A stretch of 64,000 bases of DNA from Desulfovibrio aminophilus DSM 12254 (GTDB lineage: Bacteria; Desulfobacterota; Desulfovibrionia; Desulfovibrionales; Desulfovibrionaceae), in the NCBI RefSeq assembly GCF_000422565.1, contig NZ_AUMA01000003.1, positions 186,001 to 250,000 of the forward strand, written 5' to 3'. Shown one piece after another: positions 1-64,000 of the stretch. Positions within the stretch are counted from its first letter, which is position 1; the number at the start of each line of letters is the position of its first letter. The notes below the pieces were generated by a model. The model ran no database searches. It was not told where the DNA came from and saw only the letters and a program-made list of their open reading frames with translations. A program made the translations under genes and the position numbers.

Positions 1-369
1 GATTATCAGGCCAACACCATCACGGCCTACAAGAACGTGACCGTGAATGAGCCTTTTTTCCAGGGACATTTTCCCGGCCTGCCGGTGATGCCCGGGGTGC
101 TCATCCTGGAAGCCCTGGCCCAGGCCGGTGGGCTTTTCGTGATGTCTCACCCCGACCTGGATCTGAACGGGAAACTTTTTCTCTTCGCCAGCGCCGACAA
201 AGTGAAATTCCGCCGCCCGGTGGTTCCTGGGGACCAACTGTTCCTGCATGTGAGCGACTTCCGGCGGAAGATGAACCTCTGGAAGATGTCGGCCGTAGCC
301 AAGGTGGGCGGGGAGACGGCGGCTGCGGGAGAGTTTTCCGCGGCCATGGTCAACAAGGAGAATTTTTAG
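1..369 (+). CDS. fabZ: 3-hydroxyacyl-ACP dehydratase FabZ (5' end cut by window)
   Basis: Dehydrates (3R)-hydroxyacyl-ACP to trans-2-enoyl-ACP in fatty acid elongation, in the cytoplasm. The reading frame is open from base 1, so the start lies outside the window; a GTG at 37 is internal. The hot-dog fold signature is clear: the [12 protein letters not shown] motif carries the catalytic His, and the Glu of [11 protein letters not shown] follows 14 residues later, as in other FabZ proteins. The stop codon overlaps the lpxA GTG start by one base (TAGTG), which indicates translational coupling. FabZ beside LpxA is a standard arrangement because both draw on the 3-hydroxyacyl-ACP pool. Confidence 0.96.
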
Positions 370-1178
370 TGGCCAGGAACATCCATCCCACGGCGATCAT
401 CGACAAGTCCGCCAAGGTGGGCGAGGGCACGGTCATCGGCCCGTATGTCGTCGTCGACGCGGACGTGGTCATCGGCGAGAACTGCCGCATTGAGCCCTTC
501 GTACACATCAAGCGGTTCGTGAGCATGGGGTCGGGCAACCATATCCATTCCAACGCCTGCATCGGTGGTGAGCCCCAACATCTGGGATTTCGCGGTGAAG
601 ACACCCTGGTGGAGATCGGCGACAACAACATCATCCGCGAGAGCGTGACCATCCACCGCGGTACGGCTCAGGGCCGCGGCAAGACCATTCTGGGATCCAA
701 CTGCCTGCTTATGGCGTATGCCCACATCGCGCATGACTGCGTGGTGGGCAACAAGGTCATCCTGGCCAACTCCGTGAACTTGGCGGGTCACGTGGAGGTG
801 GGCGACTGCGTCGTGGTCAGCGGCATGGCCGCTGTCCAGCAATGGATCAAGATCGGCGAGTACGCCTTCCTCGGCGGCGCGAGCGGCTACAACCTGGACA
901 TCCCGCCCTACATGTTGGCCCACGGTGTGCGTGGTAAGCTTTTCGGGCCCAATCTCATCGGCCTCAAACGCCACGGGTTCACGGCCGAAGCCTGCCAGGA
1001 GCTGAAGAAGGCCTATCGGATCATCTTCCGTTCCGGTCTCGGCAAGGAGGACGCCCTGGCGCGCGTGGAAGCCGAACTGCCCGATATCCCCGAGGTCGCC
1101 CGGCTGGTGGCCTTCATACGGGAAAGCAAGAACGGCGTCGCCCCGGCGTCGGCCAGCAAGAACGGCAACGGAGAATAA
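369..1178 (+). CDS. lpxA: UDP-N-acetylglucosamine O-acyltransferase LpxA
   Basis: First step of lipid A synthesis: transfers a 3-hydroxyacyl chain from ACP to the 3-OH of UDP-GlcNAc. The 269 residues are about the usual family length. The first ~190 residues form a left-handed beta helix of hexapeptide repeats (VIGPYV, VIGENC and similar); the C-terminal ~75 residues are the helical domain. The catalytic His is H122 in AHIAHDC, equivalent to E. coli H125. It starts at a GTG overlapping the fabZ stop. It is followed 17 bases later by lpxI, so the gene set indicates an outer membrane with lipopolysaccharide. Confidence 0.96.
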   Translation: MARNIHPTAIIDKSAKVGEGTVIGPYVVVDADVVIGENCRIEPFVHIKRFVSMGSGNHIHSNACIGGEPQHLGFRGEDTLVEIGDNNIIRESVTIHRGTAQGRGKTILGSNCLLMAYAHIAHDCVVGNKVILANSVNLAGHVEVGDCVVVSGMAAVQQWIKIGEYAFLGGASGYNLDIPPYMLAHGVRGKLFGPNLIGLKRHGFTAEACQELKKAYRIIFRSGLGKEDALARVEAELPDIPEVARLVAFIRESKNGVAPASASKNGNGE

Positions 1179-1195
1179 CCGATCGCGGAGGGACC

Positions 1196-2041
1196 ATGAC
1201 CGAGACCCCGGCAGTCATCGGCCTCATTGCCGGCGGCCGTCAATACCCTCTGCTCGTGGCCCAGGGCGTCAAGGCCGCCGGGCATCCCCTGGTGGCGGTC
1301 GGATTCACCGGGCATTCCAACATGGACGTCGCCGGGCTGGCCGACGAGTTTCGCGAGATGAAACTCGGCCAGCTCGGCAAACTCATCGATTTCTTCAAAC
1401 AGCACGGCGTACGTCGCGTGATCATGGCCGGGACCATCAACAAGCCCAAGGCCATGGACATCCGTCATCTGGACATGCGCGCTCTGAAGCTCGTGTTCAG
1501 GCGCAAGGACAAGGGCGATGACGCGTTGCTGCGGGCCCTGGCCGGTGAATTCGAGACCGAGGGCATGACCGTGGTTCCGGCCCACGTTTTTCTGCCCGAC
1601 CTGCTCACTCCTGAAGGAGTCCTTTCCCGTCGCGCCCCGGATGAACGGGAGATGTCGGATGCGCGCTTCGCCATTGAGGTGGCCCGTGCGTTGGGGCGGT
1701 TGGACATCGGCCAATGCGTGGTGGTGCGCGAGGGCATCGTCAGCGCCGTTGAGGCGCTGGAGGGCACGGACGAAACCGTACGCCGGGGTTGCGCCCTGGG
1801 CGGACCCGGTTGCGTGGTGGCCAAGGTCTTCAAACCCGGTCAGGAAGACCGCGTGGATCTGCCGAGCATCGGCCCGGACACCCTGAGGATCATGGCTCAG
1901 GGGGGCGCGAGCTGCCTCGTCGTGGAGGCGGGCAAGAGCCTGTTTTTCGACCGCGAGGCCGCCTTGGCCGAAGCCGACCGGGCGGGCATCGCTGTCTATG
2001 GTTTTCCCGGGGCCAGGGATGAGACCCCGGGTTCCTGCTGA
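1196..2041 (+). CDS. lpxI: UDP-2,3-diacylglucosamine pyrophosphatase LpxI (DUF1009)
   Basis: Hydrolyses UDP-2,3-diacylglucosamine to lipid X plus UMP in lipid A synthesis. It is the non-homologous replacement for LpxH found in many alpha- and deltaproteobacteria. The 281 residues match the family in length. Recognisable parts are an N-terminal IGLIAGGRQYPLL segment, a central RALGRLDIGQCVVVREGIV stretch, and a C-terminal GGASCLVVEAG segment. The ATG has a good ribosome site (GGAGGG, six bases upstream). It lies directly behind lpxA, as in genomes where LpxI was characterised. The assignment rests on family sequence plus context. Confidence 0.92.
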   Translation: MTETPAVIGLIAGGRQYPLLVAQGVKAAGHPLVAVGFTGHSNMDVAGLADEFREMKLGQLGKLIDFFKQHGVRRVIMAGTINKPKAMDIRHLDMRALKLVFRRKDKGDDALLRALAGEFETEGMTVVPAHVFLPDLLTPEGVLSRRAPDEREMSDARFAIEVARALGRLDIGQCVVVREGIVSAVEALEGTDETVRRGCALGGPGCVVAKVFKPGQEDRVDLPSIGPDTLRIMAQGGASCLVVEAGKSLFFDREAALAEADRAGIAVYGFPGARDETPGSC

Positions 2042-2074
2042 CATGGAGGTCCGGCGGCCCACCGGAGCGTTTTC

Positions 2075-5000
2075 ATGACCATGTTTCTGCGCGGCCTGCG
2101 CATCCTGATCGCGAGTCTTCTCTTTCTCGGCGTTTTGACCGGGGGGGGGCTTTTCCTCCTTTCCCGACATCTGGATTCCCCCGCCTTCCGTGAACGCCTC
2201 GCCGCCGAACTGCGGGCGCTTACCGGCCGCCCGGTCCTTCTGGGCGGGGATTTGCGCGTGACGGTCTTTCCCGTGCTCGGGGTGGAAGCCAAGCGCATCA
2301 GTCTGGGCAGTCCGGAGGATTTCGGAGACGTGCCCTTCGCCACGGCCGACAGACTGGTCGTGGGTCTCGGTTTGCGCCCTCTCTGGGAGCGGAGGTTGGA
2401 CCTGAGCACCGTGATGCTGGACGGGGTCGCCGTGAACCTCGTGCGTCTGCCCGGCGGCCGGGGAAACTGGGAAGACTGGGGGGGGGCCTCTGTTGCTGAG
2501 GATTCCGCCGCGACGTCCTCGGGCACACCTTCGGTCTTGTCCTCCTTGCCCGCCTTCGTGGTGCGTGGTTTGGCGGTTTCCGATGCCACCGTGCGCTTCG
2601 AGGATCGCGAGAGCGGCGAGGCCGTGGTTCTCAACGGCCTGAGTCTGCGCACGGGAGCCTTCACCCTGGGACAGCCCGTGGCCTTCAGCCTGCTGGCCGA
2701 CCTCGACTGGGAGGGCATGGGCCTGGACGCCCGCGCCCAACTGTCGGGCAAGATGAACACCGACTTCGAGGCTGAAAGCGGAGCCTTGTTCCAGGAAGCC
2801 GTCTTGCAGCTGGACGTGGCGGGTGGGCCGCTGCCCAAGGGGGCCAGGGCGGTTCTGCTGGCCGACCTGGACTTCGACTACCGTCTGGGCAGTCTTTCCC
2901 TGCACGATTTTCGGATGAAGACCTTGGGCCTGCAACTGGCCGGAAACGTCACGGGAAAGGATTTGTATGCCGCTCCCACCTTGGTGGGGCACTTCGAGAT
3001 CAAGCCTTTCAACCCCCGCGCCTTCATGGAGCGCAATTTCCCGGACCTGAAGCTCAGGCGCGGCGACACGCTGAAGAACGCCTCGTTCAGCGCCGAGATC
3101 AAGGGTGACGCCACGTCCCTGGCCCTCACGGACATGGTCCTGGCTCTGGACGACACCCGCGTGACGGGTTCGTTGACCCAGAAGGGTTTCGCCCATCCCC
3201 GCTACGACTTTGATCTGAACGCCAACACCTTGGATCTGGAACGCTACAGTGGACTCTGGGAGGAGAAGGGTGGGGAGCGCAAGGGCGTCCAGACCGACAA
3301 GACGGAGACGGCAACCTCGGCGGGCGCGCCGTTTTTGCTGCTCCTGAAGCATCACGTCCAGGGCCGTCTGGCCCTTGGGGCGTTCCGCGCCCAAGGAATC
3401 CAGGCCGTCGATTGCCGGCTGGAGTTCGCCTCCGGCGATGGTCGGCTGAGTTCCGAACTGAAGACGGCCAAGATGCTGGGCGGGACCGTGTCCGCGGCGC
3501 TTACGGCCCAGTCCCGGAAAAATTCCGGCGTCTCCGATCTGCTGCTTGGCGCGACCCTCCGCGGCGCGGACATCGATCTGAGCCGTGTGCCGTACCTGCC
3601 CGAGCCCCGCTCCTGGCGTTTGAGCGGCAAGGGAACGGTCACGGCGAATCTCGAGCTACCCCTGTCGGACCTGTCGCGGCTGCCCACGGAACGGGAAATC
3701 ATGGCGGCGCTCAAGGCCGAGGCCACGTTGTCGGCCCAGGCCGGCATGTTGAGCCTGGCGGGCAAGGGCCCGGTGGAAAAATACGACTTCAGCACCGCCG
3801 ACGCCATGGTGCGCCTCGGCCCGACGCCTCAGCCCGCGCCGGGGGATGGCTTGGCCGCCAACACCGATATGAGTCTGCGCGTGGTGCGCGCCTCCCCCCG
3901 TCTGACGGCCGGGGTTCAGGTCCAGGGGGTGGTGCTTCTACCCAAGTCCGGCGGAGTGCGGTTGCGCGGCGCGGCGACGAAGATGACCCTGGCCAGCGTG
4001 TTCGGCCGGGGGGAGGAGGTCCGTGTCGATCTGTCCGGCCAGACGGACCTGGACAGCGCCGCCGAAACATTGGCCGTACGGAGCCTGAAGGCCCAAGGCA
4101 TGGGCCTCGGCCTGTCCGCCGATCTGACCGGGACGAAGATTTTCAGCGACGGATACTCCCTCAGCGGCACGGCCGAGTTCCGTCAATTCAACATGCGTCG
4201 GGTGCTCAAGCTGTTCCATCTGCCGCAGCCACGCACCGCCGACCCCGGTGTTCTGGACGAACTCACCGGAACCACGGGCTTCACGCTTACGGCCAATGGC
4301 GTGGCTTGCTCCGACATGAACCTGAGCATGGACGACACGCCGCTCACCGGGCGGGTGGCGGTGACGAATTTCAATACCCCGCGAGTCACGTTCGCCGTAC
4401 AGGCCGGAGCCCTGGACCTGGATCGCTATTTGCCGCCGCGGGCGAAGGGCGACCCCGCCGGGGGGGGCGGGGGCGGAACTCCCGGCAAGGCCAGGGCGCA
4501 TCCCGATCCTCTGCCGTTGGATGTCCTGCGGGCGGTGAACGCCGAAGGCGAGGCCGCGTTCAAGAGCTTCAAGGCCTACAACATCACGCTCAAGAACGTG
4601 AAGCTGGGCCTCAAGGCCGCCGGAGGCGACCTGCGGCTCAAGCCGCTGAGCGGGGCATTTTACGGCGGGCGTCTGGATGGGGGGGTGACCCTCAAGGCCG
4701 ACCCGAAGTCTCTGGCCGCTTCCCTGAATTTGGAAGCCCGGGAGTTTCAGAGCGGCCCCTTTCTGCAAGACGCCATTGAAAAGGAATACCTGCGCGGGGC
4801 CACGAACCTTTCCTTGGGTTTGACCGCCTTCGGCGCCACGGACACGGACTTGCTGCGTACCCTGGGAGGTTCCGTGAAGCTTGAGATGGGCGAAGGATCC
4901 TACCGGCTTTTCGGCCTGGGAACCGCGTCGGACAGCGCCGCCCGCACCAGTTTCAACAGCCTTGAAGCCTCCTTCAAGGTCCACCAGGGAGTCTTCTCCA

Positions 5001-5254
5001 CCAACGACTTCGCCATGCGGGGATCGCTGGTCTCGGCCACGGGCAAGGGGCAGTTCAGTCTGGCCGAGGAAACCATCGAGATGACGATCAACGCCACCCT
5101 GGTTGCCACGCCGAACGTGCCCATCCGGGTCTACGGCGACCTCTATGACCCGAGCTTCGCCTTGCCGCCGGTGAAGCTCCTGAACAACACCGTGCAGGAT
5201 CTTCTCGGAGTTCCCGCCAAGTCTCTCAAGCTGCTCAAGGATCTTGTCTTCTGA
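2075..5254 (+). CDS. AsmA-family membrane-anchored envelope protein
   Basis: Large (1059 residues) inner-membrane-anchored periplasmic protein. One N-terminal membrane segment (about residues 8-28) is followed by a long beta-rich region. The opening after the anchor (LAAELRALTGRPVLLGGDLRV) is typical of AsmA proteins. The C-terminal part (about 830-1059) holds the conserved AsmA domain, including a GGRLDGGVTL-type turn. AsmA/TamB-like proteins are thought to form lipid-conducting bridges between membranes; which lipid this one moves is unknown. Position behind the lipid A genes fits an envelope role. Low-complexity Gly/Pro linker near residue 800. Confidence 0.85.
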   Translation: MTMFLRGLRILIASLLFLGVLTGGGLFLLSRHLDSPAFRERLAAELRALTGRPVLLGGDLRVTVFPVLGVEAKRISLGSPEDFGDVPFATADRLVVGLGLRPLWERRLDLSTVMLDGVAVNLVRLPGGRGNWEDWGGASVAEDSAATSSGTPSVLSSLPAFVVRGLAVSDATVRFEDRESGEAVVLNGLSLRTGAFTLGQPVAFSLLADLDWEGMGLDARAQLSGKMNTDFEAESGALFQEAVLQLDVAGGPLPKGARAVLLADLDFDYRLGSLSLHDFRMKTLGLQLAGNVTGKDLYAAPTLVGHFEIKPFNPRAFMERNFPDLKLRRGDTLKNASFSAEIKGDATSLALTDMVLALDDTRVTGSLTQKGFAHPRYDFDLNANTLDLERYSGLWEEKGGERKGVQTDKTETATSAGAPFLLLLKHHVQGRLALGAFRAQGIQAVDCRLEFASGDGRLSSELKTAKMLGGTVSAALTAQSRKNSGVSDLLLGATLRGADIDLSRVPYLPEPRSWRLSGKGTVTANLELPLSDLSRLPTEREIMAALKAEATLSAQAGMLSLAGKGPVEKYDFSTADAMVRLGPTPQPAPGDGLAANTDMSLRVVRASPRLTAGVQVQGVVLLPKSGGVRLRGAATKMTLASVFGRGEEVRVDLSGQTDLDSAAETLAVRSLKAQGMGLGLSADLTGTKIFSDGYSLSGTAEFRQFNMRRVLKLFHLPQPRTADPGVLDELTGTTGFTLTANGVACSDMNLSMDDTPLTGRVAVTNFNTPRVTFAVQAGALDLDRYLPPRAKGDPAGGGGGGTPGKARAHPDPLPLDVLRAVNAEGEAAFKSFKAYNITLKNVKLGLKAAGGDLRLKPLSGAFYGGRLDGGVTLKADPKSLAASLNLEAREFQSGPFLQDAIEKEYLRGATNLSLGLTAFGATDTDLLRTLGGSVKLEMGEGSYRLFGLGTASDSAARTSFNSLEASFKVHQGVFSTNDFAMRGSLVSATGKGQFSLAEETIEMTINATLVATPNVPIRVYGDLYDPSFALPPVKLLNNTVQDLLGVPAKSLKLLKDLVF

Positions 5255-5309
5255 AGCACAGTTGCATCGCGCGTCTGCGTCGGTGTAGAGTCGCCGCAAG
5301 GAGCGGACC

Positions 5310-6716
5310 ATGACCGAAGACTCGGCGGGAACGGGGCTGGACAAAGTCCAGGCCAACCTGAAGCGGCATTTCAACCGGGATATCTGGGTTGGAGCCGGGG
5401 GAGGCTCGGGCGAGGGAGTCTTCGGACGGGCGCTCAACGCGGTTTCGCGCTGGAGCTATCTCGTGGCCAGCGGGTTCTTCGAGAACCAGTGTCTGATCCG
5501 GGCCTCGGCCCTGACCTTCACGACGATCCTGTCCATTGTGCCGTTCCTGGCCGTGGCTTTCGCCATTTCCAAGGGCTTCGGCATGCAGAACACGGAATTC
5601 GTCCGGGGGCTGCTCCTGCGCATCACCGGCGACCGCGCCGAGGTGGTGGAGAAGATTCTGAGCTACATCGCCAACACCAACGTGCGTACCCTGGGCTGGC
5701 TCGGCGTGGCCACCCTCCTGGCCACGGTCTTCTCCATGGTCGGCACGGTGGAGAAGGCCTTCAACACCATCTGGGGGGTGCGTCGGGGGCGTACGCCCTG
5801 GCGCAAGTTCACGGACTTCTTCTCCGTTATCCTGGTCTGCCCGTTGATCATTCTGGTCTCGGCCAGCCTGACCGTCAGCCTGCGCAAGAGCGACATTGTC
5901 CGGGAACTGCTTTCCGTCTCGGTCATCGGCGGGCTGGAAGGCCTCGTGCTCCAGATCGTGCCCGTCCTGCTCATCTCACTGGCCTTCACCTTCGCCTACG
6001 CCTTCATCCCCAACACCCCCGTTCGCCTCTCCGCCGCGGCCGTCGGGGGCTTCGTCGCCGGCGTGCTTTGGCAGTCCGCCCAGTGGGGCTACATCAACTG
6101 GCAGATCGGCGTGACCAAGTACAACGCCATTTACGGCAGTTTCGCCCAGTTGCCGCTGCTCCTGATCTGGCTCTACATCAGCTGGGTCATCGTCCTGCTC
6201 GGGGCGGAAATGGCCCACGCGCAGCAGAACCTGAACACCTTCACCACCCGGCGGTTCCTGGGCCGGGCCAGCCTGGAGGAACGGCAGAAGGTGGCCCTGT
6301 TGCTCATGCTCGTCGCCACCCGGCGCTTTCTCGACGGCGAGGCCCCGGCCGCCATGGGTGAGTTGGCCCGCCGCTTGGCCGTGCCGGTGGAACTGGTGGG
6401 GGATCTCTGCGCGCGTCTGGTCGCCGCCGGGCTCATCGTCCTCGGCGGGGAGAACAGTCGGGCCGAAGTGGCCCTGGCCCTCAATCCCGAGCGCATCCGC
6501 GTCTTCGAGATCCTGGACGCCATGGCGGGTCGCGTCCCCTTCCAGGAACGCTTCGATCTGACGGGCGGGCGCTTCCGTTTCGTGGACGAAACCTTCGACG
6601 CCCTGCGCCACGCGGCCCAGGACAGCCCGGCCAACCTCACCCTGTCGGAATATTCGACCCGGCTTGATCCCGGGAGCGGCGCGGACGCCTCCGCCGAATC
6701 CGTTCCCGAGGCTTGA
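5310..6716 (+). CDS. YihY/BrkB-family inner membrane protein
   Basis: Integral membrane protein of the YihY/virulence-factor-BrkB family, 468 residues. Signature segments include RASALTFTTILSIVPFLAVAF at the first helix, the VEKAFNTIWGV loop, and the C-terminal helix region ending in LGAEMAHAQQN. About six membrane helices lie between residues 45 and 310. The remaining ~150 residues are soluble and look like a winged-helix-like extension (LARRLAVPVELVGDLCARLVAAGLI). Older annotation as ribonuclease BN is wrong for this family, and its biochemical role is unsettled. A good AAGGAG site precedes the ATG. It converges on a minus-strand gene ten bases later. Confidence 0.88.
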   Translation: MTEDSAGTGLDKVQANLKRHFNRDIWVGAGGGSGEGVFGRALNAVSRWSYLVASGFFENQCLIRASALTFTTILSIVPFLAVAFAISKGFGMQNTEFVRGLLLRITGDRAEVVEKILSYIANTNVRTLGWLGVATLLATVFSMVGTVEKAFNTIWGVRRGRTPWRKFTDFFSVILVCPLIILVSASLTVSLRKSDIVRELLSVSVIGGLEGLVLQIVPVLLISLAFTFAYAFIPNTPVRLSAAAVGGFVAGVLWQSAQWGYINWQIGVTKYNAIYGSFAQLPLLLIWLYISWVIVLLGAEMAHAQQNLNTFTTRRFLGRASLEERQKVALLLMLVATRRFLDGEAPAAMGELARRLAVPVELVGDLCARLVAAGLIVLGGENSRAEVALALNPERIRVFEILDAMAGRVPFQERFDLTGGRFRFVDETFDALRHAAQDSPANLTLSEYSTRLDPGSGADASAESVPEA

Positions 6717-6725
6717 TCCGATTGG

Positions 6726-7373
6726 TCAGCGCCCCGGACGTCCCGGGGGATCGCTGGAGCGGAAGGCCCCCCCCAGGAGATAATGGGCGGTCTTGGCCGT
6801 CTCCAAAAGCACGAGCAGGGCCGAGCGCCGGTCCTTCCACCAGCGTTCGGCCAAAGCCTCGCGCGGGTCGGGGCAGGCCAGGATTTCACTTTCGGGAAAG
6901 ATGCGGGAAAAGACCAGCTTGGCCCGGCGGCAGTGGAAGGGGCCGGTCACCAGGAGCAGCGTGCGCGGGGGAGAGGGCAGCGCGCCGCGCAGGGCCTCGG
7001 CCTCCTCCACCGTGCTCACCACGCCGTTGCCGTACAAATGCACCGCCTCCCGGGGTACGCCCTTGAGGGCCAGGGCCTGCTGGACATAGTCCTCCTCGCG
7101 GGTGAAGCGCAGGCCGAGGGCGGGCAGATCCTTGTGCGGGAGAAATTCCACCCGGCTCACATAGAGCGCCGGGGAGAATCCCTGCTTGTAGAGTTCCGCC
7201 CCATAGATGGCGCGTACCGGGTTGCCGCCCAGGAGCACGATGGCGTCCGCCGCCTTGGGCGCGTCGCCGGATTCCATCAGACGTCCCAGGAAGGGAAAAA
7301 CGGCGGCCGCCAGCAGGGTGACGAACAGGGCCAGTCCCCCCAGCACGAGCAGGATTCCCTTCAGCAGCCGCAT
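6726..7373 (-). CDS. YdcF/SanA-like DUF218 membrane protein
   Basis: About 215 residues, with an N-terminal membrane anchor (ILLVLGGLALFVTLLAAAVF) and a DUF218 domain. The ADAIVLLGG strand, the VSTVEEAEALRG segment and LLLVTGPFHCRRA match the family, whose members (YdcF, SanA, ElyC) act in envelope or peptidoglycan-precursor processes. The substrate here is unknown. Two starts are possible: a GTG at 7379 overlapping the tgt stop (GTGA), or the ATG at 7373. The ATG is chosen because GAGAG sits at a suitable distance. The frame stays open upstream only because it runs out of frame through tgt. Last gene of the nth-tgt unit. Confidence 0.8.
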   Translation of the reverse strand: MRLLKGILLVLGGLALFVTLLAAAVFPFLGRLMESGDAPKAADAIVLLGGNPVRAIYGAELYKQGFSPALYVSRVEFLPHKDLPALGLRFTREEDYVQQALALKGVPREAVHLYGNGVVSTVEEAEALRGALPSPPRTLLLVTGPFHCRRAKLVFSRIFPESEILACPDPREALAERWWKDRRSALLVLLETAKTAHYLLGGAFRSSDPPGRPGR

Positions 7374-7375
7374 GT

Positions 7376-9144
<1,769 letters not shown>

Positions 9145-9201
9145 GCCGGGGTGGTAGCATCTCACGGCCCGGGGCTCAAGGCTCGACGAGGCACTTTTCC
9201 G

Positions 9202-9252
9202 TTGCAATGGAGCGCGAAGATTGTATCTTGGCTTCAGCGCGCGGCGCTTTTT
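9202..9252 (+). promoter_or_regulatory. Candidate promoter and leader hairpin of the cytochrome gene
   Basis: A possible -35 TTGCAA (9202-9207) and -10 TATCTT (9224-9229) are 16 bases apart, four of six matches each. The predicted start falls at about 9236, exactly where a perfect five-base stem AGCGC/GCGCT (9236-9248, loop GCG) begins; five Ts follow. The hairpin could protect the 5' end or act as a weak terminator. Based on pattern only. Confidence 0.35.
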
Positions 9253-9265
9253 CCGGAGGAATGAG

Positions 9266-9550
9266 ATGAAACGTCTGATCTGTTTGGTGATCGCCCTCTA
9301 TGCCGGGTTGGTTCTGGCCTCCTTCGGCATGGCCGCGGACGAGGCCAAGGATCTGGTGAACAATACGTGTTCCAACTGCCATTCCATGTCCAGGGTCTGC
9401 GACCGTCTGGGGCGGCTGGATTCGGCCGCATGGTCCGGAATCGTGGCCCGCATGCGCGGGCACGGGGCGTCCCTGGACGCCGGGCAGCAGGATCTGGTGG
9501 CCGAGTACCTCGGCGGCCTCAAGCCGGACAAGGCGACCTTCTGCAACTAG
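9266..9550 (+). CDS. Small periplasmic monohaem c-type cytochrome
   Basis: 94 residues. An N-terminal signal peptide (KRLICLVIALYAGLVLASFGMA) is followed by one CSNCH haem-binding motif soon after the likely cleavage site. The mature protein would be about 71 residues, with Met in VARMRGHGA as the likely sixth haem ligand. Two further cysteines (SRVC and the C-terminal TFCN) could form a disulfide, since the export route would leave them in the periplasm. The ATG at 9266 has a strong CGGAGGA site; an overlapping ATG at 9261 is out of frame. Electron partner unknown. cutA follows after one base. Confidence 0.88.
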   Translation: MKRLICLVIALYAGLVLASFGMAADEAKDLVNNTCSNCHSMSRVCDRLGRLDSAAWSGIVARMRGHGASLDAGQQDLVAEYLGGLKPDKATFCN

Positions 9551-9551
9551 C

Positions 9552-9878
9552 ATGGCCGAGATATTCGTCTACGTCACCTGTGAGAGCCCGGAGCAGGCCG
9601 AGGCCATCGGCGCTGCCTTGGTGGAGCGCAGGCTCTGCGCCTGCGTGAACATCCTGCCCGGTATGCGCTCCCTGTATTGGTGGAAGGGCAAGCTGGAGCG
9701 CGGCGACGAGACCGTGCTCGTGGCCAAGACCCGCGACTCCTTGCTCGACCCTCTCACGGAGGCGATCAAGGCCCTGCATTCCTACGAGGTTCCCTGCGTG
9801 GTGGCCCTGCCCATCCTGGGCGGCAACCCTGATTTTCTGCGTTGGATCGCGGACGAGACGTCTCCGTCCGCCGGATAG
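9552..9878 (+). CDS. cutA: CutA1 divalent-cation tolerance protein
   Basis: 108 residues, the typical CutA1 length. The family forms very stable trimers of ferredoxin-like fold. Visible signatures are VYVTCESPEQAEAIGAALVERRLCACVNILPG near the N terminus, SLYWWKGKLE, and SYEVPCVVALPI near the C terminus. It was named for copper tolerance in E. coli, but the molecular role remains uncertain. The start codon follows the cytochrome stop almost immediately, so the two genes are probably cotranscribed. Whether metal handling links it to the cytochrome is only a guess. Confidence 0.94.
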   Translation: MAEIFVYVTCESPEQAEAIGAALVERRLCACVNILPGMRSLYWWKGKLERGDETVLVAKTRDSLLDPLTEAIKALHSYEVPCVVALPILGGNPDFLRWIADETSPSAG

Positions 9879-9940
9879 GACCGATTCATGGACCGGGGCC
9901 CTTTCCGCGGCCGCCGGAACGCATGCACGATGGAGGACCC

Positions 9941-10876
9941 ATGCGCATACTGGTCTGCGGCTCCCTGGCATTCGACCGCATCATGCCCTTCCCCGGGCGT
10001 TTTTCCGAGCACATCCTGCCGGACAAGATCCACATTCTGAATGTCTGCTTCCTGGTCAACGGAGTGGAGGAGAAGTTCGGCGGCACCGCCGGGAACATCG
10101 CCTACAGCCTGGCGCTGCTGGGTGAGAAGCCTGTCATCGTGGGCTGCGCCGGCAAGGACTTTGGGCCGTATGACGCCTGGCTCGCGAAACTCGGGCTGTC
10201 CCGGGAGGGCATCCGGCGCATCGAGGACGAGCACACCGCCGGAGCCTACATCACCACCGACCTTTCGGACAACCAGATCACCGGCTTCAACCCCGGGGCC
10301 ATGAAGCACCCCTCGAACTTCGATTTCTCCGGCTGCAATCCGTCGGATACCCTGGCGATCATCTCTCCCACCAACGTCACGGACATGATTGAGTATCCCC
10401 GGGCTCTCCGCAAGCTGGGCATTCCCTATATCTTCGACCCGGGCCAGCAGATCCCGGCCCTGTCCGGGCCGGACATGCTCGAGGCCATCACCGGCTCGTT
10501 CATGCTCGTGACCAATGACTACGAACTGGAAATGGTCATGAAGGCCACGGGGCAGAAGCGCGAGGAGCTGAAAGAGCGCACCGTGTTTCTGGTCACCACT
10601 CTGGGCGAGCAGGGCTCCCTGGTGGCTGGAGGCGGCGCCGAGACCCGAGTGCCCGCAGCGCCGGTGGACGCGGCCCTGGACCCCACGGGAGCGGGCGACG
10701 CGTTTCGCGCCGGGCTGCTCAAGGGCTTGGCCCTGGGCAAGGACGTGCCCGAGGCGGCCCGGCTGGGTTCGGTCTGCGCGGCCTATGCCGTGGAGCGCAA
10801 GGGCACCCAGGAGCATACCTTCACCTTCGAGGAGTTCCGCGCCCGCTATCAGGGGATATTCGGCTCCCTGTCCTGA
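9941..10876 (+). CDS. PfkB-family carbohydrate/nucleoside kinase
   Basis: 311-residue ribokinase-fold kinase. The N terminus has GGTAGNIAYSLALLG, the usual substrate-binding signature. The C-terminal anion-hole motif DPTGAGDAFRAG starts at about residue 247, with the catalytic Asp in GAGD near 253. The sequence reads like the adenosine/ribokinase-like group, but substrate cannot be fixed from sequence. The ATG at 9941 is chosen over an in-frame TTG at 9842 because a GGAGGA site lies just upstream and the kinase fold begins right after it. It is followed by an APH-like and an APS-kinase-like gene, forming a three-kinase cluster. Confidence 0.88.
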   Translation: MRILVCGSLAFDRIMPFPGRFSEHILPDKIHILNVCFLVNGVEEKFGGTAGNIAYSLALLGEKPVIVGCAGKDFGPYDAWLAKLGLSREGIRRIEDEHTAGAYITTDLSDNQITGFNPGAMKHPSNFDFSGCNPSDTLAIISPTNVTDMIEYPRALRKLGIPYIFDPGQQIPALSGPDMLEAITGSFMLVTNDYELEMVMKATGQKREELKERTVFLVTTLGEQGSLVAGGGAETRVPAAPVDAALDPTGAGDAFRAGLLKGLALGKDVPEAARLGSVCAAYAVERKGTQEHTFTFEEFRARYQGIFGSLS

Positions 10877-10909
10877 GGCGCGCCGGCCTCCGGCCGGAAA
10901 GGAGGCGTC

Positions 10910-11992
10910 ATGACCGATCTCGCGACGGCGGCCCTGGAGGCTTATCTCAAGGAAGCCTTCGGCTCCGACGCCGTCCTGCTGCATGTGGGCCGTATCGGTC
11001 GCCCGGAGGAGCAGGGCATGAAGGCCCTGGGCTACGGCAAGCCCCTCCTGGTGCGCTTCCGGGCCGGAGGGCGGGAACGCGAGACCGTGCTCTCGACCAT
11101 GCGCGGGGACAAGTATGGCCACCAGTTCTACTGGGATCGCGCCGCGATCCTCCTCTTCCAGTATGAAACATCGGCCGCCCTGGAACGCCACGTCAAGCCC
11201 CTCGGCGTGGGCTACGTGGACGCCCGGGGCGGCCTGACGCCCCTGCATGAGCCGGTCGAGTTCTTCATCCTCAACGAGAAGCTCGAGGGCCACGACTACT
11301 TCAAGGATTTGGAACGCATCCGGGGCGGCGATTTTCGTCCCTCGGACGAAGCCCTGGCCCGGGAGTTCGCCCGTTGGCTGGCGCGCATTCACGCGGCCGG
11401 GAAGGACGACCCCGATCTCTATTACCGCGCGGTGCGCAACCTCATCGGCTCGGACGAATGCATCATGGGCCTCATCGACGAGGCCTTTCCCCACCCCTAT
11501 CCGGATTTCCCGGAGCAGCGCTTCTTGGACATGGAAAAGCGCGTCATAGACTGGCGCTGGAAGCTGAAACGCTATTCCCATCGACTCCGCGCGGTGCATG
11601 GCGACTTCCATCCCTGGAACGTGTTGGTGGACGACGCGGGCGGCTTCCGGGTTCTGGACCGCAGCCGGGGAGAGTGGGGCGAGCCCGCCGGGGACGTCTG
11701 CACCATGGCCATGAACTATCTGCTCTTCGGCCTCTACAACGAGCCCCGGCTGTCCGGCGCCTTCGAACGGCTCTACCGGGTCTACTTCGAGGAGTACCTG
11801 AGCCTGACCAACGACCACGAGGCCCTGGAAGTGATGGCTCCGTTCTTCGTCTTCCGAGGGCTGGTGGTGGCCTCGCCGGAGTGGTACCCGAACCATCCCC
11901 CGGCGGTGCGGCGCGGTCTGCTGCGCTTTCTGCTGAACGTCCTGGAGGACGAGGTTTTCGACTGGGAGCATGTGAACCGCTACATGGAGTGA
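10910..11992 (+). CDS. Aminoglycoside-phosphotransferase-fold small-molecule kinase
   Basis: 360 residues of the APH/choline-kinase superfamily. The Brenner motif VHGDFHPWNVLVD places the catalytic Asp at about residue 232, and the following RVLDRSRGEWGEPAGDV supplies the metal-binding Asp. The N-terminal lobe carries no classical APH drug-resistance signature, so a chromosomal metabolic or lipid-sugar kinase role is more likely than resistance. A strong AAAGGAGG site precedes the ATG. The stop is two bases from the next start, which suggests joint expression with the APS-kinase-like protein. The acceptor substrate is unknown. Confidence 0.82.
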   Translation: MTDLATAALEAYLKEAFGSDAVLLHVGRIGRPEEQGMKALGYGKPLLVRFRAGGRERETVLSTMRGDKYGHQFYWDRAAILLFQYETSAALERHVKPLGVGYVDARGGLTPLHEPVEFFILNEKLEGHDYFKDLERIRGGDFRPSDEALAREFARWLARIHAAGKDDPDLYYRAVRNLIGSDECIMGLIDEAFPHPYPDFPEQRFLDMEKRVIDWRWKLKRYSHRLRAVHGDFHPWNVLVDDAGGFRVLDRSRGEWGEPAGDVCTMAMNYLLFGLYNEPRLSGAFERLYRVYFEEYLSLTNDHEALEVMAPFFVFRGLVVASPEWYPNHPPAVRRGLLRFLLNVLEDEVFDWEHVNRYME

Positions 11993-11994
11993 GC

Positions 11995-12570
11995 ATGGAC
12001 GGCTGGGCGGTGTGGATCACGGGGCTGCCGGGCTCGGGCAAGAGCGCCCTGGCGCGTGGCCTGGAATCCCGTCTGGCCGCGCGCGGCCTGGACGTGGCCC
12101 GGTTGTCCATGGACGAACGGCGCAAGGAGTGGTTTCCCAAGCCACGCTATGACGAGAACGAGCGCCGCCGGGCCTATGAACTCCTGGTCGACGAGGCCGC
12201 CGATGCCGCGGCGCGCGGCCGGGGCGTGATACTGGACGCCACGGCCCACCGCAAGGCCGTGCGCGACCTGGCCCGCGCTCGGATTCCCCGTTTCGCGGAA
12301 ATCCATCTGCAATGCGGCCTGGACGCGGCCATGCGCCGCGAGGCTGGCAGACCTCAGGGGCAGGTCATGGCCGGGCTTTACGCCAAGGCTTTGGAGCGGC
12401 GGCGCACGGGCGTCCAGACTCCCGGCCTGGGGCAGGTCATCGGCGTGGACGTGCCCTTCGAGGCCGACCCCGCGGCCGAGTGCCGCATCGACAACACCGA
12501 TCTGGCCAAGGAGGAAACCCTGGCGCGGGCGGTGGCCTTTTTGGACCGCTGGCTGGAGGAGGGCCGGTGA
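11995..12570 (+). CDS. APS-kinase-like (CysC family) P-loop kinase
   Basis: 191 residues resembling adenylylsulfate kinase. Walker A is GLPGSGKS (residues 10-17), and late segments AGLYAKAL and GVDVPFEADP recall the CysC KGLYxxA and PYExP motifs. The CysC LDGDNxR motif is replaced by LSMDERRKEW, so true APS binding is doubtful. Dissimilatory sulfate reduction uses APS directly, and the gene sits behind an APH-fold kinase and a PfkB kinase rather than sulfate genes; another acceptor is plausible. Its stop overlaps the next GTG start (GTGA). Confidence 0.75.
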   Translation: MDGWAVWITGLPGSGKSALARGLESRLAARGLDVARLSMDERRKEWFPKPRYDENERRRAYELLVDEAADAAARGRGVILDATAHRKAVRDLARARIPRFAEIHLQCGLDAAMRREAGRPQGQVMAGLYAKALERRRTGVQTPGLGQVIGVDVPFEADPAAECRIDNTDLAKEETLARAVAFLDRWLEEGR

Positions 12571-13244
12571 AGGGGGCGCTGGGCCTGCTGGCGCTCTGGA
12601 TCGCCTGGGCCGCGCTGCACAGCCTGCTCATGACTCCGGCCGCCAAGGCTTGGTTCCGGCGGCTGCTGGGACGCGGTTTCGCCTTCTACCGTCTGGGCTT
12701 CAACCTTCTTGCCCTGGCGACCTTCGCCTCGGCCGCCCTGCTGGCTCCCCGCCTGCCCGAACCGGTCTATGTCCTGTCGCCGCCCTGGTCCTGGGCGGGG
12801 CGTCTGCTCCAGGCCCTGGGCCTGGGTCTGCTGGTCTGGACCTTCCTGGTCATCGACGGCCGCGAATTTCTGGGATTGCGCCAAGTCCACGATTTCTTCC
12901 TCCACGGCCCGCCGCCGGACGAGTCGGGTGAGCGGCCCACGCGGCTGACTGTGAGCGGTCCCTATGCGCTCTGCCGCCATCCCATGTACCTCGCGGGTTT
13001 CCTGGTCCTTTTCGCCGAACCGGGCATGAGCTTGGAACATCTCCTCTTTTCCCTTTTCGCCGGGGGCTATTTTCTGCTCGGCTCGGTTTTCGAGGAACGA
13101 CGACTTGTGCGGGCCTTTGGAGATGCCTATGTTCAATACCAGCGGCGGACCCCCCGTTTTTTCCCGTTGTCATTTCCACGCAAAGTGGTAGAGCGGGGTC
13201 CGTCGAAGCGCGCCGGGCCGCGAAGGCCCTTTGGGGACTCCTGA
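12567..13244 (+). CDS. Isoprenylcysteine-methyltransferase-like membrane protein
   Basis: 225-residue integral membrane protein of the ICMT/NnrU/phospholipid-methyltransferase-like group. Around residue 136 it carries CRHPMYLAGF, the RHPxY signature that binds the cofactor in membrane methyltransferases. EERRLVRAFGDAYVQY near the C terminus is the second conserved motif, with its paired acidic residues. About five membrane segments are visible. The GTG start overlaps the kinase stop and has GGAGGAGGG upstream. An ATG-initiated longer version would run out of frame through the kinase. Substrate unknown; possibly a lipid or a small thiol. Confidence 0.75.
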   Translation: MKGALGLLALWIAWAALHSLLMTPAAKAWFRRLLGRGFAFYRLGFNLLALATFASAALLAPRLPEPVYVLSPPWSWAGRLLQALGLGLLVWTFLVIDGREFLGLRQVHDFFLHGPPPDESGERPTRLTVSGPYALCRHPMYLAGFLVLFAEPGMSLEHLLFSLFAGGYFLLGSVFEERRLVRAFGDAYVQYQRRTPRFFPLSFPRKVVERGPSKRAGPRRPFGDS

Positions 13245-13248
13245 TTTC

Positions 13249-14595
13249 ATGAAATTTCACATCATCACATTCGGCTGCCAGATGAACGCCAACGACTCGG
13301 ATTGGCTGGCCCGGGCCCTGGAGAGCAGGGGCTGGGAGCAGGCCGACGATGAAGCGGCCCGGGTTTTCATCCTGAACACGTGCAGTGTGCGCGAGAAGCC
13401 CGAACAGAAGGTCTACAGCGTACTTGGCAGGCTGGAGAGGCATCTGCGCCGCGACCCCGGGGTCTTCGCGGCCGTGGGCGGCTGCGTGGCCCAGCAGATC
13501 GGTGCCGGTTTCTTCGAACGCTTTCCCTTTGTTCGCTTGGTCGTCGGCACGGACGCCGTTGCACTCGCCCCGGATGCCCTGGAGCGCTTGGCCGCCGAGC
13601 CGGAGACCCGACTGGCCCTGCTGGATTTCCTGCCCCATTTCAGCGAGCGCGCGGAGCCCGAACCCCGTCCGGGCGTGATGGGTCCGGCCCAGGCCTTCGT
13701 GAACATCATGCAGGGCTGCGACAACTTTTGCGCCTACTGCATCGTGCCCTACGTGCGAGGCCGCCAGAGGTCCCGGCGGCCCGGGGCCGTGCTCGAGGAG
13801 TGCCGGACCCTGGTGGAACGCGGCGCGCGCGAGATCACCCTGCTCGGCCAGAACGTGAACAGCTTCGGCCTGGATTCCGGCGGCGAGGGCGTCTCCTTCG
13901 CGGAACTGCTGCGTCGGGTGGCCGCCATCCCCGGCCTGGAGCGGCTGCGTTTCACCACCTCCCATCCCAAGGATCTGGACCCGGACGTCATCCGGGCCTT
14001 CGGTGAGTTGGAGAACCTCTGCCCGAGCCTGCATTTGCCGCTGCAGTCGGGGTCCGACGCGGTGCTTCGGCGCATGGGACGGCGCTACGATCGGGCACGG
14101 TACCTGGATCTGGTGGAGCAATTGCGCGCGGCCAGGCCCGGTCTGGCCCTGACGACGGACCTCATCGTGGGTTTCCCAGGGGAGACGGACGAGGATTTCG
14201 GCCGGACCTTGGAGATGATGGGCCTGGTGGGCTTCGAGAGCAGCTTCTCCTTCAAATATAGTGACCGCCCGGGAGTGGCCGCCGCGCGCATGGAGCCCAA
14301 GGTGTCCGAGGAGGTCGCCTCGGCCCGGTTGGACCACTTGCAGAATTTGCAAAATACGCTTACTAAAGATTGTCTAGAAAAATGCGTGGGAAGCGAGACG
14401 GTGGTCTTGATCGAGGGCCCGAGCCGGAAACAGGACGGCGGGGAGCCCTTCTGGCGCGGCCGTGATCCGGCCGGGCGCACGGTCAACGTGGCCCACGGCG
14501 GCGAGGCGGACCTGAGCGGAAAGATGATTTCGGTGCGTCTCGTGGAAGCCAAGAAGCACTCCCTGATCGGGGAGAAGGCGGGCGCTCCATGGTGA
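13249..14595 (+). CDS. miaB: tRNA-i6A37 methylthiotransferase MiaB
   Basis: Radical-SAM enzyme adding 2-methylthio to isopentenyl-A37 of tRNA, 448 residues. The N-terminal UPF0004 domain supplies C10, C45 and C79 for the auxiliary cluster. The radical-SAM cluster is C157-x3-C161-x2-C164 (CDNFCAYC). A TRAM domain lies at about 380-440. The ATG at 13249 is chosen because MKFHIITFGCQMN is the family N terminus; an in-frame ATG six codons earlier adds nothing conserved. Between the radical-SAM and TRAM parts the DNA becomes abruptly AT-rich (14341-14386). It overlaps the next gene by seven bases. Confidence 0.95.
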   Translation: MKFHIITFGCQMNANDSDWLARALESRGWEQADDEAARVFILNTCSVREKPEQKVYSVLGRLERHLRRDPGVFAAVGGCVAQQIGAGFFERFPFVRLVVGTDAVALAPDALERLAAEPETRLALLDFLPHFSERAEPEPRPGVMGPAQAFVNIMQGCDNFCAYCIVPYVRGRQRSRRPGAVLEECRTLVERGAREITLLGQNVNSFGLDSGGEGVSFAELLRRVAAIPGLERLRFTTSHPKDLDPDVIRAFGELENLCPSLHLPLQSGSDAVLRRMGRRYDRARYLDLVEQLRAARPGLALTTDLIVGFPGETDEDFGRTLEMMGLVGFESSFSFKYSDRPGVAAARMEPKVSEEVASARLDHLQNLQNTLTKDCLEKCVGSETVVLIEGPSRKQDGGEPFWRGRDPAGRTVNVAHGGEADLSGKMISVRLVEAKKHSLIGEKAGAPW

Positions 14596-15083
14596 GGGTG
14601 GAAGTCTTCGGACTGGCCCTGGACGAAAAAAGCCAGGCCCCGGTTTTGATCCTCAAGGCCGTGGACGGGGAGCGCATCCTGCCCATCTGGATTGGCGCCA
14701 TGGAGGCCATGGCCATTTCCGTGGCCTTGAACAAGGTGGCCTTCCCCCGTCCCATGACCCACGATCTGCTGCTGAACGTTCTGCGCGGTCTCGGCGGTCA
14801 GGTGTCCTGCGTGGAGGTGACCTCGGTGGAGGAGGGAACATTTTTCGCCGAGATCGTCATCCGCAAGGGCGAGGAGACGCTGCGGATGGACAGCAGGCCC
14901 TCCGACGCCATGGCCTTGGCGCTGCGGGCCGAGGTTCCGCTGTTCGTGCACGAGAAGGTTCTCGAACAGGCCGGGACCATGACGCCCGGTGCATACGAGG
15001 CCGTGCTCAAGAGTGAGGACGCCGACAAGTGGACCGAGGAGCTGGAGAAGCTCTCGGAGAACGGCAACAAATACAAGATGTGA
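14589..15083 (+). CDS. Bifunctional nuclease family protein (BFN, DUF151)
   Basis: 164 residues with one BFN/DUF151 domain across the first ~130. The segments KAVDGERILPIWIGAMEAMAI and SRPSDAMALALRAEVPLFV are family hallmarks. Plant members were reported to have nuclease activity; bacterial members, including Mycobacterium and Desulfovibrio ones, are common but poorly studied. The ATG lies inside the end of miaB, so translation is coupled. A link to RNA metabolism is suggested only by the miaB neighbour. The C-terminal ~30 residues are charged. Confidence 0.88.
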   Translation: MVRVEVFGLALDEKSQAPVLILKAVDGERILPIWIGAMEAMAISVALNKVAFPRPMTHDLLLNVLRGLGGQVSCVEVTSVEEGTFFAEIVIRKGEETLRMDSRPSDAMALALRAEVPLFVHEKVLEQAGTMTPGAYEAVLKSEDADKWTEELEKLSENGNKYKM

Positions 15084-15094
15084 CGAGCGGCGTG

Positions 15095-15748
15095 ATGATT
15101 GATCTGCACACCCATACCGTTTTCAGCGACGGGGTTCTCATCCCGGCCGAATTGGCCCGGCGGGCCGCCGTGGCCGGATATCGCGCCCTCTGCTTCACGG
15201 ATCACGCCGACGAGAGCAATATTCTCCATATTCTGGAGAACCTGCGCCGTTTTGTGGCTCGGTCCTCGGCCTTCTTCGAGATCAACCTCTTCGCCGGGGT
15301 GGAGCTGACCCATGTCCCGCCCGCGCTCATCGCGGATCACGTGGCCCGGGCCCGGGAACTGGGCGCGGACTTGGTTGTGGTCCACGGCGAGACGGTGGTG
15401 GAGCCGGTGGCTCCCGGAACGAACCTGGCGGCCATCGAGGCGGGCTGCGACGTCCTGGCGCATCCCGGCATGCTCACCGAGGCCGAGGCGCGGCTGGCCG
15501 CCGAACGCGGGGTGGCCCTGGAGATCACCACGCGCAAGGGGCACAGCCTGACCAATGGACGCGTGGCGGCCCTGGCCCGGCAATGCGGGGCCAAGTTGGT
15601 CATCAACAATGACGCCCACGAGCCGGGTGATCTCGTGTCCCGGGATTTGCGGCGCAAGGTGGCCCTTGGGGCGGGGCTCACGGACGAGGAACGCGAACAG
15701 GCCGAGGCGAACGCCCTGGCCCTGGTTCAGAAGATGCTGCGGGCTTGA
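15095..15748 (+). CDS. PHP-domain phosphoesterase (histidinol-phosphatase-like)
   Basis: 217 residues of the PHP metallohydrolase superfamily. The four PHP motifs are visible: DLHTHTVFSDG at the N terminus, CFTDHAD, VLAHPG, and NNDAHEPGD near the C terminus. Together they would bind two or three metal ions. The protein is shorter than HisK-type histidinol phosphatases and has no polymerase fusion. Natural substrate unknown. GTG at 15092 and ATG at 15095 are adjacent possible starts; the ribosome site is weak for both. A hairpin with a T run overlaps its 3' end. Confidence 0.85.
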   Translation: MIDLHTHTVFSDGVLIPAELARRAAVAGYRALCFTDHADESNILHILENLRRFVARSSAFFEINLFAGVELTHVPPALIADHVARARELGADLVVVHGETVVEPVAPGTNLAAIEAGCDVLAHPGMLTEAEARLAAERGVALEITTRKGHSLTNGRVAALARQCGAKLVINNDAHEPGDLVSRDLRRKVALGAGLTDEEREQAEANALALVQKMLRA

Positions 15749-15765
15749 GACGCGGCTGTTTTTTT
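15736..15765 (+). terminator. Candidate terminator after the PHP gene
   Basis: Stem GCTGCG (15736-15741) pairs with CGCGGC (15751-15756) with one G-T pair, and is followed by seven Ts at 15759-15765. The left arm overlaps the last codons of the PHP gene. It would separate the upstream operon from tolQ. Confidence 0.5.
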
Positions 15766-15825
15766 GGGGCGAACCCGGGGGCGATCCTCCGGTTGGGGAA
15801 CATCTTCTAGAAAGGACGTGAGGCT

Positions 15826-16542
15826 ATGGAGCTTCTCCCGGAAAGCGGCATCTTTTCCATGCTCATGCAGGCGACGCTTATGGTCAAGCTCGTCCTGCTC
15901 TTCCTTGTGAGCATGTCCATCTGGTGCTGGTCCATCATCATCTTCAAGATTCTGCTCATCAACAAGGCCAAGCGCCAAGTGGTGGAGGGCTACGAGGCCT
16001 TTCTCCAGGCCGAGGATCTCTCGGCCGGGCTGCACGCGGTGAGCCGCGATCCGCAGTCGCCCCTGGCGATCATCGGCAGCATGGCCGTGCGCGAGTTCCG
16101 CAAGCTGGAGACCGCCGAGATCGACCGTGAGCGCAAGCGCTACCTGGTCAAGGACACCCTGCGCCGCATTCTGCGTCAGGCTGTGAGCGCGGAGATGAAG
16201 CGCCTGTCCAGCTCCATCTCCATCCTGGCCACCAGCGCCAGTTCCGCGCCGTTCATCGGTCTCTTCGGCACGGTCTGGGGCATCATGCACTCCTTCCACT
16301 CCCTCGGCCAGGCACAGAGCGCGGCGTTGGCCACGGTGGCCCCGGGCATTTCCGAGGCCCTGGTGGCCACGGCCATCGGCCTGGGCGTCGCCATCCCGGC
16401 CAGCATCGCCTACAACTTCTTTCTGGGAATGCTCGCCGTGGTGGAGACCGAGATGGTCAACTTCGCGGGAGCCTTCCTGAACCGCGTCGAGCGCGAGGTG
16501 TCCTGGGTGTCCGCGCGTGGACAGCGCCGGGACAACGACTAG
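15826..16542 (+). CDS. tolQ: TolQ proton-channel subunit
   Basis: Inner-membrane MotA/TolQ/ExbB-family subunit of the Tol-Pal motor, which uses the proton gradient to keep the outer membrane constricted at division. The 238 residues have three membrane segments: about residues 20-40 ([19 protein letters not shown]), about 140-165 and about 175-200. The signature [19 protein letters not shown] precedes the third segment. A purine-rich AAAGGACGTGAGG lies before the ATG. First gene of tolQ-tolR-tolA-tolB-pal. Assignment as TolQ rather than ExbB rests on tolB and pal downstream. Confidence 0.95.
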
Positions 16543-16563
16543 CCCCCTGGGGCGGAGACCATC

Positions 16564-17001
16564 ATGGGAATGTCGCTCAACCGAGGCGGATTCATGGCCG
16601 AGATCAATGTGACGCCCTTCGTGGACGTCATGTTGGTTCTGCTCATCATATTCATGGTCACCGCCCCGATGATGACCCAGGGATTGGACGTGGACCTGCC
16701 GCAGACCAAGGCCGTGAAGGCCCTGCCCAAGGACAGCGACCACCTGGTTCTCACGGTGAAGAAGAACGGCGAGATATTTCTGGATGAATTCAAGGTCGAA
16801 CTGCCGCAGCTTCAGGATCACCTGAAGAGGTTGGTCATCACCCAGCACAAGCAGCTCTTCATGCGCGCCGACAAGGAAGTTGCCTACGGCGTGGTGGTTC
16901 AGGTCATGGGCGAAATCAAGGCCGCCGGCATCGACAAGCTCGGCATCGTGGCCGATCCCGAAAAGAGCGCGCCGGCGAATCCGGCCGCCAAACAGAGCTA
17001 G
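16564..17001 (+). CDS. tolR: TolR proton-channel subunit
   Basis: 145-residue ExbD/TolR-family protein with one N-terminal membrane segment and a periplasmic domain. The conserved channel Asp is D21 in INVTPFVDVMLVLL, corresponding to E. coli TolR D23. The family motif continues as FMVTAPMMTQGLDVDLP. The C-terminal domain (about 55-140) is the usual dimerisation module. It starts 21 bases after tolQ, with GGGGCGGAG as the ribosome site. Pairs with TolQ to power TolA. Confidence 0.95.
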   Translation: MGMSLNRGGFMAEINVTPFVDVMLVLLIIFMVTAPMMTQGLDVDLPQTKAVKALPKDSDHLVLTVKKNGEIFLDEFKVELPQLQDHLKRLVITQHKQLFMRADKEVAYGVVVQVMGEIKAAGIDKLGIVADPEKSAPANPAAKQS

Positions 17002-17050
17002 GAAGGCGTGTTCGCCGGTCCTTCCGGCGACGGGCTGTAACCAGGGTGCG

Positions 17051-18061
17051 GTGCGTACCGTGCGGCAGAAGACCAGTTTCTTTTTTTCCATCCTCCTGCA
17101 TGTGGGCATGGTCGCCATGGCCTTGCTCTGGCAGAATTTCGGCGGGGTTCGGGTGGATCTTGAAGTCCCCGCCTACACTGTGGATCTGGTGAACATCGCC
17201 CCCGGCCCGCCCCCGGGCCCCGTGGCTCCCGGCCCGGCCATTCCGGCCCAGGCTCCGAGTCCGGCCGCGCCGACCATGAATCCGGAGTCCCAGGCCAAGC
17301 CCGAACAGGCCGCCGCCGTGCCGGAGCCTCCAAAGCCGCAGCCCAAGCCGGAACCGGCCAAACCGGAACCGGTGAAGCCGGAGCCGCCGAAGCCGCAACC
17401 CAAGCCGGAACCGGCCAAGCCGGAGCCGGTGAAGACCCCGGAACCGCCGAAACCGGCCAAGCCCGAGCCCAAGCCCGAGGCGAAGCCCATCAGCGAGACC
17501 AAGGCTGAAAGCAAGAAACCCGAGCCGCGCAAGACCGAACCGGCCAAGCCCGAGCCATCGAACAAGGACATCCTGCAGAGCGCGTTGCAGGACGCGAGGA
17601 AGGAGGCCAGCCAGAGCAAGGACAAGTCGTCGTCCGGCGGCCCGGCTCAGCCCTCGCCCCAGCAGCAGGCCAAGTCTGCTTTGAAGGACGAGTTGGCCGC
17701 CCTGCGCAAATCCGTGGGGGGGAGCATCTACTCCACGGGCGGCGGAGGAGGCGGTGGCGGCGGTGGGTCCGGCAGTTCGGGCCTGTTGCAGGTCTACGCC
17801 TCCATCGTGGAGCAGGCGATCAAGAAGAATTGGCGCTACCCGGTGTTCGGCAACGACTCCAATCTGGTGGCGGTGGTCGAGGTGCGCATCGACGCCAACG
17901 GGCAGATCGCCGACGTGCGTGTATTGACACCCTCTACCCGATCTGATTTCGACGACTCGGCCGTGAAGGCCGTGCGGGAGACCAAGGAGCTGCCGGCTCC
18001 CCCCTCGGAGGCGGTGGGCACGCTTCGGATCAACTTCAACCTTCAGGAACTGAACCGCTAG
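17051..18061 (+). CDS. tolA: TolA/TonB-like energy transducer
   Basis: About 336 residues. The protein has a short cytoplasmic end, one membrane helix (FFFSILLHVGMVAMALLWQ), a long Pro/Lys/Glu/Ala-rich periplasmic stalk (about 70-220), a poly-Gly stretch (about 230-242) and a C-terminal TonB-like domain (VVEVRIDANGQIADVRVL). It spans the periplasm and couples TolQR to TolB and Pal. The GTG at 17051 is preferred; a GTG at 17060 is an alternative, and the ribosome site is poor for both. The stalk contains a duplicated 19-residue unit. The domain ending is closer to TonB than to E. coli TolA, but the operon shows the role. Confidence 0.88.
   Translation: MRTVRQKTSFFFSILLHVGMVAMALLWQNFGGVRVDLEVPAYTVDLVNIAPGPPPGPVAPGPAIPAQAPSPAAPTMNPESQAKPEQAAAVPEPPKPQPKPEPAKPEPVKPEPPKPQPKPEPAKPEPVKTPEPPKPAKPEPKPEAKPISETKAESKKPEPRKTEPAKPEPSNKDILQSALQDARKEASQSKDKSSSGGPAQPSPQQQAKSALKDELAALRKSVGGSIYSTGGGGGGGGGGSGSSGLLQVYASIVEQAIKKNWRYPVFGNDSNLVAVVEVRIDANGQIADVRVLTPSTRSDFDDSAVKAVRETKELPAPPSEAVGTLRINFNLQELNR
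17336..17452 (+). repeat. Tandem duplication in the tolA stalk
   Basis: Two near-identical units, 17336-17392 (57 bases) and 17393-17452 (60 bases, with one extra codon), encode PQPKPEPAKPEPVKPEPPK and its copy. Synonymous differences between the copies show the duplication is not brand new. Such repeats can change stalk length by slippage. Confidence 0.8.
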
Positions 18062-18076
18062 GGGGACATCCCAGCC

Positions 18077-19381
18077 ATGAAAATCAAGACCGTCCTCTTC
18101 GCCTTGCTCTTCGTCGCGCTCCTGGCCGGGAACGCCTCGGCCCAGGGCCTGACCGTGGACATTCACGGCCCCGGCCAGCGCAAGGTGAATCTGGTCATGC
18201 TTCCGCCGCGCGGTCTGAGCGCCGCCGCCGTGCCGGGCATGGCCAAGAACTTCGAGGAACTGGTGCGGACCGACCTTCGGTTCATGCCTTTTCTCAATCT
18301 CATGCCCGCCTCGGCGGTGCCCGGCGGCGACCCCAGCAAGGGCGTCACGGCCGAGGACATCAACTTCCGGCCCCTGCAACTGGCCCGCATCGACTTGACC
18401 ATGACCACGGGCTGGGACGGCAATCGCCTGGAGGCCAGGGTCTACGAGACATTCAGCGGCCGCCGCGTGGTGGGCAAGGCCTATGACGACCTCACGGACG
18501 CGGCGTTGCCGGACGTGGCCGACCGCTTCTGTTCCTTGCTCATGGAGGCGCTTACCGGCAAGAAGGGCTTCTTCACCTCGCCCATCGCCTTCGTGCGCCG
18601 CGTCGGCGAGGCCAAGGAACTCTTCACCGTTCTGCCCCAGGGCCGCGCCCTGACCCAGATCACCAGCCTGGGCGGCTTCAACCTGGGACCGGACTGGTCC
18701 AAGGACGGCAATCAGATCGTCTTCACCCATCTGAATCAGGAACGCCACTCCCTTGGCGTCTGGGATCGCAGGACCGGCGAGGCCCGGCTGTATCGCGAGG
18801 GCCTGGGCAACACGGTCATCTCCCCGGCCTTCACCCCCGAGGGCGACATAGCCGTGACGTTGAACAAGACCGGCAGCGCGGACATCTACATGCTGGACAA
18901 GGGATTCCGGCCCAAGGGAACCATCGCTTCCAGCGGTTTCATCGACGTTTCGCCCGCTTTCGACTCCACAGGTCGGAATATGGCCTTCACCTCCGGCCGG
19001 TTCGGCGGGCCGCAGATATTCGTGCTCAACCGCGACACCGGCGAGGTCAAGCGGGTGACCTTCGTGGGCGGCTACAATACCTCGCCCACCTTGAGCCCGG
19101 ACAGCCGCTATGTGGTTTTCGCCCGGCAGACGCCGAACGGGCACCGCATCTTCATCATCGAGCTGGCTACCGGCCAGGAACGCCAGATCAGTTTCGGCCC
19201 GGGCAATGACGAGGATCCGGCCTTCGGCCCGGAAGGCTACTATGTGGCCTTCAGTTCCAATCGCAACGGGCAGTACCGCATCTACCTGACCACCCGGCAC
19301 GGCGATGAGCCCATCCTGGTCCCCACCGGACCGGGAGACGCCACGTCGCCTGCCTGGAATACGGCCGCCGGCGGGGAATAG
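18077..19381 (+). CDS. tolB: TolB periplasmic beta-propeller protein
   Basis: 434 residues. The signal peptide (TVLFALLFVALLAGNASA) is followed by an N-terminal domain (about 25-165) and a six-bladed beta propeller (about 180-420). The propeller repeats are of the type GPDWSKDGNQIVF and SPTLSPDSRYVVF. TolB contacts Pal and the TolA C-terminal domain in the periplasm. It begins 15 bases after tolA. Length and domain order match E. coli TolB (430 residues). Confidence 0.95.
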   Translation: MKIKTVLFALLFVALLAGNASAQGLTVDIHGPGQRKVNLVMLPPRGLSAAAVPGMAKNFEELVRTDLRFMPFLNLMPASAVPGGDPSKGVTAEDINFRPLQLARIDLTMTTGWDGNRLEARVYETFSGRRVVGKAYDDLTDAALPDVADRFCSLLMEALTGKKGFFTSPIAFVRRVGEAKELFTVLPQGRALTQITSLGGFNLGPDWSKDGNQIVFTHLNQERHSLGVWDRRTGEARLYREGLGNTVISPAFTPEGDIAVTLNKTGSADIYMLDKGFRPKGTIASSGFIDVSPAFDSTGRNMAFTSGRFGGPQIFVLNRDTGEVKRVTFVGGYNTSPTLSPDSRYVVFARQTPNGHRIFIIELATGQERQISFGPGNDEDPAFGPEGYYVAFSSNRNGQYRIYLTTRHGDEPILVPTGPGDATSPAWNTAAGGE

Positions 19382-19456
19382 CCGGGGCCGGGGCATCAAG
19401 GGGCATCAAGGGTTTTGAAAACCGGCGATCATGCCGAGAATATGGAGAGAAAGGAA

Positions 19457-20014
19457 ATGAAGACGAAGGGTTGGGTTCTGGTGATTCTGTGCCTGGTGCT
19501 GGCCCTCGGAGCCGCGTCCGGCTGTTCCAAGAAGCGGGCCTCCTCCATGCCTCCGGGCGCCACGGGTTCCGACGCCGCGGTGCGCGACCATGACTGGGCC
19601 AGCGGCAAGGGTTCCGGCTACGGCGAGGACGGCCTCACCGAGGAGCAGCGTCTGGCCCGCCAGCGCGAGAAGGCCATGTCCGAGCTGGGCCAGCGCATCC
19701 AGTTCGGCTTCGACTCCTATGAGCTGAATCAGGAAGCCCGGGGCATCCTGCAGCAGAAGGCCGACGTGATGAAGTCCACCTCCGGCGTGCGTCTGGTCAT
19801 CGAAGGACATTGCGACGATCGCGGCACCGAAGAGTACAACCTGGCCCTGGGTGAGCGTCGCGCCCGCGCCGCTTACGAATTCCTGGTTCTTCTGGGCGTG
19901 TCCCCGGAACGCCTGTCCATCGTGAGCTTCGGCGAGGAGCGGCCCCTGGTGAAGGGCGAGAACGAAACCGCCTGGGCCCAGAACCGCCGCGACGAGTTCC
20001 GCGCCGCCTACTAG
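19457..20014 (+). CDS. pal: Peptidoglycan-associated lipoprotein Pal
   Basis: 185-residue outer-membrane lipoprotein that binds peptidoglycan. The lipobox ASGC places the lipidated Cys at about residue 24. The OmpA-like domain covers the C-terminal ~115 residues, with the diaminopimelate-binding GHCDDRGTEEYNLALGERRA motif and a C-terminal NRRDEF. The ATG at 19457 is chosen because AAAGGA precedes it and the signal peptide begins there; an in-frame ATG 14 codons upstream would put charged residues first. Last gene of the tol operon, followed by a strong terminator. Confidence 0.95.
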   Translation: MKTKGWVLVILCLVLALGAASGCSKKRASSMPPGATGSDAAVRDHDWASGKGSGYGEDGLTEEQRLARQREKAMSELGQRIQFGFDSYELNQEARGILQQKADVMKSTSGVRLVIEGHCDDRGTEEYNLALGERRARAAYEFLVLLGVSPERLSIVSFGEERPLVKGENETAWAQNRRDEFRAAY

Positions 20015-20033
20015 GCAACGGACCTGTCGATTC

Positions 20034-20071
20034 AAGGAGGCCGCGCCATTGTGGGCGTGGCCTCCTTTTTT
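20034..20071 (+). terminator. Intrinsic terminator of the tol-pal operon
   Basis: Stem AAGGAGGCCGCGCC (20034-20047) pairs with GGGCGTGGCCTCCTT (to about 20067) with one G-T pair and a five-base loop, followed by a six-T run ending at 20071. Strong and correctly placed 20 bases after pal. Confidence 0.9.
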
Positions 20072-20076
20072 CATGC

Positions 20077-20544
20077 TCAGGGGAGAATCGGCAACGTCAA
20101 GGCGAGCAGTGCTCCGGCGATCAGGCCCGCCAGGAGGTCGTCGGTCATGATCCCAAGTCCGCCAGGCAGGCTTCGTTCCACGGCCCGGATGGGCCAGGGC
20201 TTGAGAATGTCCAGAAGTCGGAAGAGGGCGAAGCCCAGAAGCAGAGGCAGGGGCGCCGGCGTCGTGAGCGGCAGCAGGGCTGCCCACTGCCCCAAGAGTT
20301 CATCGACCACCACGCAGCCCGGGTCGGTACGTTCCAGAATGGCTTCCGCCCGTGTCGAGGCCCAGATTCCGAGCCCCAGAACCAAGGCCAAGAGCAGAAA
20401 TCGTCCTGCCAGGGGCAAGGGTAGGAAGAGCCAGGGCGCGGCCAGGACGGCGGCGGCCGAACCCCATGTGCCCGGAGCCTTGGGCAGACGCCCCAGCGGG
20501 CCGAGGGTGGCCAGTCCCAGGGCCAGACGGTCGATGGGGCTCAC
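20077..20544 (-). CDS. pgpA: Phosphatidylglycerophosphatase A
   Basis: 155-residue inner-membrane enzyme that dephosphorylates phosphatidylglycerol phosphate. The N-terminal GRLPKAPGTWGS is the family signature. DPGCVVVDELLGQW carries the conserved acidic residues, and FRLLDILKPWPIR plus GIMTDDLLAGL complete the motif set. Three to four membrane segments are visible. It lies downstream of bfr on the same strand, with a 49-base gap holding no clear terminator, so it may be partly read through from bfr. It converges on the tol operon. Confidence 0.93.
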   Translation of the reverse strand: MSPIDRLALGLATLGPLGRLPKAPGTWGSAAAVLAAPWLFLPLPLAGRFLLLALVLGLGIWASTRAEAILERTDPGCVVVDELLGQWAALLPLTTPAPLPLLLGFALFRLLDILKPWPIRAVERSLPGGLGIMTDDLLAGLIAGALLALTLPILP

Positions 20545-20593
20545 GCCGCGAACCCCATGCGAACCGCCTTGGAAAGCGGCTGACGCCGGGGCA

Positions 20594-21142
20594 TCAGACG
20601 CCGGCTCCGCCGCCCTGGTTGGCGATGAAGCCCTTGGTGGATGGGCCGGTGGAGGCGGAGGTTCCGGCGATCTTGGAGAGGAACACGTCTCCCAGGTTCT
20701 TGATGTGCCCGGCTGTGTTGTCGAAGTAGTTGTAGTGGGCCTGCTCCTCGTCGATGATGGCCTCGAAGAGCTTCACGCTGATGTTGTCGCCATTGGCCCG
20801 GCAGACCTCCAGGAAGGCGTTGTAGTCGGCGATGGTCTCGTCCTCCAGGCCGGAGTCGAAGGGGTAGATCTTGCGCACGTCCTGGCCCTTGACCACTTTG
20901 GCCGGGTTCTGAGCCACGGGCTCACCGCCCAGCTCCTTGATGCGCTCGGCGAACTGCTCCGCGTGGCGCATCTCGTCGATGGCGATGCGTTTCATGTTGG
21001 CCGCCAGTTCGCCGTAGTCCATGTCGTCCAGGTTGTAGTGTTGGATCATGTACTGGCTGATGGCGTGCAGCTCCATGGCGCGGGCCTTGTTCAGCACCTC
21101 GATGACCTTGGCCTTCTGATTCTCCCGGTTCGTCTTGGCCAT
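20594..21142 (-). CDS. bfr: Bacterioferritin (Desulfovibrio type)
   Basis: 182-residue iron-storage protein. It forms 24-mers with a ferroxidase diiron site in each subunit and haem between subunits. Ligands seen include E24 (AMELHA), E57 and H60 in the IDEMRHAE motif, and the Glu/His of IDEEQAH. M58 in the same motif is the expected haem axial ligand. The sequence closely resembles the D. desulfuricans protein, which carries iron-coproporphyrin III. The ATG at 21142 has AGGAGG upstream; the in-frame extension to 21313 is not conserved. Its own promoter lies upstream. Confidence 0.93.
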   Translation of the reverse strand: MAKTNRENQKAKVIEVLNKARAMELHAISQYMIQHYNLDDMDYGELAANMKRIAIDEMRHAEQFAERIKELGGEPVAQNPAKVVKGQDVRKIYPFDSGLEDETIADYNAFLEVCRANGDNISVKLFEAIIDEEQAHYNYFDNTAGHIKNLGDVFLSKIAGTSASTGPSTKGFIANQGGGAGV

Positions 21143-21206
21143 GCGGACCTCCTGTGGCTGGGATGAAGAACGCTCCGCCGGGGCGTGCCCGGTCGGAAAA
21201 CCCTCG

Positions 21207-21244
21207 TATTGTTTTATAATAAGGCAACGCGACCCGAGGTTCAA
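21207..21244 (-). promoter_or_regulatory. bfr promoter with overlapping AT-rich near-palindrome
   Basis: On the minus strand TTGAAC (21239-21244) and TATTAT (21216-21221) are 17 bases apart, matching sigma-70 boxes in four and five of six positions. The predicted start is near 21209, giving a leader of about 67 bases. The -10 region lies in a 16-base AT-only-but-two segment (21207-21222) that loosely resembles a PerR/Fur-type operator. Operator identity is inference. Confidence 0.55.
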
Positions 21245-21270
21245 GCCGGACGCGCCGTCTCTGCCCGGTG

Positions 21271-21783
21271 TCAGCCTTCGAGGCGGGTCAGGTAGGCGTC
21301 CCGCGTCAGCCACAGTTCCTCCATGCGGAACATGTGCCAGTGGTCATGCATGAGGATGTGCCGGGCCAGGATGTGCAGGCCGTAGCGGTCGTACTCTGGG
21401 TGCGCGGCCGGGCGTTCCCAGTCCTCGGGCATGGCCGCGTTCAGGATTTCGACGATGCGTTCCCGTCCGGCCTTGAAGTCCGCCAGGGCCTCTTCCATGT
21501 TGGGCGTCGAAGGCTTTTGCCTCTCGTCCTCGTCCTTGGGGATGAAGGGGACGAACTCCGGCATGTCCTCGGTCAGGATGCGGCGTAGGCGTTCGGCGAG
21601 CATGGGCTGGACGGCGGCCAGGTGGATCACGTGTTCGGCGATGGACCAGAACCCTTCGCCGCGCTTGCGGTGCAGCATGTCCTCGGGAATCTCCCGGACG
21701 AATTCCGCGAGGATCGCTGGGCTGTCCCGCAGTCCGCGCAAGATGGGTTGGATGTCCCCAAAGCGGCGAGTGTCGTCCTCCAT
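21271..21783 (-). CDS. DinB/YfiT-like metal-dependent four-helix protein
   Basis: 170 residues of the DinB superfamily (damage-inducible/bacillithiol-transferase-like fold). The metal site would use the His of IAEHVIHLA in the second helix and the His residues of HILMHDHWHMFRMEE near the C terminus. The ATG at 21783 has a strong AAAAGGAG site; the in-frame upstream extension (to 21903) is not conserved-looking. Members act as thiol transferases or have unknown roles, and no substrate can be named here. Separate from bfr by 128 bases. Confidence 0.8.
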   Translation of the reverse strand: MEDDTRRFGDIQPILRGLRDSPAILAEFVREIPEDMLHRKRGEGFWSIAEHVIHLAAVQPMLAERLRRILTEDMPEFVPFIPKDEDERQKPSTPNMEEALADFKAGRERIVEILNAAMPEDWERPAAHPEYDRYGLHILARHILMHDHWHMFRMEELWLTRDAYLTRLEG

Positions 21784-21946
21784 GACCGTCTCCTTTTCCC
21801 GCGTCCGCGCGGGTGCGTGCTTCGACATCGGATTCGCCCCGAACATAATCCGATTCGTCGAAATATCCAAAGGGCGGCGTGAGGCGGTTGGCGGCTGGAA
21901 CACAGGGGGGCACGTCGCCCAGCGCGACGAGAGCTGAAAGTGGTTG

Positions 21947-22642
21947 CTATCGCCCGTAGCCCTTGGCCCAAGGCGCCAGTTCGGCGGGAATCTTCTGGAA
22001 GTGCATGAAGTCGACCTTGCCCTTGGCCGCCCAGTCGCCGCCCCATTCCCAGCCGAGGCGCTTGAATTCCAGCACCACCGGGCAGTCCGGGGTGAGGGTT
22101 CCCGGCTTGGCAGGATCGTAGACCGCTCCGGGCGGGAGAATCAGGTCGCCCTTGCGGTAGGGGTTCAATCGGGAATTGATGTCGATGGCCAGACCGAGGG
22201 CGTGCAGGGAGACGGCTCCGCCGCCCGTGATGGGCCGCCAGACGTAGGCTGAGGTGTTGTTCGTGTCGGACGACAGGCCATAGGGCCCTTTGGCCTGGAT
22301 GAGCGGATGGGCGATGGGCAGGATGCTTTCGATCGGGAAGCTGGTCGCCAGGATGACCTCGAAGACGCGGCGGATGTCCTCGGCCAGGGCTTTGTGGACC
22401 ACCACCTGCCCCTGGTGCGGCATGTCGTCGAAGCCGTAATACTGGACCGGCACCACGGTGAGCTGCCGCAGGACGTCCCGTGGGGTATCCGGTGGCTGAT
22501 TCGCCTCAATGGCCTGTTCGGGGGTGAGGTCGCTGTCCACGATCACCCCGGCCCGGGCGGGCAGGGCGAGGAGCAGGACCGCCAGCAGGGGAATGAACGC
22601 CACCATGCGGCACATGCGACGTCTCAATATGATTCGCCTCAT
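21947..22642 (-). CDS. Exported M15-type D-Ala-D-Ala carboxypeptidase-like peptidase
   Basis: 231 residues with an N-terminal signal peptide (FIPLLAVLLLALPARA). The C-terminal metallopeptidase domain has SLHALGLAIDIN, matching the M15 SxHxxGxAxD zinc motif, and the third zinc ligand is in VDFMHFQK. It probably cleaves peptidoglycan stem peptides in the periplasm. The ATG at 22642 overlaps the upstream acetyltransferase stop by four bases; an internal ATG at 22615 could also serve but weakens the signal peptide. M15 subfamily not resolved. Confidence 0.83.
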   Translation of the reverse strand: MRRIILRRRMCRMVAFIPLLAVLLLALPARAGVIVDSDLTPEQAIEANQPPDTPRDVLRQLTVVPVQYYGFDDMPHQGQVVVHKALAEDIRRVFEVILATSFPIESILPIAHPLIQAKGPYGLSSDTNNTSAYVWRPITGGGAVSLHALGLAIDINSRLNPYRKGDLILPPGAVYDPAKPGTLTPDCPVVLEFKRLGWEWGGDWAAKGKVDFMHFQKIPAELAPWAKGYGR

Positions 22643-23100
22643 GCTGGTGTCTCCGCGCCGGAGCGCAACCGCATGTGCAGCAGGGGGTACGGCCTGCCCG
22701 TTCCGTCCAGGGGAGAGCGGCCGATCCTTTCGAAGCCGTGATGTTCGTAGAAGCCGATGCCCCGGGGGTTCTGCTCGTTGACGTCCACCAGCGTCGCCCC
22801 CAGGCTGTCGATCGCCTGGCGCAGCAACCGCGTACCGATTCCCTGGCCGAAATGCGTCGGAGAGACGAAGAGCATTTCGATCTTCGCCTCCGCGACGCCG
22901 ACGAATCCGAGGATGTCGCCCGCCCCGTTTCTGGCGCAGCGGAGTTCCACGGCCGCCAGATACGTGTCCCGGACGAGCGGTTTGAAGAAGCCGATGTCGT
23001 CCTCGCTGATGAAATGATGCGTCGCCCGGACGGACGCCTCCCAGAGATCGGTGATTTCCTGGAATTCGTCGGGCTGGGCCGTGGTCACGGTCACGTTCAT
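22639..23100 (-). CDS. GNAT acetyltransferase, YjaB-like
   Basis: 153 residues of the GNAT fold. The acetyl-CoA pyrophosphate loop is HFGQGIGTRLL. The segments ATHHFISEDD, TLVDVNEQNPRGIGFYEHHGFE and GRPYPLLHMRL closely parallel E. coli YjaB. YjaB substrates are not firmly established. The ATG at 23100 is chosen over an in-frame ATG 12 codons upstream because the GNAT fold starts there. Coupled by an ATGA overlap to the M15 peptidase gene, an unusual pair. Confidence 0.85.
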   Translation of the reverse strand: MNVTVTTAQPDEFQEITDLWEASVRATHHFISEDDIGFFKPLVRDTYLAAVELRCARNGAGDILGFVGVAEAKIEMLFVSPTHFGQGIGTRLLRQAIDSLGATLVDVNEQNPRGIGFYEHHGFERIGRSPLDGTGRPYPLLHMRLRSGAETPA

Positions 23101-23196
23101 GGCGGTATGGTATGCAAGAGTGTCGCGATAGTTCAAGACTAAAATCCGGGAGAAATGCCATTGATGCTGGAAAACCTATGGCACTGGAGGTTCGCC

Positions 23197-23586
23197 GTGC
23201 GCTTCAAGTATGCGATCCTGTACGTCGATGATGTGGCCGCGAGCATTGCCTTCTTCGAGCGGGCCTTCGGGCTCGTCCGTCGGATGGTCCACGAGTCCGG
23301 CGATTACGCGGAACTGGACACGGGCGCCACAACCCTGTCCTTTTCCTCGCGACGCCTCATGACCCGGCTCGGAAAGGCGCCGGGCAGGCCGGACCCAACC
23401 GCGCCGGTGTTCGAGATCGCCTTCGAGGTGGAGGACGTGGCCGCGTCCCTGGAAAAGGCGCGTTCGGCCGGGGCCAGGGTCATGCAGGAGGTTCGCGAGG
23501 AGCCGTGGGGCCAGACCACGGCCTACGTGCTGGATGGCGACGGCTACCTGATCGAGATTTGTTCCCCGGTGGCGGGCGCGTCATAG
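23197..23586 (+). CDS. VOC-family (glyoxalase/bleomycin-resistance fold) protein
   Basis: 129 residues, a single vicinal-oxygen-chelate domain of two beta-alpha-beta-beta-beta modules. The modules are YAILYVDDVAASIAFFERAFGL at the N terminus and FEIAFEVEDVAASLEKARSAG in the second half, ending DGYLIEICSP. The GTG at 23197 is chosen because GGAGG sits at 23186-23190; a longer ATG form (23155) adds 14 residues with no fold. Glyoxalase, dioxygenase and resistance proteins share this fold, so the activity is open. The 3' end overlaps the converging AraC gene by 43 bases. Confidence 0.82.
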   Translation: MRFKYAILYVDDVAASIAFFERAFGLVRRMVHESGDYAELDTGATTLSFSSRRLMTRLGKAPGRPDPTAPVFEIAFEVEDVAASLEKARSAGARVMQEVREEPWGQTTAYVLDGDGYLIEICSPVAGAS

Positions 23587-24227
23587 CCGATGTCGCGGAT
23601 GCTCCAGGCGGAATGGCTCCTGTCGTTCCGCCCGGCCGCAAGCTCGCCCGGCGTCATGGAGAACCAGCGCCGCAACTCGCGCGTCATGTGGGCCTGATCC
23701 GCGAACAGGCAGGCGTGCGCGGTTCTCATCAGGGACACGCCGAAGAGGATGGCTTGCGCGGCCTTTCTGGCGCGGGCCAAACGACGCCAGAAGTCGGGCG
23801 ATTGCCCCGTGGCCTTGAGGGTATGGCGCTGCAAGGTCCGCAGGCTCACGCCCAGGTTGCGCGCCGCCGACGCGGGCGACTTCGCCAGCGCCAAACAGGA
23901 GAGGGCTTCCGCTACATCCGTTGGAATGCAGGCCGCCTTCCGTGCGAAATCGGCCAGCGCGTCCGGGGAGTCGGGGCGGCGCAACGCGCGCACGGTGGTT
24001 TGGTTGATCCGCGCGCCCGGTTGGAGCCTGACGCCCATGAAGCGTTCCCCCGGGATGACGGAGACCTGCTCCGGCGTGGCCATGAGCGGGGAGAGATACA
24101 GGCTCGGCCGGGTTCCGGGACGGCAGCGGAGGATGAAGTCGCGGCAGCCGTCCGGCATGACCAGGAAGGAATGCGCTTCCCGGGCGGTGTGCGACCAGAT
24201 CGCGAGGATGGGATCATGTTTCGACAT
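23544..24227 (-). CDS. AraC-family transcriptional regulator
   Basis: 227 residues. The N-terminal part (about 1-110) resembles the DUF6597-type sensor (VMPDGCRDFILR, GERFMGVRLQPGA). The C-terminal ~100 residues hold the paired helix-turn-helix of AraC proteins (SPASAARNLGVSLRTLQRH, then AHACLFADQAHMTRELRRWFSMTPGEL). Its tail overlaps the tail of the VOC gene on the other strand by 43 bases, a convergent arrangement that may let each limit the other. Ligand and targets unknown. maf lies 27 bases downstream on the same strand. Confidence 0.86.
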   Translation of the reverse strand: MSKHDPILAIWSHTAREAHSFLVMPDGCRDFILRCRPGTRPSLYLSPLMATPEQVSVIPGERFMGVRLQPGARINQTTVRALRRPDSPDALADFARKAACIPTDVAEALSCLALAKSPASAARNLGVSLRTLQRHTLKATGQSPDFWRRLARARKAAQAILFGVSLMRTAHACLFADQAHMTRELRRWFSMTPGELAAGRNDRSHSAWSIRDIGYDAPATGEQISIR

Positions 24228-24254
24228 GCCGGTCCGCTTCCTTGGCCGTGAGCC

Positions 24255-24902
24255 TCAACTGTTTTTCGTTGTGGACGCTATGGCGGGCGCGAGCACCCCG
24301 TCGACGAGCAGCCGCTCCAGCACTCGGGATAGTGGCAGACCCACCACGTTGGTATAGGATCCTTCCACCCGGCGCACCAGGAAGCCGCCCAGACCCTGGA
24401 TGGCGTAGGCCCCGGCCTTGTCGCGGGGCTCGCCCGTGGCCGCGTAGGCCAGCAGTTCCTCCCGGCTGGAACGGCGCATGGTCACGTCCGAACTCACGGC
24501 GAAGCGTTCCTCCCCGCCGTCCGGGGTGAGCAGGCAGCAGCCCGTGACCACCTGGTGCGTACGGCCCGAGAGCCGGGTGAGCATGGCCAGGGCGTCGGCG
24601 TCGTCCACGGGCTTGCCCAGGATGTCCCCGTCCAGGACCACGATGGTGTCGGCGGCCAGGATCACGGCCTTGGGATGGCGGTTCGCCACCTGCCGGGCCT
24701 TGGCCGTGGAGGCGCGCACGGCATAGGCCTCGGGGGACTCGCCCGGCTCGGGGCGGGGTTCGTCGCCGTTGCCGGAGTCGATGAGAAAGTCGATGCCCAG
24801 GGAAGCCAGCAGTTCCCGGCGGCGGGGCGACCCGGAGGCCAGCACCAGCGGCAGGACCGAGCGGAACGCGCCCTGGTCGGGGTGGATGGATTGTGTCGGC
24901 AT
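24255..24902 (-). CDS. maf: Maf-like nucleoside triphosphate pyrophosphatase
   Basis: 215 residues of the Maf/HAM1-like house-cleaning pyrophosphatases that hydrolyse non-canonical or m7G/dTTP/UTP nucleotides. Conserved parts are LASGSPRRRELLASLGI with the phosphate-binding SxSPRR motif, ILAADTIVVLDG with the catalytic Asp, and DKAGAYAIQGLGGFLVRRVEGSYTNVVGLP, shortened here as DKAGAYAIQG plus EGSYTNVVGLP. The ATG at 24902 is chosen; the longer frame to 25124 enters the promoter region of the divergent Mot-like operon. Confidence 0.93.
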   Translation of the reverse strand: MPTQSIHPDQGAFRSVLPLVLASGSPRRRELLASLGIDFLIDSGNGDEPRPEPGESPEAYAVRASTAKARQVANRHPKAVILAADTIVVLDGDILGKPVDDADALAMLTRLSGRTHQVVTGCCLLTPDGGEERFAVSSDVTMRRSSREELLAYAATGEPRDKAGAYAIQGLGGFLVRRVEGSYTNVVGLPLSRVLERLLVDGVLAPAIASTTKNS

Positions 24903-25079
24903 GGCCCGTCCTTGCCCGCTTTGCCTGGCCGCGTCAACGTGCCGGGGTTGTGGCCTGGGCGGTAACATCCGGCGCTCCCCCTTCGTCCTGGAAACGACCG
25001 CCCCAAATCGGCGACAAATTCTTGGCGGTTGGAGTAGATTGGTATTCCTTTTATTCCAAGGCTTTATGATGTTCGCACT

Positions 25080-25095
25080 TGGCAGGGAACTTGCT
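25080..25095 (+). promoter_or_regulatory. Sigma-54 promoter of the MotB/MotA-like operon
   Basis: TGGCAGG (25080-25086), four bases, then TTGCT (25091-25095) matches the -24/-12 consensus TGGCACG-N4-TTGCW with one mismatch. The GG and GC are spaced exactly 12 apart. The predicted start is the A at 25106, 17 bases before the ATG at 25123; the AAAAGGAAGG ribosome site begins right there. No clear enhancer site was identified upstream. Confidence 0.75.
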
Positions 25096-25122
25096 TGATT
25101 TCGGGAAAAGGAAGGCGGTTTC

Positions 25123-25821
25123 ATGCCTCAGAAAGACGATTCCGTCCTGGCCCATTATGGCCTGGGCGGTTCCGGGGACGAGCAGCCGGGCGGAGGGCTG
25201 ACGGACTGGGCCGTGCCCTGGTCCGACCTGATGATGACGCTTTGCGTCCTCTTCGTGGTGCTCTTCGTCTACGCCAGCACACACAAGAACGTGACTGTGC
25301 TTTTCCGGCCCAATCCCTCGCAGGCTGTGGATCCGATGGGCGGCATGTCCGAGCGGCTCCTGGACCGCCTGGAGGACCGCACCCTGTTCCTGCGCGTGAC
25401 CGACGGCCGCGAGGTGCTCTACCGCTCGGACCATCTGGGCGTGAGCGTGGTGCGCGAGCCAGGCGGCCATATCCGCGTGACCCTGCGCGGCGATGTTTTC
25501 TTCGAGCCCGGCCACGCCGCGTTGCAGCCCCGTTCCCTGGCCTACCTGGACGAGGTGGCCGGAATCCTGCGTACCCACGGCGGATTGATCCACGTCCTGG
25601 GCTACGTGGACGAGAGCGAGGCCGCCACGGCCGACGGCTTCGATCTTTCGGCCCGTCGAGCAGCCAACGTGGCCCGCCATCTTCTCGACACCCAGGGTCT
25701 GGACCCCAGGCGGCTGCTGGTCAGCGGCCATGGGGCCTACCGTCCCGAATCGCCGTCCGGCCTGCCCGGCGGCCCAGAGCGCAACCGGCGGGTGGAGATT
25801 CTTCTGCTCGCCGACAGGTGA
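25123..25821 (+). CDS. MotB-like stator protein with OmpA domain
   Basis: 232 residues. The single N-terminal membrane segment WSDLMMTLCVLFVVLFVYAS has Asp at the position of the MotB proton-binding residue. The C-terminal OmpA-like domain (about 115-232) includes FEPGHAALQPRS, LSARRAANVARHL and the closing ERNRRVEI, and would grip peptidoglycan. The plug region after the membrane helix is short. It precedes the MotA-like gene by 18 bases, the reverse of the usual motA-motB order. A sigma-54 promoter suggests joint control with flagellar or envelope regulons. It may power a motor other than the main flagellum. Confidence 0.82.
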   Translation: MPQKDDSVLAHYGLGGSGDEQPGGGLTDWAVPWSDLMMTLCVLFVVLFVYASTHKNVTVLFRPNPSQAVDPMGGMSERLLDRLEDRTLFLRVTDGREVLYRSDHLGVSVVREPGGHIRVTLRGDVFFEPGHAALQPRSLAYLDEVAGILRTHGGLIHVLGYVDESEAATADGFDLSARRAANVARHLLDTQGLDPRRLLVSGHGAYRPESPSGLPGGPERNRRVEILLLADR

Positions 25822-25839
25822 ACCACGAGGAATGAACGC

Positions 25840-26685
25840 ATGAACCGCAAGAACATCCTGGGATTGATCGTCTGCCTCATCCTCTTCGTGACCAGTTTCG
25901 CACTGACTCCCTCGGGACTGGCGGGGTATTGGAATCTGGCCGCCCTCCTGGTGGTCATCTCCGGCCTGGGTGCCTCGCTGCTCATCGCCTATCCCTTCGA
26001 GACCATCCGCAACGCCTGGGCCGTGGCCCGCAACGCCTATCGTTCGCGGCCCGCCACCCCGGACGAGGTGGCCCGGACCCTGCTCGACCTCTCCGTGCGC
26101 TGCCGGGTGGACGGCATGCTCTCCCTGGAGCGCCTGGAGGAGCTGTCCCGCGACACCTTCCTGGCCGGAGCCGTGCAGTGCCTGGTGGACAACTACAAGG
26201 AGGAGGAGATGCGCGATCTCCTCGGCGCGGAGATGCGTTTCTTCGCCTTGCGCCGCCAGCAGAGCGAACGGGTCTTCCTGACCCTGGCCCGGCTGGCCCC
26301 GGCCTTCGGCCTGGCGGGCAGCGTCATCGGCATCATCGGCATGATCATGGGCATCAACGACACCGCCGTGATCCTCCAGAACATCCCGGTGGCCTTCATC
26401 TCCACGCTCTACGGCGTGATCCTGGGCAACCTCGTCTTCGCGCCCCTGGCGGAAAACATTCATCAACAGACCCGGGCCCAGCTCCTGAATCAGGAGATGG
26501 TCCTGGAAGGCGTGGCGGCCATGTCCCGTGAGCAGAACCCCTACAAATTGGAACGCCGCCTGAGCGCGCTGCTGACCCCCGGCCTGCGCGCCGAGCAGAT
26601 TCAGGCTCTGCGCGGCATCACCCGCAAGTATGCCCGCCAGAAGATCGCCAAGGAAGAGGGCAGCCTGTTGGCCGACGTTTCCTGA
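25840..26685 (+). CDS. MotA-like stator protein
   Basis: 281 residues of the MotA/TolQ/ExbB proton-channel family. There are two N-terminal membrane helices (about 5-25 and 30-52). The cytoplasmic loop has RCRVDGMLSLERLE, preserving the R and E that touch the flagellar rotor in MotA. Two C-terminal membrane helices follow (LAGSVIGIIGMIMGI and ISTLYGVILGNLVFAPLAENI). Length and topology favour MotA over TolQ. The rotor-facing residues argue that it can work with a flagellar motor. A terminator follows. Confidence 0.82.
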   Translation: MNRKNILGLIVCLILFVTSFALTPSGLAGYWNLAALLVVISGLGASLLIAYPFETIRNAWAVARNAYRSRPATPDEVARTLLDLSVRCRVDGMLSLERLEELSRDTFLAGAVQCLVDNYKEEEMRDLLGAEMRFFALRRQQSERVFLTLARLAPAFGLAGSVIGIIGMIMGINDTAVILQNIPVAFISTLYGVILGNLVFAPLAENIHQQTRAQLLNQEMVLEGVAAMSREQNPYKLERRLSALLTPGLRAEQIQALRGITRKYARQKIAKEEGSLLADVS

Positions 26686-26707
26686 GATGCCGTGGCTTGA
26701 AAACGAG

Positions 26708-26734
26708 AAGGGGCCGCAGGGCTCCTTTTTTTTT
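26708..26734 (+). terminator. Terminator after the MotA-like gene
   Basis: AAGGGGCC (26708-26715) pairs with GGCTCCTT (26720-26727) with one G-T pair, loop GCAG, followed by a run of nine or more Ts. It separates the Mot-like pair from glucokinase. Confidence 0.8.
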
Positions 26735-26783
26735 CTTCCGCATCCGTGCTATCAGGGACGAATACTTCAGGGAGGCGCGCGAC

Positions 26784-27737
26784 ATGCGGATTCTCGCCGC
26801 CGACATCGGCGGAACCAACAGTCGGTTCGCCGTGTTCCGGGCCGGTCCCGGACCACTTGAGCGGGAGGGCGGCCTGACGCTGCCCAGCGCCGGGGCCGCG
26901 GACTTCACCTCGCTCCTGGCGCGGGTCTGGGCCGGAATCGGCGCGGGGCCGGAGGACTTCGACGCGGCCGTTTTGGCCGTGGCTGGGCCGGTGCGCGGTC
27001 GCAGCTGTCGCCCGCCGAACATTTCCTGGGACATCGACCTGGAGCGCGACTGGTCCGACCCGACGCCCTGTCTGCTGCTCAACGATTTCCTGGCCCAGGC
27101 TTATGCTTGCCGCACTCCGGCCGTGGCCGAGGCCCGGGTGATCCATCCCGGGACCGCCGATCCCCGGGGAGCCGTGGCCGTCATCGGCGCGGGCACGGGG
27201 CTGGGGCACTGCGCACTGCTGCCGCTGGATCGGGGCTTCACGGCCGTGCCCTCGGAGGGCGGCCACGCGTCTTTCGCCTTCGTGGGGCCGGAGGAGGGCG
27301 CTTACGAGGAGTTTCTGCGCAAGGAGACGGGCAGGCCCTACGCTTACGGCGACCTTGTGGTCACGGGCTCTGGTCTGTCCCTGCTGCATCGTTTCCATAC
27401 CGGCCGTGATCTGGCCCCGGCCCAAGTGGCCGCCGAACTGGGGCCGGATTCGCCCACGCTGGTCTGGTTCGCGCGCTTCTACGCCCGGGCCTGCCGCAAC
27501 TACGCCCTGACCGTGCTGGCCACGGGCGGCCTGTATGTCTCCGGCGGGCTGGCGGCCAAGAATCCGACAGTGGTGGACAACGACCATTTCCGCGCGGAAT
27601 TCATCAATTCGCCGGCGCACGCCGAGTTGCTGCGCAGCCTGCCCGTGCGGCTCAACGCCAACGAGAACAGCGGTCTTTACGGAGCGGCCCTCTTTGGGCA
27701 GCGTGCGCTGGAACGCGCGACCGGCCTGGAGGCATGA
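26784..27737 (+). CDS. glk: Glucokinase (Glk family)
   Basis: Phosphorylates glucose to glucose-6-phosphate with ATP. The 317 residues match bacterial Glk. The N-terminal ATP-binding motif is LAADIGGTNSRFAVF; the sugar-binding region includes the NDFLAQAYA helix, GAGTGLGHC and the EGGHASFAF segment. VSGGLAAKN near the C terminus is the late family motif. The ATG at 26784 is preceded by GGAGG; the longer frame starting at 26697 runs through the terminator. Its stop overlaps the start of the next gene. It is of the E. coli Glk type rather than the ROK type. Confidence 0.93.
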   Translation: MRILAADIGGTNSRFAVFRAGPGPLEREGGLTLPSAGAADFTSLLARVWAGIGAGPEDFDAAVLAVAGPVRGRSCRPPNISWDIDLERDWSDPTPCLLLNDFLAQAYACRTPAVAEARVIHPGTADPRGAVAVIGAGTGLGHCALLPLDRGFTAVPSEGGHASFAFVGPEEGAYEEFLRKETGRPYAYGDLVVTGSGLSLLHRFHTGRDLAPAQVAAELGPDSPTLVWFARFYARACRNYALTVLATGGLYVSGGLAAKNPTVVDNDHFRAEFINSPAHAELLRSLPVRLNANENSGLYGAALFGQRALERATGLEA

Positions 27738-28441
27738 TGCTCTCGTCTCCCCTGAACCGTCTGATATTGACGCTTCTGGCCGTCATGGCCCTGGCGGCCT
27801 TCTTCGCCCTGAGCCCTTGGGGCCTCGCCTGTCTGGAACGAATACAGACGATTCGGAACCAGTTGGCATTGTTCGGTGCGGAGCATCCCGCATTCCTTTG
27901 GGGCGGCGTCCTGTGTTTTTCCGCGCTGCTCGCCATGCTTCCCGGCCCGGGCAGGCTCCTGGCGGCCGTGGCGGCGGGTGCCGCCTGCGGTGTTTTCTGG
28001 GGCGGCCTCGCGACGGTCTGCGGCGCGACCCTTGGTGCGGCGGCGGTTCGGGCCCTGGCACGCGGTTCTCTGGCGGCCTGGGCCAGGGGGCGTTTCGGCC
28101 CGGGATTGCGGCGCGTCAACTACGGCGTGGAGCGCAAGGGGGCGTGGTACCTCTTCAGTCTGCGTCTCACCGGCTCCGCGCCGTTTTTTCTCACCAACGT
28201 GGCCGTGGCCTTCACGCGGTTGCGACCCGTCGCCTTTCTGGGGGCCACCTTTCTGGGCCTGACGCCGGAGATCCTGCTCCTGGCCAATGTGGGCCGCGCC
28301 CTGTCCGCTGCAAGTGTTTCCGGAGAGTTGGCGTCTCCTGGTCTGCTCTTTGCCCTGGCGCTGGCCGTGATCGGACCCCTGGTGCTGCGCCACGGCCTGC
28401 CCCTGGCTATTGGCATGGTGAGCGGAGCTCAGACCGGTTGA
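27734..28441 (+). CDS. VTT-domain (TVP38/TMEM64, DedA-like) membrane protein
   Basis: 235-residue inner-membrane protein with about five helices. The VTT core is recognisable from LLAMLPGPGRLLAAVAAGAACG, through ARGRFGPGLRRVNYGVERKGAW, to RLTGSAPFFLTNVAVAFTRLRP, shortened here to family-typical fragments. Members are lipid scramblases or of unknown transport role. Two ATGs (27734 and 27737) overlap the glk stop; the GGAGG at 27728-27732 fits the second one better. A terminator follows the gene. Confidence 0.8.
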   Translation: MMLSSPLNRLILTLLAVMALAAFFALSPWGLACLERIQTIRNQLALFGAEHPAFLWGGVLCFSALLAMLPGPGRLLAAVAAGAACGVFWGGLATVCGATLGAAAVRALARGSLAAWARGRFGPGLRRVNYGVERKGAWYLFSLRLTGSAPFFLTNVAVAFTRLRPVAFLGATFLGLTPEILLLANVGRALSAASVSGELASPGLLFALALAVIGPLVLRHGLPLAIGMVSGAQTG

Positions 28442-28472
28442 AGGATTCCCGGACCTGGGGTAAAGGACTTCT

Positions 28473-28500
28473 GGCGCAGCGGATGCGCCTATTCTTTTTT
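28473..28500 (+). terminator. Terminator after the VTT-domain gene
   Basis: Stem GGCGCA (28473-28478) pairs with TGCGCC (28484-28489), loop of five bases, followed by TATTCTTTTTT ending at 28500. It separates glk-VTT from gpt. Confidence 0.75.
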
Positions 28501-28522
28501 CTGACTTTTCAAGGAGTTGTCC

Positions 28523-29005
28523 GTGTCGTTCTCGGATCGCTACAGCAAGATGTACCCCATCTCCTGGGAGCAGCTGCACCGGGACTGTCGGGCCCTGTGC
28601 TGGCGGCTCATGGACAAGGGGCCCTTCGAGGGGATTCACGCGGTGACCCGGGGCGGTTTGGTTCCGGCGGCCATCATCGCCCGTGAACTGGACATCCGGC
28701 TCATCGACACGGTCTGCGTCTCCAGCTATGATTGGCAACGGCAGGGCGGAGCCACCGTGCTCAAGGAAGTGCGCGGCGACGGCTCGGGGTGGCTTCTGGT
28801 GGATGATCTGGTGGACACCGGCCGCACCGCGCGCCTCGTCCGGGAGATGCTGCCCAAGGCCCACTTCGCCACGGTCTACGCCAAGCCCGAGGGCCGTCCC
28901 CTGGTGGACACCTTCATCACCGAGGTCAGTCAGGATACCTGGATTTTGTTTCCCTGGGACGCGGAATCCCAGTTCGTCCAACCCATCGTCAAGAAAGGCG
29001 TCTGA
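28523..29005 (+). CDS. gpt: Xanthine-guanine phosphoribosyltransferase
   Basis: Salvages xanthine and guanine to XMP and GMP. The 160 residues closely resemble E. coli Gpt throughout: [31 protein letters not shown], the PRPP motif [12 protein letters not shown], and [10 protein letters not shown]. The GTG at 28523 is chosen because AAGGAG (28511-28516) is correctly spaced; an in-frame TTG at 28517 is closer to that site. It sits directly upstream of a BMP-type ABC importer, which suggests the imported ligand is a purine nucleoside or base. Confidence 0.94.
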
Positions 29006-29080
29006 TCCGGCCCGACAGGCCGCCACCGGCGTCCAGGGCGCAGCGCCCGCCGCCGCAACCAATGGAGAATCTGGAGGAAG

Positions 29081-30232
29081 ATGATGCAGCGCATGTGCAG
29101 GATGTTGGCCCTTTGTCTGGCCGCCGTTTTTATTTTCGGTCTGGCCGCCTGCGACCAGAAGCCCGAGCAGAAGCCCGCCGCGCAGTCCGCCCAACCCGCG
29201 GCCGAGACCAAGGCGGCTCCGGCCCCGGCGGCCGAGAAGAAACTCAAGATCGGCTTCGTTTACGTCTCGCCCGTCGGCGACGCCGGTTACTCCTACGCCC
29301 ACCACATGGGCTACAAGGCCGTGGCCGCCCTGCCCGGCGTGGAAGCCTCCTACGTGGAGTCCGTGGCCGAGGGCGCCGACTCCGAGCGCGTCATCACCAA
29401 CATGGCCCGCAAGGACTTCGACCTGATCTTCTCCACCAGCTTCGGCTTCATGGACCCGAGCCTGAAGGTGGCCAAGGAGTTTTCGAACGTCAAGATCATG
29501 CACTGCTCGGGCTTCAAGACCGCCCCGAACATGAGCAACTACTTCGGCCGCATGTATCAGGCCCGGTATCTGACCGGCATGATCGCGGGCCTGATGACCA
29601 AGAAGAACATCATCGGCTATGTGGCCGCTTTCCCGATTCCCGAGGTCATCCGGGGCATCAACGCCTTCACCCTGGGTGCGCGTTCCGTGAACCCTCAGGC
29701 CCAGGTCCGCGTGGTCTGGACCAAGACCTGGTATGACCCGGCCCTGGAGAAGGACGCCGCCGTGAGCCTGCTGGACGTGGGCGCGGACGTCCTGACCCAG
29801 CATCAGGACTCTCCGGCTCCGCAGGAGGCCGCCCAGCAGCGCGGTGCATACTGCATCGGCTACAACTCCGACATGAGCAGTTTCGCGCCCAAGGCCAATC
29901 TGACCTCGGCCGTCTGGAACTGGGCCCCGTTCTACGTGAAGACCGTGGAAGAGGTGCGCAACGGCGTCTGGAAGGGTGGCCAGGCCATCTGGGAAGGCAT
30001 GGACAAGGGTGTCGTGGACATCGCTCCCTACGGCGCGGCGGTTCCCGAGGACGTCAAGGCCAAGGTCGAGGCCAAGCGCGCCGAACTCAAGGCGGGCAAG
30101 GACGATATCTTCGTCGGTCCGATCAAGGACCAGTCCGGCAAGGAGCGCATCGCGGCCGGCCAGAAGGCCCCCGACGCCGACCTGCTGGGCATGACCTGGT
30201 TCGTTGAAGGCATCGTCGGCACCACCGAGTAG
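29081..30232 (+). CDS. BMP-family nucleoside-type ABC transporter lipoprotein
   Basis: 383-residue substrate-binding lipoprotein. The lipobox FGLAAC places the lipidated Cys at about residue 24, followed by a Lys/Pro/Ala-rich linker (to about 60). The PnrA/Bmp domain follows, with KIGFVYVSPVGDAGYSYAHH at its start and a SFGFMDPSLKVAKEF segment. Solute partners characterised in this family are purine nucleosides. Start is at the ATG-ATG pair behind GGAGGAAG. First of four transporter genes and 75 bases from gpt, in keeping with purine uptake. Ligand not proven. Confidence 0.9.
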   Translation: MMQRMCRMLALCLAAVFIFGLAACDQKPEQKPAAQSAQPAAETKAAPAPAAEKKLKIGFVYVSPVGDAGYSYAHHMGYKAVAALPGVEASYVESVAEGADSERVITNMARKDFDLIFSTSFGFMDPSLKVAKEFSNVKIMHCSGFKTAPNMSNYFGRMYQARYLTGMIAGLMTKKNIIGYVAAFPIPEVIRGINAFTLGARSVNPQAQVRVVWTKTWYDPALEKDAAVSLLDVGADVLTQHQDSPAPQEAAQQRGAYCIGYNSDMSSFAPKANLTSAVWNWAPFYVKTVEEVRNGVWKGGQAIWEGMDKGVVDIAPYGAAVPEDVKAKVEAKRAELKAGKDDIFVGPIKDQSGKERIAAGQKAPDADLLGMTWFVEGIVGTTE

Positions 30233-30239
30233 GGGACCA

Positions 30240-31304
30240 ATGGCCGCGTTGCGCGTCATCAAGCGAGACGAGCCCTGGAAAGGGGGCGCCCTGGTGATCG
30301 TCCTGGGCGCCCTCGCCTTTTCCCTCGCGGCGGCCATTCTCATGCTGGCCGCCCAGGGCAAGTCGCCGCTTCTGGGCGCGCAGGTGCTCTGGCAGGGAAC
30401 CTTCGGCCATCTCTTCGCCCTGGAGGACGCACTGCGCAAGGCCGTGCCCATCTTCCTCTGCTCCCTGGGCGTGGCCGTGGCCTTCCGCATGCAGGTCTGG
30501 AACATCGGCGCCGAAGGCCAGTTCGCCCTGGGAGCCATCGCCGCCACCTGGGCGGCCCTGACCTTTCCCGGCCTGCCCAAGATATTGCTTCTGTCCTTCA
30601 TGTTCCTGGCGGCCCTGGCCGCCGGCGGCTTCTGGGCCTTCATCCCGGCCTGGCTCAAGCTGCGCTTCAAGGTGAACGAGATCATCACCACGCTCATGCT
30701 GAACTACATCGCCATCCTGCTCCTGGACTACCTGGTCTTCGGGGTCTGGAAGGATCCCTCCAGCTTCGGCTTCCCCATGACTCCGGAGTTCGGTCCCAAC
30801 GCCATTCTCGGGCCCATCGGCGGCACACGCCTGCACTGGGGGCTGGCCGTCTGCGCCGTGGCCGGGGTGGGGTTCTGGGCCTTCTTCCGCTTCACGATCC
30901 TGGGCTACGAGCTCAAGGCCGGCGGCGAGGGCGCGCGCGTGGCCCGCTACGCGGGGTTGCGCTACGGCTTTCTGGTGGCCTTCGTCATGATCGCGTCCGG
31001 GGCCCTGGCCGGTTTGGCCGGGTGCGTGGAGACCTCGGCCTCCCTCGGGCGGCTCCAGCCGAGCATCATGACCGGCTACGGCTACACGGCCATCGTGGTG
31101 GCTTGGCTGGCGCGCCTGGAGCCTCTGCCCATCGCCCTGGCCTCCTTCCTACTGGCCCTGCTGCGCGTGGGCGTGGAGAATCTCCAGTTGGAAATGCAGA
31201 TTCCGGCGGCCTACGGTTCGATCATGGAGGGGCTCATCCTGCTCACGGTCCTGGCCGGGCAGTTCTTTCAGACCTACCGCCTGGAATGGCGGCGCGGGGA
31301 GTAG
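30240..31304 (+). CDS. ABC transporter permease (nucleoside/BMP type), first
   Basis: 354-residue permease of the BPD-transporter-like (RbsC/NupP) family with about nine membrane helices. The signature AFRMQVWNIGAEGQFALGAIAA follows the second helix, and the cytoplasmic coupling region includes KVNEIITTLMLNYIA. It follows the binding protein by seven bases; ATG at 30240, with AGGGGACC upstream. It would pair with the next gene as the heterodimeric channel. The longer in-frame form (30204) overlaps the preceding gene needlessly. Confidence 0.92.
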   Translation: MAALRVIKRDEPWKGGALVIVLGALAFSLAAAILMLAAQGKSPLLGAQVLWQGTFGHLFALEDALRKAVPIFLCSLGVAVAFRMQVWNIGAEGQFALGAIAATWAALTFPGLPKILLLSFMFLAALAAGGFWAFIPAWLKLRFKVNEIITTLMLNYIAILLLDYLVFGVWKDPSSFGFPMTPEFGPNAILGPIGGTRLHWGLAVCAVAGVGFWAFFRFTILGYELKAGGEGARVARYAGLRYGFLVAFVMIASGALAGLAGCVETSASLGRLQPSIMTGYGYTAIVVAWLARLEPLPIALASFLLALLRVGVENLQLEMQIPAAYGSIMEGLILLTVLAGQFFQTYRLEWRRGE

Positions 31305-31307
31305 GCC

Positions 31308-32228
31308 GTGGAGCTGGAGATCGTCGTCGCGCTGTTGGCCGCGGCCGTGCAGTCGGGCACGCCGGTGCTTTTCGCCACCCTGGGCGAGATGCTTTCCGAG
31401 AAGGGCGGGGTGCTCAACCTGGGCGTGGAGGGAATGATGAGCGTGGCCGCCTTGGCGGCCTTCCTCACGTCCTCCTTCACCGGTTCGCCCTGGCTGGGTT
31501 TTCTGGCCGGGGGATTGGCCGGAGCCGCCCTGGCCACGCTGCACGGCGTGGTCTGCGTCGGCTTTCTCGGCAATCAGGTCGTTTCCGGGCTGGCCCTGAC
31601 CATTCTGGGCCTGGGGCTCACGCATTTCTTCGGCACGCCCTACATCGGTTTGGCCGCCCCCGGTTTCTCCAAGTTCGCCGTGCCGGTCCTGGGCGACCTG
31701 CCCGGCCTGGGGCCGATCCTTTTCCGCCAGGACGCCCTGGTCTATCTGTCCTATGTCCTGCCGCTCCTGTTCTGGTTCGTCATGCGCCGCACGAGCCTGG
31801 GTCTGGCCGTCACCGCCACCGGGGAGATGCCCGCGGCGGCGGCCGCCGCCGGGCTCAAGCCCCTGCGCCTGCGCTATCTGGCGGCGGTGGGCGGCGGCTT
31901 CCTGGTGGGCCTGGGCGGGGCCTATCTTTCCCTGGCCTACACCCATCTCTGGACCAACGGGCTTTCCGCCGGGCGCGGCTGGATCGCCGTGGCTCTGGTC
32001 ATCTTCGCCTTCTGGAGGCCGGGCCGGGCGGTGGTCGGGGCCTATCTCTTCGGCGGGGTCATGGCCTTCCAACTGCGGCTCCAGGCCACGGGCACCAATT
32101 TGCCCTCGTCGCTCCTGCTCATGCTGCCCTATGCCCTGACCGTGATCGTGCTGGTTCTTTCCGCCTGGCGCGGCCAGGGCACAGACGCCCCGGCTGCCCT
32201 GGGCGTGAACATCGAGCCGGAGGGCTGA
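31308..32228 (+). CDS. ABC transporter permease (nucleoside/BMP type), second
   Basis: 306-residue permease of the same superfamily as the preceding gene, with about eight membrane helices. The motif VLNLGVEGMMSVAALAAF after the first helices is characteristic of NupQ-type subunits. The coupling region GLAVTATGEMPAAAAAAG lies about two-thirds along. The GTG start is three bases after the previous stop, with GGGGAG overlapping that stop region. It forms the channel with the first permease. Confidence 0.92.
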   Translation: MELEIVVALLAAAVQSGTPVLFATLGEMLSEKGGVLNLGVEGMMSVAALAAFLTSSFTGSPWLGFLAGGLAGAALATLHGVVCVGFLGNQVVSGLALTILGLGLTHFFGTPYIGLAAPGFSKFAVPVLGDLPGLGPILFRQDALVYLSYVLPLLFWFVMRRTSLGLAVTATGEMPAAAAAAGLKPLRLRYLAAVGGGFLVGLGGAYLSLAYTHLWTNGLSAGRGWIAVALVIFAFWRPGRAVVGAYLFGGVMAFQLRLQATGTNLPSSLLLMLPYALTVIVLVLSAWRGQGTDAPAALGVNIEPEG

Positions 32229-32229
32229 C

Positions 32230-33759
32230 GTGGACCAACTGCCCGCCCGCCCTCCCCGTCTGGCCCTGCCGGACGCCGAACCCGTGGTGGCCCTGCGCGG
32301 GCTGACCAAGCGCTTCGGCAAGATCACGGCCAACGACGCCATCACCCTGGAAATCCGCCCCGGGCGCATCAAGGCCCTGCTGGGCGAGAACGGCGCGGGC
32401 AAGAGCACGCTCATGAGCATGCTGGCCGGGCGTCTGGCCCCGGACGGCGGGCGCATCGAGGTGGACGGCCGCGAGGTCCGCTTCACTTCGGCCCGCGAGG
32501 CCATCGAGGCGGGCATCGGCATGGTCTACCAGAACTTCATGCTGGTGAACGCCATGACCGTGACCGAGAACGTGCTCCTGGGGCAGGAGAAAGGGTTCTT
32601 CATCCGTCCCCGGGACATGGAACGCCGTGTGGCCGAACTGGCCGCCCGGTACCACCTGGACATCGACCCGGCCGCGCGTGTGGGCGACCTGTCCATGGGC
32701 GAGAAGCAGCGGGTGGAGATTCTCAAGCTCCTGGCCCGCGAGAGCCGGGTGCTCATCTTCGACGAGCCCACGGCCGTGCTCACGCCGGAGGAGACCTTCC
32801 GGCTCTTCGAGGCCCTCTGGTCCATGACCAGCCAGGGCAAGGCCGTGGTCTTCATCAGCCACAAGCTGGAAGAGGTCCTGGCCATCGCCGACGAGATCGC
32901 CATCCTGCGGGCCGGGAGGGTGGAGGCCGAGCTGACGCCCGAGGAGATCGGCTCCAAGGCCGACCTGGCCCGGATCATGGTCGGCAAGGACGTGCTTCTG
33001 GAAGTGGACCACGAGGCCGCCGAACTCCGCGAGACCGTGCTGGAGGTGAGGAACCTCACCGGCCTGGGGCTCTCGGGGGTGTCGCTGGACCTGCGGCGCG
33101 GCGAGGTGCTGGCCGTGGTGGGCGTGGCCGGAAACGGCCAGAAGGCCCTGGTGGAGGCGGTCTGCGGGTTGATCCAGCCGCCGCGCGACACGGTCTTCAT
33201 CCTGGACAAGCCCTGGCGCGAGTACTACGCCGACCCGGACTGGAAGCACACCCTGTCCTACATCCCCGAGGACCGGCTGGGCCTGGCCACCATGCCCAAC
33301 AAGAACCTCGTGGACAACATGCTGCTCACCACCCGCAAGGGTTTCAAGGCCGGTCCTCTGCTGCAGAAGGCCCGAGCCGTGGCCGACACCCGCGAGCTGG
33401 TACGCAAGTTCAACATCAAGCCCGGCCGGGTGCGCGTGCTGGCCTGGCAGCTCTCGGGCGGCAATCTCCAGAAGGCCGTGCTGGCCCGCGAACTCTACCG
33501 CGAGCCCAAGCTCATCGTGGCCGAGCAGCCCACCCAGGGCCTGGACGTGGCGGCCACCGAGGAGGTCTGGCGCAGGCTCCTGGACGCCCGGGACATGGCC
33601 GGAATCCTGCTCGTCACCGGCGACCTGAACGAGGCCCTGCAATTGGCCGACCGGGTGGCGGTGATGTACCGGGGCCGGATCGTGGAGACCTTCCCGGTTA
33701 CGGACAAGGACAAGGTGGACAAGATCGGCCTGTTCATGGCCGGAGTGACGGATTCTTGA
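32230..33759 (+). CDS. ABC transporter ATPase (duplicated, nucleoside/BMP type)
   Basis: 509-residue protein with two ATPase domains. The first has Walker A GENGAGKST (residues 52-60), signature LSMGEKQR and Walker B LIFDEPTAVL. The second (about 265-509) has a degenerate P-loop GVAGNGQKAL and signature LSGGNLQKA, and its Walker B reads IVAEQPTQGLD. One catalytically weaker site is normal in RbsA/NupO-type ATPases. GTG start one base after the previous stop. Fourth transporter gene; a strong terminator follows. Confidence 0.93.
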   Translation: MDQLPARPPRLALPDAEPVVALRGLTKRFGKITANDAITLEIRPGRIKALLGENGAGKSTLMSMLAGRLAPDGGRIEVDGREVRFTSAREAIEAGIGMVYQNFMLVNAMTVTENVLLGQEKGFFIRPRDMERRVAELAARYHLDIDPAARVGDLSMGEKQRVEILKLLARESRVLIFDEPTAVLTPEETFRLFEALWSMTSQGKAVVFISHKLEEVLAIADEIAILRAGRVEAELTPEEIGSKADLARIMVGKDVLLEVDHEAAELRETVLEVRNLTGLGLSGVSLDLRRGEVLAVVGVAGNGQKALVEAVCGLIQPPRDTVFILDKPWREYYADPDWKHTLSYIPEDRLGLATMPNKNLVDNMLLTTRKGFKAGPLLQKARAVADTRELVRKFNIKPGRVRVLAWQLSGGNLQKAVLARELYREPKLIVAEQPTQGLDVAATEEVWRRLLDARDMAGILLVTGDLNEALQLADRVAVMYRGRIVETFPVTDKDKVDKIGLFMAGVTDS

Positions 33760-33790
33760 TGTCTTTCTGCTGAAAGTCTTTGGAGGGGAG

Positions 33791-33832
33791 CGCGAGGGGA
33801 ACCTTTCTTCAGAAAGATCCCCCTCGCTTTTT
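33791..33832 (+). terminator. Nested-stem terminator of the purine import operon
   Basis: Outer stem GCGAGGGG (33792-33799) pairs with CCCCTCGC (33820-33827). An inner stem CTTTCT/AGAAAG fills the loop, and five Ts follow to 33832. It lies just before the converging porB stop. Confidence 0.88.
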
Positions 33833-33835
33833 GTC

Positions 33836-34789
33836 CTATTCTTCGTCTTTTCCCGTGGCTTTCGCCAACCTCTCCAGATAATCCCAGGCCGCGTCCACGC
33901 TTCGCTGGATGGCGGCCACGTCGTTTTCGCCCAGGTGGCGGAAGCGGCGCTGCGGCTTGAGGTAGTCCAGCACGGGCAGGGGCTTGGCGGGCTTGCGGCT
34001 GATGACGAAGCGGCCGCCGATAACCTCATAGAGCGGGAAGACCTTGGTGTTCACGGCCAGCCGGGCGATTTCCACGGACTTGGCCCCGGCCAGTCCCCAG
34101 CCCGTGGGGCAGGGGGCGTAGACGTGCAGGTAGGCCGGGCCGTCCACGGCCAGGGCCTTGCGGACCTTGTTCATCAGGTCCAGGTGGAAGGCCGGGGAAG
34201 CCGTGGCCACGTAAGGGATGCCGTGGGCCGCCGCGATGAGCGGCAGGTTTTTCTTTTGGGTGTGCTGGCCCTTGCTTTGGCGTCCGGCCGGAGAGGTGGT
34301 GGTCGTGGCGCCCCAGGGCGTGGAGCTGGAGCGCTGGATGCCCGTGTTCATGTAGGCTTCGTTGTCGAGGCAGACGTAGAGCATGTCGTGACCGCGCTCC
34401 AGGGCTCCGGACAGGGCCTGGAGGCCGATGTCGGCCGTGGCTCCGTCACCCGCGAAACAGATCACGTGCGGCTTCTTCTTGATCTTGCCCTGGCGGTGCA
34501 GAACCTTGAGTCCGGCCTCGATGCCCGAGCCCACGGCGGCCGTGTTCTCAAAGGCCACGTGCATCCAGGGCAGCTTCCAGGCGGTCTGGGGATAGGGCGA
34601 GGTGACGATCTCCATGCAGCCCGTGGCGTTGGCCACCACGATGTCCCTGCCCGCGGCCTTGGTCACCATGCCCATGGCCAGGATCTCCCCGCAGCCCTGG
34701 CAGGCGCGGTGGCCGGAGGAGATCATGCACTCCTTGGGCAGATTCTTGGCCGTGATCTTCTCGTAGTCGATGGCGATGTCAGTCAGCAT
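33836..34789 (-). CDS. porB: Pyruvate:ferredoxin oxidoreductase beta subunit
   Basis: 317 residues, the thiamine-diphosphate subunit of the four-subunit 2-oxoacid:ferredoxin oxidoreductases. The [4Fe-4S] ligands include HRACQGCGEI. The TPP/Mg motif starts GDGATADIG and ends with the Asn of LDNEAYMNTG. The segment STPWGATTTTSPAG is typical of PorB. Acyl-CoA is made from pyruvate and CoA while reducing ferredoxin. The start overlaps the porA end by 11 bases. A branched-chain-oxoacid (VOR) specificity cannot be ruled out by eye. Confidence 0.88.
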   Translation of the reverse strand: MLTDIAIDYEKITAKNLPKECMISSGHRACQGCGEILAMGMVTKAAGRDIVVANATGCMEIVTSPYPQTAWKLPWMHVAFENTAAVGSGIEAGLKVLHRQGKIKKKPHVICFAGDGATADIGLQALSGALERGHDMLYVCLDNEAYMNTGIQRSSSTPWGATTTTSPAGRQSKGQHTQKKNLPLIAAAHGIPYVATASPAFHLDLMNKVRKALAVDGPAYLHVYAPCPTGWGLAGAKSVEIARLAVNTKVFPLYEVIGGRFVISRKPAKPLPVLDYLKPQRRFRHLGENDVAAIQRSVDAAWDYLERLAKATGKDEE

Positions 34790-35957
34790 TGCTGTCCACC
34801 CCCCAGAGCGTGTAGGTCTTGTCCAGCTTGCCCTTCTTTGCCAGCCGGTACATTTCGCGGAAATCGGCCACGGGCACGTCCCGTCCGCCCAGCCCGGCGA
34901 CCACGTCGACGATCTCGGGCGCGTCCTTGTCGCCGTAGTAGATGTTCTTCAGCTCCTGGGCCACCGGGCCGCATATGGAGCCGGGGCTCATGGCCCGGTC
35001 GATGACGATGAGTCGCTTGGCCCCCTTGCAGGCCTTCTTGAACTCCTTCATCGGGAACGGCCGCCAGAGGCGGATGCGCACCTGGCCCACGTCCTCGCCG
35101 TCCTCGTTGAGTCCGTCCACGGCGCTCCAGACGCTCTCGCCGAGCGACCCCATGGTCACGAAGAGGGTCTTGGCCTTCTTCCTGCCGTTGGTCTCCACGA
35201 GGTCGTACTTGCGGCCGAAGGCCGTGTTCACCTCGCCGAGCACTTCCTTGACCACGGCCTTGGAGTCCAGCAGGGCCTGTTCGCACTGCTTCTTGGCCTC
35301 CATATAGACCTCGGGCACGCCCACCGGGCCCATGGTCACGGGCTTGGCCGGGTCGAGGCGCATGGCCGGGGAGTAGGGCGGCAGGAAGGCGTCCACCGCG
35401 GCCTGCTCCGGGAAGACCACGGGCTCGATCATGTGGGTGAGGATGAAACCGTCCATGTTCACGGCCACGGGCAGGAGCACGCGATGATCCTCGGCGATCT
35501 TGAAGGCCGCGATGGTCAGCTCGGTAGCCTCCTGGCCGTCCTCGACGAAGAGCTGGACCCAGCCGATGTCGCGTTCGGACATGATGTCCGAGTGGTCGTT
35601 CCAGATGGAGATGGGCCCGGACAGGGAGCGGTTGGCCACGGTCATGACGATGGGCAGCCGCTGGGCCGAGGCGATGAACAGGATTTCGTGCATCAGGGCC
35701 AGGCCCTGGGAGGAGGTTGCCGTGTACACGCGGGCCCCGGCGGCCGAGGCTCCCACGGCCGCGCTCATGGCCGAGTGCTCGGATTCCACGGGGATGAACT
35801 CCGCGTCCAGCTCGCCGTTGGCCACGTAGGTGGACAGTTCCTCCACGATGTGGGTCTGGGGGGTGATGGGGTAGGCCGAGACGACCTGGGCTCGGGCCAG
35901 TTTCACGGCCTCGGCCACGGCCAGGGAGACTTCGATGCCGACGCGCTTCTTGAGCAT
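34779..35957 (-). CDS. porA: Pyruvate:ferredoxin oxidoreductase alpha subunit
   Basis: 392 residues, alpha subunit of the archaeal-type four-subunit enzyme. The N-terminal SAYPITPQTHIVEELS and VESEHSAMSAAVGASAAGAR contain residues that contact pyruvate and TPP, and TATSSQGLALMHE is also conserved. The second domain covers about 240-392. The ATG at 35957 follows the porD stop with a one-base overlap (TGATG). Coupled to porD and porB. The gamma subunit gene is missing here but is present at 46830 on the other strand. Confidence 0.9.
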   Translation of the reverse strand: MLKKRVGIEVSLAVAEAVKLARAQVVSAYPITPQTHIVEELSTYVANGELDAEFIPVESEHSAMSAAVGASAAGARVYTATSSQGLALMHEILFIASAQRLPIVMTVANRSLSGPISIWNDHSDIMSERDIGWVQLFVEDGQEATELTIAAFKIAEDHRVLLPVAVNMDGFILTHMIEPVVFPEQAAVDAFLPPYSPAMRLDPAKPVTMGPVGVPEVYMEAKKQCEQALLDSKAVVKEVLGEVNTAFGRKYDLVETNGRKKAKTLFVTMGSLGESVWSAVDGLNEDGEDVGQVRIRLWRPFPMKEFKKACKGAKRLIVIDRAMSPGSICGPVAQELKNIYYGDKDAPEIVDVVAGLGGRDVPVADFREMYRLAKKGKLDKTYTLWGVDSNAD

Positions 35958-36247
35958 CACTTCTCCTCCATGACCATGGCGATGGCCTCTTTGGGGCACT
36001 CGTTGGCGCAGATGCCGCAGCCCTTGCAGTAGTCATAGTCCGGCCGGAAGAAGCCGTCGTCGCGCTCGCTGATGCAGAACTCCGGACAGTAGAGTTCGCA
36101 CATGCCGCACTTGATGCACTTCTCCTCGTCCAGACGCGGGATGAGGGTGCGCCAGTCGCCGGTCTTCAGCCCGGCGGCGCTGCCCGGCTCCAGAACGGCC
36201 GCTCCGAGAGCCAGCTCCTGCCAGGCGCACAGGGACTTCTTGGCCAT
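35957..36247 (-). CDS. porD: Pyruvate:ferredoxin oxidoreductase delta (2x[4Fe-4S]) subunit
   Basis: 96-residue ferredoxin-like delta subunit. It has two cluster motifs: CIKCGMCELYCPEFC (first) and CKGCGICANECP (second), both C-x2-C-x2-C-x3-C. The N-terminal ~40 residues form the extension expected in PorD, which docks on the other subunits. First gene of porD-porA-porB. An AGGAGGC site lies before the ATG. The 125-base gap upstream separates it from the amidohydrolase gene, and no clear promoter or terminator stands out there. Confidence 0.93.
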   Translation of the reverse strand: MAKKSLCAWQELALGAAVLEPGSAAGLKTGDWRTLIPRLDEEKCIKCGMCELYCPEFCISERDDGFFRPDYDYCKGCGICANECPKEAIAMVMEEK

Positions 36248-36372
36248 GCCATGCCTCCTTGGTGGCGTGGTTGCATGAAAGAAAATGTCGCGCAGATGTA
36301 GCCCGGCGTTCGCGGCGATGCCGCAAAAATCCGGTCAGTGGACGAATGGGCCGGTGAACGGCGAACGGAGGA

Positions 36373-37158
36373 TCAGGGCAGGAGGGCGGCTCCGTTCAGG
36401 AGCAGCGAGTCCAGGGCCTCGTCGGTGAGCGCTAGGCGGCGTTGGAGCATGTGCATTTCGGCCCCGGGGTCGAAGAGTGGATAGTCCGAGCCGAAGAGGA
36501 TGCGTTCGCGGGGGTGGCCGTTCCAGATGGCCCGGAGCGTCTCATCCGGGATGAAGGCCATGGTGCTGGAGGTGTCCATGAAGACGTCCCGACCCACGAG
36601 GTGTTCCAGGGCCCACTTCCAGTGCAGATAGCCGCCCATGTGAGCGGCGATGACCCTGCGTCCGGGGAAGGCTCGCAGCAGGGCCGCCAGCTTCATGGGG
36701 CAGGAAGGGTTCTTTTCCGGAGGCAGGTCGTCGCCCACGTGAATCATGAGCGTGAAGCGCTTCGGAACCATTTCCATGAGCTGATAGAAGGCCGGGGAGT
36801 CCAGAAAGAATCCTTGAAAGTCGGGGTGAAACTTGAGACCCGTGATGCCCGCCTTGGTCAGGCGTTCGATCTCGCGCTCGTTGTCCTGGTAGTCCGGGTG
36901 CAGGGAGCCGAAGGCCACCACTTCGGGATGCTTGCGGGTCAGCTCGATGGCCCAGTTGTTGGCCGGGACCACTTGCGAGGGGTCCGTGGCGGCCGTGTGC
37001 AGCATGACCTTTTCCAGGTCGGCGTGGGCCGCGCGGGCCAGAAGGTCGTCCACGGTGCCGTCGCCCACTGGCGTGATGCCATAGTGGTCCGAGAGCTGGT
37101 CCAGAACTTTCTGGGCGATCTTGGGGTGGAAGGCGTGGGTGTGAACGTCGATGCGCAT
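36373..37158 (-). CDS. Amidohydrolase-family metal-dependent hydrolase
   Basis: 261 residues of the amidohydrolase-2 group (ACMSD-like decarboxylases and TIM-barrel hydrolases). The N-terminal DVHTHAFHP gives the HxH metal pair. LKFHPDFQGF, MIHVGD and VIAAHMGG supply further ligands, and LFGSDYPLFDP near residue 225 holds the catalytic Asp. Such proteins are common beside unrelated operons; substrate unknown. It is divergent from tatA, with 184 bases between them. Confidence 0.85.
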   Translation of the reverse strand: MRIDVHTHAFHPKIAQKVLDQLSDHYGITPVGDGTVDDLLARAAHADLEKVMLHTAATDPSQVVPANNWAIELTRKHPEVVAFGSLHPDYQDNEREIERLTKAGITGLKFHPDFQGFFLDSPAFYQLMEMVPKRFTLMIHVGDDLPPEKNPSCPMKLAALLRAFPGRRVIAAHMGGYLHWKWALEHLVGRDVFMDTSSTMAFIPDETLRAIWNGHPRERILFGSDYPLFDPGAEMHMLQRRLALTDEALDSLLLNGAALLP

Positions 37159-37342
37159 ATGCGTATTCCTTGGAACTCATTGACGGGGACATGGCTAACC
37201 GAGCTGGGCGGAGGTCGCAAGACGTGAGCGCCCACACTAAAAATCGGCATGAACAAATCGTAATGTTGTGGAGAGGTTCTTTTCCCATTGAATAGGGTAT
37301 GCTGTTCAGTTGAAAGAGCTTGCCCAGCGGGCGGAGGTCGCC

Positions 37343-37531
37343 ATGTTCGGAGTTGGTTCCACGGAATTGCTGGTCATTCTGGTCATCGCCGTTTTGGTCT
37401 TTGGCTCCAACAAGCTGCCTGAGATCGGCGCGAGCATGGGCAAGGCCATCCGTGCCTTCCGTACGGCAGGAGAAGAGACTGAAAAAATTGAAACAAAGCC
37501 GTCACCCCAGGATGAGAAGAAAGCGTCCTGA
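37343..37531 (+). CDS. tatA: Twin-arginine translocase subunit TatA
   Basis: 62 residues. A short N-terminal membrane helix (LLVILVIAVLVFG) is followed by the FGSNKLPEIG hinge and an amphipathic helix (SMGKAIRAFRTAGEE), and then a charged tail. TatA oligomers form the pore for folded-protein export, including iron-sulfur and molybdenum enzymes important in sulfate reducers. The ATG at 37343 is preceded by GGAGG; the longer frame starting at 37310 lacks the conserved start. No tatC in this window. Confidence 0.93.
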   Translation: MFGVGSTELLVILVIAVLVFGSNKLPEIGASMGKAIRAFRTAGEETEKIETKPSPQDEKKAS

Positions 37532-37554
37532 CATGGCGGCGTGAGGGAATGACA

Positions 37555-37725
37555 ATGCGATATGGGTGCCTGCTTCAGGCCGTGATCATGATGTTGCTTA
37601 CGCTCGCGGCCATGGGCCTCTACGAATATGGATTCATCGTCCCGGCGGGAATTCTCGGCGGGATCGCCGCGGCCGTGATGGCCTGGGGAATCTGGGCCGT
37701 GAACCGCAGGAGCGGGAAAGATTAG
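37555..37725 (+). CDS. Small 56-residue membrane protein behind tatA
   Basis: An intact frame from ATG (37555) to TAG (37725) encodes about 56 residues: a basic start (MRYGC), two hydrophobic segments (about residues 8-27 and 28-49) separated by a short EYGF turn, and a basic tail (NRRSGKD). It lies 23 bases after tatA, behind a weak GAGGGA site. Composition and codon use look normal. Two-helix hairpin topology fits a small membrane protein. No family recognised, and it is easy to overlook. It overlaps the converging thioesterase by four bases. Confidence 0.65.
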   Translation: MRYGCLLQAVIMMLLTLAAMGLYEYGFIVPAGILGGIAAAVMAWGIWAVNRRSGKD

Positions 37726-38141
37726 CTGAACAGCCCCTTGAGCCAGTCCGGCACACGCACCGGGCGACCTTCCGCGTTGACGCAGGCGTGTTCGGTCATG
37801 CCCGTGGCGATGATTCCCGAGCGATCCGCCGTGTAGACCTCGTAGGCGAAAAGCATCGAAGCCCGCCGCCATTCGCTCACTCCGCAACGGACCCATAGTT
37901 CGTCGTCGAAACGGGCCGGAGTCCGGTAGCGGCAGGAGGCTTCGCGTACAGGCAGATAGATGCCGCGTTCCTCCACCTCGGCGTAGCTCATGCCCCGGTC
38001 GCGGATGAACAGGCTGCGCGAACGTTCGAAGAAGTGAAAATATTCCGCGTAGTAGACCACGCCCATGGCGTCGGTCTCGCCGTAGGACACACGATGCGCC
38101 AGCCAGGAGTCGGCGCTTGGGAAGCCGCTGTTTTTGTTCAT
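37722..38141 (-). CDS. YbgC-like hot-dog acyl-CoA thioesterase
   Basis: 139 residues of the 4-hydroxybenzoyl-CoA thioesterase/YbgC family. The signature ETDAMGVVYYAEYFHFFE contains the catalytic Asp near residue 24. The hot-dog helix and the strands after it (SCRYRTPARFDDELWV) follow normally. The start overlaps the ApgM-like stop by four bases (ATGA), making it the last gene of the aminotransferase-hom-ApgM unit. Its job there is unclear. Confidence 0.88.
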   Translation of the reverse strand: MNKNSGFPSADSWLAHRVSYGETDAMGVVYYAEYFHFFERSRSLFIRDRGMSYAEVEERGIYLPVREASCRYRTPARFDDELWVRCGVSEWRRASMLFAYEVYTADRSGIIATGMTEHACVNAEGRPVRVPDWLKGLFS

Positions 38142-39325
38142 CGTTTTATTCGTTCCAGGCACCAGTTCAACAGCGTGTGCCCCTGCTCCAGAACGAGTCC
38201 GGCTGCGTCGGCGGTGTTTTCGTCGAAGGCTGCCGCGCTCTGGCCCGTGATGCCCGGGGCCAGGAAAAGGAAGGGCACCGGGTCGGAGGTATGGGTCCGT
38301 TCCTGGATCGGCGTGTAGTGGTCGCAGGCGATGAGCCAGGCCGCGTCGTCGCCCAGGGCCTGGCGCAGCGGGCCCACGATGCGTGCGTCGAAACGGGCGA
38401 TGGCCTCGGTCTTGTCGGCGGCGTTGCCCGCGTGGCCGCACTCGTCCGGCCCCTCCAGATGCACGAAGACGAAATCCCCGGTCTCCAGAAACTTGAGCGC
38501 CGCGTCCACCTTGCCCTGATAGTTCGTGTCCAGCAGACCTGTGGCCCCGGGAACTTCGATGACCTCCATGCCGGCGGCACGGCCCAGGCCCCGGACCAGG
38601 TCCACCGCCGAGATGACCGCGCCCGAGAGCCCGAAGGCCTGGCGGAAGCCGGGCAGATGCAGCGGTCGTCCCTGGCCCCAGGGCCAGATGGAGTTGGCCT
38701 TGGTTGTGTTGTTCTTGTGGGCCAGCCGTTCGGCGGCTCCATGCAGGAGATCCCAGAGGCGCGGGGAATGTGAGAAGGTCATCAGGTCCGGCTTGACCGG
38801 CTTGTCCGTGATGTCGTGAGGCGGCCGGATGGCGAGCGTGGCCTCGTCCTCCAAGGCCCCGCCTTTCTGCACGAGCAGATGGCGGTACTGTACACCCGGG
38901 TGGAAGGTGAAGGTCTCGTCGCCCAGGTGGTCCTGGAGGTCGCGCAGGAGCGGCAGCGCGGCCTCGCTGGTGATGTGTCCGGCGGAATAGTCGCGCATCG
39001 TGCCGGAAAGCCCCAGGTCCGTGACCGTGACCAGGTTGCAGCGCCAGACCAGATCCTCGGGGTCCAGCTCCAATCCCTGGGCCGCGGCCTCGATGGGACC
39101 ACGTCCGGTGTGGTGCTGCGCCGGGTCGAAGCCCAGCAAGGCCATGTTGGCCACGTCCGATCCCGGGGCCATGCCTTCGGGAACGGTGCGGCAGCGGCCC
39201 ATAAGGGCCTGGGCTGCCATCGCGTCCATGTTCGGGGTCTGCGCGGCCTGGAGCGGGGTCTTGCCGCCCAAGGACTCCAGGGGCCAGTCGCCCATGCCGT
39301 CGGCGATGAGGAAAAGGAGTTTCAT
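38138..39325 (-). CDS. ApgM-family protein; candidate homoserine kinase
   Basis: 395-residue member of the alkaline-phosphatase superfamily, related to archaeal-type 2,3-bisphosphoglycerate-independent phosphoglycerate mutase. The N-terminal metal motif is LFLIADGMGDWP, followed by PEGMAPGSDVANMALLGFDP with the nucleophile Ser. HLEGPDECGHAGN and ACDHYTPIQERTHTSDPVPF give the other metal ligands. A subfamily found in deltaproteobacteria and Bacteroidetes beside threonine genes has been proposed to be a homoserine kinase. This gene is 13 bases after homoserine dehydrogenase, matching that pattern. Phosphoglycerate mutase remains possible. Confidence 0.82.
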   Translation of the reverse strand: MKLLFLIADGMGDWPLESLGGKTPLQAAQTPNMDAMAAQALMGRCRTVPEGMAPGSDVANMALLGFDPAQHHTGRGPIEAAAQGLELDPEDLVWRCNLVTVTDLGLSGTMRDYSAGHITSEAALPLLRDLQDHLGDETFTFHPGVQYRHLLVQKGGALEDEATLAIRPPHDITDKPVKPDLMTFSHSPRLWDLLHGAAERLAHKNNTTKANSIWPWGQGRPLHLPGFRQAFGLSGAVISAVDLVRGLGRAAGMEVIEVPGATGLLDTNYQGKVDAALKFLETGDFVFVHLEGPDECGHAGNAADKTEAIARFDARIVGPLRQALGDDAAWLIACDHYTPIQERTHTSDPVPFLFLAPGITGQSAAAFDENTADAAGLVLEQGHTLLNWCLERIKR

Positions 39326-39338
39326 GCGCTGCGCCAGG

Positions 39339-40625
39339 TTAAAGGATTCGGAAGAGAACAGTCGGCTTGCGGGTGAAGCTCATGGCGTCGATCTCCGCGG
39401 CCACGGCGTCGGCGGCCTTGGCCTGGGCCGCGTGGGTCAGAAAGACGATGGGCACGTCCGTGGCCGACTCGTCGCCCTTCTGCACGGCCTGGGCGATGGA
39501 GATGCCGTGGTTGGCCATGGTCTGGGCGATTGCGGCCATGACGCCCGGCCGGTCGGCCACGGTGAAGCGGAAGTAGTAGCAGGACACGGCCAGTTCGGGC
39601 GGCAGGATGTCCGCAGGAGCCACCGGAGCTGAGCCGAAGCCGGTGTTGTCGGGCCGGAATCCCGGGCGGCAGAGGCTCATGAGGTCGGCCAGCACGGCGC
39701 TTCCCGTGGGCAGAGCCCCGGCTCCCTGTCCGTGGAGCATGATCGGGCCCACGGCGTTGCCCTCCAGGCGCACGGCGTTGTAGTTGCCGCCCACCCGGGC
39801 CAGGAGGAAGGTATGTTTGACCAAGGCGGGGAACACGCCCGCCTCCAGACGACCGTCCACGTCGCGCACCTGGGCCAGCAGCTTGATGCGGTAGCCGAAT
39901 TCGCGGGCGATCTCGATGTCCTGCTGGGTCACGCTGGTGATTCCGCGCACGGGCAGGGTTTTCAGCGGATAGTCGCGGCCGTAGGCAAGCCTGATGAGGA
40001 CCACGAGCTTGTGGGCCGTGTCCATTCCCTCGATGTCGAAGGTCGGGTCGGCCTCGGCGTACCCCAGGGCCTGGGCCTGGGTCAGGGCGGTTTCGAACTC
40101 CAGGCCGTTGGTGGTCATCTCCGAGAGGATGTAGTTGGCCGTGCCGTTGAGGATGCCCACCAGTTTTTCGATGCGGTTGCCGGATAGCGAGTCCTTGAGT
40201 GTCTGGACGATGGGGATTCCCCCGGCCACGCTGGCCTCGTAGAGCAGGCCGACGCCTTTCTCCTCGGCCAGGGCGAAAAGCTCCGGGCCGTGTTCAGCCA
40301 GCAGGTGCTTGTTGGCCGTGACCACGTGTTTGCCCGCCCGCAGGGAGCGTTCGATGAGCGTCTTGGCCGCGCCCACGCCGCCCATGAGTTCGACCACGAT
40401 GGCAATCTCCGGGTCGTCCGTGAGCGCGGCCGGATCGTCGGTGAGGGCGACGCCCGGTCCGGGCAGGAAGCTCCGCCGCTTGGTCAGGTCGCGCACGAGC
40501 ACGGTCTTGATGGCGATGCGCCGTCCGATGCGGCGTTCGATCCAGTCCCCGTTCTCTTCCAGGACCCGGGCCAGGCCCGAGCCCACCGTGCCGAAACCGG
40601 CCAGGCCGATGCGTACCGCTTCCAT
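39339..40625 (-). CDS. hom: Homoserine dehydrogenase
   Basis: 428 residues. It reduces aspartate semialdehyde to homoserine. The N-terminal NAD(P) motif is IGLAGFGTVGSGLARVL, the substrate/catalytic region includes EASVAGGIPI and GTANYILSEM, and FDIEGMDTAHKLVVL is the family signature. A C-terminal ACT domain (about 340-428) suggests amino-acid feedback control. ATG at 40625 is chosen because AGAGG fits; a GTG at 40631 is possible. Located between the aminotransferase and the ApgM-like gene, each within about 15 bases. Confidence 0.95.
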   Translation of the reverse strand: MEAVRIGLAGFGTVGSGLARVLEENGDWIERRIGRRIAIKTVLVRDLTKRRSFLPGPGVALTDDPAALTDDPEIAIVVELMGGVGAAKTLIERSLRAGKHVVTANKHLLAEHGPELFALAEEKGVGLLYEASVAGGIPIVQTLKDSLSGNRIEKLVGILNGTANYILSEMTTNGLEFETALTQAQALGYAEADPTFDIEGMDTAHKLVVLIRLAYGRDYPLKTLPVRGITSVTQQDIEIAREFGYRIKLLAQVRDVDGRLEAGVFPALVKHTFLLARVGGNYNAVRLEGNAVGPIMLHGQGAGALPTGSAVLADLMSLCRPGFRPDNTGFGSAPVAPADILPPELAVSCYYFRFTVADRPGVMAAIAQTMANHGISIAQAVQKGDESATDVPIVFLTHAAQAKAADAVAAEIDAMSFTRKPTVLFRIL

Positions 40626-40633
40626 GAGCACCT

Positions 40634-41812
40634 CTATTTGCCGAAGAACTTCTTGATGCCGCGCACTGCCTGATTGATGCGCTGGCGGTTCTCCACCAGG
40701 GCGAAGCGCACGTGCCCGTCGCCGTACTCGCCGAAGCCCAGGCCCGGGGACACGGCCACGCTGGCTTCCTTGAGCAGCAGCTTGGAGAACTCCACGCTGC
40801 CGAGCTTCTTGAACTCCTCGGGGATGGGCGCCCAGACGAACATGGTGGCCTTGGGCTTGGGCACATCCCAGCCCGCGCGGGCCAGACCCTCGCAGAGGGC
40901 GTCGCGGCGGTCCTGATGCTCATCCATGATTTCGCGCACGCACTCCTGCGGTCCGTTCAGGGCATGGCAGGCCGCGATCTGGATCGGCTGGAAGATGCCG
41001 TAGTCCAGGTAACTCTTGATCCGGGTCAGGGCCTGGACCATGTCGCGGTTGCCGCAGCAGAAGCCCACGCGCCAGCCCGCCATTGAGTAGCTCTTGGTCA
41101 GGGAGAAGAACTCCACGCCGACGTCCTTGGCGCCCTCGGCCTGCAGGAAGCTGGGGGCCTTGTAGCCATCGAAGGTGAAGTCGCAGTAAGCAAAGTCGTG
41201 GATCACCATCAGCCCGTTTTCCTTGGCGAAATCAACAATGCGCTGGAAGAAGGCCAAGTCGCAGACCTCGGTGGTCGGGTTGTGCGGGAAATTGATGACC
41301 AGAAGCTTGGGCCGGGGCCAGCAATGGCGCACGGCCAGCTTCATGTCCTCAAGGAAATCTCGGCCGGGGCCGATGGGGATGCGCCGCACGTCCGCTCCGG
41401 CGATGATCGCGGCGTAGGGATGGATGGGGTAGGCCGGGTCCGGGGTCAGGACCACGTCGCCGGGAGCCAGCATGACCAGGGCCAGGTGGGCCAGTCCTTC
41501 CTTGGCGCCCATGGTCACGACCACTTCCTGATTGTGGTCCAGTTCCACGTTGAAACGGTTGCGGTACCAGTTCGCCATGGCCATGCGCAGGCCGTTGATG
41601 CCCTTGGAGGCGCTGTAGCGATGGTTGATGGGCTTCTGCGCCGCCTCCACGAGCTTGTCCACCACATGCTTGGGTGAAGGCAGGTCGGGGTTGCCCATGC
41701 CCAGGTCCACGATGTCCGCGCCATCGTGGCGGAGCTTCATTTTGAGTTCGTTGACCGTGGCGAAGACGTAGGGCGGAAGGCGGTGAACCCTGGCGAACTG
41801 ATGCTGTTGCAT
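40634..41812 (-). CDS. Class I PLP aminotransferase (AlaC-like)
   Basis: 392 residues, fold-type I. The PLP-binding Lys lies in [15 protein letters not shown] near residue 237, and the N-terminal [18 protein letters not shown] plus [11 protein letters not shown] are also typical. The sequence is of the AlaC/LL-DAP-aminotransferase-like class that makes alanine, or it may transaminate aspartate or other acids in this operon. First gene of the minus-strand unit with hom, and it has its own promoter upstream. The stop is eight bases from hom. Confidence 0.87.
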
Positions 41813-41861
41813 GGCCGTGACTCCTCGCGCTCGTGGCGGATATGTTGAGATGGAGAGGTAT

Positions 41862-41891
41862 CTATTAGCCGCGCCGCCCGTGCCCTGTCAA
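41862..41891 (-). promoter_or_regulatory. Promoter of the aminotransferase-hom operon
   Basis: On the minus strand a perfect -35 TTGACA (41886-41891) is 18 bases from TAATAG (41862-41867). The predicted start is near 41855, giving a leader of about 43 bases. It lies in the divergent region shared with the cytosine deaminase gene. Confidence 0.55.
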
Positions 41892-41938
41892 AGCCAATTG
41901 TGCCGCCGGAAACGTGTGTTTTTTTCACGAACCGCGCA

Positions 41939-41967
41939 TTGAAGGGCCTTCCGGGCCGTGTTATGAG
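41939..41967 (+). promoter_or_regulatory. Candidate promoter of the cytosine deaminase gene
   Basis: TTGAAG (41939-41944) and TATGAG (41962-41967), 17 bases apart, each match four of six sigma-70 positions. The leader would be about 34 bases. It faces away from the aminotransferase promoter; only about 50 bases separate their -35 boxes, so one regulator could act on both. Confidence 0.4.
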
Positions 41968-42007
41968 GGGCAAACAGGGTTTCGCCAGGCGAGACCGAGG
42001 AGCGTTC

Positions 42008-42460
42008 ATGCCCAACAATCCGGATTACGCGGCCATGCTTCAGGAAGCATTGGTGGAGGCTCGGCTCGGGCTGGCCGAGGGCGGCATCCCCATCGGCGCG
42101 GCCCTTTTCGACGCCTCCGGCCGGCTGGTGGGCCGAGGCCGGAACCGCCGCGTCCAGGACGACGATCCGTCCATGCATGCCGAAACCAACGCCTTCCGCA
42201 ACGCGGGGCGCCAGAAGTCCTATCGGGACATGGTCATGGTCACCACCCTGGCCCCGTGCTGGTACTGCTGCGGGCTGGTCAAGCAGTTCAAGATCGGCAC
42301 CGTGGTCCTGGGCGAGTCCAGAACCTTCAAGGGCGGGATAGACTGGCTGCGGCGTCAGGGAGTGAAGGTCGTGGACATGAAGAACGCGGAATGCGAGGAG
42401 TTGCTCGGCCGGTTCATCAAGGCTCATCCCGAGATATGGAACGAGGACATCGGGGAATAG
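42008..42460 (+). CDS. Cytosine-deaminase-like zinc deaminase (yeast Fcy1 type)
   Basis: 150 residues of the CDA superfamily. Zinc motifs are MHAETNAFRN (HAE with the catalytic Glu) and LAPCWYCCG (PCxxC). The closeness to yeast cytosine deaminase is striking, including the opening ARLGLAEGGIPIGAALF and the ending PEIWNEDIGE, where the yeast enzyme ends PQDWFEDIGE. Bacterial CodA is an unrelated amidohydrolase, so this is the less usual type. Likely converts cytosine to uracil. The ATG has GAGGAG upstream. Confidence 0.83.
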   Translation: MPNNPDYAAMLQEALVEARLGLAEGGIPIGAALFDASGRLVGRGRNRRVQDDDPSMHAETNAFRNAGRQKSYRDMVMVTTLAPCWYCCGLVKQFKIGTVVLGESRTFKGGIDWLRRQGVKVVDMKNAECEELLGRFIKAHPEIWNEDIGE

Positions 42461-42488
42461 AAACGGGCGCTCCGTGCGGCGCGTCTTT

Positions 42489-42875
42489 TCAGATCTTTTC
42501 GGAAAGAGAGCCGGGCAGGGCTCCGGGGCAGGCCTCGGTGCGGACCATGCGCGAGAGGGTCATGCAGTCCAGTTCCAGAGGCTCGTCGAAGACCACGCCG
42601 CAACGGTCGCCGCGTGTCCAGCGGATTTCCCCGCGCATGCTGGAGAGGAAGCCGATCAGACCGTTGAAGATGCAGCCCCGGAAGAAGACGGAATCGCCGA
42701 GGGCCGGCGTCCCGCCGTTCATCAGCAGACAGGCTCCCGCCGGGGAGATGTCCTCGATGAGCGCGTCGCAATCGCGTCCCCCCGCAGTGATGGAAAGGTC
42801 GCACTGACGCAGGACGTCCAGCACGTCGGCCAGGGAGACGCGCGAGTGGTTGCGGCGGTTCAGACACAAATCCAT
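42489..42875 (-). CDS. PilZ-domain c-di-GMP-binding protein
   Basis: 128 residues, nearly all one PilZ domain. The RxxxR motif appears in NRRNHSRVSL and the D/NxSxxG motif in IEDISPAGACL about 35 residues later; both together are required for c-di-GMP binding. It resembles stand-alone PilZ receptor proteins controlling motility, adhesion or exopolysaccharide. A GGDEF/EAL protein is encoded at 55104. Its N terminus faces the ilvE control region, so the two promoters share 185 bases. Confidence 0.86.
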   Translation of the reverse strand: MDLCLNRRNHSRVSLADVLDVLRQCDLSITAGGRDCDALIEDISPAGACLLMNGGTPALGDSVFFRGCIFNGLIGFLSSMRGEIRWTRGDRCGVVFDEPLELDCMTLSRMVRTEACPGALPGSLSEKI

Positions 42876-42926
42876 GACAGCCTCGCGTATACAGGGAAAG
42901 GCGTCTCATACCCGGGCCTTGCGCTG

Positions 42927-42980
42927 ATGGCAAGTGGTTTTGCGAGTCTTCGTCTTGACCTCGAAAGGCGAATTCTTTAG
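42927..42980 (+). other. Possible leader peptide before ilvE
   Basis: A 17-codon frame [20 protein letters not shown] 42927 to TAG 42980, holds four Leu and one Ile codon, clustered toward its end. No good ribosome site is visible. It precedes two hairpins and the ilvE start. Given only as a candidate attenuation leader; such short Leu-containing frames can arise by chance. Confidence 0.3.
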
Positions 42981-42992
42981 CTTCCAACACTT

Positions 42993-43038
42993 GCCCGGAG
43001 CGTGTCCGGGCGACGGCGTCGCGGACGGCGCAATTTTT
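42993..43038 (+). promoter_or_regulatory. Candidate attenuator of ilvE
   Basis: A 7-base perfect stem (GCCCGGA 42993-42999, TCCGGGC 43005-43011) is followed by a second, weaker stem (GCGTC 43016-43020 with GGCGC 43027-43031) and AATTTTT. An alternative pairing GTCCG (43004-43008) with CGGAC (43022-43026) excludes both. This is the layout of a transcription attenuator; high GC makes chance pairing likely too. Confidence 0.35.
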
Positions 43039-43060
43039 CCTCACAAGGAGTGAGCGGGCA

Positions 43061-43984
43061 ATGGTTCAGAAATCCGAGAAGATCTGGTTCGACGGCAAGC
43101 TGGTTCCCTGGGGCGAGGCCAACGTCCATGTGCTGACCCATACCCTGCATTACGGAGCGGGCGTATTCGAAGGCATTCGGGCCTACGAATGCGCCGACGG
43201 CACATCGGCCGTCTTTCGCCTGCAGGAGCACATCGTCCGCTTGCATGATTCGGCCCATATCCTGAACATGACCATCCCCTTCGATGTGGATGAGCTTGTG
43301 GACGCCTGCGTCGAGACGCTCAAGGCCAACAAGCTCAAGGCGGGCTATCTCCGCCCCCTGGTCTTCATCGGCGACGGCGTCATGGGTGTGCATCCCGGCA
43401 AGAACCCCATCCGGGTGGCCATCGCCACTTGGCCCTGGGGCGCGTACCTGGGCGAGGAGGCCCTGGACAAGGGCATCCGCGTGAAGACCTCCACCTTCGC
43501 CCGGCATCACGTCAACGTCATGATGACCAAGGCCAAGGTCTGCGGCAACTATGTGAACTCCGTGCTGGCCAAGACCGAGGCCGTGGCCGACGGCTACGAC
43601 GAAGCCCTCATGCTCGACACCATGGGCTTCGTCTCCGAGGCCAGCGGCGAGAACATTTTCATCGTCCGCGATGATCAGATCAAGACCACGCCGCTCACCT
43701 CGGTGCTCCCGGGCATCACCCGCGACAGCATCATCACCCTGGCCCGTGAGCTGGGCTACGAAGTGGTCGAGCAGATATTCACCCGCGACGAGCTGTACAT
43801 CGCCGATGAGGCCTTTTTCAGCGGCACGGCCGCCGAGATCACTCCCATCCGCGAAGTGGACCGCCGGGTCATCGGCGAGGGGCACGCCGGACCGGTGGCC
43901 AAGCTCCTCCAGCGCGAGTTCTTCAAGGTCGTCAAGGGCGAGAACCAGGACTACGCCCACTGGCTGCATCCGTATACGGTCTAG
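43061..43984 (+). CDS. ilvE: Branched-chain amino acid aminotransferase
   Basis: 307 residues of fold-type IV PLP enzymes. It interconverts Leu, Ile and Val with their 2-oxo acids. The N-terminal [18 protein letters not shown] and the [15 protein letters not shown] motif are typical. The PLP Lys is in [10 protein letters not shown], and [14 protein letters not shown] plus the Thr-Ser-Val segment [14 protein letters not shown] close the site. AAGGAG precedes the ATG. A possible attenuator and leader peptide lie upstream, and a terminator lies downstream. Confidence 0.95.
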
Positions 43985-44002
43985 TTGTTTTCGGGCGAGA
44001 AC

Positions 44003-44030
44003 GGGGGGGCCTCGGCCCCCCTTCCTTTTT
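44003..44030 (+). terminator. Terminator after ilvE
   Basis: A G-rich arm (44003-44009) pairs with the C-rich arm around 44014-44021, and is followed by TTCCTTTTT ending at 44030. It separates ilvE from dnaX. Confidence 0.8.
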
Positions 44031-44086
44031 CATGAGGGGCCGACGGACCTTTTCAAGCGGGCCCCGAGCGTGTACACCCAGAATCC

Positions 44087-45793
44087 ATGAGCGCAGCCAA
44101 CCTCACCGCCAAATACCGGCCCCGGACCTTCGCCGAGGTGGCCGGACAGGACGCGGTCAAGGCCATCCTTTCCCGGGCCGCCGAAACCGGCCGGGTGGCC
44201 CCCGCCTATCTCTTCAGCGGCACGCGCGGGGTGGGGAAGACCACCATCGCGCGCATCTTCGCCAAGGCCCTCAACTGCGAGAAGGCCCCCACCGCCGAAC
44301 CCTGCAACGAGTGCGCGCACTGCCGCCAGATCACCGCGGGCGTGGCTCCGGACGTCATCGAGATCGACGGCGCGTCCAACCGCGGCATCGACGACGCCCG
44401 CCGCCTCAAGGAGGACATCGGCTACGCGCCAATCGAATGCCGCTACAAGATATTCATCATCGACGAAGCGCACATGCTCACCCGGGAGGCCTTCAACGCT
44501 CTGCTGAAGACTCTGGAGGAGCCTCCGGCCCGGGTGACCTTCATCCTGGCCACCACCGAGGCGCACAAGTTCCCGGCCACCATCCTCTCACGCTGTCAGC
44601 ATTACGCCTTCAAGATGCTGCCCCAGGCCGAGATCGCCGCCCATCTGGAGAAGATTCTCCGCCTGGAGAACGTGGACTTCGAGACCGGAGCGGTGCAGAT
44701 CATCGCCCGCCGGGCCTCGGGCAGCGTGCGCGACGGCATGTCCTTGTTGGGCCAGGCCCTGGCCTTCGGCGGTACGCGGCTGGCGGAGTCCGAGGTGCGC
44801 GGCTTCCTCGGGCTGGCCGGGCAGGATGTGTTCTTCGCCCTCATGGAGGTGCTTCAGGCCCGCGACCTGCCGGGCGTGGTTCTGCTTCTGCGCCGCATCC
44901 TGGACCAGGGCCTGGATTTGGGGTTCTTCCTGCGTGAGCTGTCCGGCTGTTGGCGGAACATGTTCCTCCTGCGCCAGGCGGGCGACGCGGCCCTGTCCGC
45001 TCTGGACCTTTCGGCCGAGGAGGCCCGCGCCTGGGGCGAGTGGGCCGTACGTTTTCAGCCCGGGCACATCCACGCCTGCTGGCAGATGACCCTGGAGAGC
45101 CAGCGCCGCATCCTCACCAGCATGGAGCCCGCGCAGGCCTTGGAGCTGCTGCTGCTCAACCTTGCCAGCCTGCCGGACTTGGTGGATATGGAGACCTTGG
45201 CCCCGGCCGCGTCCTCCGCGCCCCGAACGCCCTCGGCAGCCACTCCGCCCCGGCCCGCGCCGCGTCCGGCCCCCGTGCCGTCCCCGACTTCTCCGGCGGC
45301 GTCGCGCCCGGCTCCGGCCCCCTCGTTCCGCGCCGAGTCGCGCGCCGAGGCCGAGCCCGAGACCGAGCCCGGGGACGACGCTGAACCGGACCCCGCCGCG
45401 CCGGAAGTCACCGGGCCGGACCCCGCCGCCCAACCGGACTGGGGGGGCTTCGTGGAGTTCCTGGTGCGCAAGAACGGCCAGGCCGAGTCCAAGATTCCCG
45501 GGTTGCGCCAGCTTTCCGGCGCGCTGGAGGGGCGCACCCTGGTGGTGCATTGCCCCACGTCCTATCTGGCCAACCGCCTGAGCGCTCCAGAGTGTCTGAA
45601 GGCCCTGACGCGTTTCACGCGGGAGTATTTCGGCCCGGACATGAGCGTCCGCCTGGACCGCGCGCCCGAGGCGCAGCAGCGCCGCAGCCTGGATGAACTC
45701 AGGACCGAGGCCATGGAGGACCAGGGGGTGCGCCGGGTTCTGGAGTCCTTTCAGGCCAAGGTGTTGAACGTGGAGCCCCGTCGCCCGGGCTGA
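44087..45793 (+). CDS. dnaX: DNA polymerase III subunit gamma/tau
   Basis: Clamp-loader ATPase, 568 residues. Walker A is GTRGVGKTT (residues 45-53). The zinc module uses CEKAPTAEPC, CNEC and the His/Cys that follow; Walker B DEAHMLTREAF and sensor SRCQHYAF are present. The C-terminal region (about 375-450) is a Pro/Ala/Glu-rich linker followed by a domain that probably binds the polymerase. I saw no slippery A-run for a programmed gamma frameshift. It leads the dnaX-ybaB-recR group, a conserved order. Confidence 0.93.
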   Translation: MSAANLTAKYRPRTFAEVAGQDAVKAILSRAAETGRVAPAYLFSGTRGVGKTTIARIFAKALNCEKAPTAEPCNECAHCRQITAGVAPDVIEIDGASNRGIDDARRLKEDIGYAPIECRYKIFIIDEAHMLTREAFNALLKTLEEPPARVTFILATTEAHKFPATILSRCQHYAFKMLPQAEIAAHLEKILRLENVDFETGAVQIIARRASGSVRDGMSLLGQALAFGGTRLAESEVRGFLGLAGQDVFFALMEVLQARDLPGVVLLLRRILDQGLDLGFFLRELSGCWRNMFLLRQAGDAALSALDLSAEEARAWGEWAVRFQPGHIHACWQMTLESQRRILTSMEPAQALELLLLNLASLPDLVDMETLAPAASSAPRTPSAATPPRPAPRPAPVPSPTSPAASRPAPAPSFRAESRAEAEPETEPGDDAEPDPAAPEVTGPDPAAQPDWGGFVEFLVRKNGQAESKIPGLRQLSGALEGRTLVVHCPTSYLANRLSAPECLKALTRFTREYFGPDMSVRLDRAPEAQQRRSLDELRTEAMEDQGVRRVLESFQAKVLNVEPRRPG

Positions 45794-45808
45794 ACCGACC
45801 GTTCACCG

Positions 45809-45830
45809 AAAAAATCGCGACATCCGCGAT
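45809..45830 (-). terminator. Antisense-oriented hairpin with U tract between dnaX and ybaB
   Basis: On the minus strand ATCGCG/CGCGAT (45814-45819 with 45825-45830, loop of five) is followed by six Ts (complement of 45809-45814). It would stop transcription running leftwards into dnaX; for the plus strand it has no U tract. No minus-strand gene precedes it, so its purpose is unclear. Confidence 0.4.
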
Positions 45831-45861
45831 CCCAATCCGTTAGCTCGCTGGAGGTTCATTG

Positions 45862-46173
45862 ATGAAGGGCATGAACGAGATGCTGCGGCAGGCGCAGATC
45901 ATGCAGAAAAAGCTGCTCGCCGCCCAGGAAGGCTTGAAGTCCAAGGTAGTGGAGGCCGCCAGCGGAGGCGGCATGGTCATGGTCCAGGCCAACGGAAGCC
46001 AGGAGATCATTTCCGTGACCATCGACCCCTCCGTGGTCGCTTCGGGTGACGTCGAGATGCTGCAGGATCTGGTCCTGGCCGCCGTCAACGAGGCCCTCAA
46101 GAAGGCCAAGGAGATCATGGAGCAGGAGATGGGGCAGGTCACGGGCGGCATGCGCATCCCGGGTCTGCTCTAG
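45862..46173 (+). CDS. ybaB: Nucleoid-associated protein YbaB/EbfC
   Basis: 103 residues, a small DNA-binding protein that forms dimers with tweezers-like shape. Family segments are MNEMLRQAQIMQKKLLAAQE at the N terminus, then EAASGGGMVMVQANGSQEI and the helical tail with MGQVTGGM. The TTG at 45859 directly precedes the ATG at 45862; the ATG with GGAGG is the better start. It lies between dnaX and recR as in most bacteria, and its stop is eight bases before recR. Confidence 0.94.
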   Translation: MKGMNEMLRQAQIMQKKLLAAQEGLKSKVVEAASGGGMVMVQANGSQEIISVTIDPSVVASGDVEMLQDLVLAAVNEALKKAKEIMEQEMGQVTGGMRIPGLL

Positions 46174-46181
46174 GGGGCGGC

Positions 46182-46787
46182 GTGGACAAGCTTCCCGGTC
46201 CCCTCAAGGACGTGGTGGAGCGGCTCACGCGGCTGCCGGGCATCGGGCCCAAGTCGGCCCTGCGCATCGGCCTGCACCTGCTCAAGCTGCCCCGGGAATC
46301 GGCCCAGGACTTCGGCCGCGGCATCATCGAGCTGCGGGAACGGCTCTGCCTCTGCGAAGAGTGCGCCAGTCTGGCCGAGACCAGCCCGTGCCCCCTGTGT
46401 TCGGATCCCGCGCGGCTGCCGGATCAGCTTTGTCTGGTGGCCGACTGGGACTCGCTCCTGAACATGGAGGAGATGGGGCTGTACAAGGGGCGCTATCTCG
46501 TCCTGGGCGGACTGCTCTCGCCCTTGGACGGGATCGGGCCGGGGAACCTGGAGTTCGAGCGCCTGCGTCGCCGTCTGGCCCGGGGCGAGGTGCGCGAGAT
46601 CGTCCTGGCCCTCGGGGCGACGCTGGAGTCCGAGACCACGGCGTCCTACGTCAAGAACCTGGTGGAGGCGGATTTCCCGGAGGTGGCCGTGAGCCGCCTA
46701 GCCCAGGGCATCCCCATGGGCGGGGAGGTCAAGTACATGGACAGGGAGACGCTCAGGCAGTCTCTCCTGTACCGTCAGAAGGTCTAA
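46182..46787 (+). CDS. recR: Recombination mediator RecR
   Basis: 201 residues. RecR works with RecO to load RecA at gaps. The N-terminal helix-hairpin-helix (LTRLPGIGPKSALRIGLHLL) is followed by a four-Cys zinc finger (CLCEECASLAETSPCPLC). Then comes a Toprim domain (VADWDSLLNMEEMGLYKGRY to GEVREIVLALGATLESETTA, quoted in part) ending with the VSRLAQGIPMGGEVKY motif. GTG start. The porG gene follows after 42 bases, before any terminator. Confidence 0.95.
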   Translation: MDKLPGPLKDVVERLTRLPGIGPKSALRIGLHLLKLPRESAQDFGRGIIELRERLCLCEECASLAETSPCPLCSDPARLPDQLCLVADWDSLLNMEEMGLYKGRYLVLGGLLSPLDGIGPGNLEFERLRRRLARGEVREIVLALGATLESETTASYVKNLVEADFPEVAVSRLAQGIPMGGEVKYMDRETLRQSLLYRQKV

Positions 46788-46829
46788 CGGCCGGGGGAGT
46801 CCCGGCCCAACCACGGAGCGGGGACGACC

Positions 46830-47375
46830 ATGATCGAGATTCGCATTCACGGCAGGGGCGGGCAGGGCGGCGTGACCTCGGCGGAGCTTCTGGCCCGGGC
46901 GGCCATCGCCGACGGGCGGTTCGCCCAGGCCTTCCCGAGCTTCGGGCCCGAGCGGCGCGGCGCGCCGGTGCAGGCCTTCGTGCGCGTGGACGGCAAGAAG
47001 ATCCGCCTGCGCGAAAAGATTTACGAGCCGGACTTGGTCCTGGTCCTGGACCCCACGCTGCTGGACATCGTGGATGTGGCCGAGGGCCTCAAGGAAGGTG
47101 GCATGGTCGTGGTCAACTCGGCCCAGCCCGCCGAGGAATTGAAACGCAAGTACGGCTGGCCCAAGGCCGCCTGCGTGGACGCCGGCAAGGTGGCCCTGGA
47201 GGAACTGGGGGTGCCGATCACCAACACGACCATGCTCGGGGCTCTGCTCAAGGCCTCCGGGCTCCTGGACGTGGACGGCATGCGCGAGGTCATTGACGAG
47301 CGCTTCGGCCCCAAGCTGGGGCCCAAGAACTACAAGGCCCTGGAGCGCGCCTTCCGGGAGACCGCCGTCGCCTAG
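46830..47375 (+). CDS. porG: Pyruvate:ferredoxin oxidoreductase gamma subunit
   Basis: 181 residues, the gamma subunit of 2-oxoacid:ferredoxin oxidoreductases. The N-terminal IRIHGRGGQGGVTSAELLARAA and the FPSFGPERRGAPVQAFVRV segment, which binds near CoA, identify it. It is the only stand-alone gamma subunit in the window, and the only one porDAB (33836-36247, opposite strand) could use, since korA carries its own gamma domain. It directly follows recR and shares its terminator, so it appears to be expressed with recombination genes. Confidence 0.9.
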   Translation: MIEIRIHGRGGQGGVTSAELLARAAIADGRFAQAFPSFGPERRGAPVQAFVRVDGKKIRLREKIYEPDLVLVLDPTLLDIVDVAEGLKEGGMVVVNSAQPAEELKRKYGWPKAACVDAGKVALEELGVPITNTTMLGALLKASGLLDVDGMREVIDERFGPKLGPKNYKALERAFRETAVA

Positions 47376-47398
47376 CCAAACGCGGCGATGATTGCTAC

Positions 47399-47424
47399 AA
47401 AGGGCCGGTCGACCGGCCCTTTTT
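47399..47424 (+). terminator. Terminator after porG
   Basis: A perfect palindrome: AAAGGGCCGG (47399-47408), loop TCGA, CCGGCCCTTT (47413-47422), with Ts to 47424. It separates porG from recD2. Confidence 0.88.
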
Positions 47425-47442
47425 CATTTCCCGAGGAACTTC

Positions 47443-49638
47443 GTGCCCGAAACCATCACCGTCGAAATCCACACTGTCGTCTTCTCCAACCCGGACAACG
47501 GCTACACCGTGGCCCGGGGCCGCTGCAAGGACGAGCCCGGCCTGACCACCATCGTCGGCTGCTTGGGCCGCCCCTCCCCGGGCGAGTCCCTGATCCTCAC
47601 CGGAGAGTGGAAGTTCCATCCGCGCTTCGGCCGCCAGTTCGAGGTCCAGACCTTCGAGCAGGGCCGCCCGGCCACGGAGAACGGCGTGATCCGCTTCCTG
47701 GCCTCGGCGGCGATCAAAAACGTGGGCCCCAAGCTGGCCGAGCGCATGGTGAGCAAGTTCGGCATGGAGGTTCTGGACATCCTCGACGACGAGCCGGAGA
47801 AGCTCCTGGAGGTGCGCGGCATCTCCAAGAAGAAGCTGGTGGACATCGTGGATTCCTGGAGCCGCCAGCGGGAGATCAAGAACCTCATCGTCTTTCTGCA
47901 CAGCCACGAGGTCCCGCCCACCTTCGCCCCGCGCATCTTCCAGCTCTGGGGCGCGCAGGCCGTGGCCAAGCTGCGCGAGAATCCCTACGAGCTGGCCTAC
48001 GAGATCAGGGGCGTGGGCTTCAAGACCGCCGACAACATGGCCCTCAAGCTGGGCTTCGCCCCGGACGCGCCCGCGCGCCTGGAGGCCGCCGTGGTCTATG
48101 CCCTGTTCTCCCTGAGCGAGCGGGCCGGGCACCTCTTCTGCCCCAAGGACAAGCTCTTCGAGGAGGTCTCGCGCATGCTCGGCGGCGGCCTGGACCCCCA
48201 GGCCCTGGACGACGCCCTGGCCGTCCTGGAGGAGAAGAAGCGGGTCCGGGTGGAGCCCCTGCCCGAGCTGGAGATCGACGACGCCGTCTACCTCCAGCAT
48301 TTCTGGAAGTGGGAGCGTGAAACCGCCCAGCGACTCTTCGGCTTGGCCGCCCACCCCACGCCCGTGAGCCGGGCCAAGGTGGAGGCGACCCTGCCCAAGG
48401 TGGAGAAGGTGGTGGGCATCGAGCTGACCCCGGAGCAGCGCGAGGCCGTGTTCGGGGCCTGTGTGAACAAGTCCTTCATCATCACCGGCGGCCCGGGCAC
48501 CGGCAAGACCACCATCACCCGGGCCGTGGTCCGCACGCTTCAGGATCTGGGCCTGAAGATCAAGCTGGCCGCGCCCACGGGCCGCGCCGCCAAGCGCATG
48601 ACCGAGGCCACGGGCTTTCCGGCCCAGACCGTGCACCGCATGCTTCAGTACCAGCCCGACGGCTCGTTCCACTACTGCGAGGAGCAGAAGCTCAAGGCCG
48701 ACGTGCTCGTGGTGGACGAAGCCTCCATGCTCGACGCCCAGCTTTTCCTTTCCGTGTTGCGGGCCCTGCCTCTGACCTGCCGCCTCGTTCTGGTGGGCGA
48801 CGTGAACCAGTTGCCCTCCGTAGGCCCGGGCAATGTGTTGGGCGACCTGCTGGAAAGCGGAGCCGTGCCCTCGGCCGTGCTCACGCACATCTTCCGCCAG
48901 GCCCTGGAGAGCTGCATCATCCGCAACGCCCACCGCATCAATGCCGGGCAGTTTCCGGTGCTCGACCCTCGTCCGGCGCCGGAAGCCGACTTCTTCTGGG
49001 TCGTGCAGGAAGACCCGCAACGGGTCCAGTCCATCATCGTGGAAACCGTCTGCCAGCGCATCCCCGAACGCTACGGCCTGGACCCCCTGCGCGAGGTCCA
49101 GGTGCTCACGCCCATGCACAAGGGCGAGGTCGGCACCCAGGCCCTGAACGAGGTGCTCCAGGATCGCCTGAACCCCCGCCTGGGCCCGGAGATCAAGCGC
49201 GGCAACTGCCGCTTCCGGGTCGGCGACCGGGTTCTGCAGCTGCGCAACAACTACGACAAGGACGTGTTCAACGGCGACCTGGGCTGGATCCTGGACCTGG
49301 ATCCGGAGGAGGGCTCCCTGGTGGTGGACTTCGAGGGCGACGCCGTGCCCTACGAGCCCTCGGAGCTGGACGACCTGGCCCTGGCCTACGCCGTGAGCGT
49401 GCACAAATCCCAGGGCAGCGAATACCCGGCCGTGGTCATGCCCGTGGTCACCCAGCACTACCTTCTGCTGCAGCGCAACCTGCTCTACACCGGTCTGACC
49501 CGGGCGCGGCGGCTGGCCGTGCTGGTAGGCAGCGAGCGGGCCCTGCGCATCGGCCTGAACAACGTCACCGCCGGTCGTCGTCAGACTTATCTGCGCCACC
49601 GCTTGCGCGAGGTCTTCGCCAACAGCCTTCTGGCCTGA
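47443..49638 (+). CDS. recD2: RecD2-like ATP-dependent 5'-3' DNA helicase
   Basis: 731 residues, SF1B helicase. An N-terminal region (about 1-330) holds an OB-like part and helix-hairpin-helix (ASAAIKNVGPKLAERMVSKFG, and YEIRGVGFKTADNMALKLG), then the motor core. Walker A is GGPGTGKTT (350-357) and motif II is VVDEASML. The late YAVSVHKSQGSEYPAVVM and RNLLYTGLTRARRLAV are motifs V and VI. The GTG at 47443 with GAGGA at a fitting distance is preferred to the longer frame through the terminator. Stand-alone RecD2 is typical where recBC is absent. Confidence 0.92.
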   Translation: MPETITVEIHTVVFSNPDNGYTVARGRCKDEPGLTTIVGCLGRPSPGESLILTGEWKFHPRFGRQFEVQTFEQGRPATENGVIRFLASAAIKNVGPKLAERMVSKFGMEVLDILDDEPEKLLEVRGISKKKLVDIVDSWSRQREIKNLIVFLHSHEVPPTFAPRIFQLWGAQAVAKLRENPYELAYEIRGVGFKTADNMALKLGFAPDAPARLEAAVVYALFSLSERAGHLFCPKDKLFEEVSRMLGGGLDPQALDDALAVLEEKKRVRVEPLPELEIDDAVYLQHFWKWERETAQRLFGLAAHPTPVSRAKVEATLPKVEKVVGIELTPEQREAVFGACVNKSFIITGGPGTGKTTITRAVVRTLQDLGLKIKLAAPTGRAAKRMTEATGFPAQTVHRMLQYQPDGSFHYCEEQKLKADVLVVDEASMLDAQLFLSVLRALPLTCRLVLVGDVNQLPSVGPGNVLGDLLESGAVPSAVLTHIFRQALESCIIRNAHRINAGQFPVLDPRPAPEADFFWVVQEDPQRVQSIIVETVCQRIPERYGLDPLREVQVLTPMHKGEVGTQALNEVLQDRLNPRLGPEIKRGNCRFRVGDRVLQLRNNYDKDVFNGDLGWILDLDPEEGSLVVDFEGDAVPYEPSELDDLALAYAVSVHKSQGSEYPAVVMPVVTQHYLLLQRNLLYTGLTRARRLAVLVGSERALRIGLNNVTAGRRQTYLRHRLREVFANSLLA

Positions 49639-49726
49639 CGTTCGCGGCGCGGGCCGATTTCTTCTTCCCAAGCCGGGGCATTTTGCTACTATGGGGCCAA
49701 CGCACCCATACAAGGAGAAGACCCAT

Positions 49727-50233
49727 ATGCTCGGCAAGAAGATGGAAAAAGCCCTCAACGACCAGATCACCTGGGAATTCTATTCCGGCTACATCTATCT
49801 CTCCATGTCCGCCTGGTTCCAGGCGCAGGGCCTGCCCGGCTTCGCCAACTGGATGGAAGTCCAGAACCAGGAGGAGGTCTTCCACGCCACCAAGATGTTC
49901 CGCTACGTCCTGGAGTCCGGCGCCAAGGTGGAGTTGGGCGCCATCGCCAAGCCCAAGGCCGCCTGGAAGAAGCCCCTGGACGCCTTCCAGGACGCCCTGG
50001 CCCACGAGCAGGGCGTGACCGCCCGGATCAACGCGCTTGTGGATCTGGCCCAAAAGGAGAAGGACCACGCCACGAACAACTTCCTGCAGTGGTTCGTGTC
50101 CGAGCAGGTGGAGGAGGAGGCCAACGTCTCCGACATCATCTCCAAGCTCAGGTTGGTGGGTGACGGCGGCGCGCTGTTCATGCTGGACAAGGATCTGGCG
50201 ACACGCGTGTTCACACCGCCGGTCGGAGCCTAG
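49727..50233 (+). CDS. ftn: Ferritin (FtnA-like, non-haem)
   Basis: 168-residue four-helix-bundle ferritin. Metal-centre ligands lie in NDQITWEFYSGYIYLSM (Glu of helix A), QNQEEVFHATKMFRYV (Glu/His of helix B), and EEANVSDIISKLRLVG (helix D). No Met-haem motif is present, so this is a storage ferritin distinct from bfr. The ATG at 49727 follows AAGGAG; an in-frame ATG at 49691 is not needed. First gene of a unit that continues with the rubrerythrin-like gene. Confidence 0.92.
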   Translation: MLGKKMEKALNDQITWEFYSGYIYLSMSAWFQAQGLPGFANWMEVQNQEEVFHATKMFRYVLESGAKVELGAIAKPKAAWKKPLDAFQDALAHEQGVTARINALVDLAQKEKDHATNNFLQWFVSEQVEEEANVSDIISKLRLVGDGGALFMLDKDLATRVFTPPVGA

Positions 50234-50267
50234 CGCCGCGGTTCGGACGCGGAACAGGGAGGAAGCC

Positions 50268-50789
50268 ATGAGCGACCAATCCCAACGCATGCTCTGCAAG
50301 GCCCTCGAATTGGCCGAAAAGAGCGCGGAGTTCTATGAGGGCAACATCGACGCCTGCCCCGACGGCCTGGGGCGGGAAGTGTTCGAGATGGTCCGCGAGG
50401 CCGAGCGCGATCACTTGGACCGGGTGAAGGAGATTCATGACGCCGTGATCGGAGGCGCGGCCTGGGGGGCCGCCTGTGTGCTGGACGAGGCCGACGAGGA
50501 GGACGCCCTGTCCGTGTTCCGGGGCATCGCGGCGCAGTACGAGACAGACGATTCCTGCTCCACCGAGGTGGAGGCGCTGAACATGGCCCTGGACCTCAAG
50601 CTGGCCCTGGTGACCTTCTACGAGGAATGGCTCGAGGAGGCCGAGGACGAGACCGAGCGCGAGTTCGTCGAGCGCATGGTCCAAGAGCAGCGCGGCCACT
50701 ACATCATGCTCTCTGATCTCCAATACTACTACGAGGATCCCGAGGGCTGGGCCCTGGACCAGGGCGGCGGTTCCCTGGACGGGGTCTAG
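50268..50789 (+). CDS. Rubrerythrin-like diiron protein
   Basis: 173 residues of the ferritin-like/rubrerythrin family without the C-terminal rubredoxin domain. ExxH pairs appear as EAERDH and EQRGH, with further Glu residues in AEKSAEFYEG and TFYEEWLEEAEDE. Likely an oxidative-stress diiron peroxidase. No Cys4 rubredoxin motif follows. Thirty-four bases from ftn and 13 from korA, all on the same strand. GGGAGG precedes the ATG. Role inferred from family only. Confidence 0.85.
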   Translation: MSDQSQRMLCKALELAEKSAEFYEGNIDACPDGLGREVFEMVREAERDHLDRVKEIHDAVIGGAAWGAACVLDEADEEDALSVFRGIAAQYETDDSCSTEVEALNMALDLKLALVTFYEEWLEEAEDETEREFVERMVQEQRGHYIMLSDLQYYYEDPEGWALDQGGGSLDGV

Positions 50790-50802
50790 GCCGGGAGGCG
50801 TC

Positions 50803-52500
50803 ATGAGCGGACCGGGCATCAATATCGTCATCGGCGGTGAAGCCGGACAGGGTCTGGTGACGGTCGGCGACACCCTGTCCCGGGCCCTGACTCGCGCCGG
50901 GTACGAGATCATCGTCACCCAGGACTACATGTCGCGCATACGGGGCGGCCACAACACCTTCGCCATCCGCACCGGGCCGGACCCGGTTCTGGCCCCCACC
51001 ATGGACATCGACATCCTGGTGGCCCTGGACCAAGAGAGCGTGGACCTGCACGCCGGGCAGCTCACGGCCCGAGGGCTCATCGTGGCCGGAGACGACCTCC
51101 GGTTGCCTGACGCGCCCTGCCTGCGGGTGCCCTATCGTCGCCTGGCTCCCAAGCCGCTCTATGACAACGTGGCGGCCCTGGGCGTGCTCGGCTCGGCGAT
51201 CTGCAACGATCTGAGCATCCTGGAAAGGCTCGTGTCCGAGGCCTTCGGGAAGAAGGGCCCGGAGGTGGTCGAAGCCAACCTGTCCGTGCTCCGGGCGGCC
51301 TACGCCTGGGTCAGGCAGCAGGAGCCCTCCTTCGCCTGCATGCCGCCCGCGCCGGCCGACGCCGGCCCCCGGATCATGCTCAACGGCAACGAGGCCATCG
51401 CCCTGGGCGCGCTGGCCGGAGGCTGCGACTTCCTGTCCTTCTATCCCATGACCCCGGGCACCTCCGTGGCCCTGACCCTCATCGACAAGGGCCGCGCGAC
51501 CGGGCTGGTGGCCGAGCAGGCCGAGGACGAGATCGCGGCCGTGAACATGGCCCTGGGCGCGGCCTATGCCGGAGCCCGGGCCATCGTCTCCACTTCGGGC
51601 GGCGGCTTCGCGCTCATGTGCGAGGGAGTGAGCCTGGCTGGCATGCTTGAGCTGTCCGTCGTCATCGTAGTGGCCCAGCGGCCCGGCCCGGCCACGGGAC
51701 TGCCGACCCGCACCGAGCAGGCCGACCTGAACCTCGTGCTCTACGCCGGGCATGGCGAGTTTCCCCGGGCCGTGTTCGCCCCCGGCGGGGTGGAGGACTG
51801 CTTCTACCTGACGCATCGGGCCTTCGATCTGGCCGAGCGCTACCAGTCCCCGGCCTTCGTGCTCACGGACCAGTTCCTGGCTGATTCCCACCGCTCCGTG
51901 GCCCCCTTCGACCTGGACGCCCTGCCCGCGCCGCCGGAACACCTGCTCCGGCCGGAGGAGGGCCGAGCCTACAAACGCTATCGGATCACCGAGGACGGGG
52001 TGTCGCCCCGGGCCATTCCCGGGTTCTCCGAGGCCCTGGTGGTCTCCGACTCCGACGAGCACACCGAGGACGGCAAGCTCACCGAGGATCTATCCGTGCG
52101 TACGGCCATGCAGGACAAGCGCCTGCGCAAGGGTTACGGGCTCATCGAGGAGACCGTGCCGCCGGATTACTACGGCCCGGATCGGCCCGCCCTCCTGCTG
52201 GTCTGCTGGGGTTCGACCCTGGGCGCGGCCTTGGAGGCCATGCGACACCTGGAGGGAAGGGAGATGCGCGCGGCGGTCCTGCATTTCCGGCAGGTCTGGC
52301 CGCTCAATGGGAGACAGTTCCTGCCCTTCCTGGAAGAGGCCGGGCGCGTGGTCATGGTGGAGGGCAACTCCACGGGCCAGCTGGCGGCCCTCATCCGCCA
52401 GGAAACCGGCTTTCTCATCGACAACCTGATCCTGCGCTACGACGGCCTGCCCTTCACCGCCGCCTTCATTCTGGCCGGTCTGGGCAAGCTCGACGTCTGA
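50803..52500 (+). CDS. korA: 2-oxoacid:ferredoxin oxidoreductase, fused gamma-alpha subunit
   Basis: 565-residue fusion. The gamma domain (about 1-185) starts INIVIGGEAGQGLVTVGDTL and contains DYMSRIRGGHNTFAIR. The alpha domain (about 190-565) carries FYPMTPGTSVALTL, QAEDEIAAVNMALGAAYAGAR and STSGGGFALM. This arrangement is that of KorA-type 2-oxoglutarate oxidoreductases. Paired with korB just downstream. The name rests on subunit layout; the actual oxoacid could differ. Confidence 0.9.
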   Translation: MSGPGINIVIGGEAGQGLVTVGDTLSRALTRAGYEIIVTQDYMSRIRGGHNTFAIRTGPDPVLAPTMDIDILVALDQESVDLHAGQLTARGLIVAGDDLRLPDAPCLRVPYRRLAPKPLYDNVAALGVLGSAICNDLSILERLVSEAFGKKGPEVVEANLSVLRAAYAWVRQQEPSFACMPPAPADAGPRIMLNGNEAIALGALAGGCDFLSFYPMTPGTSVALTLIDKGRATGLVAEQAEDEIAAVNMALGAAYAGARAIVSTSGGGFALMCEGVSLAGMLELSVVIVVAQRPGPATGLPTRTEQADLNLVLYAGHGEFPRAVFAPGGVEDCFYLTHRAFDLAERYQSPAFVLTDQFLADSHRSVAPFDLDALPAPPEHLLRPEEGRAYKRYRITEDGVSPRAIPGFSEALVVSDSDEHTEDGKLTEDLSVRTAMQDKRLRKGYGLIEETVPPDYYGPDRPALLLVCWGSTLGAALEAMRHLEGREMRAAVLHFRQVWPLNGRQFLPFLEEAGRVVMVEGNSTGQLAALIRQETGFLIDNLILRYDGLPFTAAFILAGLGKLDV

Positions 52501-52510
52501 GGAGGCCGCC

Positions 52511-53362
52511 ATGGTCAGCGTGGAAGAGTATGGACAGTACGAGACGGCTTGGTGCCCGGGGTGCGGCAATCACGCCATTCTCAAGGCCGTGAAGAAGGCC
52601 CTGGCCGGTTTGGGGCTCGCGCCCCACGAAGTGCTCATGGTCACGGGCATCGGCCAGGCGGCCAAGGCTCCGTTGTATATGAACTGCAACATGTTCACCG
52701 GCCTGCACGGTCGGGCTCTGCCCGCGGCCACCGGTGCGCGTCTCGCCAACCCGGAACTGACCGTCATCGTGGAGAGCGGCGACGGGTGCAGCTACGGCGA
52801 GGGCGGCAACCATTTCCTGGCGGCCCTGCGGCGCAACGTGAACTTGACGCTTTTGGCCCACGACAACCAAGTCTACGGTCTGACCAAGGGGCAGGCCAGC
52901 CCGACGACCATGCAGGGCATGAAGACCAAAGCCCAACCCTTCGGTCAGCCCTCGATGGCCTTCAGTCCCCTGGCCGTGGCCGTGACCATGCGCGCTGGTT
53001 TCGTGGCCCGGGGGTTCTCCGGGGAGATCGATCACCTGGCCGGGCTCATCCAGGAGGCCGTGCGGCATCCGGGTTTCGCCCTGGTGGACATTCTCCAGCC
53101 CTGCGTCTCGTTCAACAAGCTGAACACCTTCTCCTGGTACAAGGAACGAGTTTACAGGCTCGGTCCGGAGCACGATCCCACGGATTTCTCACAGGCCATG
53201 AACAAGGCCCTGGAATTCGGGGAGCGCATCCCCATCGGCGTGATCGCGCGCAACGATCGACCCCCGTTCGAGACGGGCGTGCCCGGGCTGACCCGTGGGC
53301 CGCTGGCCGCCCGGAGCCTGAACCGTGACGAGCTGCGTCGGATCGTGGAGTCCTATGCCTGA
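52511..53362 (+). CDS. korB: 2-oxoacid:ferredoxin oxidoreductase beta subunit
   Basis: 283 residues, TPP-binding beta subunit. The N-terminal WCPGCGNHAILKAVKKAL is the family opening, with Cys residues for the cluster. The TPP motif begins ESGDGCSYGEGGNHFL, and its Asn lies in LLAHDNQVYGLTKGQ. ILQPCVSFN supplies a late conserved Cys. GAGGAGGCC precedes the ATG. It forms the enzyme with korA. The short distance (10 bases) fits one transcript. Confidence 0.92.
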   Translation: MVSVEEYGQYETAWCPGCGNHAILKAVKKALAGLGLAPHEVLMVTGIGQAAKAPLYMNCNMFTGLHGRALPAATGARLANPELTVIVESGDGCSYGEGGNHFLAALRRNVNLTLLAHDNQVYGLTKGQASPTTMQGMKTKAQPFGQPSMAFSPLAVAVTMRAGFVARGFSGEIDHLAGLIQEAVRHPGFALVDILQPCVSFNKLNTFSWYKERVYRLGPEHDPTDFSQAMNKALEFGERIPIGVIARNDRPPFETGVPGLTRGPLAARSLNRDELRRIVESYA

Positions 53363-53375
53363 GAAGGAGAACCTC

Positions 53376-53723
53376 ATGAGTAAGGTCTTGCTGGTCGCTT
53401 TTCGCGGCGACCTGCTCTGTTTCGTGCATGTGCTTCTGAATGCCTTGAACCTGAAGGAACGTGGTGTCGACGCGCGTATTCTCTTTGAGGGCGCGTCCGT
53501 GACTCTGGTGGCCCCCTTGGCCGACCCCCAGGGGGATTTCCACACGCTCTACGCCAAGGCCAAGGCCGCCGGGCTCATCGAGGGCGCCTGCCGGGCCTGC
53601 TCGGCCAAGTTGGGGGCCCTGGAGGCTGTCCAGGCCGAGGGCCTGCCGCTGCTGGATGAGATGAACGGCCATCCCGCCTTGGGGCGTTATCTGGCCGAGG
53701 GCCGGACCATTCTGACCTTTTGA
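53376..53723 (+). CDS. DsrE-like small sulfur-relay-fold protein
   Basis: 115 residues with a DsrE/DsrF-like alpha/beta fold (SKVLLVAFRGDLLCFVHVLL at the start). It contains GACRACSAKLG, a CxxC pair in a position that could act in sulfur or redox exchange. AAGGAGA precedes the ATG. It sits at the end of the ftn-rubrerythrin-korAB run. In relatives such proteins carry sulfane sulfur, but a role with the oxoacid oxidoreductase is untested. The weak similarity leaves room for another function. Confidence 0.72.
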   Translation: MSKVLLVAFRGDLLCFVHVLLNALNLKERGVDARILFEGASVTLVAPLADPQGDFHTLYAKAKAAGLIEGACRACSAKLGALEAVQAEGLPLLDEMNGHPALGRYLAEGRTILTF

Positions 53724-53746
53724 ACTGTGTCCCGCTTGCGGGGGAA

Positions 53747-53771
53747 AAGGCGGCCTTTGGGCCGTCTTTTT
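53747..53771 (+). terminator. Terminator after the DsrE-like gene
   Basis: AAGGCGGCC (53747-53755) pairs with GGCCGTCTT (53760-53768), one G-T pair, loop TTTG, then Ts to 53771. It ends the ftn-to-dsrE unit. Confidence 0.85.
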
Positions 53772-53796
53772 GTTTCTTTATTTTCTGTATTGATCT

Positions 53797-53823
53797 TAAG
53801 AAGAACCATCCCGTTACCGATGG
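53797..53823 (+). promoter_or_regulatory. Weak sigma-28-like promoter before the 401-residue gene
   Basis: TAAG (53797-53800), exactly 15 bases, then ACCGATGG (53816-53823). The flagellar sigma-28 consensus is TAAA-N15-GCCGATAA, so three of four and five of eight positions match. A ribosome site (GAGAGGC) and the ATG at 53848 lie downstream. Low certainty. Confidence 0.3.
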
Positions 53824-53847
53824 AATGGGAAACCCGAGAGGCAGCCC

Positions 53848-55053
53848 ATGGAAATCAATTGGCTCGGGAGTCTGGTCACGCAACTGCCGACTTCCTCCTC
53901 CGTCTCCGAGCCGTCCCTGCCCACGTCAGGCGCTACCCTGACCCTGCCTGACGATACGTTGACGCTGAGTCGCGAAATCCGACTCCAGATGGCCTATGGC
54001 AAGGGACAGGACACCGGCATTGTTCAGAATTCCGACTGGTGGTTGGATAAGTTGCGTCAGGATGGCGAAAACGCCAAGTCACCCGTGTGGATCGTGCAGG
54101 AGGCCGTGAGCAAGACCACGGACTATCTCCAAGGCCGTTTGGACGATCTGATAGGCCGATTGAACGACGGTAGCTTCAAGGGCGGGCTGGCCAAGGAGAT
54201 GCAGGCCCTCGCCCAAAAGATGCAGGAGGCCCAGAATCAGGACGACGGGGCGCGAGCCCTGGCTCTGCTTCGGGAGCAGAGCGGAAAGCTGGCCGAGGCG
54301 TTGAAGCCCGAATTGGAAGGGGTGCTGGACGACACCCGGCAGTATTTCACCCAGTCCCTGACCATGTCCTTCCGTTCTCTGCGGATCATCGACCCGACGG
54401 GCAAGAGCATCGGCTACGACCTCCTCGGCCTGGGCGAGAACCCCGATGTGGACGCCGAGACCGCCGCATCCCTGCTGAAGGAGTATGACTTCATTCCCGA
54501 ATCTTCAAAATTGAACAAGTATGCGGCGGGGGAGGGCGTACTCTACGAGTCGCAGAACGAACCCACGCTCAAAAATCTCTTTGAGTCCATTCAATTGTCT
54601 TTCAGCGAGACGCTGGACGACTTCTTCGGCAACCCCGATGATCTGGCCGAAAACTTGGATCAGGGCTTTATGGACCAAGCCTTGGGCTCGTTCTTCATGG
54701 AGCGGCACGGCGGCGACCCGGACATGGCCGAGGCCCTGGGCTCCGGCCTGGAGTCCCTGCTCGACCGCCTGAGCGGCGACGCCGGGGTGAAGGGACTCAA
54801 GGAGAGCATGGACGAGAACGTCAAGGAGGCCGTGGAGAACTTCAAGCCGAAGAAGGGCTATCTGACCACGGTGTCGGCCGTTGCGGACATGGACGATCAG
54901 ACCGAGACCGCAGCCAAGATTCTCGACGCGCTACGGGCCATCGTGGCCAAGGATCAGGCTGAGCGCAAGGCCTCCGAACAGGAGGCCCTGGACGCCCAGA
55001 CGACCGCCTCGATTGCGGAGACGGGCGTGGCCTCGGTGGATATTCTGGTCTGA
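53848..55053 (+). CDS. Unrecognised 401-residue protein
   Basis: No family recognised. 401 residues, acidic, no signal peptide or membrane segment. The first ~35 residues are Ser/Thr/Pro-rich with LPTSSSVSEP-type sequence. Residues about 85-150 look helical, possibly coiled coil (KTTDYLQGRLDDLIGRL). A central region contains DDFFGNPDDLAENLDQGFMD and GDPDMAEALGSGLESLLDRL. A helical tail ends with SIAETGVASVDILV, resembling flagellar-type tails only loosely. It has its own terminator and stands alone. A weak sigma-28-like box upstream is the only hint of function. Confidence 0.75.
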   Translation: MEINWLGSLVTQLPTSSSVSEPSLPTSGATLTLPDDTLTLSREIRLQMAYGKGQDTGIVQNSDWWLDKLRQDGENAKSPVWIVQEAVSKTTDYLQGRLDDLIGRLNDGSFKGGLAKEMQALAQKMQEAQNQDDGARALALLREQSGKLAEALKPELEGVLDDTRQYFTQSLTMSFRSLRIIDPTGKSIGYDLLGLGENPDVDAETAASLLKEYDFIPESSKLNKYAAGEGVLYESQNEPTLKNLFESIQLSFSETLDDFFGNPDDLAENLDQGFMDQALGSFFMERHGGDPDMAEALGSGLESLLDRLSGDAGVKGLKESMDENVKEAVENFKPKKGYLTTVSAVADMDDQTETAAKILDALRAIVAKDQAERKASEQEALDAQTTASIAETGVASVDILV

Positions 55054-55078
55054 CAAGGCGCATGACGTCTTGTCATGG

Positions 55079-55104
55079 AGGGCGGCCTTCGGGCCGCCTT
55101 TTTT
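55079..55104 (+). terminator. Terminator after the 401-residue gene
   Basis: GGCGGCC (55081-55087), loop TTCG, GGCCGCC (55092-55098), then six Ts to 55104. It lies exactly at the end of the converging GGDEF/EAL gene. Confidence 0.85.
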
Positions 55105-57401
55105 CATGCGCAGGCCGCAGCCTCCTCGCTGCCCAGGGGAGGGCGGCGATCGCGGGCGAACGAGTTGCCCGGAAAGGACTTGGCGTATTTCTTGATGTGC
55201 GCCGCGCGCTCACCGATCTCCAGCAGGGTGCACTTGCCGCCGATCTCCATGATGCCCAGGGAGATGGACACCAGGGGGAACTGGCGCTCCATGCCGTCGC
55301 GGCCCACGGCCTGGATCCAGCCCTTTTGGCGGTCGGCCAGGCAGTAGCAGTTGCGGACCAGACGTTTGAAGCAGCGGATCGCGGCCCGGCAGATGGGCTC
55401 GGCCGAGTCGTTTCCGGTGAGGATGACGAAGTCGTCGCCGCCGATGTGGCAGAGTCGAGCGTCGCCCGGGCCATACTTCTTCACCGCCCAGGCGAGGATG
55501 TCGGCCGCGAGTTTGATGATCCGATCGCCGTTCTTGAAGCCGTAGGTGTCGTTGTAGACCTTGAAGTGGTCCAGGTCGGCGTAGATCAGACTGAAGGCCT
55601 TGTTGCGGGCGATGCGGGCCTCGATCTCTTGCTCCATGAGCACGTTGCCTGGCAGGCCGGTGAGTGGGTTGGTGCCCTTGGCCATCTCTACCTGGACTTG
55701 GGCCAGGGTGTTCATGATCCTCTGCACCGTGACCACGCCGAACAGCTTGCCCTTCTTGGTCACGATGACGTCGTCGTAGGCCTTGAGGTGCTCACGCTGC
55801 ATGGCCTGCTTGGCCACCTGCTCCACGGGCGCGGTCTCGTCCACCACGAGCGGGTTCTCGTCCATGACCGAGTCCACCGGCCGCTTGAAGAACAGGGCCA
55901 CGCCGTACTGCGAGGAGAGCTGGCGGTTGAGGTGGTACTCCATGATCAAGCCCTTGGGCGTGTCGCCGCTCGTCACCACCAGGCTGGAAAACGCACGGTT
56001 TTTCTCGAAGAAGTGCTGGGCCTCGGAGACGAGGAATTCCAGCGATACCGCGTGCGGAGCCTCGGCCAGCTTGCCAACGGGCATGGAGCAGCTGAACGAT
56101 TTCTGGGACAGGTCGCCTACCAGCCTGAGTTCGTCTGCCTCCACGGCCAGACAGGGGCGGGGAAAGGCGGGCCGTGCCAGGAAGTAGCCCTGACCGTAGT
56201 GTACGCCGATGTCCAGGAGACAGATGGCCTGCGCCCGGTTTTCGATGCCCTCGGCGATGATTTTGGCCCCGATCTTTTCCGCGAAGGTGGTGATGGTCTC
56301 CAACAGGGCTCGTTTCACCGGATCGCGATCCACGTTGGTCACCAGGGACATGTCGATCTTCATGAAGTCCGGCTGGATCTCGGCGATGGAGGAGAGTCCC
56401 GAGTAGCCCGCGCCCACATCGTCCACGGCCACCTGGAAACCCTGGCTGCGGTAGTGTTCCAGGGTCCGGTGAAAGAGTCCGAAATCCTGGAGTCTGTGGC
56501 GTTCCGTGATCTCGAAGACGATGTTGCCAGGCTTCATGCCCGCCAACTCGAGGAGCTGGAGCGTCTTCCCCGGGGTGAATTCGGGGTCGACCATGGTGCG
56601 CGGATGGATGTTCAGGAAGAGTTTCTGGTCCGGGGTGATGTCGCCCAGATTCATGATGGCCTTTTCCCGGCAGATTTCCTCCAGGGCGAAGAGCCGCTCC
56701 AGCTGCTCGGCCAGCTCGAAGAGCATGATCGGCGACTGGAAGGAGGAGCCCGCCGGGCCGCGGGCCAGGGCCTCCCAGCCCATGATCGTGCCCGTGGAGA
56801 AGTCCATGATGGGCTGGTAGAAGGCGCTCACGGCCTTTGAGCGCAGGAGTTCGTTGAAGCGGGAGGCGATTTCCAGCCTGGAGAGGTCCAGGCGCGAGCG
56901 GGCCGAGCGCCGGGCCTCGGTCACGGCCTGTAAAAAGCGTTTCTCCCAATCCCCAGCGCCGCCCGCTTCAAAACGGGCGAAGCCGATGCCCAGCTCCACC
57001 TCGCGGCCGGTCCATTTGAGCATGGTCCGCTTCAGCTCGTTCTGGGCCTTGATCTTCATGGCGTAGGACAAGTCGGCGAGGTTTTCATCTTTGGCCGATG
57101 GCCAGATCAGGAGATACTCCCCCGACTCGGAAGTCAGGCAGTGGATGTCCTCCTCGCGGGCCAAGTCCGCGCCGCAGCTCAGAAGCGACAGCCGGAGCTG
57201 GTCCTCGATGCGGCGCACCAGATCCTCTCCGAACAGTTCGCTGTAGAGATAGTGGTCCTGGATCGCGAAAAGAACCAGGCTGGTGGACGGGGAGTGACGG
57301 AGATTGCCGGTCAGCGGGGGATGGGGCGTGTCTCGCCGGTCGTCCTTGGTCTGTCTGCCGCGCAGGGAGAGTCGCCCGGAATGGAAGATGGTCTGGGGCA
57401 T
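55104..57401 (-). CDS. EAL-CBS-GGDEF cyclic-di-GMP protein
   Basis: 765 residues. N-terminal part (about 40-180) looks like a degenerate GGDEF fold (SGEYLL at about 93). An EAL domain follows (E210-A-L; LNIHPRT, FEITER, DDVGAG, KIDMSLV, AEGIEN and GQGYFL all keep the usual metal and catalytic residues). A linker and CBS pair follow (about 470-590; DDVIVTKKGKLFG). A C-terminal GGDEF domain has GGDDF at about 654. The EAL looks active as a phosphodiesterase; GGDDF may or may not be. The ATG at 57401 is chosen; the frame is open further upstream only as a shadow of another gene. Confidence 0.85.
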   Translation of the reverse strand: MPQTIFHSGRLSLRGRQTKDDRRDTPHPPLTGNLRHSPSTSLVLFAIQDHYLYSELFGEDLVRRIEDQLRLSLLSCGADLAREEDIHCLTSESGEYLLIWPSAKDENLADLSYAMKIKAQNELKRTMLKWTGREVELGIGFARFEAGGAGDWEKRFLQAVTEARRSARSRLDLSRLEIASRFNELLRSKAVSAFYQPIMDFSTGTIMGWEALARGPAGSSFQSPIMLFELAEQLERLFALEEICREKAIMNLGDITPDQKLFLNIHPRTMVDPEFTPGKTLQLLELAGMKPGNIVFEITERHRLQDFGLFHRTLEHYRSQGFQVAVDDVGAGYSGLSSIAEIQPDFMKIDMSLVTNVDRDPVKRALLETITTFAEKIGAKIIAEGIENRAQAICLLDIGVHYGQGYFLARPAFPRPCLAVEADELRLVGDLSQKSFSCSMPVGKLAEAPHAVSLEFLVSEAQHFFEKNRAFSSLVVTSGDTPKGLIMEYHLNRQLSSQYGVALFFKRPVDSVMDENPLVVDETAPVEQVAKQAMQREHLKAYDDVIVTKKGKLFGVVTVQRIMNTLAQVQVEMAKGTNPLTGLPGNVLMEQEIEARIARNKAFSLIYADLDHFKVYNDTYGFKNGDRIIKLAADILAWAVKKYGPGDARLCHIGGDDFVILTGNDSAEPICRAAIRCFKRLVRNCYCLADRQKGWIQAVGRDGMERQFPLVSISLGIMEIGGKCTLLEIGERAAHIKKYAKSFPGNSFARDRRPPLGSEEAAACA

Positions 57402-57465
57402 GTCCGCCTCGTTGTCCTGGGGAATGTGACGCCGACGCGGGAAAAGCCCGTGTGGCGATCGCATC

Positions 57466-57491
57466 CCTCCTAACGCCGCTTCGGCGGGAGG
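57466..57491 (-). other. Palindromic leader hairpin of the GGDEF/EAL gene
   Basis: CCTCC (57466-57470) pairs with GGAGG (57487-57491), and CGCCG (57474-57478) pairs with CGGCG (57482-57486), with a TAA bulge. It lies in the 173-base gap before the ATG at 57401. No U tract follows. It does not match a c-di-GMP riboswitch, as far as I can tell by eye. Confidence 0.4.
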
Positions 57492-57540
57492 ATGTGACGG
57501 GCTGGTGACGGAACGGAGGTTTTTCGGTGCCGCTTTGAAG

Positions 57541-57570
57541 GCGTCCCGCCGGGGATTTCCGGCGGGACGC
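57541..57570 (-). terminator. Strong hairpin after the AccA-AccD fusion gene
   Basis: A 12-base perfect stem, GCGTCCCGCCGG (57541-57552) with CCGGCGGGACGC (57559-57570), loop of six, starts four bases after the stop codon. No U tract follows on either strand, so it is not a standard intrinsic terminator; it may protect the 3' end. Confidence 0.45.
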
Positions 57571-57574
57571 GGCC

Positions 57575-59839
57575 TTAGCGGTAGTAAAGGTTGCGGCCGC
57601 CCATGGTCAGGAAGGCCTGCTGGAGATTTTTGCGGATTTCGCGGCGGTCCCAGATGTCCTGGATGTGCCCCCGTGACAGGGCGCTGTGCGCACTGTGGTA
57701 GTTGGGCGGAATGTCCAATCCCGTGGTCTCCTTGATGACCCCGGGACCGGCGAAGCCGATGCGCGCCGAGCGCACTGCGAACTGATAGGGCGAACATCCC
57801 AGGAAGCTGGCCACGGGACCGGCGTAGGAATTGGTGTCGTAGAGCACGATGTACAGGCCGCCCGCCTCGATGTAGCGGCGCACGGCCAGCGTGCAGCGGG
57901 GCATTTGGATCAGGCCGTTGAGGCCTTCCTGGATGCGGATTCCGGCCGTGCCGTGGACGTAGGCCAGGAAGGGTTGGTGCCGCTTGCGGGCCAGGGACAG
58001 GGCGCGGATGAACTTTTCGCCCTCGGCCGCGCCCACGGAGCCCCCCCGAAAATTTGCCACGAGCATGGCGCAGGTGAGCTGGATGCCGTGGATGGCCGCC
58101 GAGAAGGTCATGCAGGCGCTCTGCATGCCGTTCTTCTCCTTGGCCTCCTTTATGCGCTGCTCGAAGCCGGGGAAACCGGTGGGGTTGCCCGCGGCGATGT
58201 TCTTGTTGAATTCGTGGATGGAGTCCGGGTCGAAGACGTTGGCCAGGTACCACTGGTATTCCATGGGGAAGTGGTGCCCGCAGTTGGGGCAGGCCCCGCC
58301 GAACTCGCCGTAGAGATCGCGGGCCCAGATGTCCAGACAGCCGCGTTTGTCCGCGTGCGGGCAGCTGATTTCCCGATCCTCCTTGGCCTTGGGCGAGAGG
58401 TAGCTGACGCAGTTCTCCACGCCCGTGGCGCAGGCCGAGGGTTCTGACAGGCTGGTCAGGGCGTCCGCTCCGCCGTGGCCGCCGGCCACGCCGAGCTTCT
58501 CCATGGTGGACTTGCGGAAACGGCGGAACTTGTCCGTGACCACTTGGACGTCGTCGATCACGTCTTCGGTCCATTCGCCGACTTTCTTCCTGAACTTGCG
58601 GAACAGGTCGTAGCGGATGGCCGAGTGCGCGGAGGCCAGGAAGCCGATGCGCGCGGAGGCCATCTTCTCCAGCAGGCTGCGGTTGTCGGCGAAGGCTCGC
58701 TGGGCCATGCGGCGATACTTGCGGTAGCGCCGCCAGATGAGCCGCTCCTTGGCCCGGGGGGAAAGCTCCCAGCGCACGATGATGTTTTCCACGCTGGAGC
58801 CGTTGCGCCCGGCGCGCATGGCCGCGAGGCGGAAGATGCGCATGCCGCGCACGGAGAGTGCCACCTCGTCGGTGGCGCGGATGACCTCGGCGCGCAGGCG
58901 CTTGAAGAATTCGAAGTGTTCGGGCCGCGCGCCCAGGGGCGGTTCCTGCACGATGCCGTCGATGTAGCCGTTGCGCAGATTGTCCTCGGCCGTGATCTGC
59001 TGGGACGCGGCGCAGCGTTCGATGAGTTCCGCCGAGGCGCGCTGACCGCCGCGCAGGCGCCCTTCGATGGCCGCCGCGCCCTCCGGCGAGATCACCGAGT
59101 AGTAGCCGTGGGAGAGCATGAGACGTCTGTCGGCCATGCCGATGGCCTCGGCCCCGCCGGAGCCGCCCTCGCAGATGACCGAAACGATGGGCACGGGCAG
59201 CCCGCCCATCTCGTAGATGTTCTCCGCGATCTGCTGGGCCGCGCCGGGGAAGTCCTCGATGGGGTAGGAACCGGGGGTGAAGACGTAGGCATGGATGGGG
59301 ATGTTCTCCCGGGCAGCGACCTTCATGTACTTGAGAGCCTTGGAATTGCCCCAGGGCTTGATGGAGCCGCCGTTGCGGAACTCCTCGCCGTGGCCTTTCT
59401 CCTGGCCCACCACCATGACCGGGTGGTTGGTGACCCGGTCGCCGACGCGGCGGGTGATGTAGGCTCGGGCGATGCACATGCCCGGGTCGATGTTCACCTC
59501 GCCCTTGCCGCCGATCTCGGTGTAGTTGTCGTAGACGTTCTCCAGGATGTCCTTGAGGCAGATGTGCTGGGGATGGCGGACGATGCGCACCTTGTCCATG
59601 GGCGTGATTTGCTGGTCGAGGCTCTCCTCCAAGGCGGAAAGCCGTTGCTCCAGCGCGGAAGCCTGGTCGCGGAGCTCCTCGGCCGAAATCGAGGCCGCGC
59701 GGGCCATGACCTCGTCCAGATGCTGGGCGAAGGCCATGAGCTTCTTGTTCTGTTTGTCGCCCAGGATGTCTTGGGCGTAGCGCACCCGCTCGGTCAGTTC
59801 CTGCAGGCGTTTGTCGGTGTCCATGAAGACTGATGCCAT
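57575..59839 (-). CDS. Fused acetyl-CoA carboxylase carboxyltransferase (AccA-AccD order)
   Basis: 754 residues. The alpha part (about 1-310) has VVGQEKGH, GGSGG (225-229) and SPEG (251-254), closely matching AccA. A linker with basic helical sequence follows (about 310-500). The beta part (517 on) begins with CPNCGHHF and contains GGSVGA, GTAGIRIQEG and IGFAGPGV, matching AccD. Free-standing AccA and AccD are the bacterial rule; a single alpha-beta chain in this order is unusual. The zinc ribbon's first Cys pair has unusual spacing. The biotin carboxylase gene is upstream. Confidence 0.88.
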   Translation of the reverse strand: MASVFMDTDKRLQELTERVRYAQDILGDKQNKKLMAFAQHLDEVMARAASISAEELRDQASALEQRLSALEESLDQQITPMDKVRIVRHPQHICLKDILENVYDNYTEIGGKGEVNIDPGMCIARAYITRRVGDRVTNHPVMVVGQEKGHGEEFRNGGSIKPWGNSKALKYMKVAARENIPIHAYVFTPGSYPIEDFPGAAQQIAENIYEMGGLPVPIVSVICEGGSGGAEAIGMADRRLMLSHGYYSVISPEGAAAIEGRLRGGQRASAELIERCAASQQITAEDNLRNGYIDGIVQEPPLGARPEHFEFFKRLRAEVIRATDEVALSVRGMRIFRLAAMRAGRNGSSVENIIVRWELSPRAKERLIWRRYRKYRRMAQRAFADNRSLLEKMASARIGFLASAHSAIRYDLFRKFRKKVGEWTEDVIDDVQVVTDKFRRFRKSTMEKLGVAGGHGGADALTSLSEPSACATGVENCVSYLSPKAKEDREISCPHADKRGCLDIWARDLYGEFGGACPNCGHHFPMEYQWYLANVFDPDSIHEFNKNIAAGNPTGFPGFEQRIKEAKEKNGMQSACMTFSAAIHGIQLTCAMLVANFRGGSVGAAEGEKFIRALSLARKRHQPFLAYVHGTAGIRIQEGLNGLIQMPRCTLAVRRYIEAGGLYIVLYDTNSYAGPVASFLGCSPYQFAVRSARIGFAGPGVIKETTGLDIPPNYHSAHSALSRGHIQDIWDRREIRKNLQQAFLTMGGRNLYYR

Positions 59840-59852
59840 GGTCTGCGGATCC

Positions 59853-61271
59853 TTAGAATTCGAGCAGTCGCCCGGTCTTGGTCTTGAGGAAGTCGAGGTT
59901 CGATTTCATGGTCGAGCCCGTGCCGTCCGTTCCCTCCAGCCGGAAGGATTCCAGGATCTCCAGGCCACGGGTCTTGGCCTGCTCCAGATCCTCGCCCCAG
60001 AGAATGGCCAGGGCCAGGTTGGGGTCATACTCCGTGGGGATCTGATAGACTTCGCCGCGCGGCACATGGGTATGCACCGAAAGCCACGGCTTGGCGTTCC
60101 AGTCCATGCGCTCGATGCGGCCGGCCCAGGGGGTGAAGCGGTTCTGCGTGTCCTCGGCGATGATCCGGTACTCGATGGACACCCCCTCGAAGGTGATGTC
60201 CTCCTGGCTGTAGCCCAAGGGGTCGCCCAGGCCGATGCGGATCTGCTCCTGGATGAGGTTCACCCCTGCCTGCCCGCGGACGCGGGAGATGGCCGCCGAG
60301 ACGCCGTTCTCCACCTGGATGCGAGTATTCACTTCCATCAGGAAGGGTTCGCCTTTGGGGGTCACGATCCATTCCCAGGTGCCCACGTTGTCGTAGCGGA
60401 TCTCACGGGCCATGCGCAGGGAGTGGGAGGTGATGTCGTCCAGTACCTTCTCGGCGTCGAAGGAATACTGGATGCCCTGGGGGAAGAAGCCGGGCGCCAC
60501 CTCGATGCGTTTCTGCAATCCCGGGCTCTGCACCGAGCAGTTGCGGGTGCCGAAGTGCACGGGGGTGCGGCCCGAGCGGTCCGAGACCACCTGCACTTCC
60601 AGGTGGTTGAAGTTGAAGATGCGCTGTTCGATGAGCACGCCCTCGTCATTGAAGGTGCGCGCGGCGTAATTGCGGATGCGGCGGTAGGTCTGGCGGAAAC
60701 GGTCCATGTCATGGACCTCGTCGATGCCCATGCCGCCGCCGCCCGCCGAGGCCTTGACGAGCACAGTGGGACGGCCCACGCCCTGGCGCTCCTGGAAGTC
60801 GAAGAGTTGGCGGGCGATGTCCTCGGCCTCCATCTCGTCATAGATGGCCCGGTCGGAGCCCGGGATGGTCGGCACGCCGAGGCCGCGCGCCAAGCGCTTG
60901 GTGTTGATCTTGTCGCCCAGGTCGCGGATGACCCACCAGGATGGTCCGATGAAGAGCATCGAGCGGGTCCGCTCCGTGACGCGTCGGGCGAAGCGGAAGT
61001 TCTCCGAGAAGAATCCGTAGCCGGGATGTACGGCGGTGCACTCGGCCTCGTCGCACACGGCCAGGATGTCCCCGGCGTCGATGTAGTTGTGGATGCGGTA
61101 GGCCGCCTTGTCGCCTCCCCATCGGCGGGCCAGGGCCACATGGCCGGAGTCGGAGTCTTCGCGCGTATACACGCAGACGAACTCGTGCCCCAGCGTGCGG
61201 CAGGCTTCCATGATACGGATGGCGATCTCGCCTCGGTTGGCGATGAGAATTTTATGCGTGGTTCGGCTCAC
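59853..61271 (-). CDS. Divergent biotin carboxylase (AccC-like)
   Basis: 472-residue ATP-grasp enzyme. The opening ILIANRGEIAIRIMEAC is canonical, and KASAGGGGMGI is the ATP lid. MEVNTRIQVEN retains E313, N315, R317 and E321. Where E. coli AccC has CSMQRRHQK, this protein reads CSVQSPGLQK (245-254), keeping Gln and Lys but losing the His and adding one residue. QVEH is QVEN. No biotin carrier domain is present or nearby. GTG start. It is directly upstream of the fused carboxyltransferase. Confidence 0.85.
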   Translation of the reverse strand: MSRTTHKILIANRGEIAIRIMEACRTLGHEFVCVYTREDSDSGHVALARRWGGDKAAYRIHNYIDAGDILAVCDEAECTAVHPGYGFFSENFRFARRVTERTRSMLFIGPSWWVIRDLGDKINTKRLARGLGVPTIPGSDRAIYDEMEAEDIARQLFDFQERQGVGRPTVLVKASAGGGGMGIDEVHDMDRFRQTYRRIRNYAARTFNDEGVLIEQRIFNFNHLEVQVVSDRSGRTPVHFGTRNCSVQSPGLQKRIEVAPGFFPQGIQYSFDAEKVLDDITSHSLRMAREIRYDNVGTWEWIVTPKGEPFLMEVNTRIQVENGVSAAISRVRGQAGVNLIQEQIRIGLGDPLGYSQEDITFEGVSIEYRIIAEDTQNRFTPWAGRIERMDWNAKPWLSVHTHVPRGEVYQIPTEYDPNLALAILWGEDLEQAKTRGLEILESFRLEGTDGTGSTMKSNLDFLKTKTGRLLEF

Positions 61272-61539
61272 GTCGATGAAGATCTCCGATCAAAAATTTC
61301 CAGCGCCCCAGGGATAGCCGTTCTTGACCGGAATGGCAATAGCCTCTTTCGTAATGAAAATGTAATAAATTAGAGGTGTTGAAAAAGCGTCCCGGGAATA
61401 TTGGGATTCCTTGATTTCGTCCCTGAAGCCTTTTGCGGCAAAGCTTCCTGAAGGTAGTCTCGGCCTGGCTGAAACCCTTGGCCTCCGATCAGGACGGTGG
61501 TAAGGGGTGATATCGGCAACCGCATCCAAGGGGGAGACC
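61272..61539. other. Divergent control region, biotin carboxylase and phosphoesterase genes
   Basis: 268 bases without a gene. An AT-rich core (about 61350-61380) holds CATTAC/TATTAC-type direct repeats on the minus strand. Possible -10 like sequences lie there, but no -35/-10 pair stands out on either strand. The phosphoesterase start (61540) has a GGGGAG ribosome site. Confidence 0.35.
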
Positions 61540-62529
61540 ATGCGCCCGGCCGCCCTGTTCCGATCGCTGTTCGCGTTCCTGCTGCTCCTGTTCCTGACGG
61601 CGACCCCGTCTTTGGCACTGCGTTTCGTGGTCATATCCGACACTCAGGGCCTGTCCACGGAACAGGTGATCAACGGGAAGGTGCTGCGGGAAGTCCAGAG
61701 CCGCATCCTGGAGCTTTCCCCCAAACCGTCCTTCGTGGTGGTCACCGGTGATCTGGCCATCGTGGCCGGGGAGCCTGACGGCAGAACGCATTTCGCCGAG
61801 TGGATCCGGACCATGCGTCCCTTGGCCGAGGCCGGGATCGCGGTCTGGCCGCTGGTCGGCAACCACGACCTTTACGTCAACGGTGTGTTCGGCATGCAGC
61901 ATCGTTGGTTGCAGGACGCCTTCGTCTCATCCTTTCCGGATGTGCCCCGGAATGGTCCCGAAGATTACGAGGGGCTGGCCTATTCGTTTGAAGATCACGA
62001 CTCCGGTTCGTTCTTCGCCATGCTGGATACCTACCATATCCCCAAGAGCATGGATTCCATCGTTTACACCCGGCGTGGGCATCTGCGCGACGAGCAGCTG
62101 AACTGGCTGGACGAGAAGCTGGTCGAAACCAAGGCCAAGCACCGCTTCGTCTTCGGCCACAACCCGGTGTTTTCGCCGCTGGATCCCCAGCAGACCTGCG
62201 CCGGAAACTGGTGCGACCTGTGGCAGATCATGAGTCGGGGTGGCGTTCGCGTCTATTTTTGCGGCCATGACCATCTCTATTCCCGCAAGGTCGTCGAAGC
62301 CGGCACCCACCCGTCCGCCGAGTCCGGCATGTTGCAGGTCATCACGCCCACGGCCGGAGGCAAGCCCACCAAGCTCGACAAGCTGATGTTGGACGACTCC
62401 TGGCATCTCTGGAGCGGCCACGGCTTTGTATTGGTGGACGTGGTCGGCGATACGATCACGGTCACGGCCTGGGGGCGCGGCGCCCACGGCTGGGAGCAGA
62501 TCGACGGATTCGACATCAAGTCGTATTGA
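61540..62529 (+). CDS. Exported calcineurin-like metallophosphoesterase
   Basis: 329 residues with a signal peptide (SLFAFLLLLFLTATPSLA). The metallophosphatase motifs follow: VVISDTQG, VVTGDLAI, WPLVGNHDLY, FGHNPVFS and FCGHDHLYSR. The mature protein is periplasmic. The family is broad, and the substrate cannot be named; a phosphodiester or phosphomonoester is likely. The ATG at 61540 is chosen over the in-frame ATG at 61507 because of the ribosome site and signal peptide. It reads away from the biotin carboxylase gene. Confidence 0.86.
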   Translation: MRPAALFRSLFAFLLLLFLTATPSLALRFVVISDTQGLSTEQVINGKVLREVQSRILELSPKPSFVVVTGDLAIVAGEPDGRTHFAEWIRTMRPLAEAGIAVWPLVGNHDLYVNGVFGMQHRWLQDAFVSSFPDVPRNGPEDYEGLAYSFEDHDSGSFFAMLDTYHIPKSMDSIVYTRRGHLRDEQLNWLDEKLVETKAKHRFVFGHNPVFSPLDPQQTCAGNWCDLWQIMSRGGVRVYFCGHDHLYSRKVVEAGTHPSAESGMLQVITPTAGGKPTKLDKLMLDDSWHLWSGHGFVLVDVVGDTITVTAWGRGAHGWEQIDGFDIKSY

Positions 62530-62718
62530 TGCGTTCGCGAAAAGTCGACATGCTCCTGGATTGGCTGCGCCGCCCAGGCACAGCCTCCATTCAAGTCGAA
62601 CACGGGGAATGGCCCCATGAACGTGGGGCGGACGTTTCGTCGAGACGTCCGTCGTCTCGTCTTTTGCCGGGCCTTTCAGGATTCCCGGCCATCGGCCACC
62701 TTGAACATCTGATCATCT

Positions 62719-62756
62719 TTGACAAAATTCTCTAGAGTCGTGTAATAAGTGTAGCT
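62719..62756 (+). promoter_or_regulatory. Promoter of the TPR gene run, possibly leaderless
   Basis: A perfect -35 TTGACA (62719-62724) and TAATAA (62743-62748) are 18 bases apart. The predicted start, near 62755, is only about two bases before the ATG at 62757, and no ribosome site is visible. The upstream gap (62530-62718) holds only a weak hairpin (62629-62651) that could end the phosphoesterase transcript. Confidence 0.5.
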
Positions 62757-63251
62757 ATGAATCCGAAGGCCCGACAAATGGCCATATATGCCCTGCTGCT
62801 CCTGGTGGCAGCGAGTTCGGCGATCTGGGTCTATCCTCGGCTTCGTCCAGGACCGGTGGCGCTGCATCGGGCGGAACGTCTGCTGGCGAGTGGAGGATCT
62901 TCAGCGGTCTTGCCCCTTCTCCGGGAGGCCGGGCAGGCCCGCGGTTTGTCTCTTGAAGAGCGGTTGAGGGTCGCCGCCGCGTTGCGTGACGCGGGCGATT
63001 ACGCCGAAGCTGAACCCCTGTACCGGAGGCTTCTGGGCACTCGGGTGGATGGGGAGGCCCGTTTTCGTCTGGCCGAGACCTTGGCCTGGACAGGACGGTT
63101 TCTGGAGGCTGCGGACCTTTGTAGGGAGATGCTCACGCGCGATCCGTCCGATCGGCGTGCGCGCCTGCTCCTGGCTCGCGTTTTGTCCTGGGACGGCCGC
63201 CTGGAGGAATCCATCGTCCAGTATCGTGCTTTGTTGGGGGAATCGCCGTGA
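62757..63251 (+). CDS. Membrane-anchored TPR protein
   Basis: 164 residues. One N-terminal membrane segment (IYALLLLVAASSAIWVYP) is followed by three or so tetratricopeptide repeats, as in AAALRDAGDYAEAEPLYRRLL and LARVLSWDGRLEESIVQYRALL. Likely a scaffold facing the periplasm. First of at least three consecutive TPR genes. Its stop overlaps the next GTG start. No specific family recognised. Confidence 0.78.
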   Translation: MNPKARQMAIYALLLLVAASSAIWVYPRLRPGPVALHRAERLLASGGSSAVLPLLREAGQARGLSLEERLRVAAALRDAGDYAEAEPLYRRLLGTRVDGEARFRLAETLAWTGRFLEAADLCREMLTRDPSDRRARLLLARVLSWDGRLEESIVQYRALLGESP

Positions 63252-63856
63252 TCAGAATTTTTCTGCTCTTGCTCGTCGCGCTGCTGGCCATGCCCTGTCC
63301 TGCGTCGGCCCAGGATCCGGGCCGGGTGGCTCCAGCTGTGGGGCAGGAGGTCCAGGACTGGCGGGCCCGGTTGGAAATGGCCCGGTTGCTGGGCTATTCC
63401 AAGCGGTATGATGAGGCCTTGGGCGAATATCGCAAGGTGCTTGTCGAACAGCCGGACTCCCGCGAGGCCCGCATTGGCATGGCCCAGGTACTCTTTTGGA
63501 CGGGGCGCAACGTCGAGGCTTCCGAGGCGATCAAAGGTCTGGACGAGAACGGCTTGACCGCCGAGGAGCGCCTGCTCTGGGCGGATCTGGCGGTGACCCG
63601 GAAGGATTGGGCTGGAGCCGGGCGGCTCTATCGGGCCTATCTGGTCGATCATCCCGGGGACCAGGCGGTGCGCTTCCGGTTGGCCGAAGTGCTCTCCTGG
63701 GACGGCAGGTTCAAGGACTCCATCAAGGAATACGAAAGCCTTCTGGCTGCGGCGCCCGGCGACAGGCAGATCCGCAGGAAATATGCCCAGGTCCTGGAAT
63801 GGGCGGGCAGGCGGGACGATGCCATCAGGGAATACCAGAAAAGTCTCGCGGACTAG
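63248..63856 (+). CDS. Exported TPR protein
   Basis: 202 residues. The signal peptide (FLLLLVALLAMPCPASA) is followed by about four TPR-like repeats of MARLLGYSKRYDEALGEYRK type; the repeat VLSWDGRFKDSIKEYESLL also recurs in the neighbouring proteins. Most likely periplasmic or secreted, with a protein-binding role. GTG start overlaps the previous gene (GTGA). The next gene starts inside its end. Substrate or partner unknown. Confidence 0.78.
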   Translation: MIRIFLLLLVALLAMPCPASAQDPGRVAPAVGQEVQDWRARLEMARLLGYSKRYDEALGEYRKVLVEQPDSREARIGMAQVLFWTGRNVEASEAIKGLDENGLTAEERLLWADLAVTRKDWAGAGRLYRAYLVDHPGDQAVRFRLAEVLSWDGRFKDSIKEYESLLAAAPGDRQIRRKYAQVLEWAGRRDDAIREYQKSLAD

Positions 63857-64000
63857 CTGGGCGTTGCTGCCCGCGCTACTGGCCGTATTCCTGCTGGCGG
63901 CCTGGGAGGGCGAGGCGCGCGCCGCAAGCCTGGTTCCCGAGTCCGCACGCATTTCGGATTACCAGGCCCGTCTGGCCATGGCCCGGCTGCTGGCCCTGAA
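63819..64000 (+). CDS. Exported TPR-like protein, cut by window end
   Basis: A third frame starts at ATG 63819, 38 bases inside the previous gene, and is open to the window end. A basic start (MPSGNTRKVSRTS) is followed by a hydrophobic signal segment (WALLPALLAVFLLAAW), and then ISDYQARLAMARLLAL, which parallels DWRARLEMARLLGY of the upstream protein. The gene therefore belongs to the same paralogous TPR run. The 3' part is outside the window. Confidence 0.6.
   Translation, partial: MPSGNTRKVSRTSWALLPALLAVFLLAAWEGEARAASLVPESARISDYQARLAMARLLAL

Follow-up and report, generated by a model that had tools for sequence, protein, structure and literature searches.

An ApgM-like protein encoded beside homoserine dehydrogenase in Desulfovibrio aminophilus: a candidate second homoserine phosphotransferase

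A four-gene operon around hom

The window analysed here is a 64,000-nucleotide stretch of the Desulfovibrio aminophilus DSM 12254 genome (G000:C1:186001-250000; genome of 3.42 Mb in 25 contigs, 99.98% complete). Positions 37722–41812 of the window are fully accounted for by four minus-strand genes, which encode an aminotransferase, homoserine dehydrogenase (Hom), an ApgM-like protein and a thioesterase (Table 1). The initial annotation had described these genes as an operon whose members lie within about 15 bases of each other, and the junctions bear this out: the gaps are 2 bp between the aminotransferase gene and hom and 13 bp between hom and the ApgM-like gene, and the start of the thioesterase gene overlaps the stop of the ApgM-like gene by 4 bp (ATGA). 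Hom scores 513.1 bits against NF004976 (cut-off 205); its gene starts with GTG, and an in-frame ATG is present at 40625. The closest NCBIfam models for the aminotransferase are AlaA and LL-diaminopimelate aminotransferase, with every score shown below the respective cut-off. No Rfam family, and hence no riboswitch, matched positions 36000–44100 at gathering thresholds, and promoter and terminator scans gave results near the shuffled expectation.

Table 1. Genes of the operon and selected codons of the ApgM-like gene (positions in the window).
Feature	Position	Strand	Remarks
Aminotransferase gene, PLP type, class I/II, 392 aa	40634..41812	-	PF00155
Hom, homoserine dehydrogenase with ACT domain, 430 aa	39339..40631	-	PF00742, PF03447, ACT
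ApgM-like protein, 395 aa, TIGR02535 'proposed homoserine kinase' family	38138..39325	-	PF10143, PF01676
YbgC/FadM-type acyl-CoA thioesterase, 139 aa	37722..38141	-	PF13279, TIGR00051
Ser56 codon of ApgM-like protein	39158..39160	-	invariant in aligned set
His117 codon of ApgM-like protein	38975..38977	-	Arg in both archaeal mutases
Trp214-Pro215-Trp216 codons of ApgM-like protein	38678..38686	-	Leu and Arg for the two Trp in archaeal mutases
Glu291 codon of ApgM-like protein	38453..38455	-	Lys in both archaeal mutases

The order of aminotransferase, hom, ApgM and thioesterase genes is conserved beyond chance. Among 95 genomes of the order that encode a full-type ApgM (defined below), we compared 20 loci, hand-picked for genus spread. 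The gene for hom lies within the fetched stretch in 16 of the 20, and in 14 it is directly upstream of ApgM, on the same strand and at most 500 bp away. A thioesterase gene follows 3′ of ApgM in 17 loci, and an aminotransferase gene is found within the fetched stretch in 14. At four loci (L079, L081, L082 and L086) hom is away from ApgM, so the operon link between the two genes is not strict.

Family membership and conserved residues of the ApgM-like protein

The ApgM-like protein is the sole PF10143 protein in the genome. It scores 464.5 bits against TIGR02535 (cut-off 446.3) and 467.1 bits against PRK04200, a 'cofactor-independent phosphoglycerate mutase' model (cut-off 426), and it also exceeds the cut-off of TIGR00306. 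The TIGR02535 score and the position immediately after hom agree with the initial annotation, which had noted that an ApgM-like subfamily beside threonine genes has been proposed as a homoserine kinase. The proposal itself is not new: it was made for TIGR02535 by the TIGRFam curators and is discussed in GapMind, where 15 of the 29 organisms without ThrB have such a protein (PMC7311316); in a gut-microbiome reconstruction it is called ThrB2 (PMC9026213). Bacteroides thetaiotaomicron mutants in one member, BT2402, require threonine; complementation of an Escherichia coli thrB mutant with BT2402, the sole member tested, failed, according to a personal communication cited in the same source (PMC7311316). 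BT2402 has also been termed 'the alternative homoserine kinase', with conserved zinc sites described (PMC9765024). In the excerpts of open-licence literature searched, we recognised no demonstration of homoserine phosphorylation by a TIGR02535 protein, and the text of PMC545781 does not mention homoserine. A D. vulgaris fitness study (PMC10102598) likewise contains none of the terms looked for.

The residues of the protein were compared in an alignment that combined 21 full-type sequences from the order with two Bacteroidales homologues, whose genes lie between thrA and thrC (in records labelled plasmids), and with the archaeal mutase chains 3kd8 and 2zkt. Seventy-one columns are invariant in the 23 proteins from the order and the Bacteroidales; both archaeal chains have the same residue at 42 of these, just one of them does at 14, and neither does at the remaining 15. 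Asp9, Ser56, Asp294, His298, Asp335, His336 and His345, which we take to be the metal ligands and the nucleophile from the roles of their counterparts in iPGM enzymes, are common to the ApgM-like protein and both archaeal chains. Ser56, presumably the residue that accepts the phosphoryl group, is invariant in the 21 full-type and two Bacteroides sequences as well as in 3kd8 and 2zkt.

The 15 signature columns include three at which the archaeal chains carry basic residues: R117, R216 and K291 are His, Trp and Glu in the ApgM-like protein, and Glu291 lies three residues ahead of the expected metal ligand Asp294. Because they lie close to catalytic residues in the sequence, the 15 may shape the substrate pocket. 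The archaeal R117, R216 and K291 may bind substrate. The comparison rests on two proteins per side, two Bacteroidales proteins against two archaeal mutases; as a reverse control, at four columns invariant in the full-type proteins the match is instead with both archaeal chains, against the two Bacteroidales proteins. In a phylogenetic tree, the ApgM proteins of the order, including the diverged ones described below, form one group (support 0.758), which is joined by the Bacteroidales proteins (support 0.996); the tree used a 2zkt chain one letter short, whereas the column counts refer to the full chain. A set of weak ApgM relatives (L096–L108; 25–26% identity in the two measured) was set aside, as the three tested keep zero or one of the 15 pocket residues.

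A second candidate for the homoserine step and its distribution in the order

The initial annotation had noted that the window lacks a conventional thrB, and this extends to the whole genome: no GHMP-type ThrB was found, and the single PF00288 match is an IspE-like gene beside prs. With IspE as the only GHMP kinase, a conventional ThrB was rejected. A genome search for other phosphoglycerate mutases, which had also been suggested, returned both GpmI (662.8 bits, cut-off 330.65) and GpmA (405.2 bits, cut-off 305), so a third phosphoglycerate mutase is unneeded. The genome also contains two threonine-synthase-like genes.

Contrary to the earlier supposition, the step after Hom is not otherwise empty. 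A shikimate-kinase-like protein encoded on another contig (G000:C5:79646-80128, minus strand; hereafter the C5 protein) scores 225 bits against NF040667 (hom_kin_desulfo; cut-off 197), whereas against AroL it reaches just 71.4 bits. A separate shikimate kinase, AroL, is encoded on contig C10 (184.1 bits, cut-off 161), and AroL and the divergent C5 protein are the two SKI-family proteins of the genome. The C5 protein lacks both the shikimate-binding Arg and a loop residue, Lys88. Judging from its name, NF040667 was probably derived from DvMF_0971, a protein of D. vulgaris Miyazaki F that is annotated as shikimate kinase but serves as the strain's homoserine kinase: threonine rescues mutants in three genes, and DvMF_0971 complements an E. 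coli thrB mutant (PMC5764234). A termite symbiont has been given the same reading of a shikimate kinase as homoserine kinase (PMC7608387). The contig scan made for a sequence comparison with DvMF_0971 returned 80 loci, among which there was no D. vulgaris record. Because an NF040667 protein is encoded on C5, the ApgM-like protein does not simply replace a missing homoserine kinase. The earlier identification of the ApgM-like protein as the homoserine kinase thus remains supported by family, by gene neighbourhood and by the absence of a GHMP-type ThrB, and loses the argument from an unfilled step; the normal ThrB elsewhere that would have counted against it is absent as a GHMP kinase, and the non-orthologous C5 protein stands in its place in spirit.

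The two enzyme types coexist in most of the order. We surveyed 150 genomes, 131 of them at least 90% complete, and counted as full-type ApgM a score of at least 399 bits against TIGR02535 (the curated cut-off is passed in 44 of 150 genomes) and as shikimate-kinase type a score of at least 190 bits against NF040667 (cut-off passed in 137 of 150). By these thresholds full-type ApgM is present in 95 genomes, including G051 despite two in-frame stops, and the shikimate-kinase type in 142. Both occur together in 93 of the 95 genomes with full-type ApgM (84 of 84 at ≥90% completeness), which indicates that they are not mutually exclusive; the two exceptions, G047 and G051, are 85% and 43% complete. 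The shikimate-kinase type occurs without full-type ApgM in 49 of 150 genomes (44 of 131 at ≥90% completeness). Six genomes have neither (G103, G149, G013, G060, G066 and G069); G013 retains a diverged ApgM distant from hom. Some apparent losses of ApgM reflect contig ends; in G037 and G066, for example, hom is 126 and 460 bases from the contig start, respectively.

Full-type ApgM is absent from all 42 genomes of seven genera (g3, g6, g9, g11, g14, g16 and g21). A second set of 20 fetched loci was likewise hand-picked. In g6 and g9 a diverged ApgM (34–40% identity by tblastn) still lies 3′ of hom at all six fetched loci; of the 41 residues it could have in common with the mutases it retains 34–35, but of the other 15 only 5–10. 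In g3 the aminotransferase gene and hom are adjacent without ApgM at three of four fetched loci, and at locus L248 hom is seen without the aminotransferase gene. In g9 and g14 aroL is a neighbour of the aminotransferase gene and hom, an arrangement absent from all 20 full-type stretches. Since this gene order matches DvMF_1410 and DvMF_1412, D. vulgaris probably belongs to the same clade.

In a tree of the shikimate-kinase-type enzymes the ApgM-losing genera form one clade, except that members of g6 fall at two places inside it. In one protein compared, genus g6 is 87% identical to Halodesulfovibrio. Lys88 is found in 32 of 32 clade sequences and 0 of 25 outside, and Asp93 in 29 of 32 and 1 of 25, respectively. 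Two other features are common to both sides: 56 of 57 sequences have Leu, Met or Ile in place of the shikimate Arg (L117 retains Arg), and all 57 carry the serine of the TGGS motif. Thirty of the shikimate-kinase-type loci (L039–L068) were the best-scoring ones, and the sample is hence skewed to one clade. The pattern suggests that, on one branch, the kinase took over the step from ApgM; it could be coincidence, and as a single evolutionary event it is weak as statistics.

Possible roles of the ApgM-like protein

We tentatively propose, with somewhat less than even confidence, that the ApgM-like protein is a second homoserine phosphotransferase in threonine synthesis, acting beside the shikimate-kinase-type enzyme encoded on C5. 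Ser56 would take a phosphoryl group from a donor and pass it to the hydroxyl of the homoserine made by Hom; the C5 enzyme would perform the same step with ATP, both proteins thus being active on homoserine in D. aminophilus. In one clade the shikimate-kinase type would have taken over the step, and ApgM would have decayed or been lost. The proposal draws on the TIGR02535 score, the adjacency to hom in 14 of 20 loci, the Bacteroides-like pocket, the threonine requirement of BT2402 mutants, the coexistence of the two enzymes and the clade pattern. Against it stand the failure of BT2402 in the E. coli thrB mutant (PMC7311316), the four loci without hom nearby and the passing score for the PRK04200 mutase model. 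A gene made redundant by a second kinase usually disappears, yet ApgM persists in 95 of 150 genomes, which hints at a separate task. The best reading of the distribution is that an ApgM-type homoserine phosphotransferase was ancestral in the order and became redundant in one clade. A more far-reaching version is rather doubtful: most of the order, a group of sulfate reducers, would run two unrelated homoserine-phosphorylating enzymes, the ApgM type in the hom operon and the shikimate-kinase type. One clade would show the hand-over in progress: the substrate loop of the kinase has changed, two genera retain a decaying ApgM at its place in the operon, and the remaining genera of the clade have lost it.

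A separate task could be the phosphorylation of L-threonine, an isomer of homoserine, to feed CobD, with the C5 protein as sole homoserine kinase. We consider this unlikely. Such a role has been proposed for a TIGR02535 protein, Dehre_1608 (cbiU) of Dehalobacter restrictus (PMC4285132), and the D. aminophilus genome encodes CobD (315.9 bits, above cut-off) fused to a cobyric-acid-synthase-like part, named from its sequence alone, in a protein of 884 aa; no PduX was found in the genome, which has no GHMP kinase besides IspE. CobD also tracks ApgM across the order, occurring in 76 of 84 genomes with full-type ApgM and in 13 of 47 without (≥90% completeness; odds ratio 24.8 across 131 genomes). 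However, the eight ApgM genomes without CobD and the 13 CobD genomes without full ApgM include separate losses in both directions within genera, so the link mainly reflects clade membership. The ApgM gene adjoins hom rather than corrinoid genes, and 39 of 49 genomes contain exactly one GHMP kinase with or without ApgM, so that some CobD genomes lacking ApgM need another threonine kinase.

Conversely, the ApgM-like protein could be the main homoserine kinase here, with the C5 protein acting mainly on another substrate and the homoserine role of its family confined to the D. vulgaris clade. The threonine-operon pocket of ApgM is intact in every case in which the Lys88 signature is missing from the other enzyme, and where Lys88 is fixed ApgM is lost or reduced to 5–10 of the 15 pocket residues; gene order, as described above, places D. 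vulgaris on the Lys88 side. We nonetheless regard this as improbable. The C5 protein scores above the curated threshold for homoserine kinases and, like the proteins of the clade, has lost the shikimate Arg and carries the TGGS serine; the placement of D. vulgaris is by gene order. Position 88 is not known to contact shikimate. That the ApgM-like protein is a phosphoglycerate mutase is very unlikely: it has all expected metal and nucleophile residues and passes PRK04200, but that model also covers the Bacteroides threonine-operon proteins (583–584 bits) and so does not discriminate, the three basic archaeal residues are replaced, and GpmI and GpmA are both encoded, so that mutase-only activity, too, seems unlikely.

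If the more far-reaching version holds, the ApgM-type enzyme would be the first bacterial homoserine phosphotransferase from the alkaline phosphatase superfamily with an internal evolutionary control. In this organism the step is also covered by another enzyme family, so a TIGR02535 gene beside hom cannot be taken for the 'missing kinase'. The order provides natural comparisons among genomes with both enzymes, with one and with a decaying one, and the 15-residue signature, which separates threonine-operon proteins from archaeal mutases, makes the question directly testable.

Comparison with known systems

Several characterized or proposed systems resemble parts of this arrangement. BT2402 (ThrB2) belongs to the same NCBI family and likewise has threonine-gene neighbours, and the two Bacteroidales homologues share the pocket residues and are 44% and 42% identical to the ApgM-like protein. 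In Bacteroides, however, the gene lies between thrA and thrC, whereas here it lies between hom and the thioesterase gene; and according to the GapMind account (PMC7311316) Bacteroides has no further known homoserine kinase, whereas a second kinase family is present here. Dehre_1608 (cbiU) is reported to carry the same family model but sits in a corrinoid operon. The archaeal ApgM mutases 3kd8 and 2zkt have the fold family and catalytic residues in common with the ApgM-like protein (31–33% identity), but both deviate at 15 of the 71 invariant columns, including R117, R216 and K291. The NF040667/DvMF_0971 type is represented by the C5 protein, a member by score and the second candidate for this step in the genome; its fold is unrelated to that of ApgM, and the C5 protein differs from the clade in which D. 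vulgaris is placed in lacking its typical Lys88.

Neighbours of ApgM and Hom

Both in the window and at locus L082, the pair encoding ApgM, the candidate homoserine phosphotransferase, and the thioesterase is followed by an amidohydrolase-like frame (Table). At locus L254 of genome G013, the thioesterase directly follows Hom without ApgM in between, and a diverged ApgM lies ∼8 kb from this site; no strong match to NF040667, the shikimate-kinase-type homoserine kinase model, was found in that genome.

Distant ApgM relatives

A second, distant ApgM relative from other genomes of the order (L096–L108) carries the motifs GLGDRS, PSENAHFAMFG and HTKAPD. One member passes TIGR00306 (338.3 vs 320) and no specific model.

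Threonine synthase and cobamide genes

The D. aminophilus genome encodes two threonine-synthase-like genes; one scores barely above the TIGR00260 cut-off (175 vs 167.1), and one, with a RidA-like frame upstream, matches PRK08197 strongly (580.3 vs 303). The genome yielded no PduX-type kinase. Its CobD shares a single frame with a cobyric-acid-synthase-like part; elsewhere in the order, many genomes also have CobD enclosed by long frames of comparable length.

Table. Coordinates of the features, within each locus or the window
Feature	Location	Coordinates	Strand	Detail
Amidohydrolase-like frame	window	36373-37158	-	HAFHPKIA in start region
Amidohydrolase-like frame	L082	8952-9752	+	HAFHPKIA in start region
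Threonine-synthase-like gene	L209	1501-2523	-	
Threonine-synthase-like gene	L210	1501-2484	-	
CobD + cobyric-acid-synthase-like part	L216 (G000:C23)	661-3315	-	884 aa
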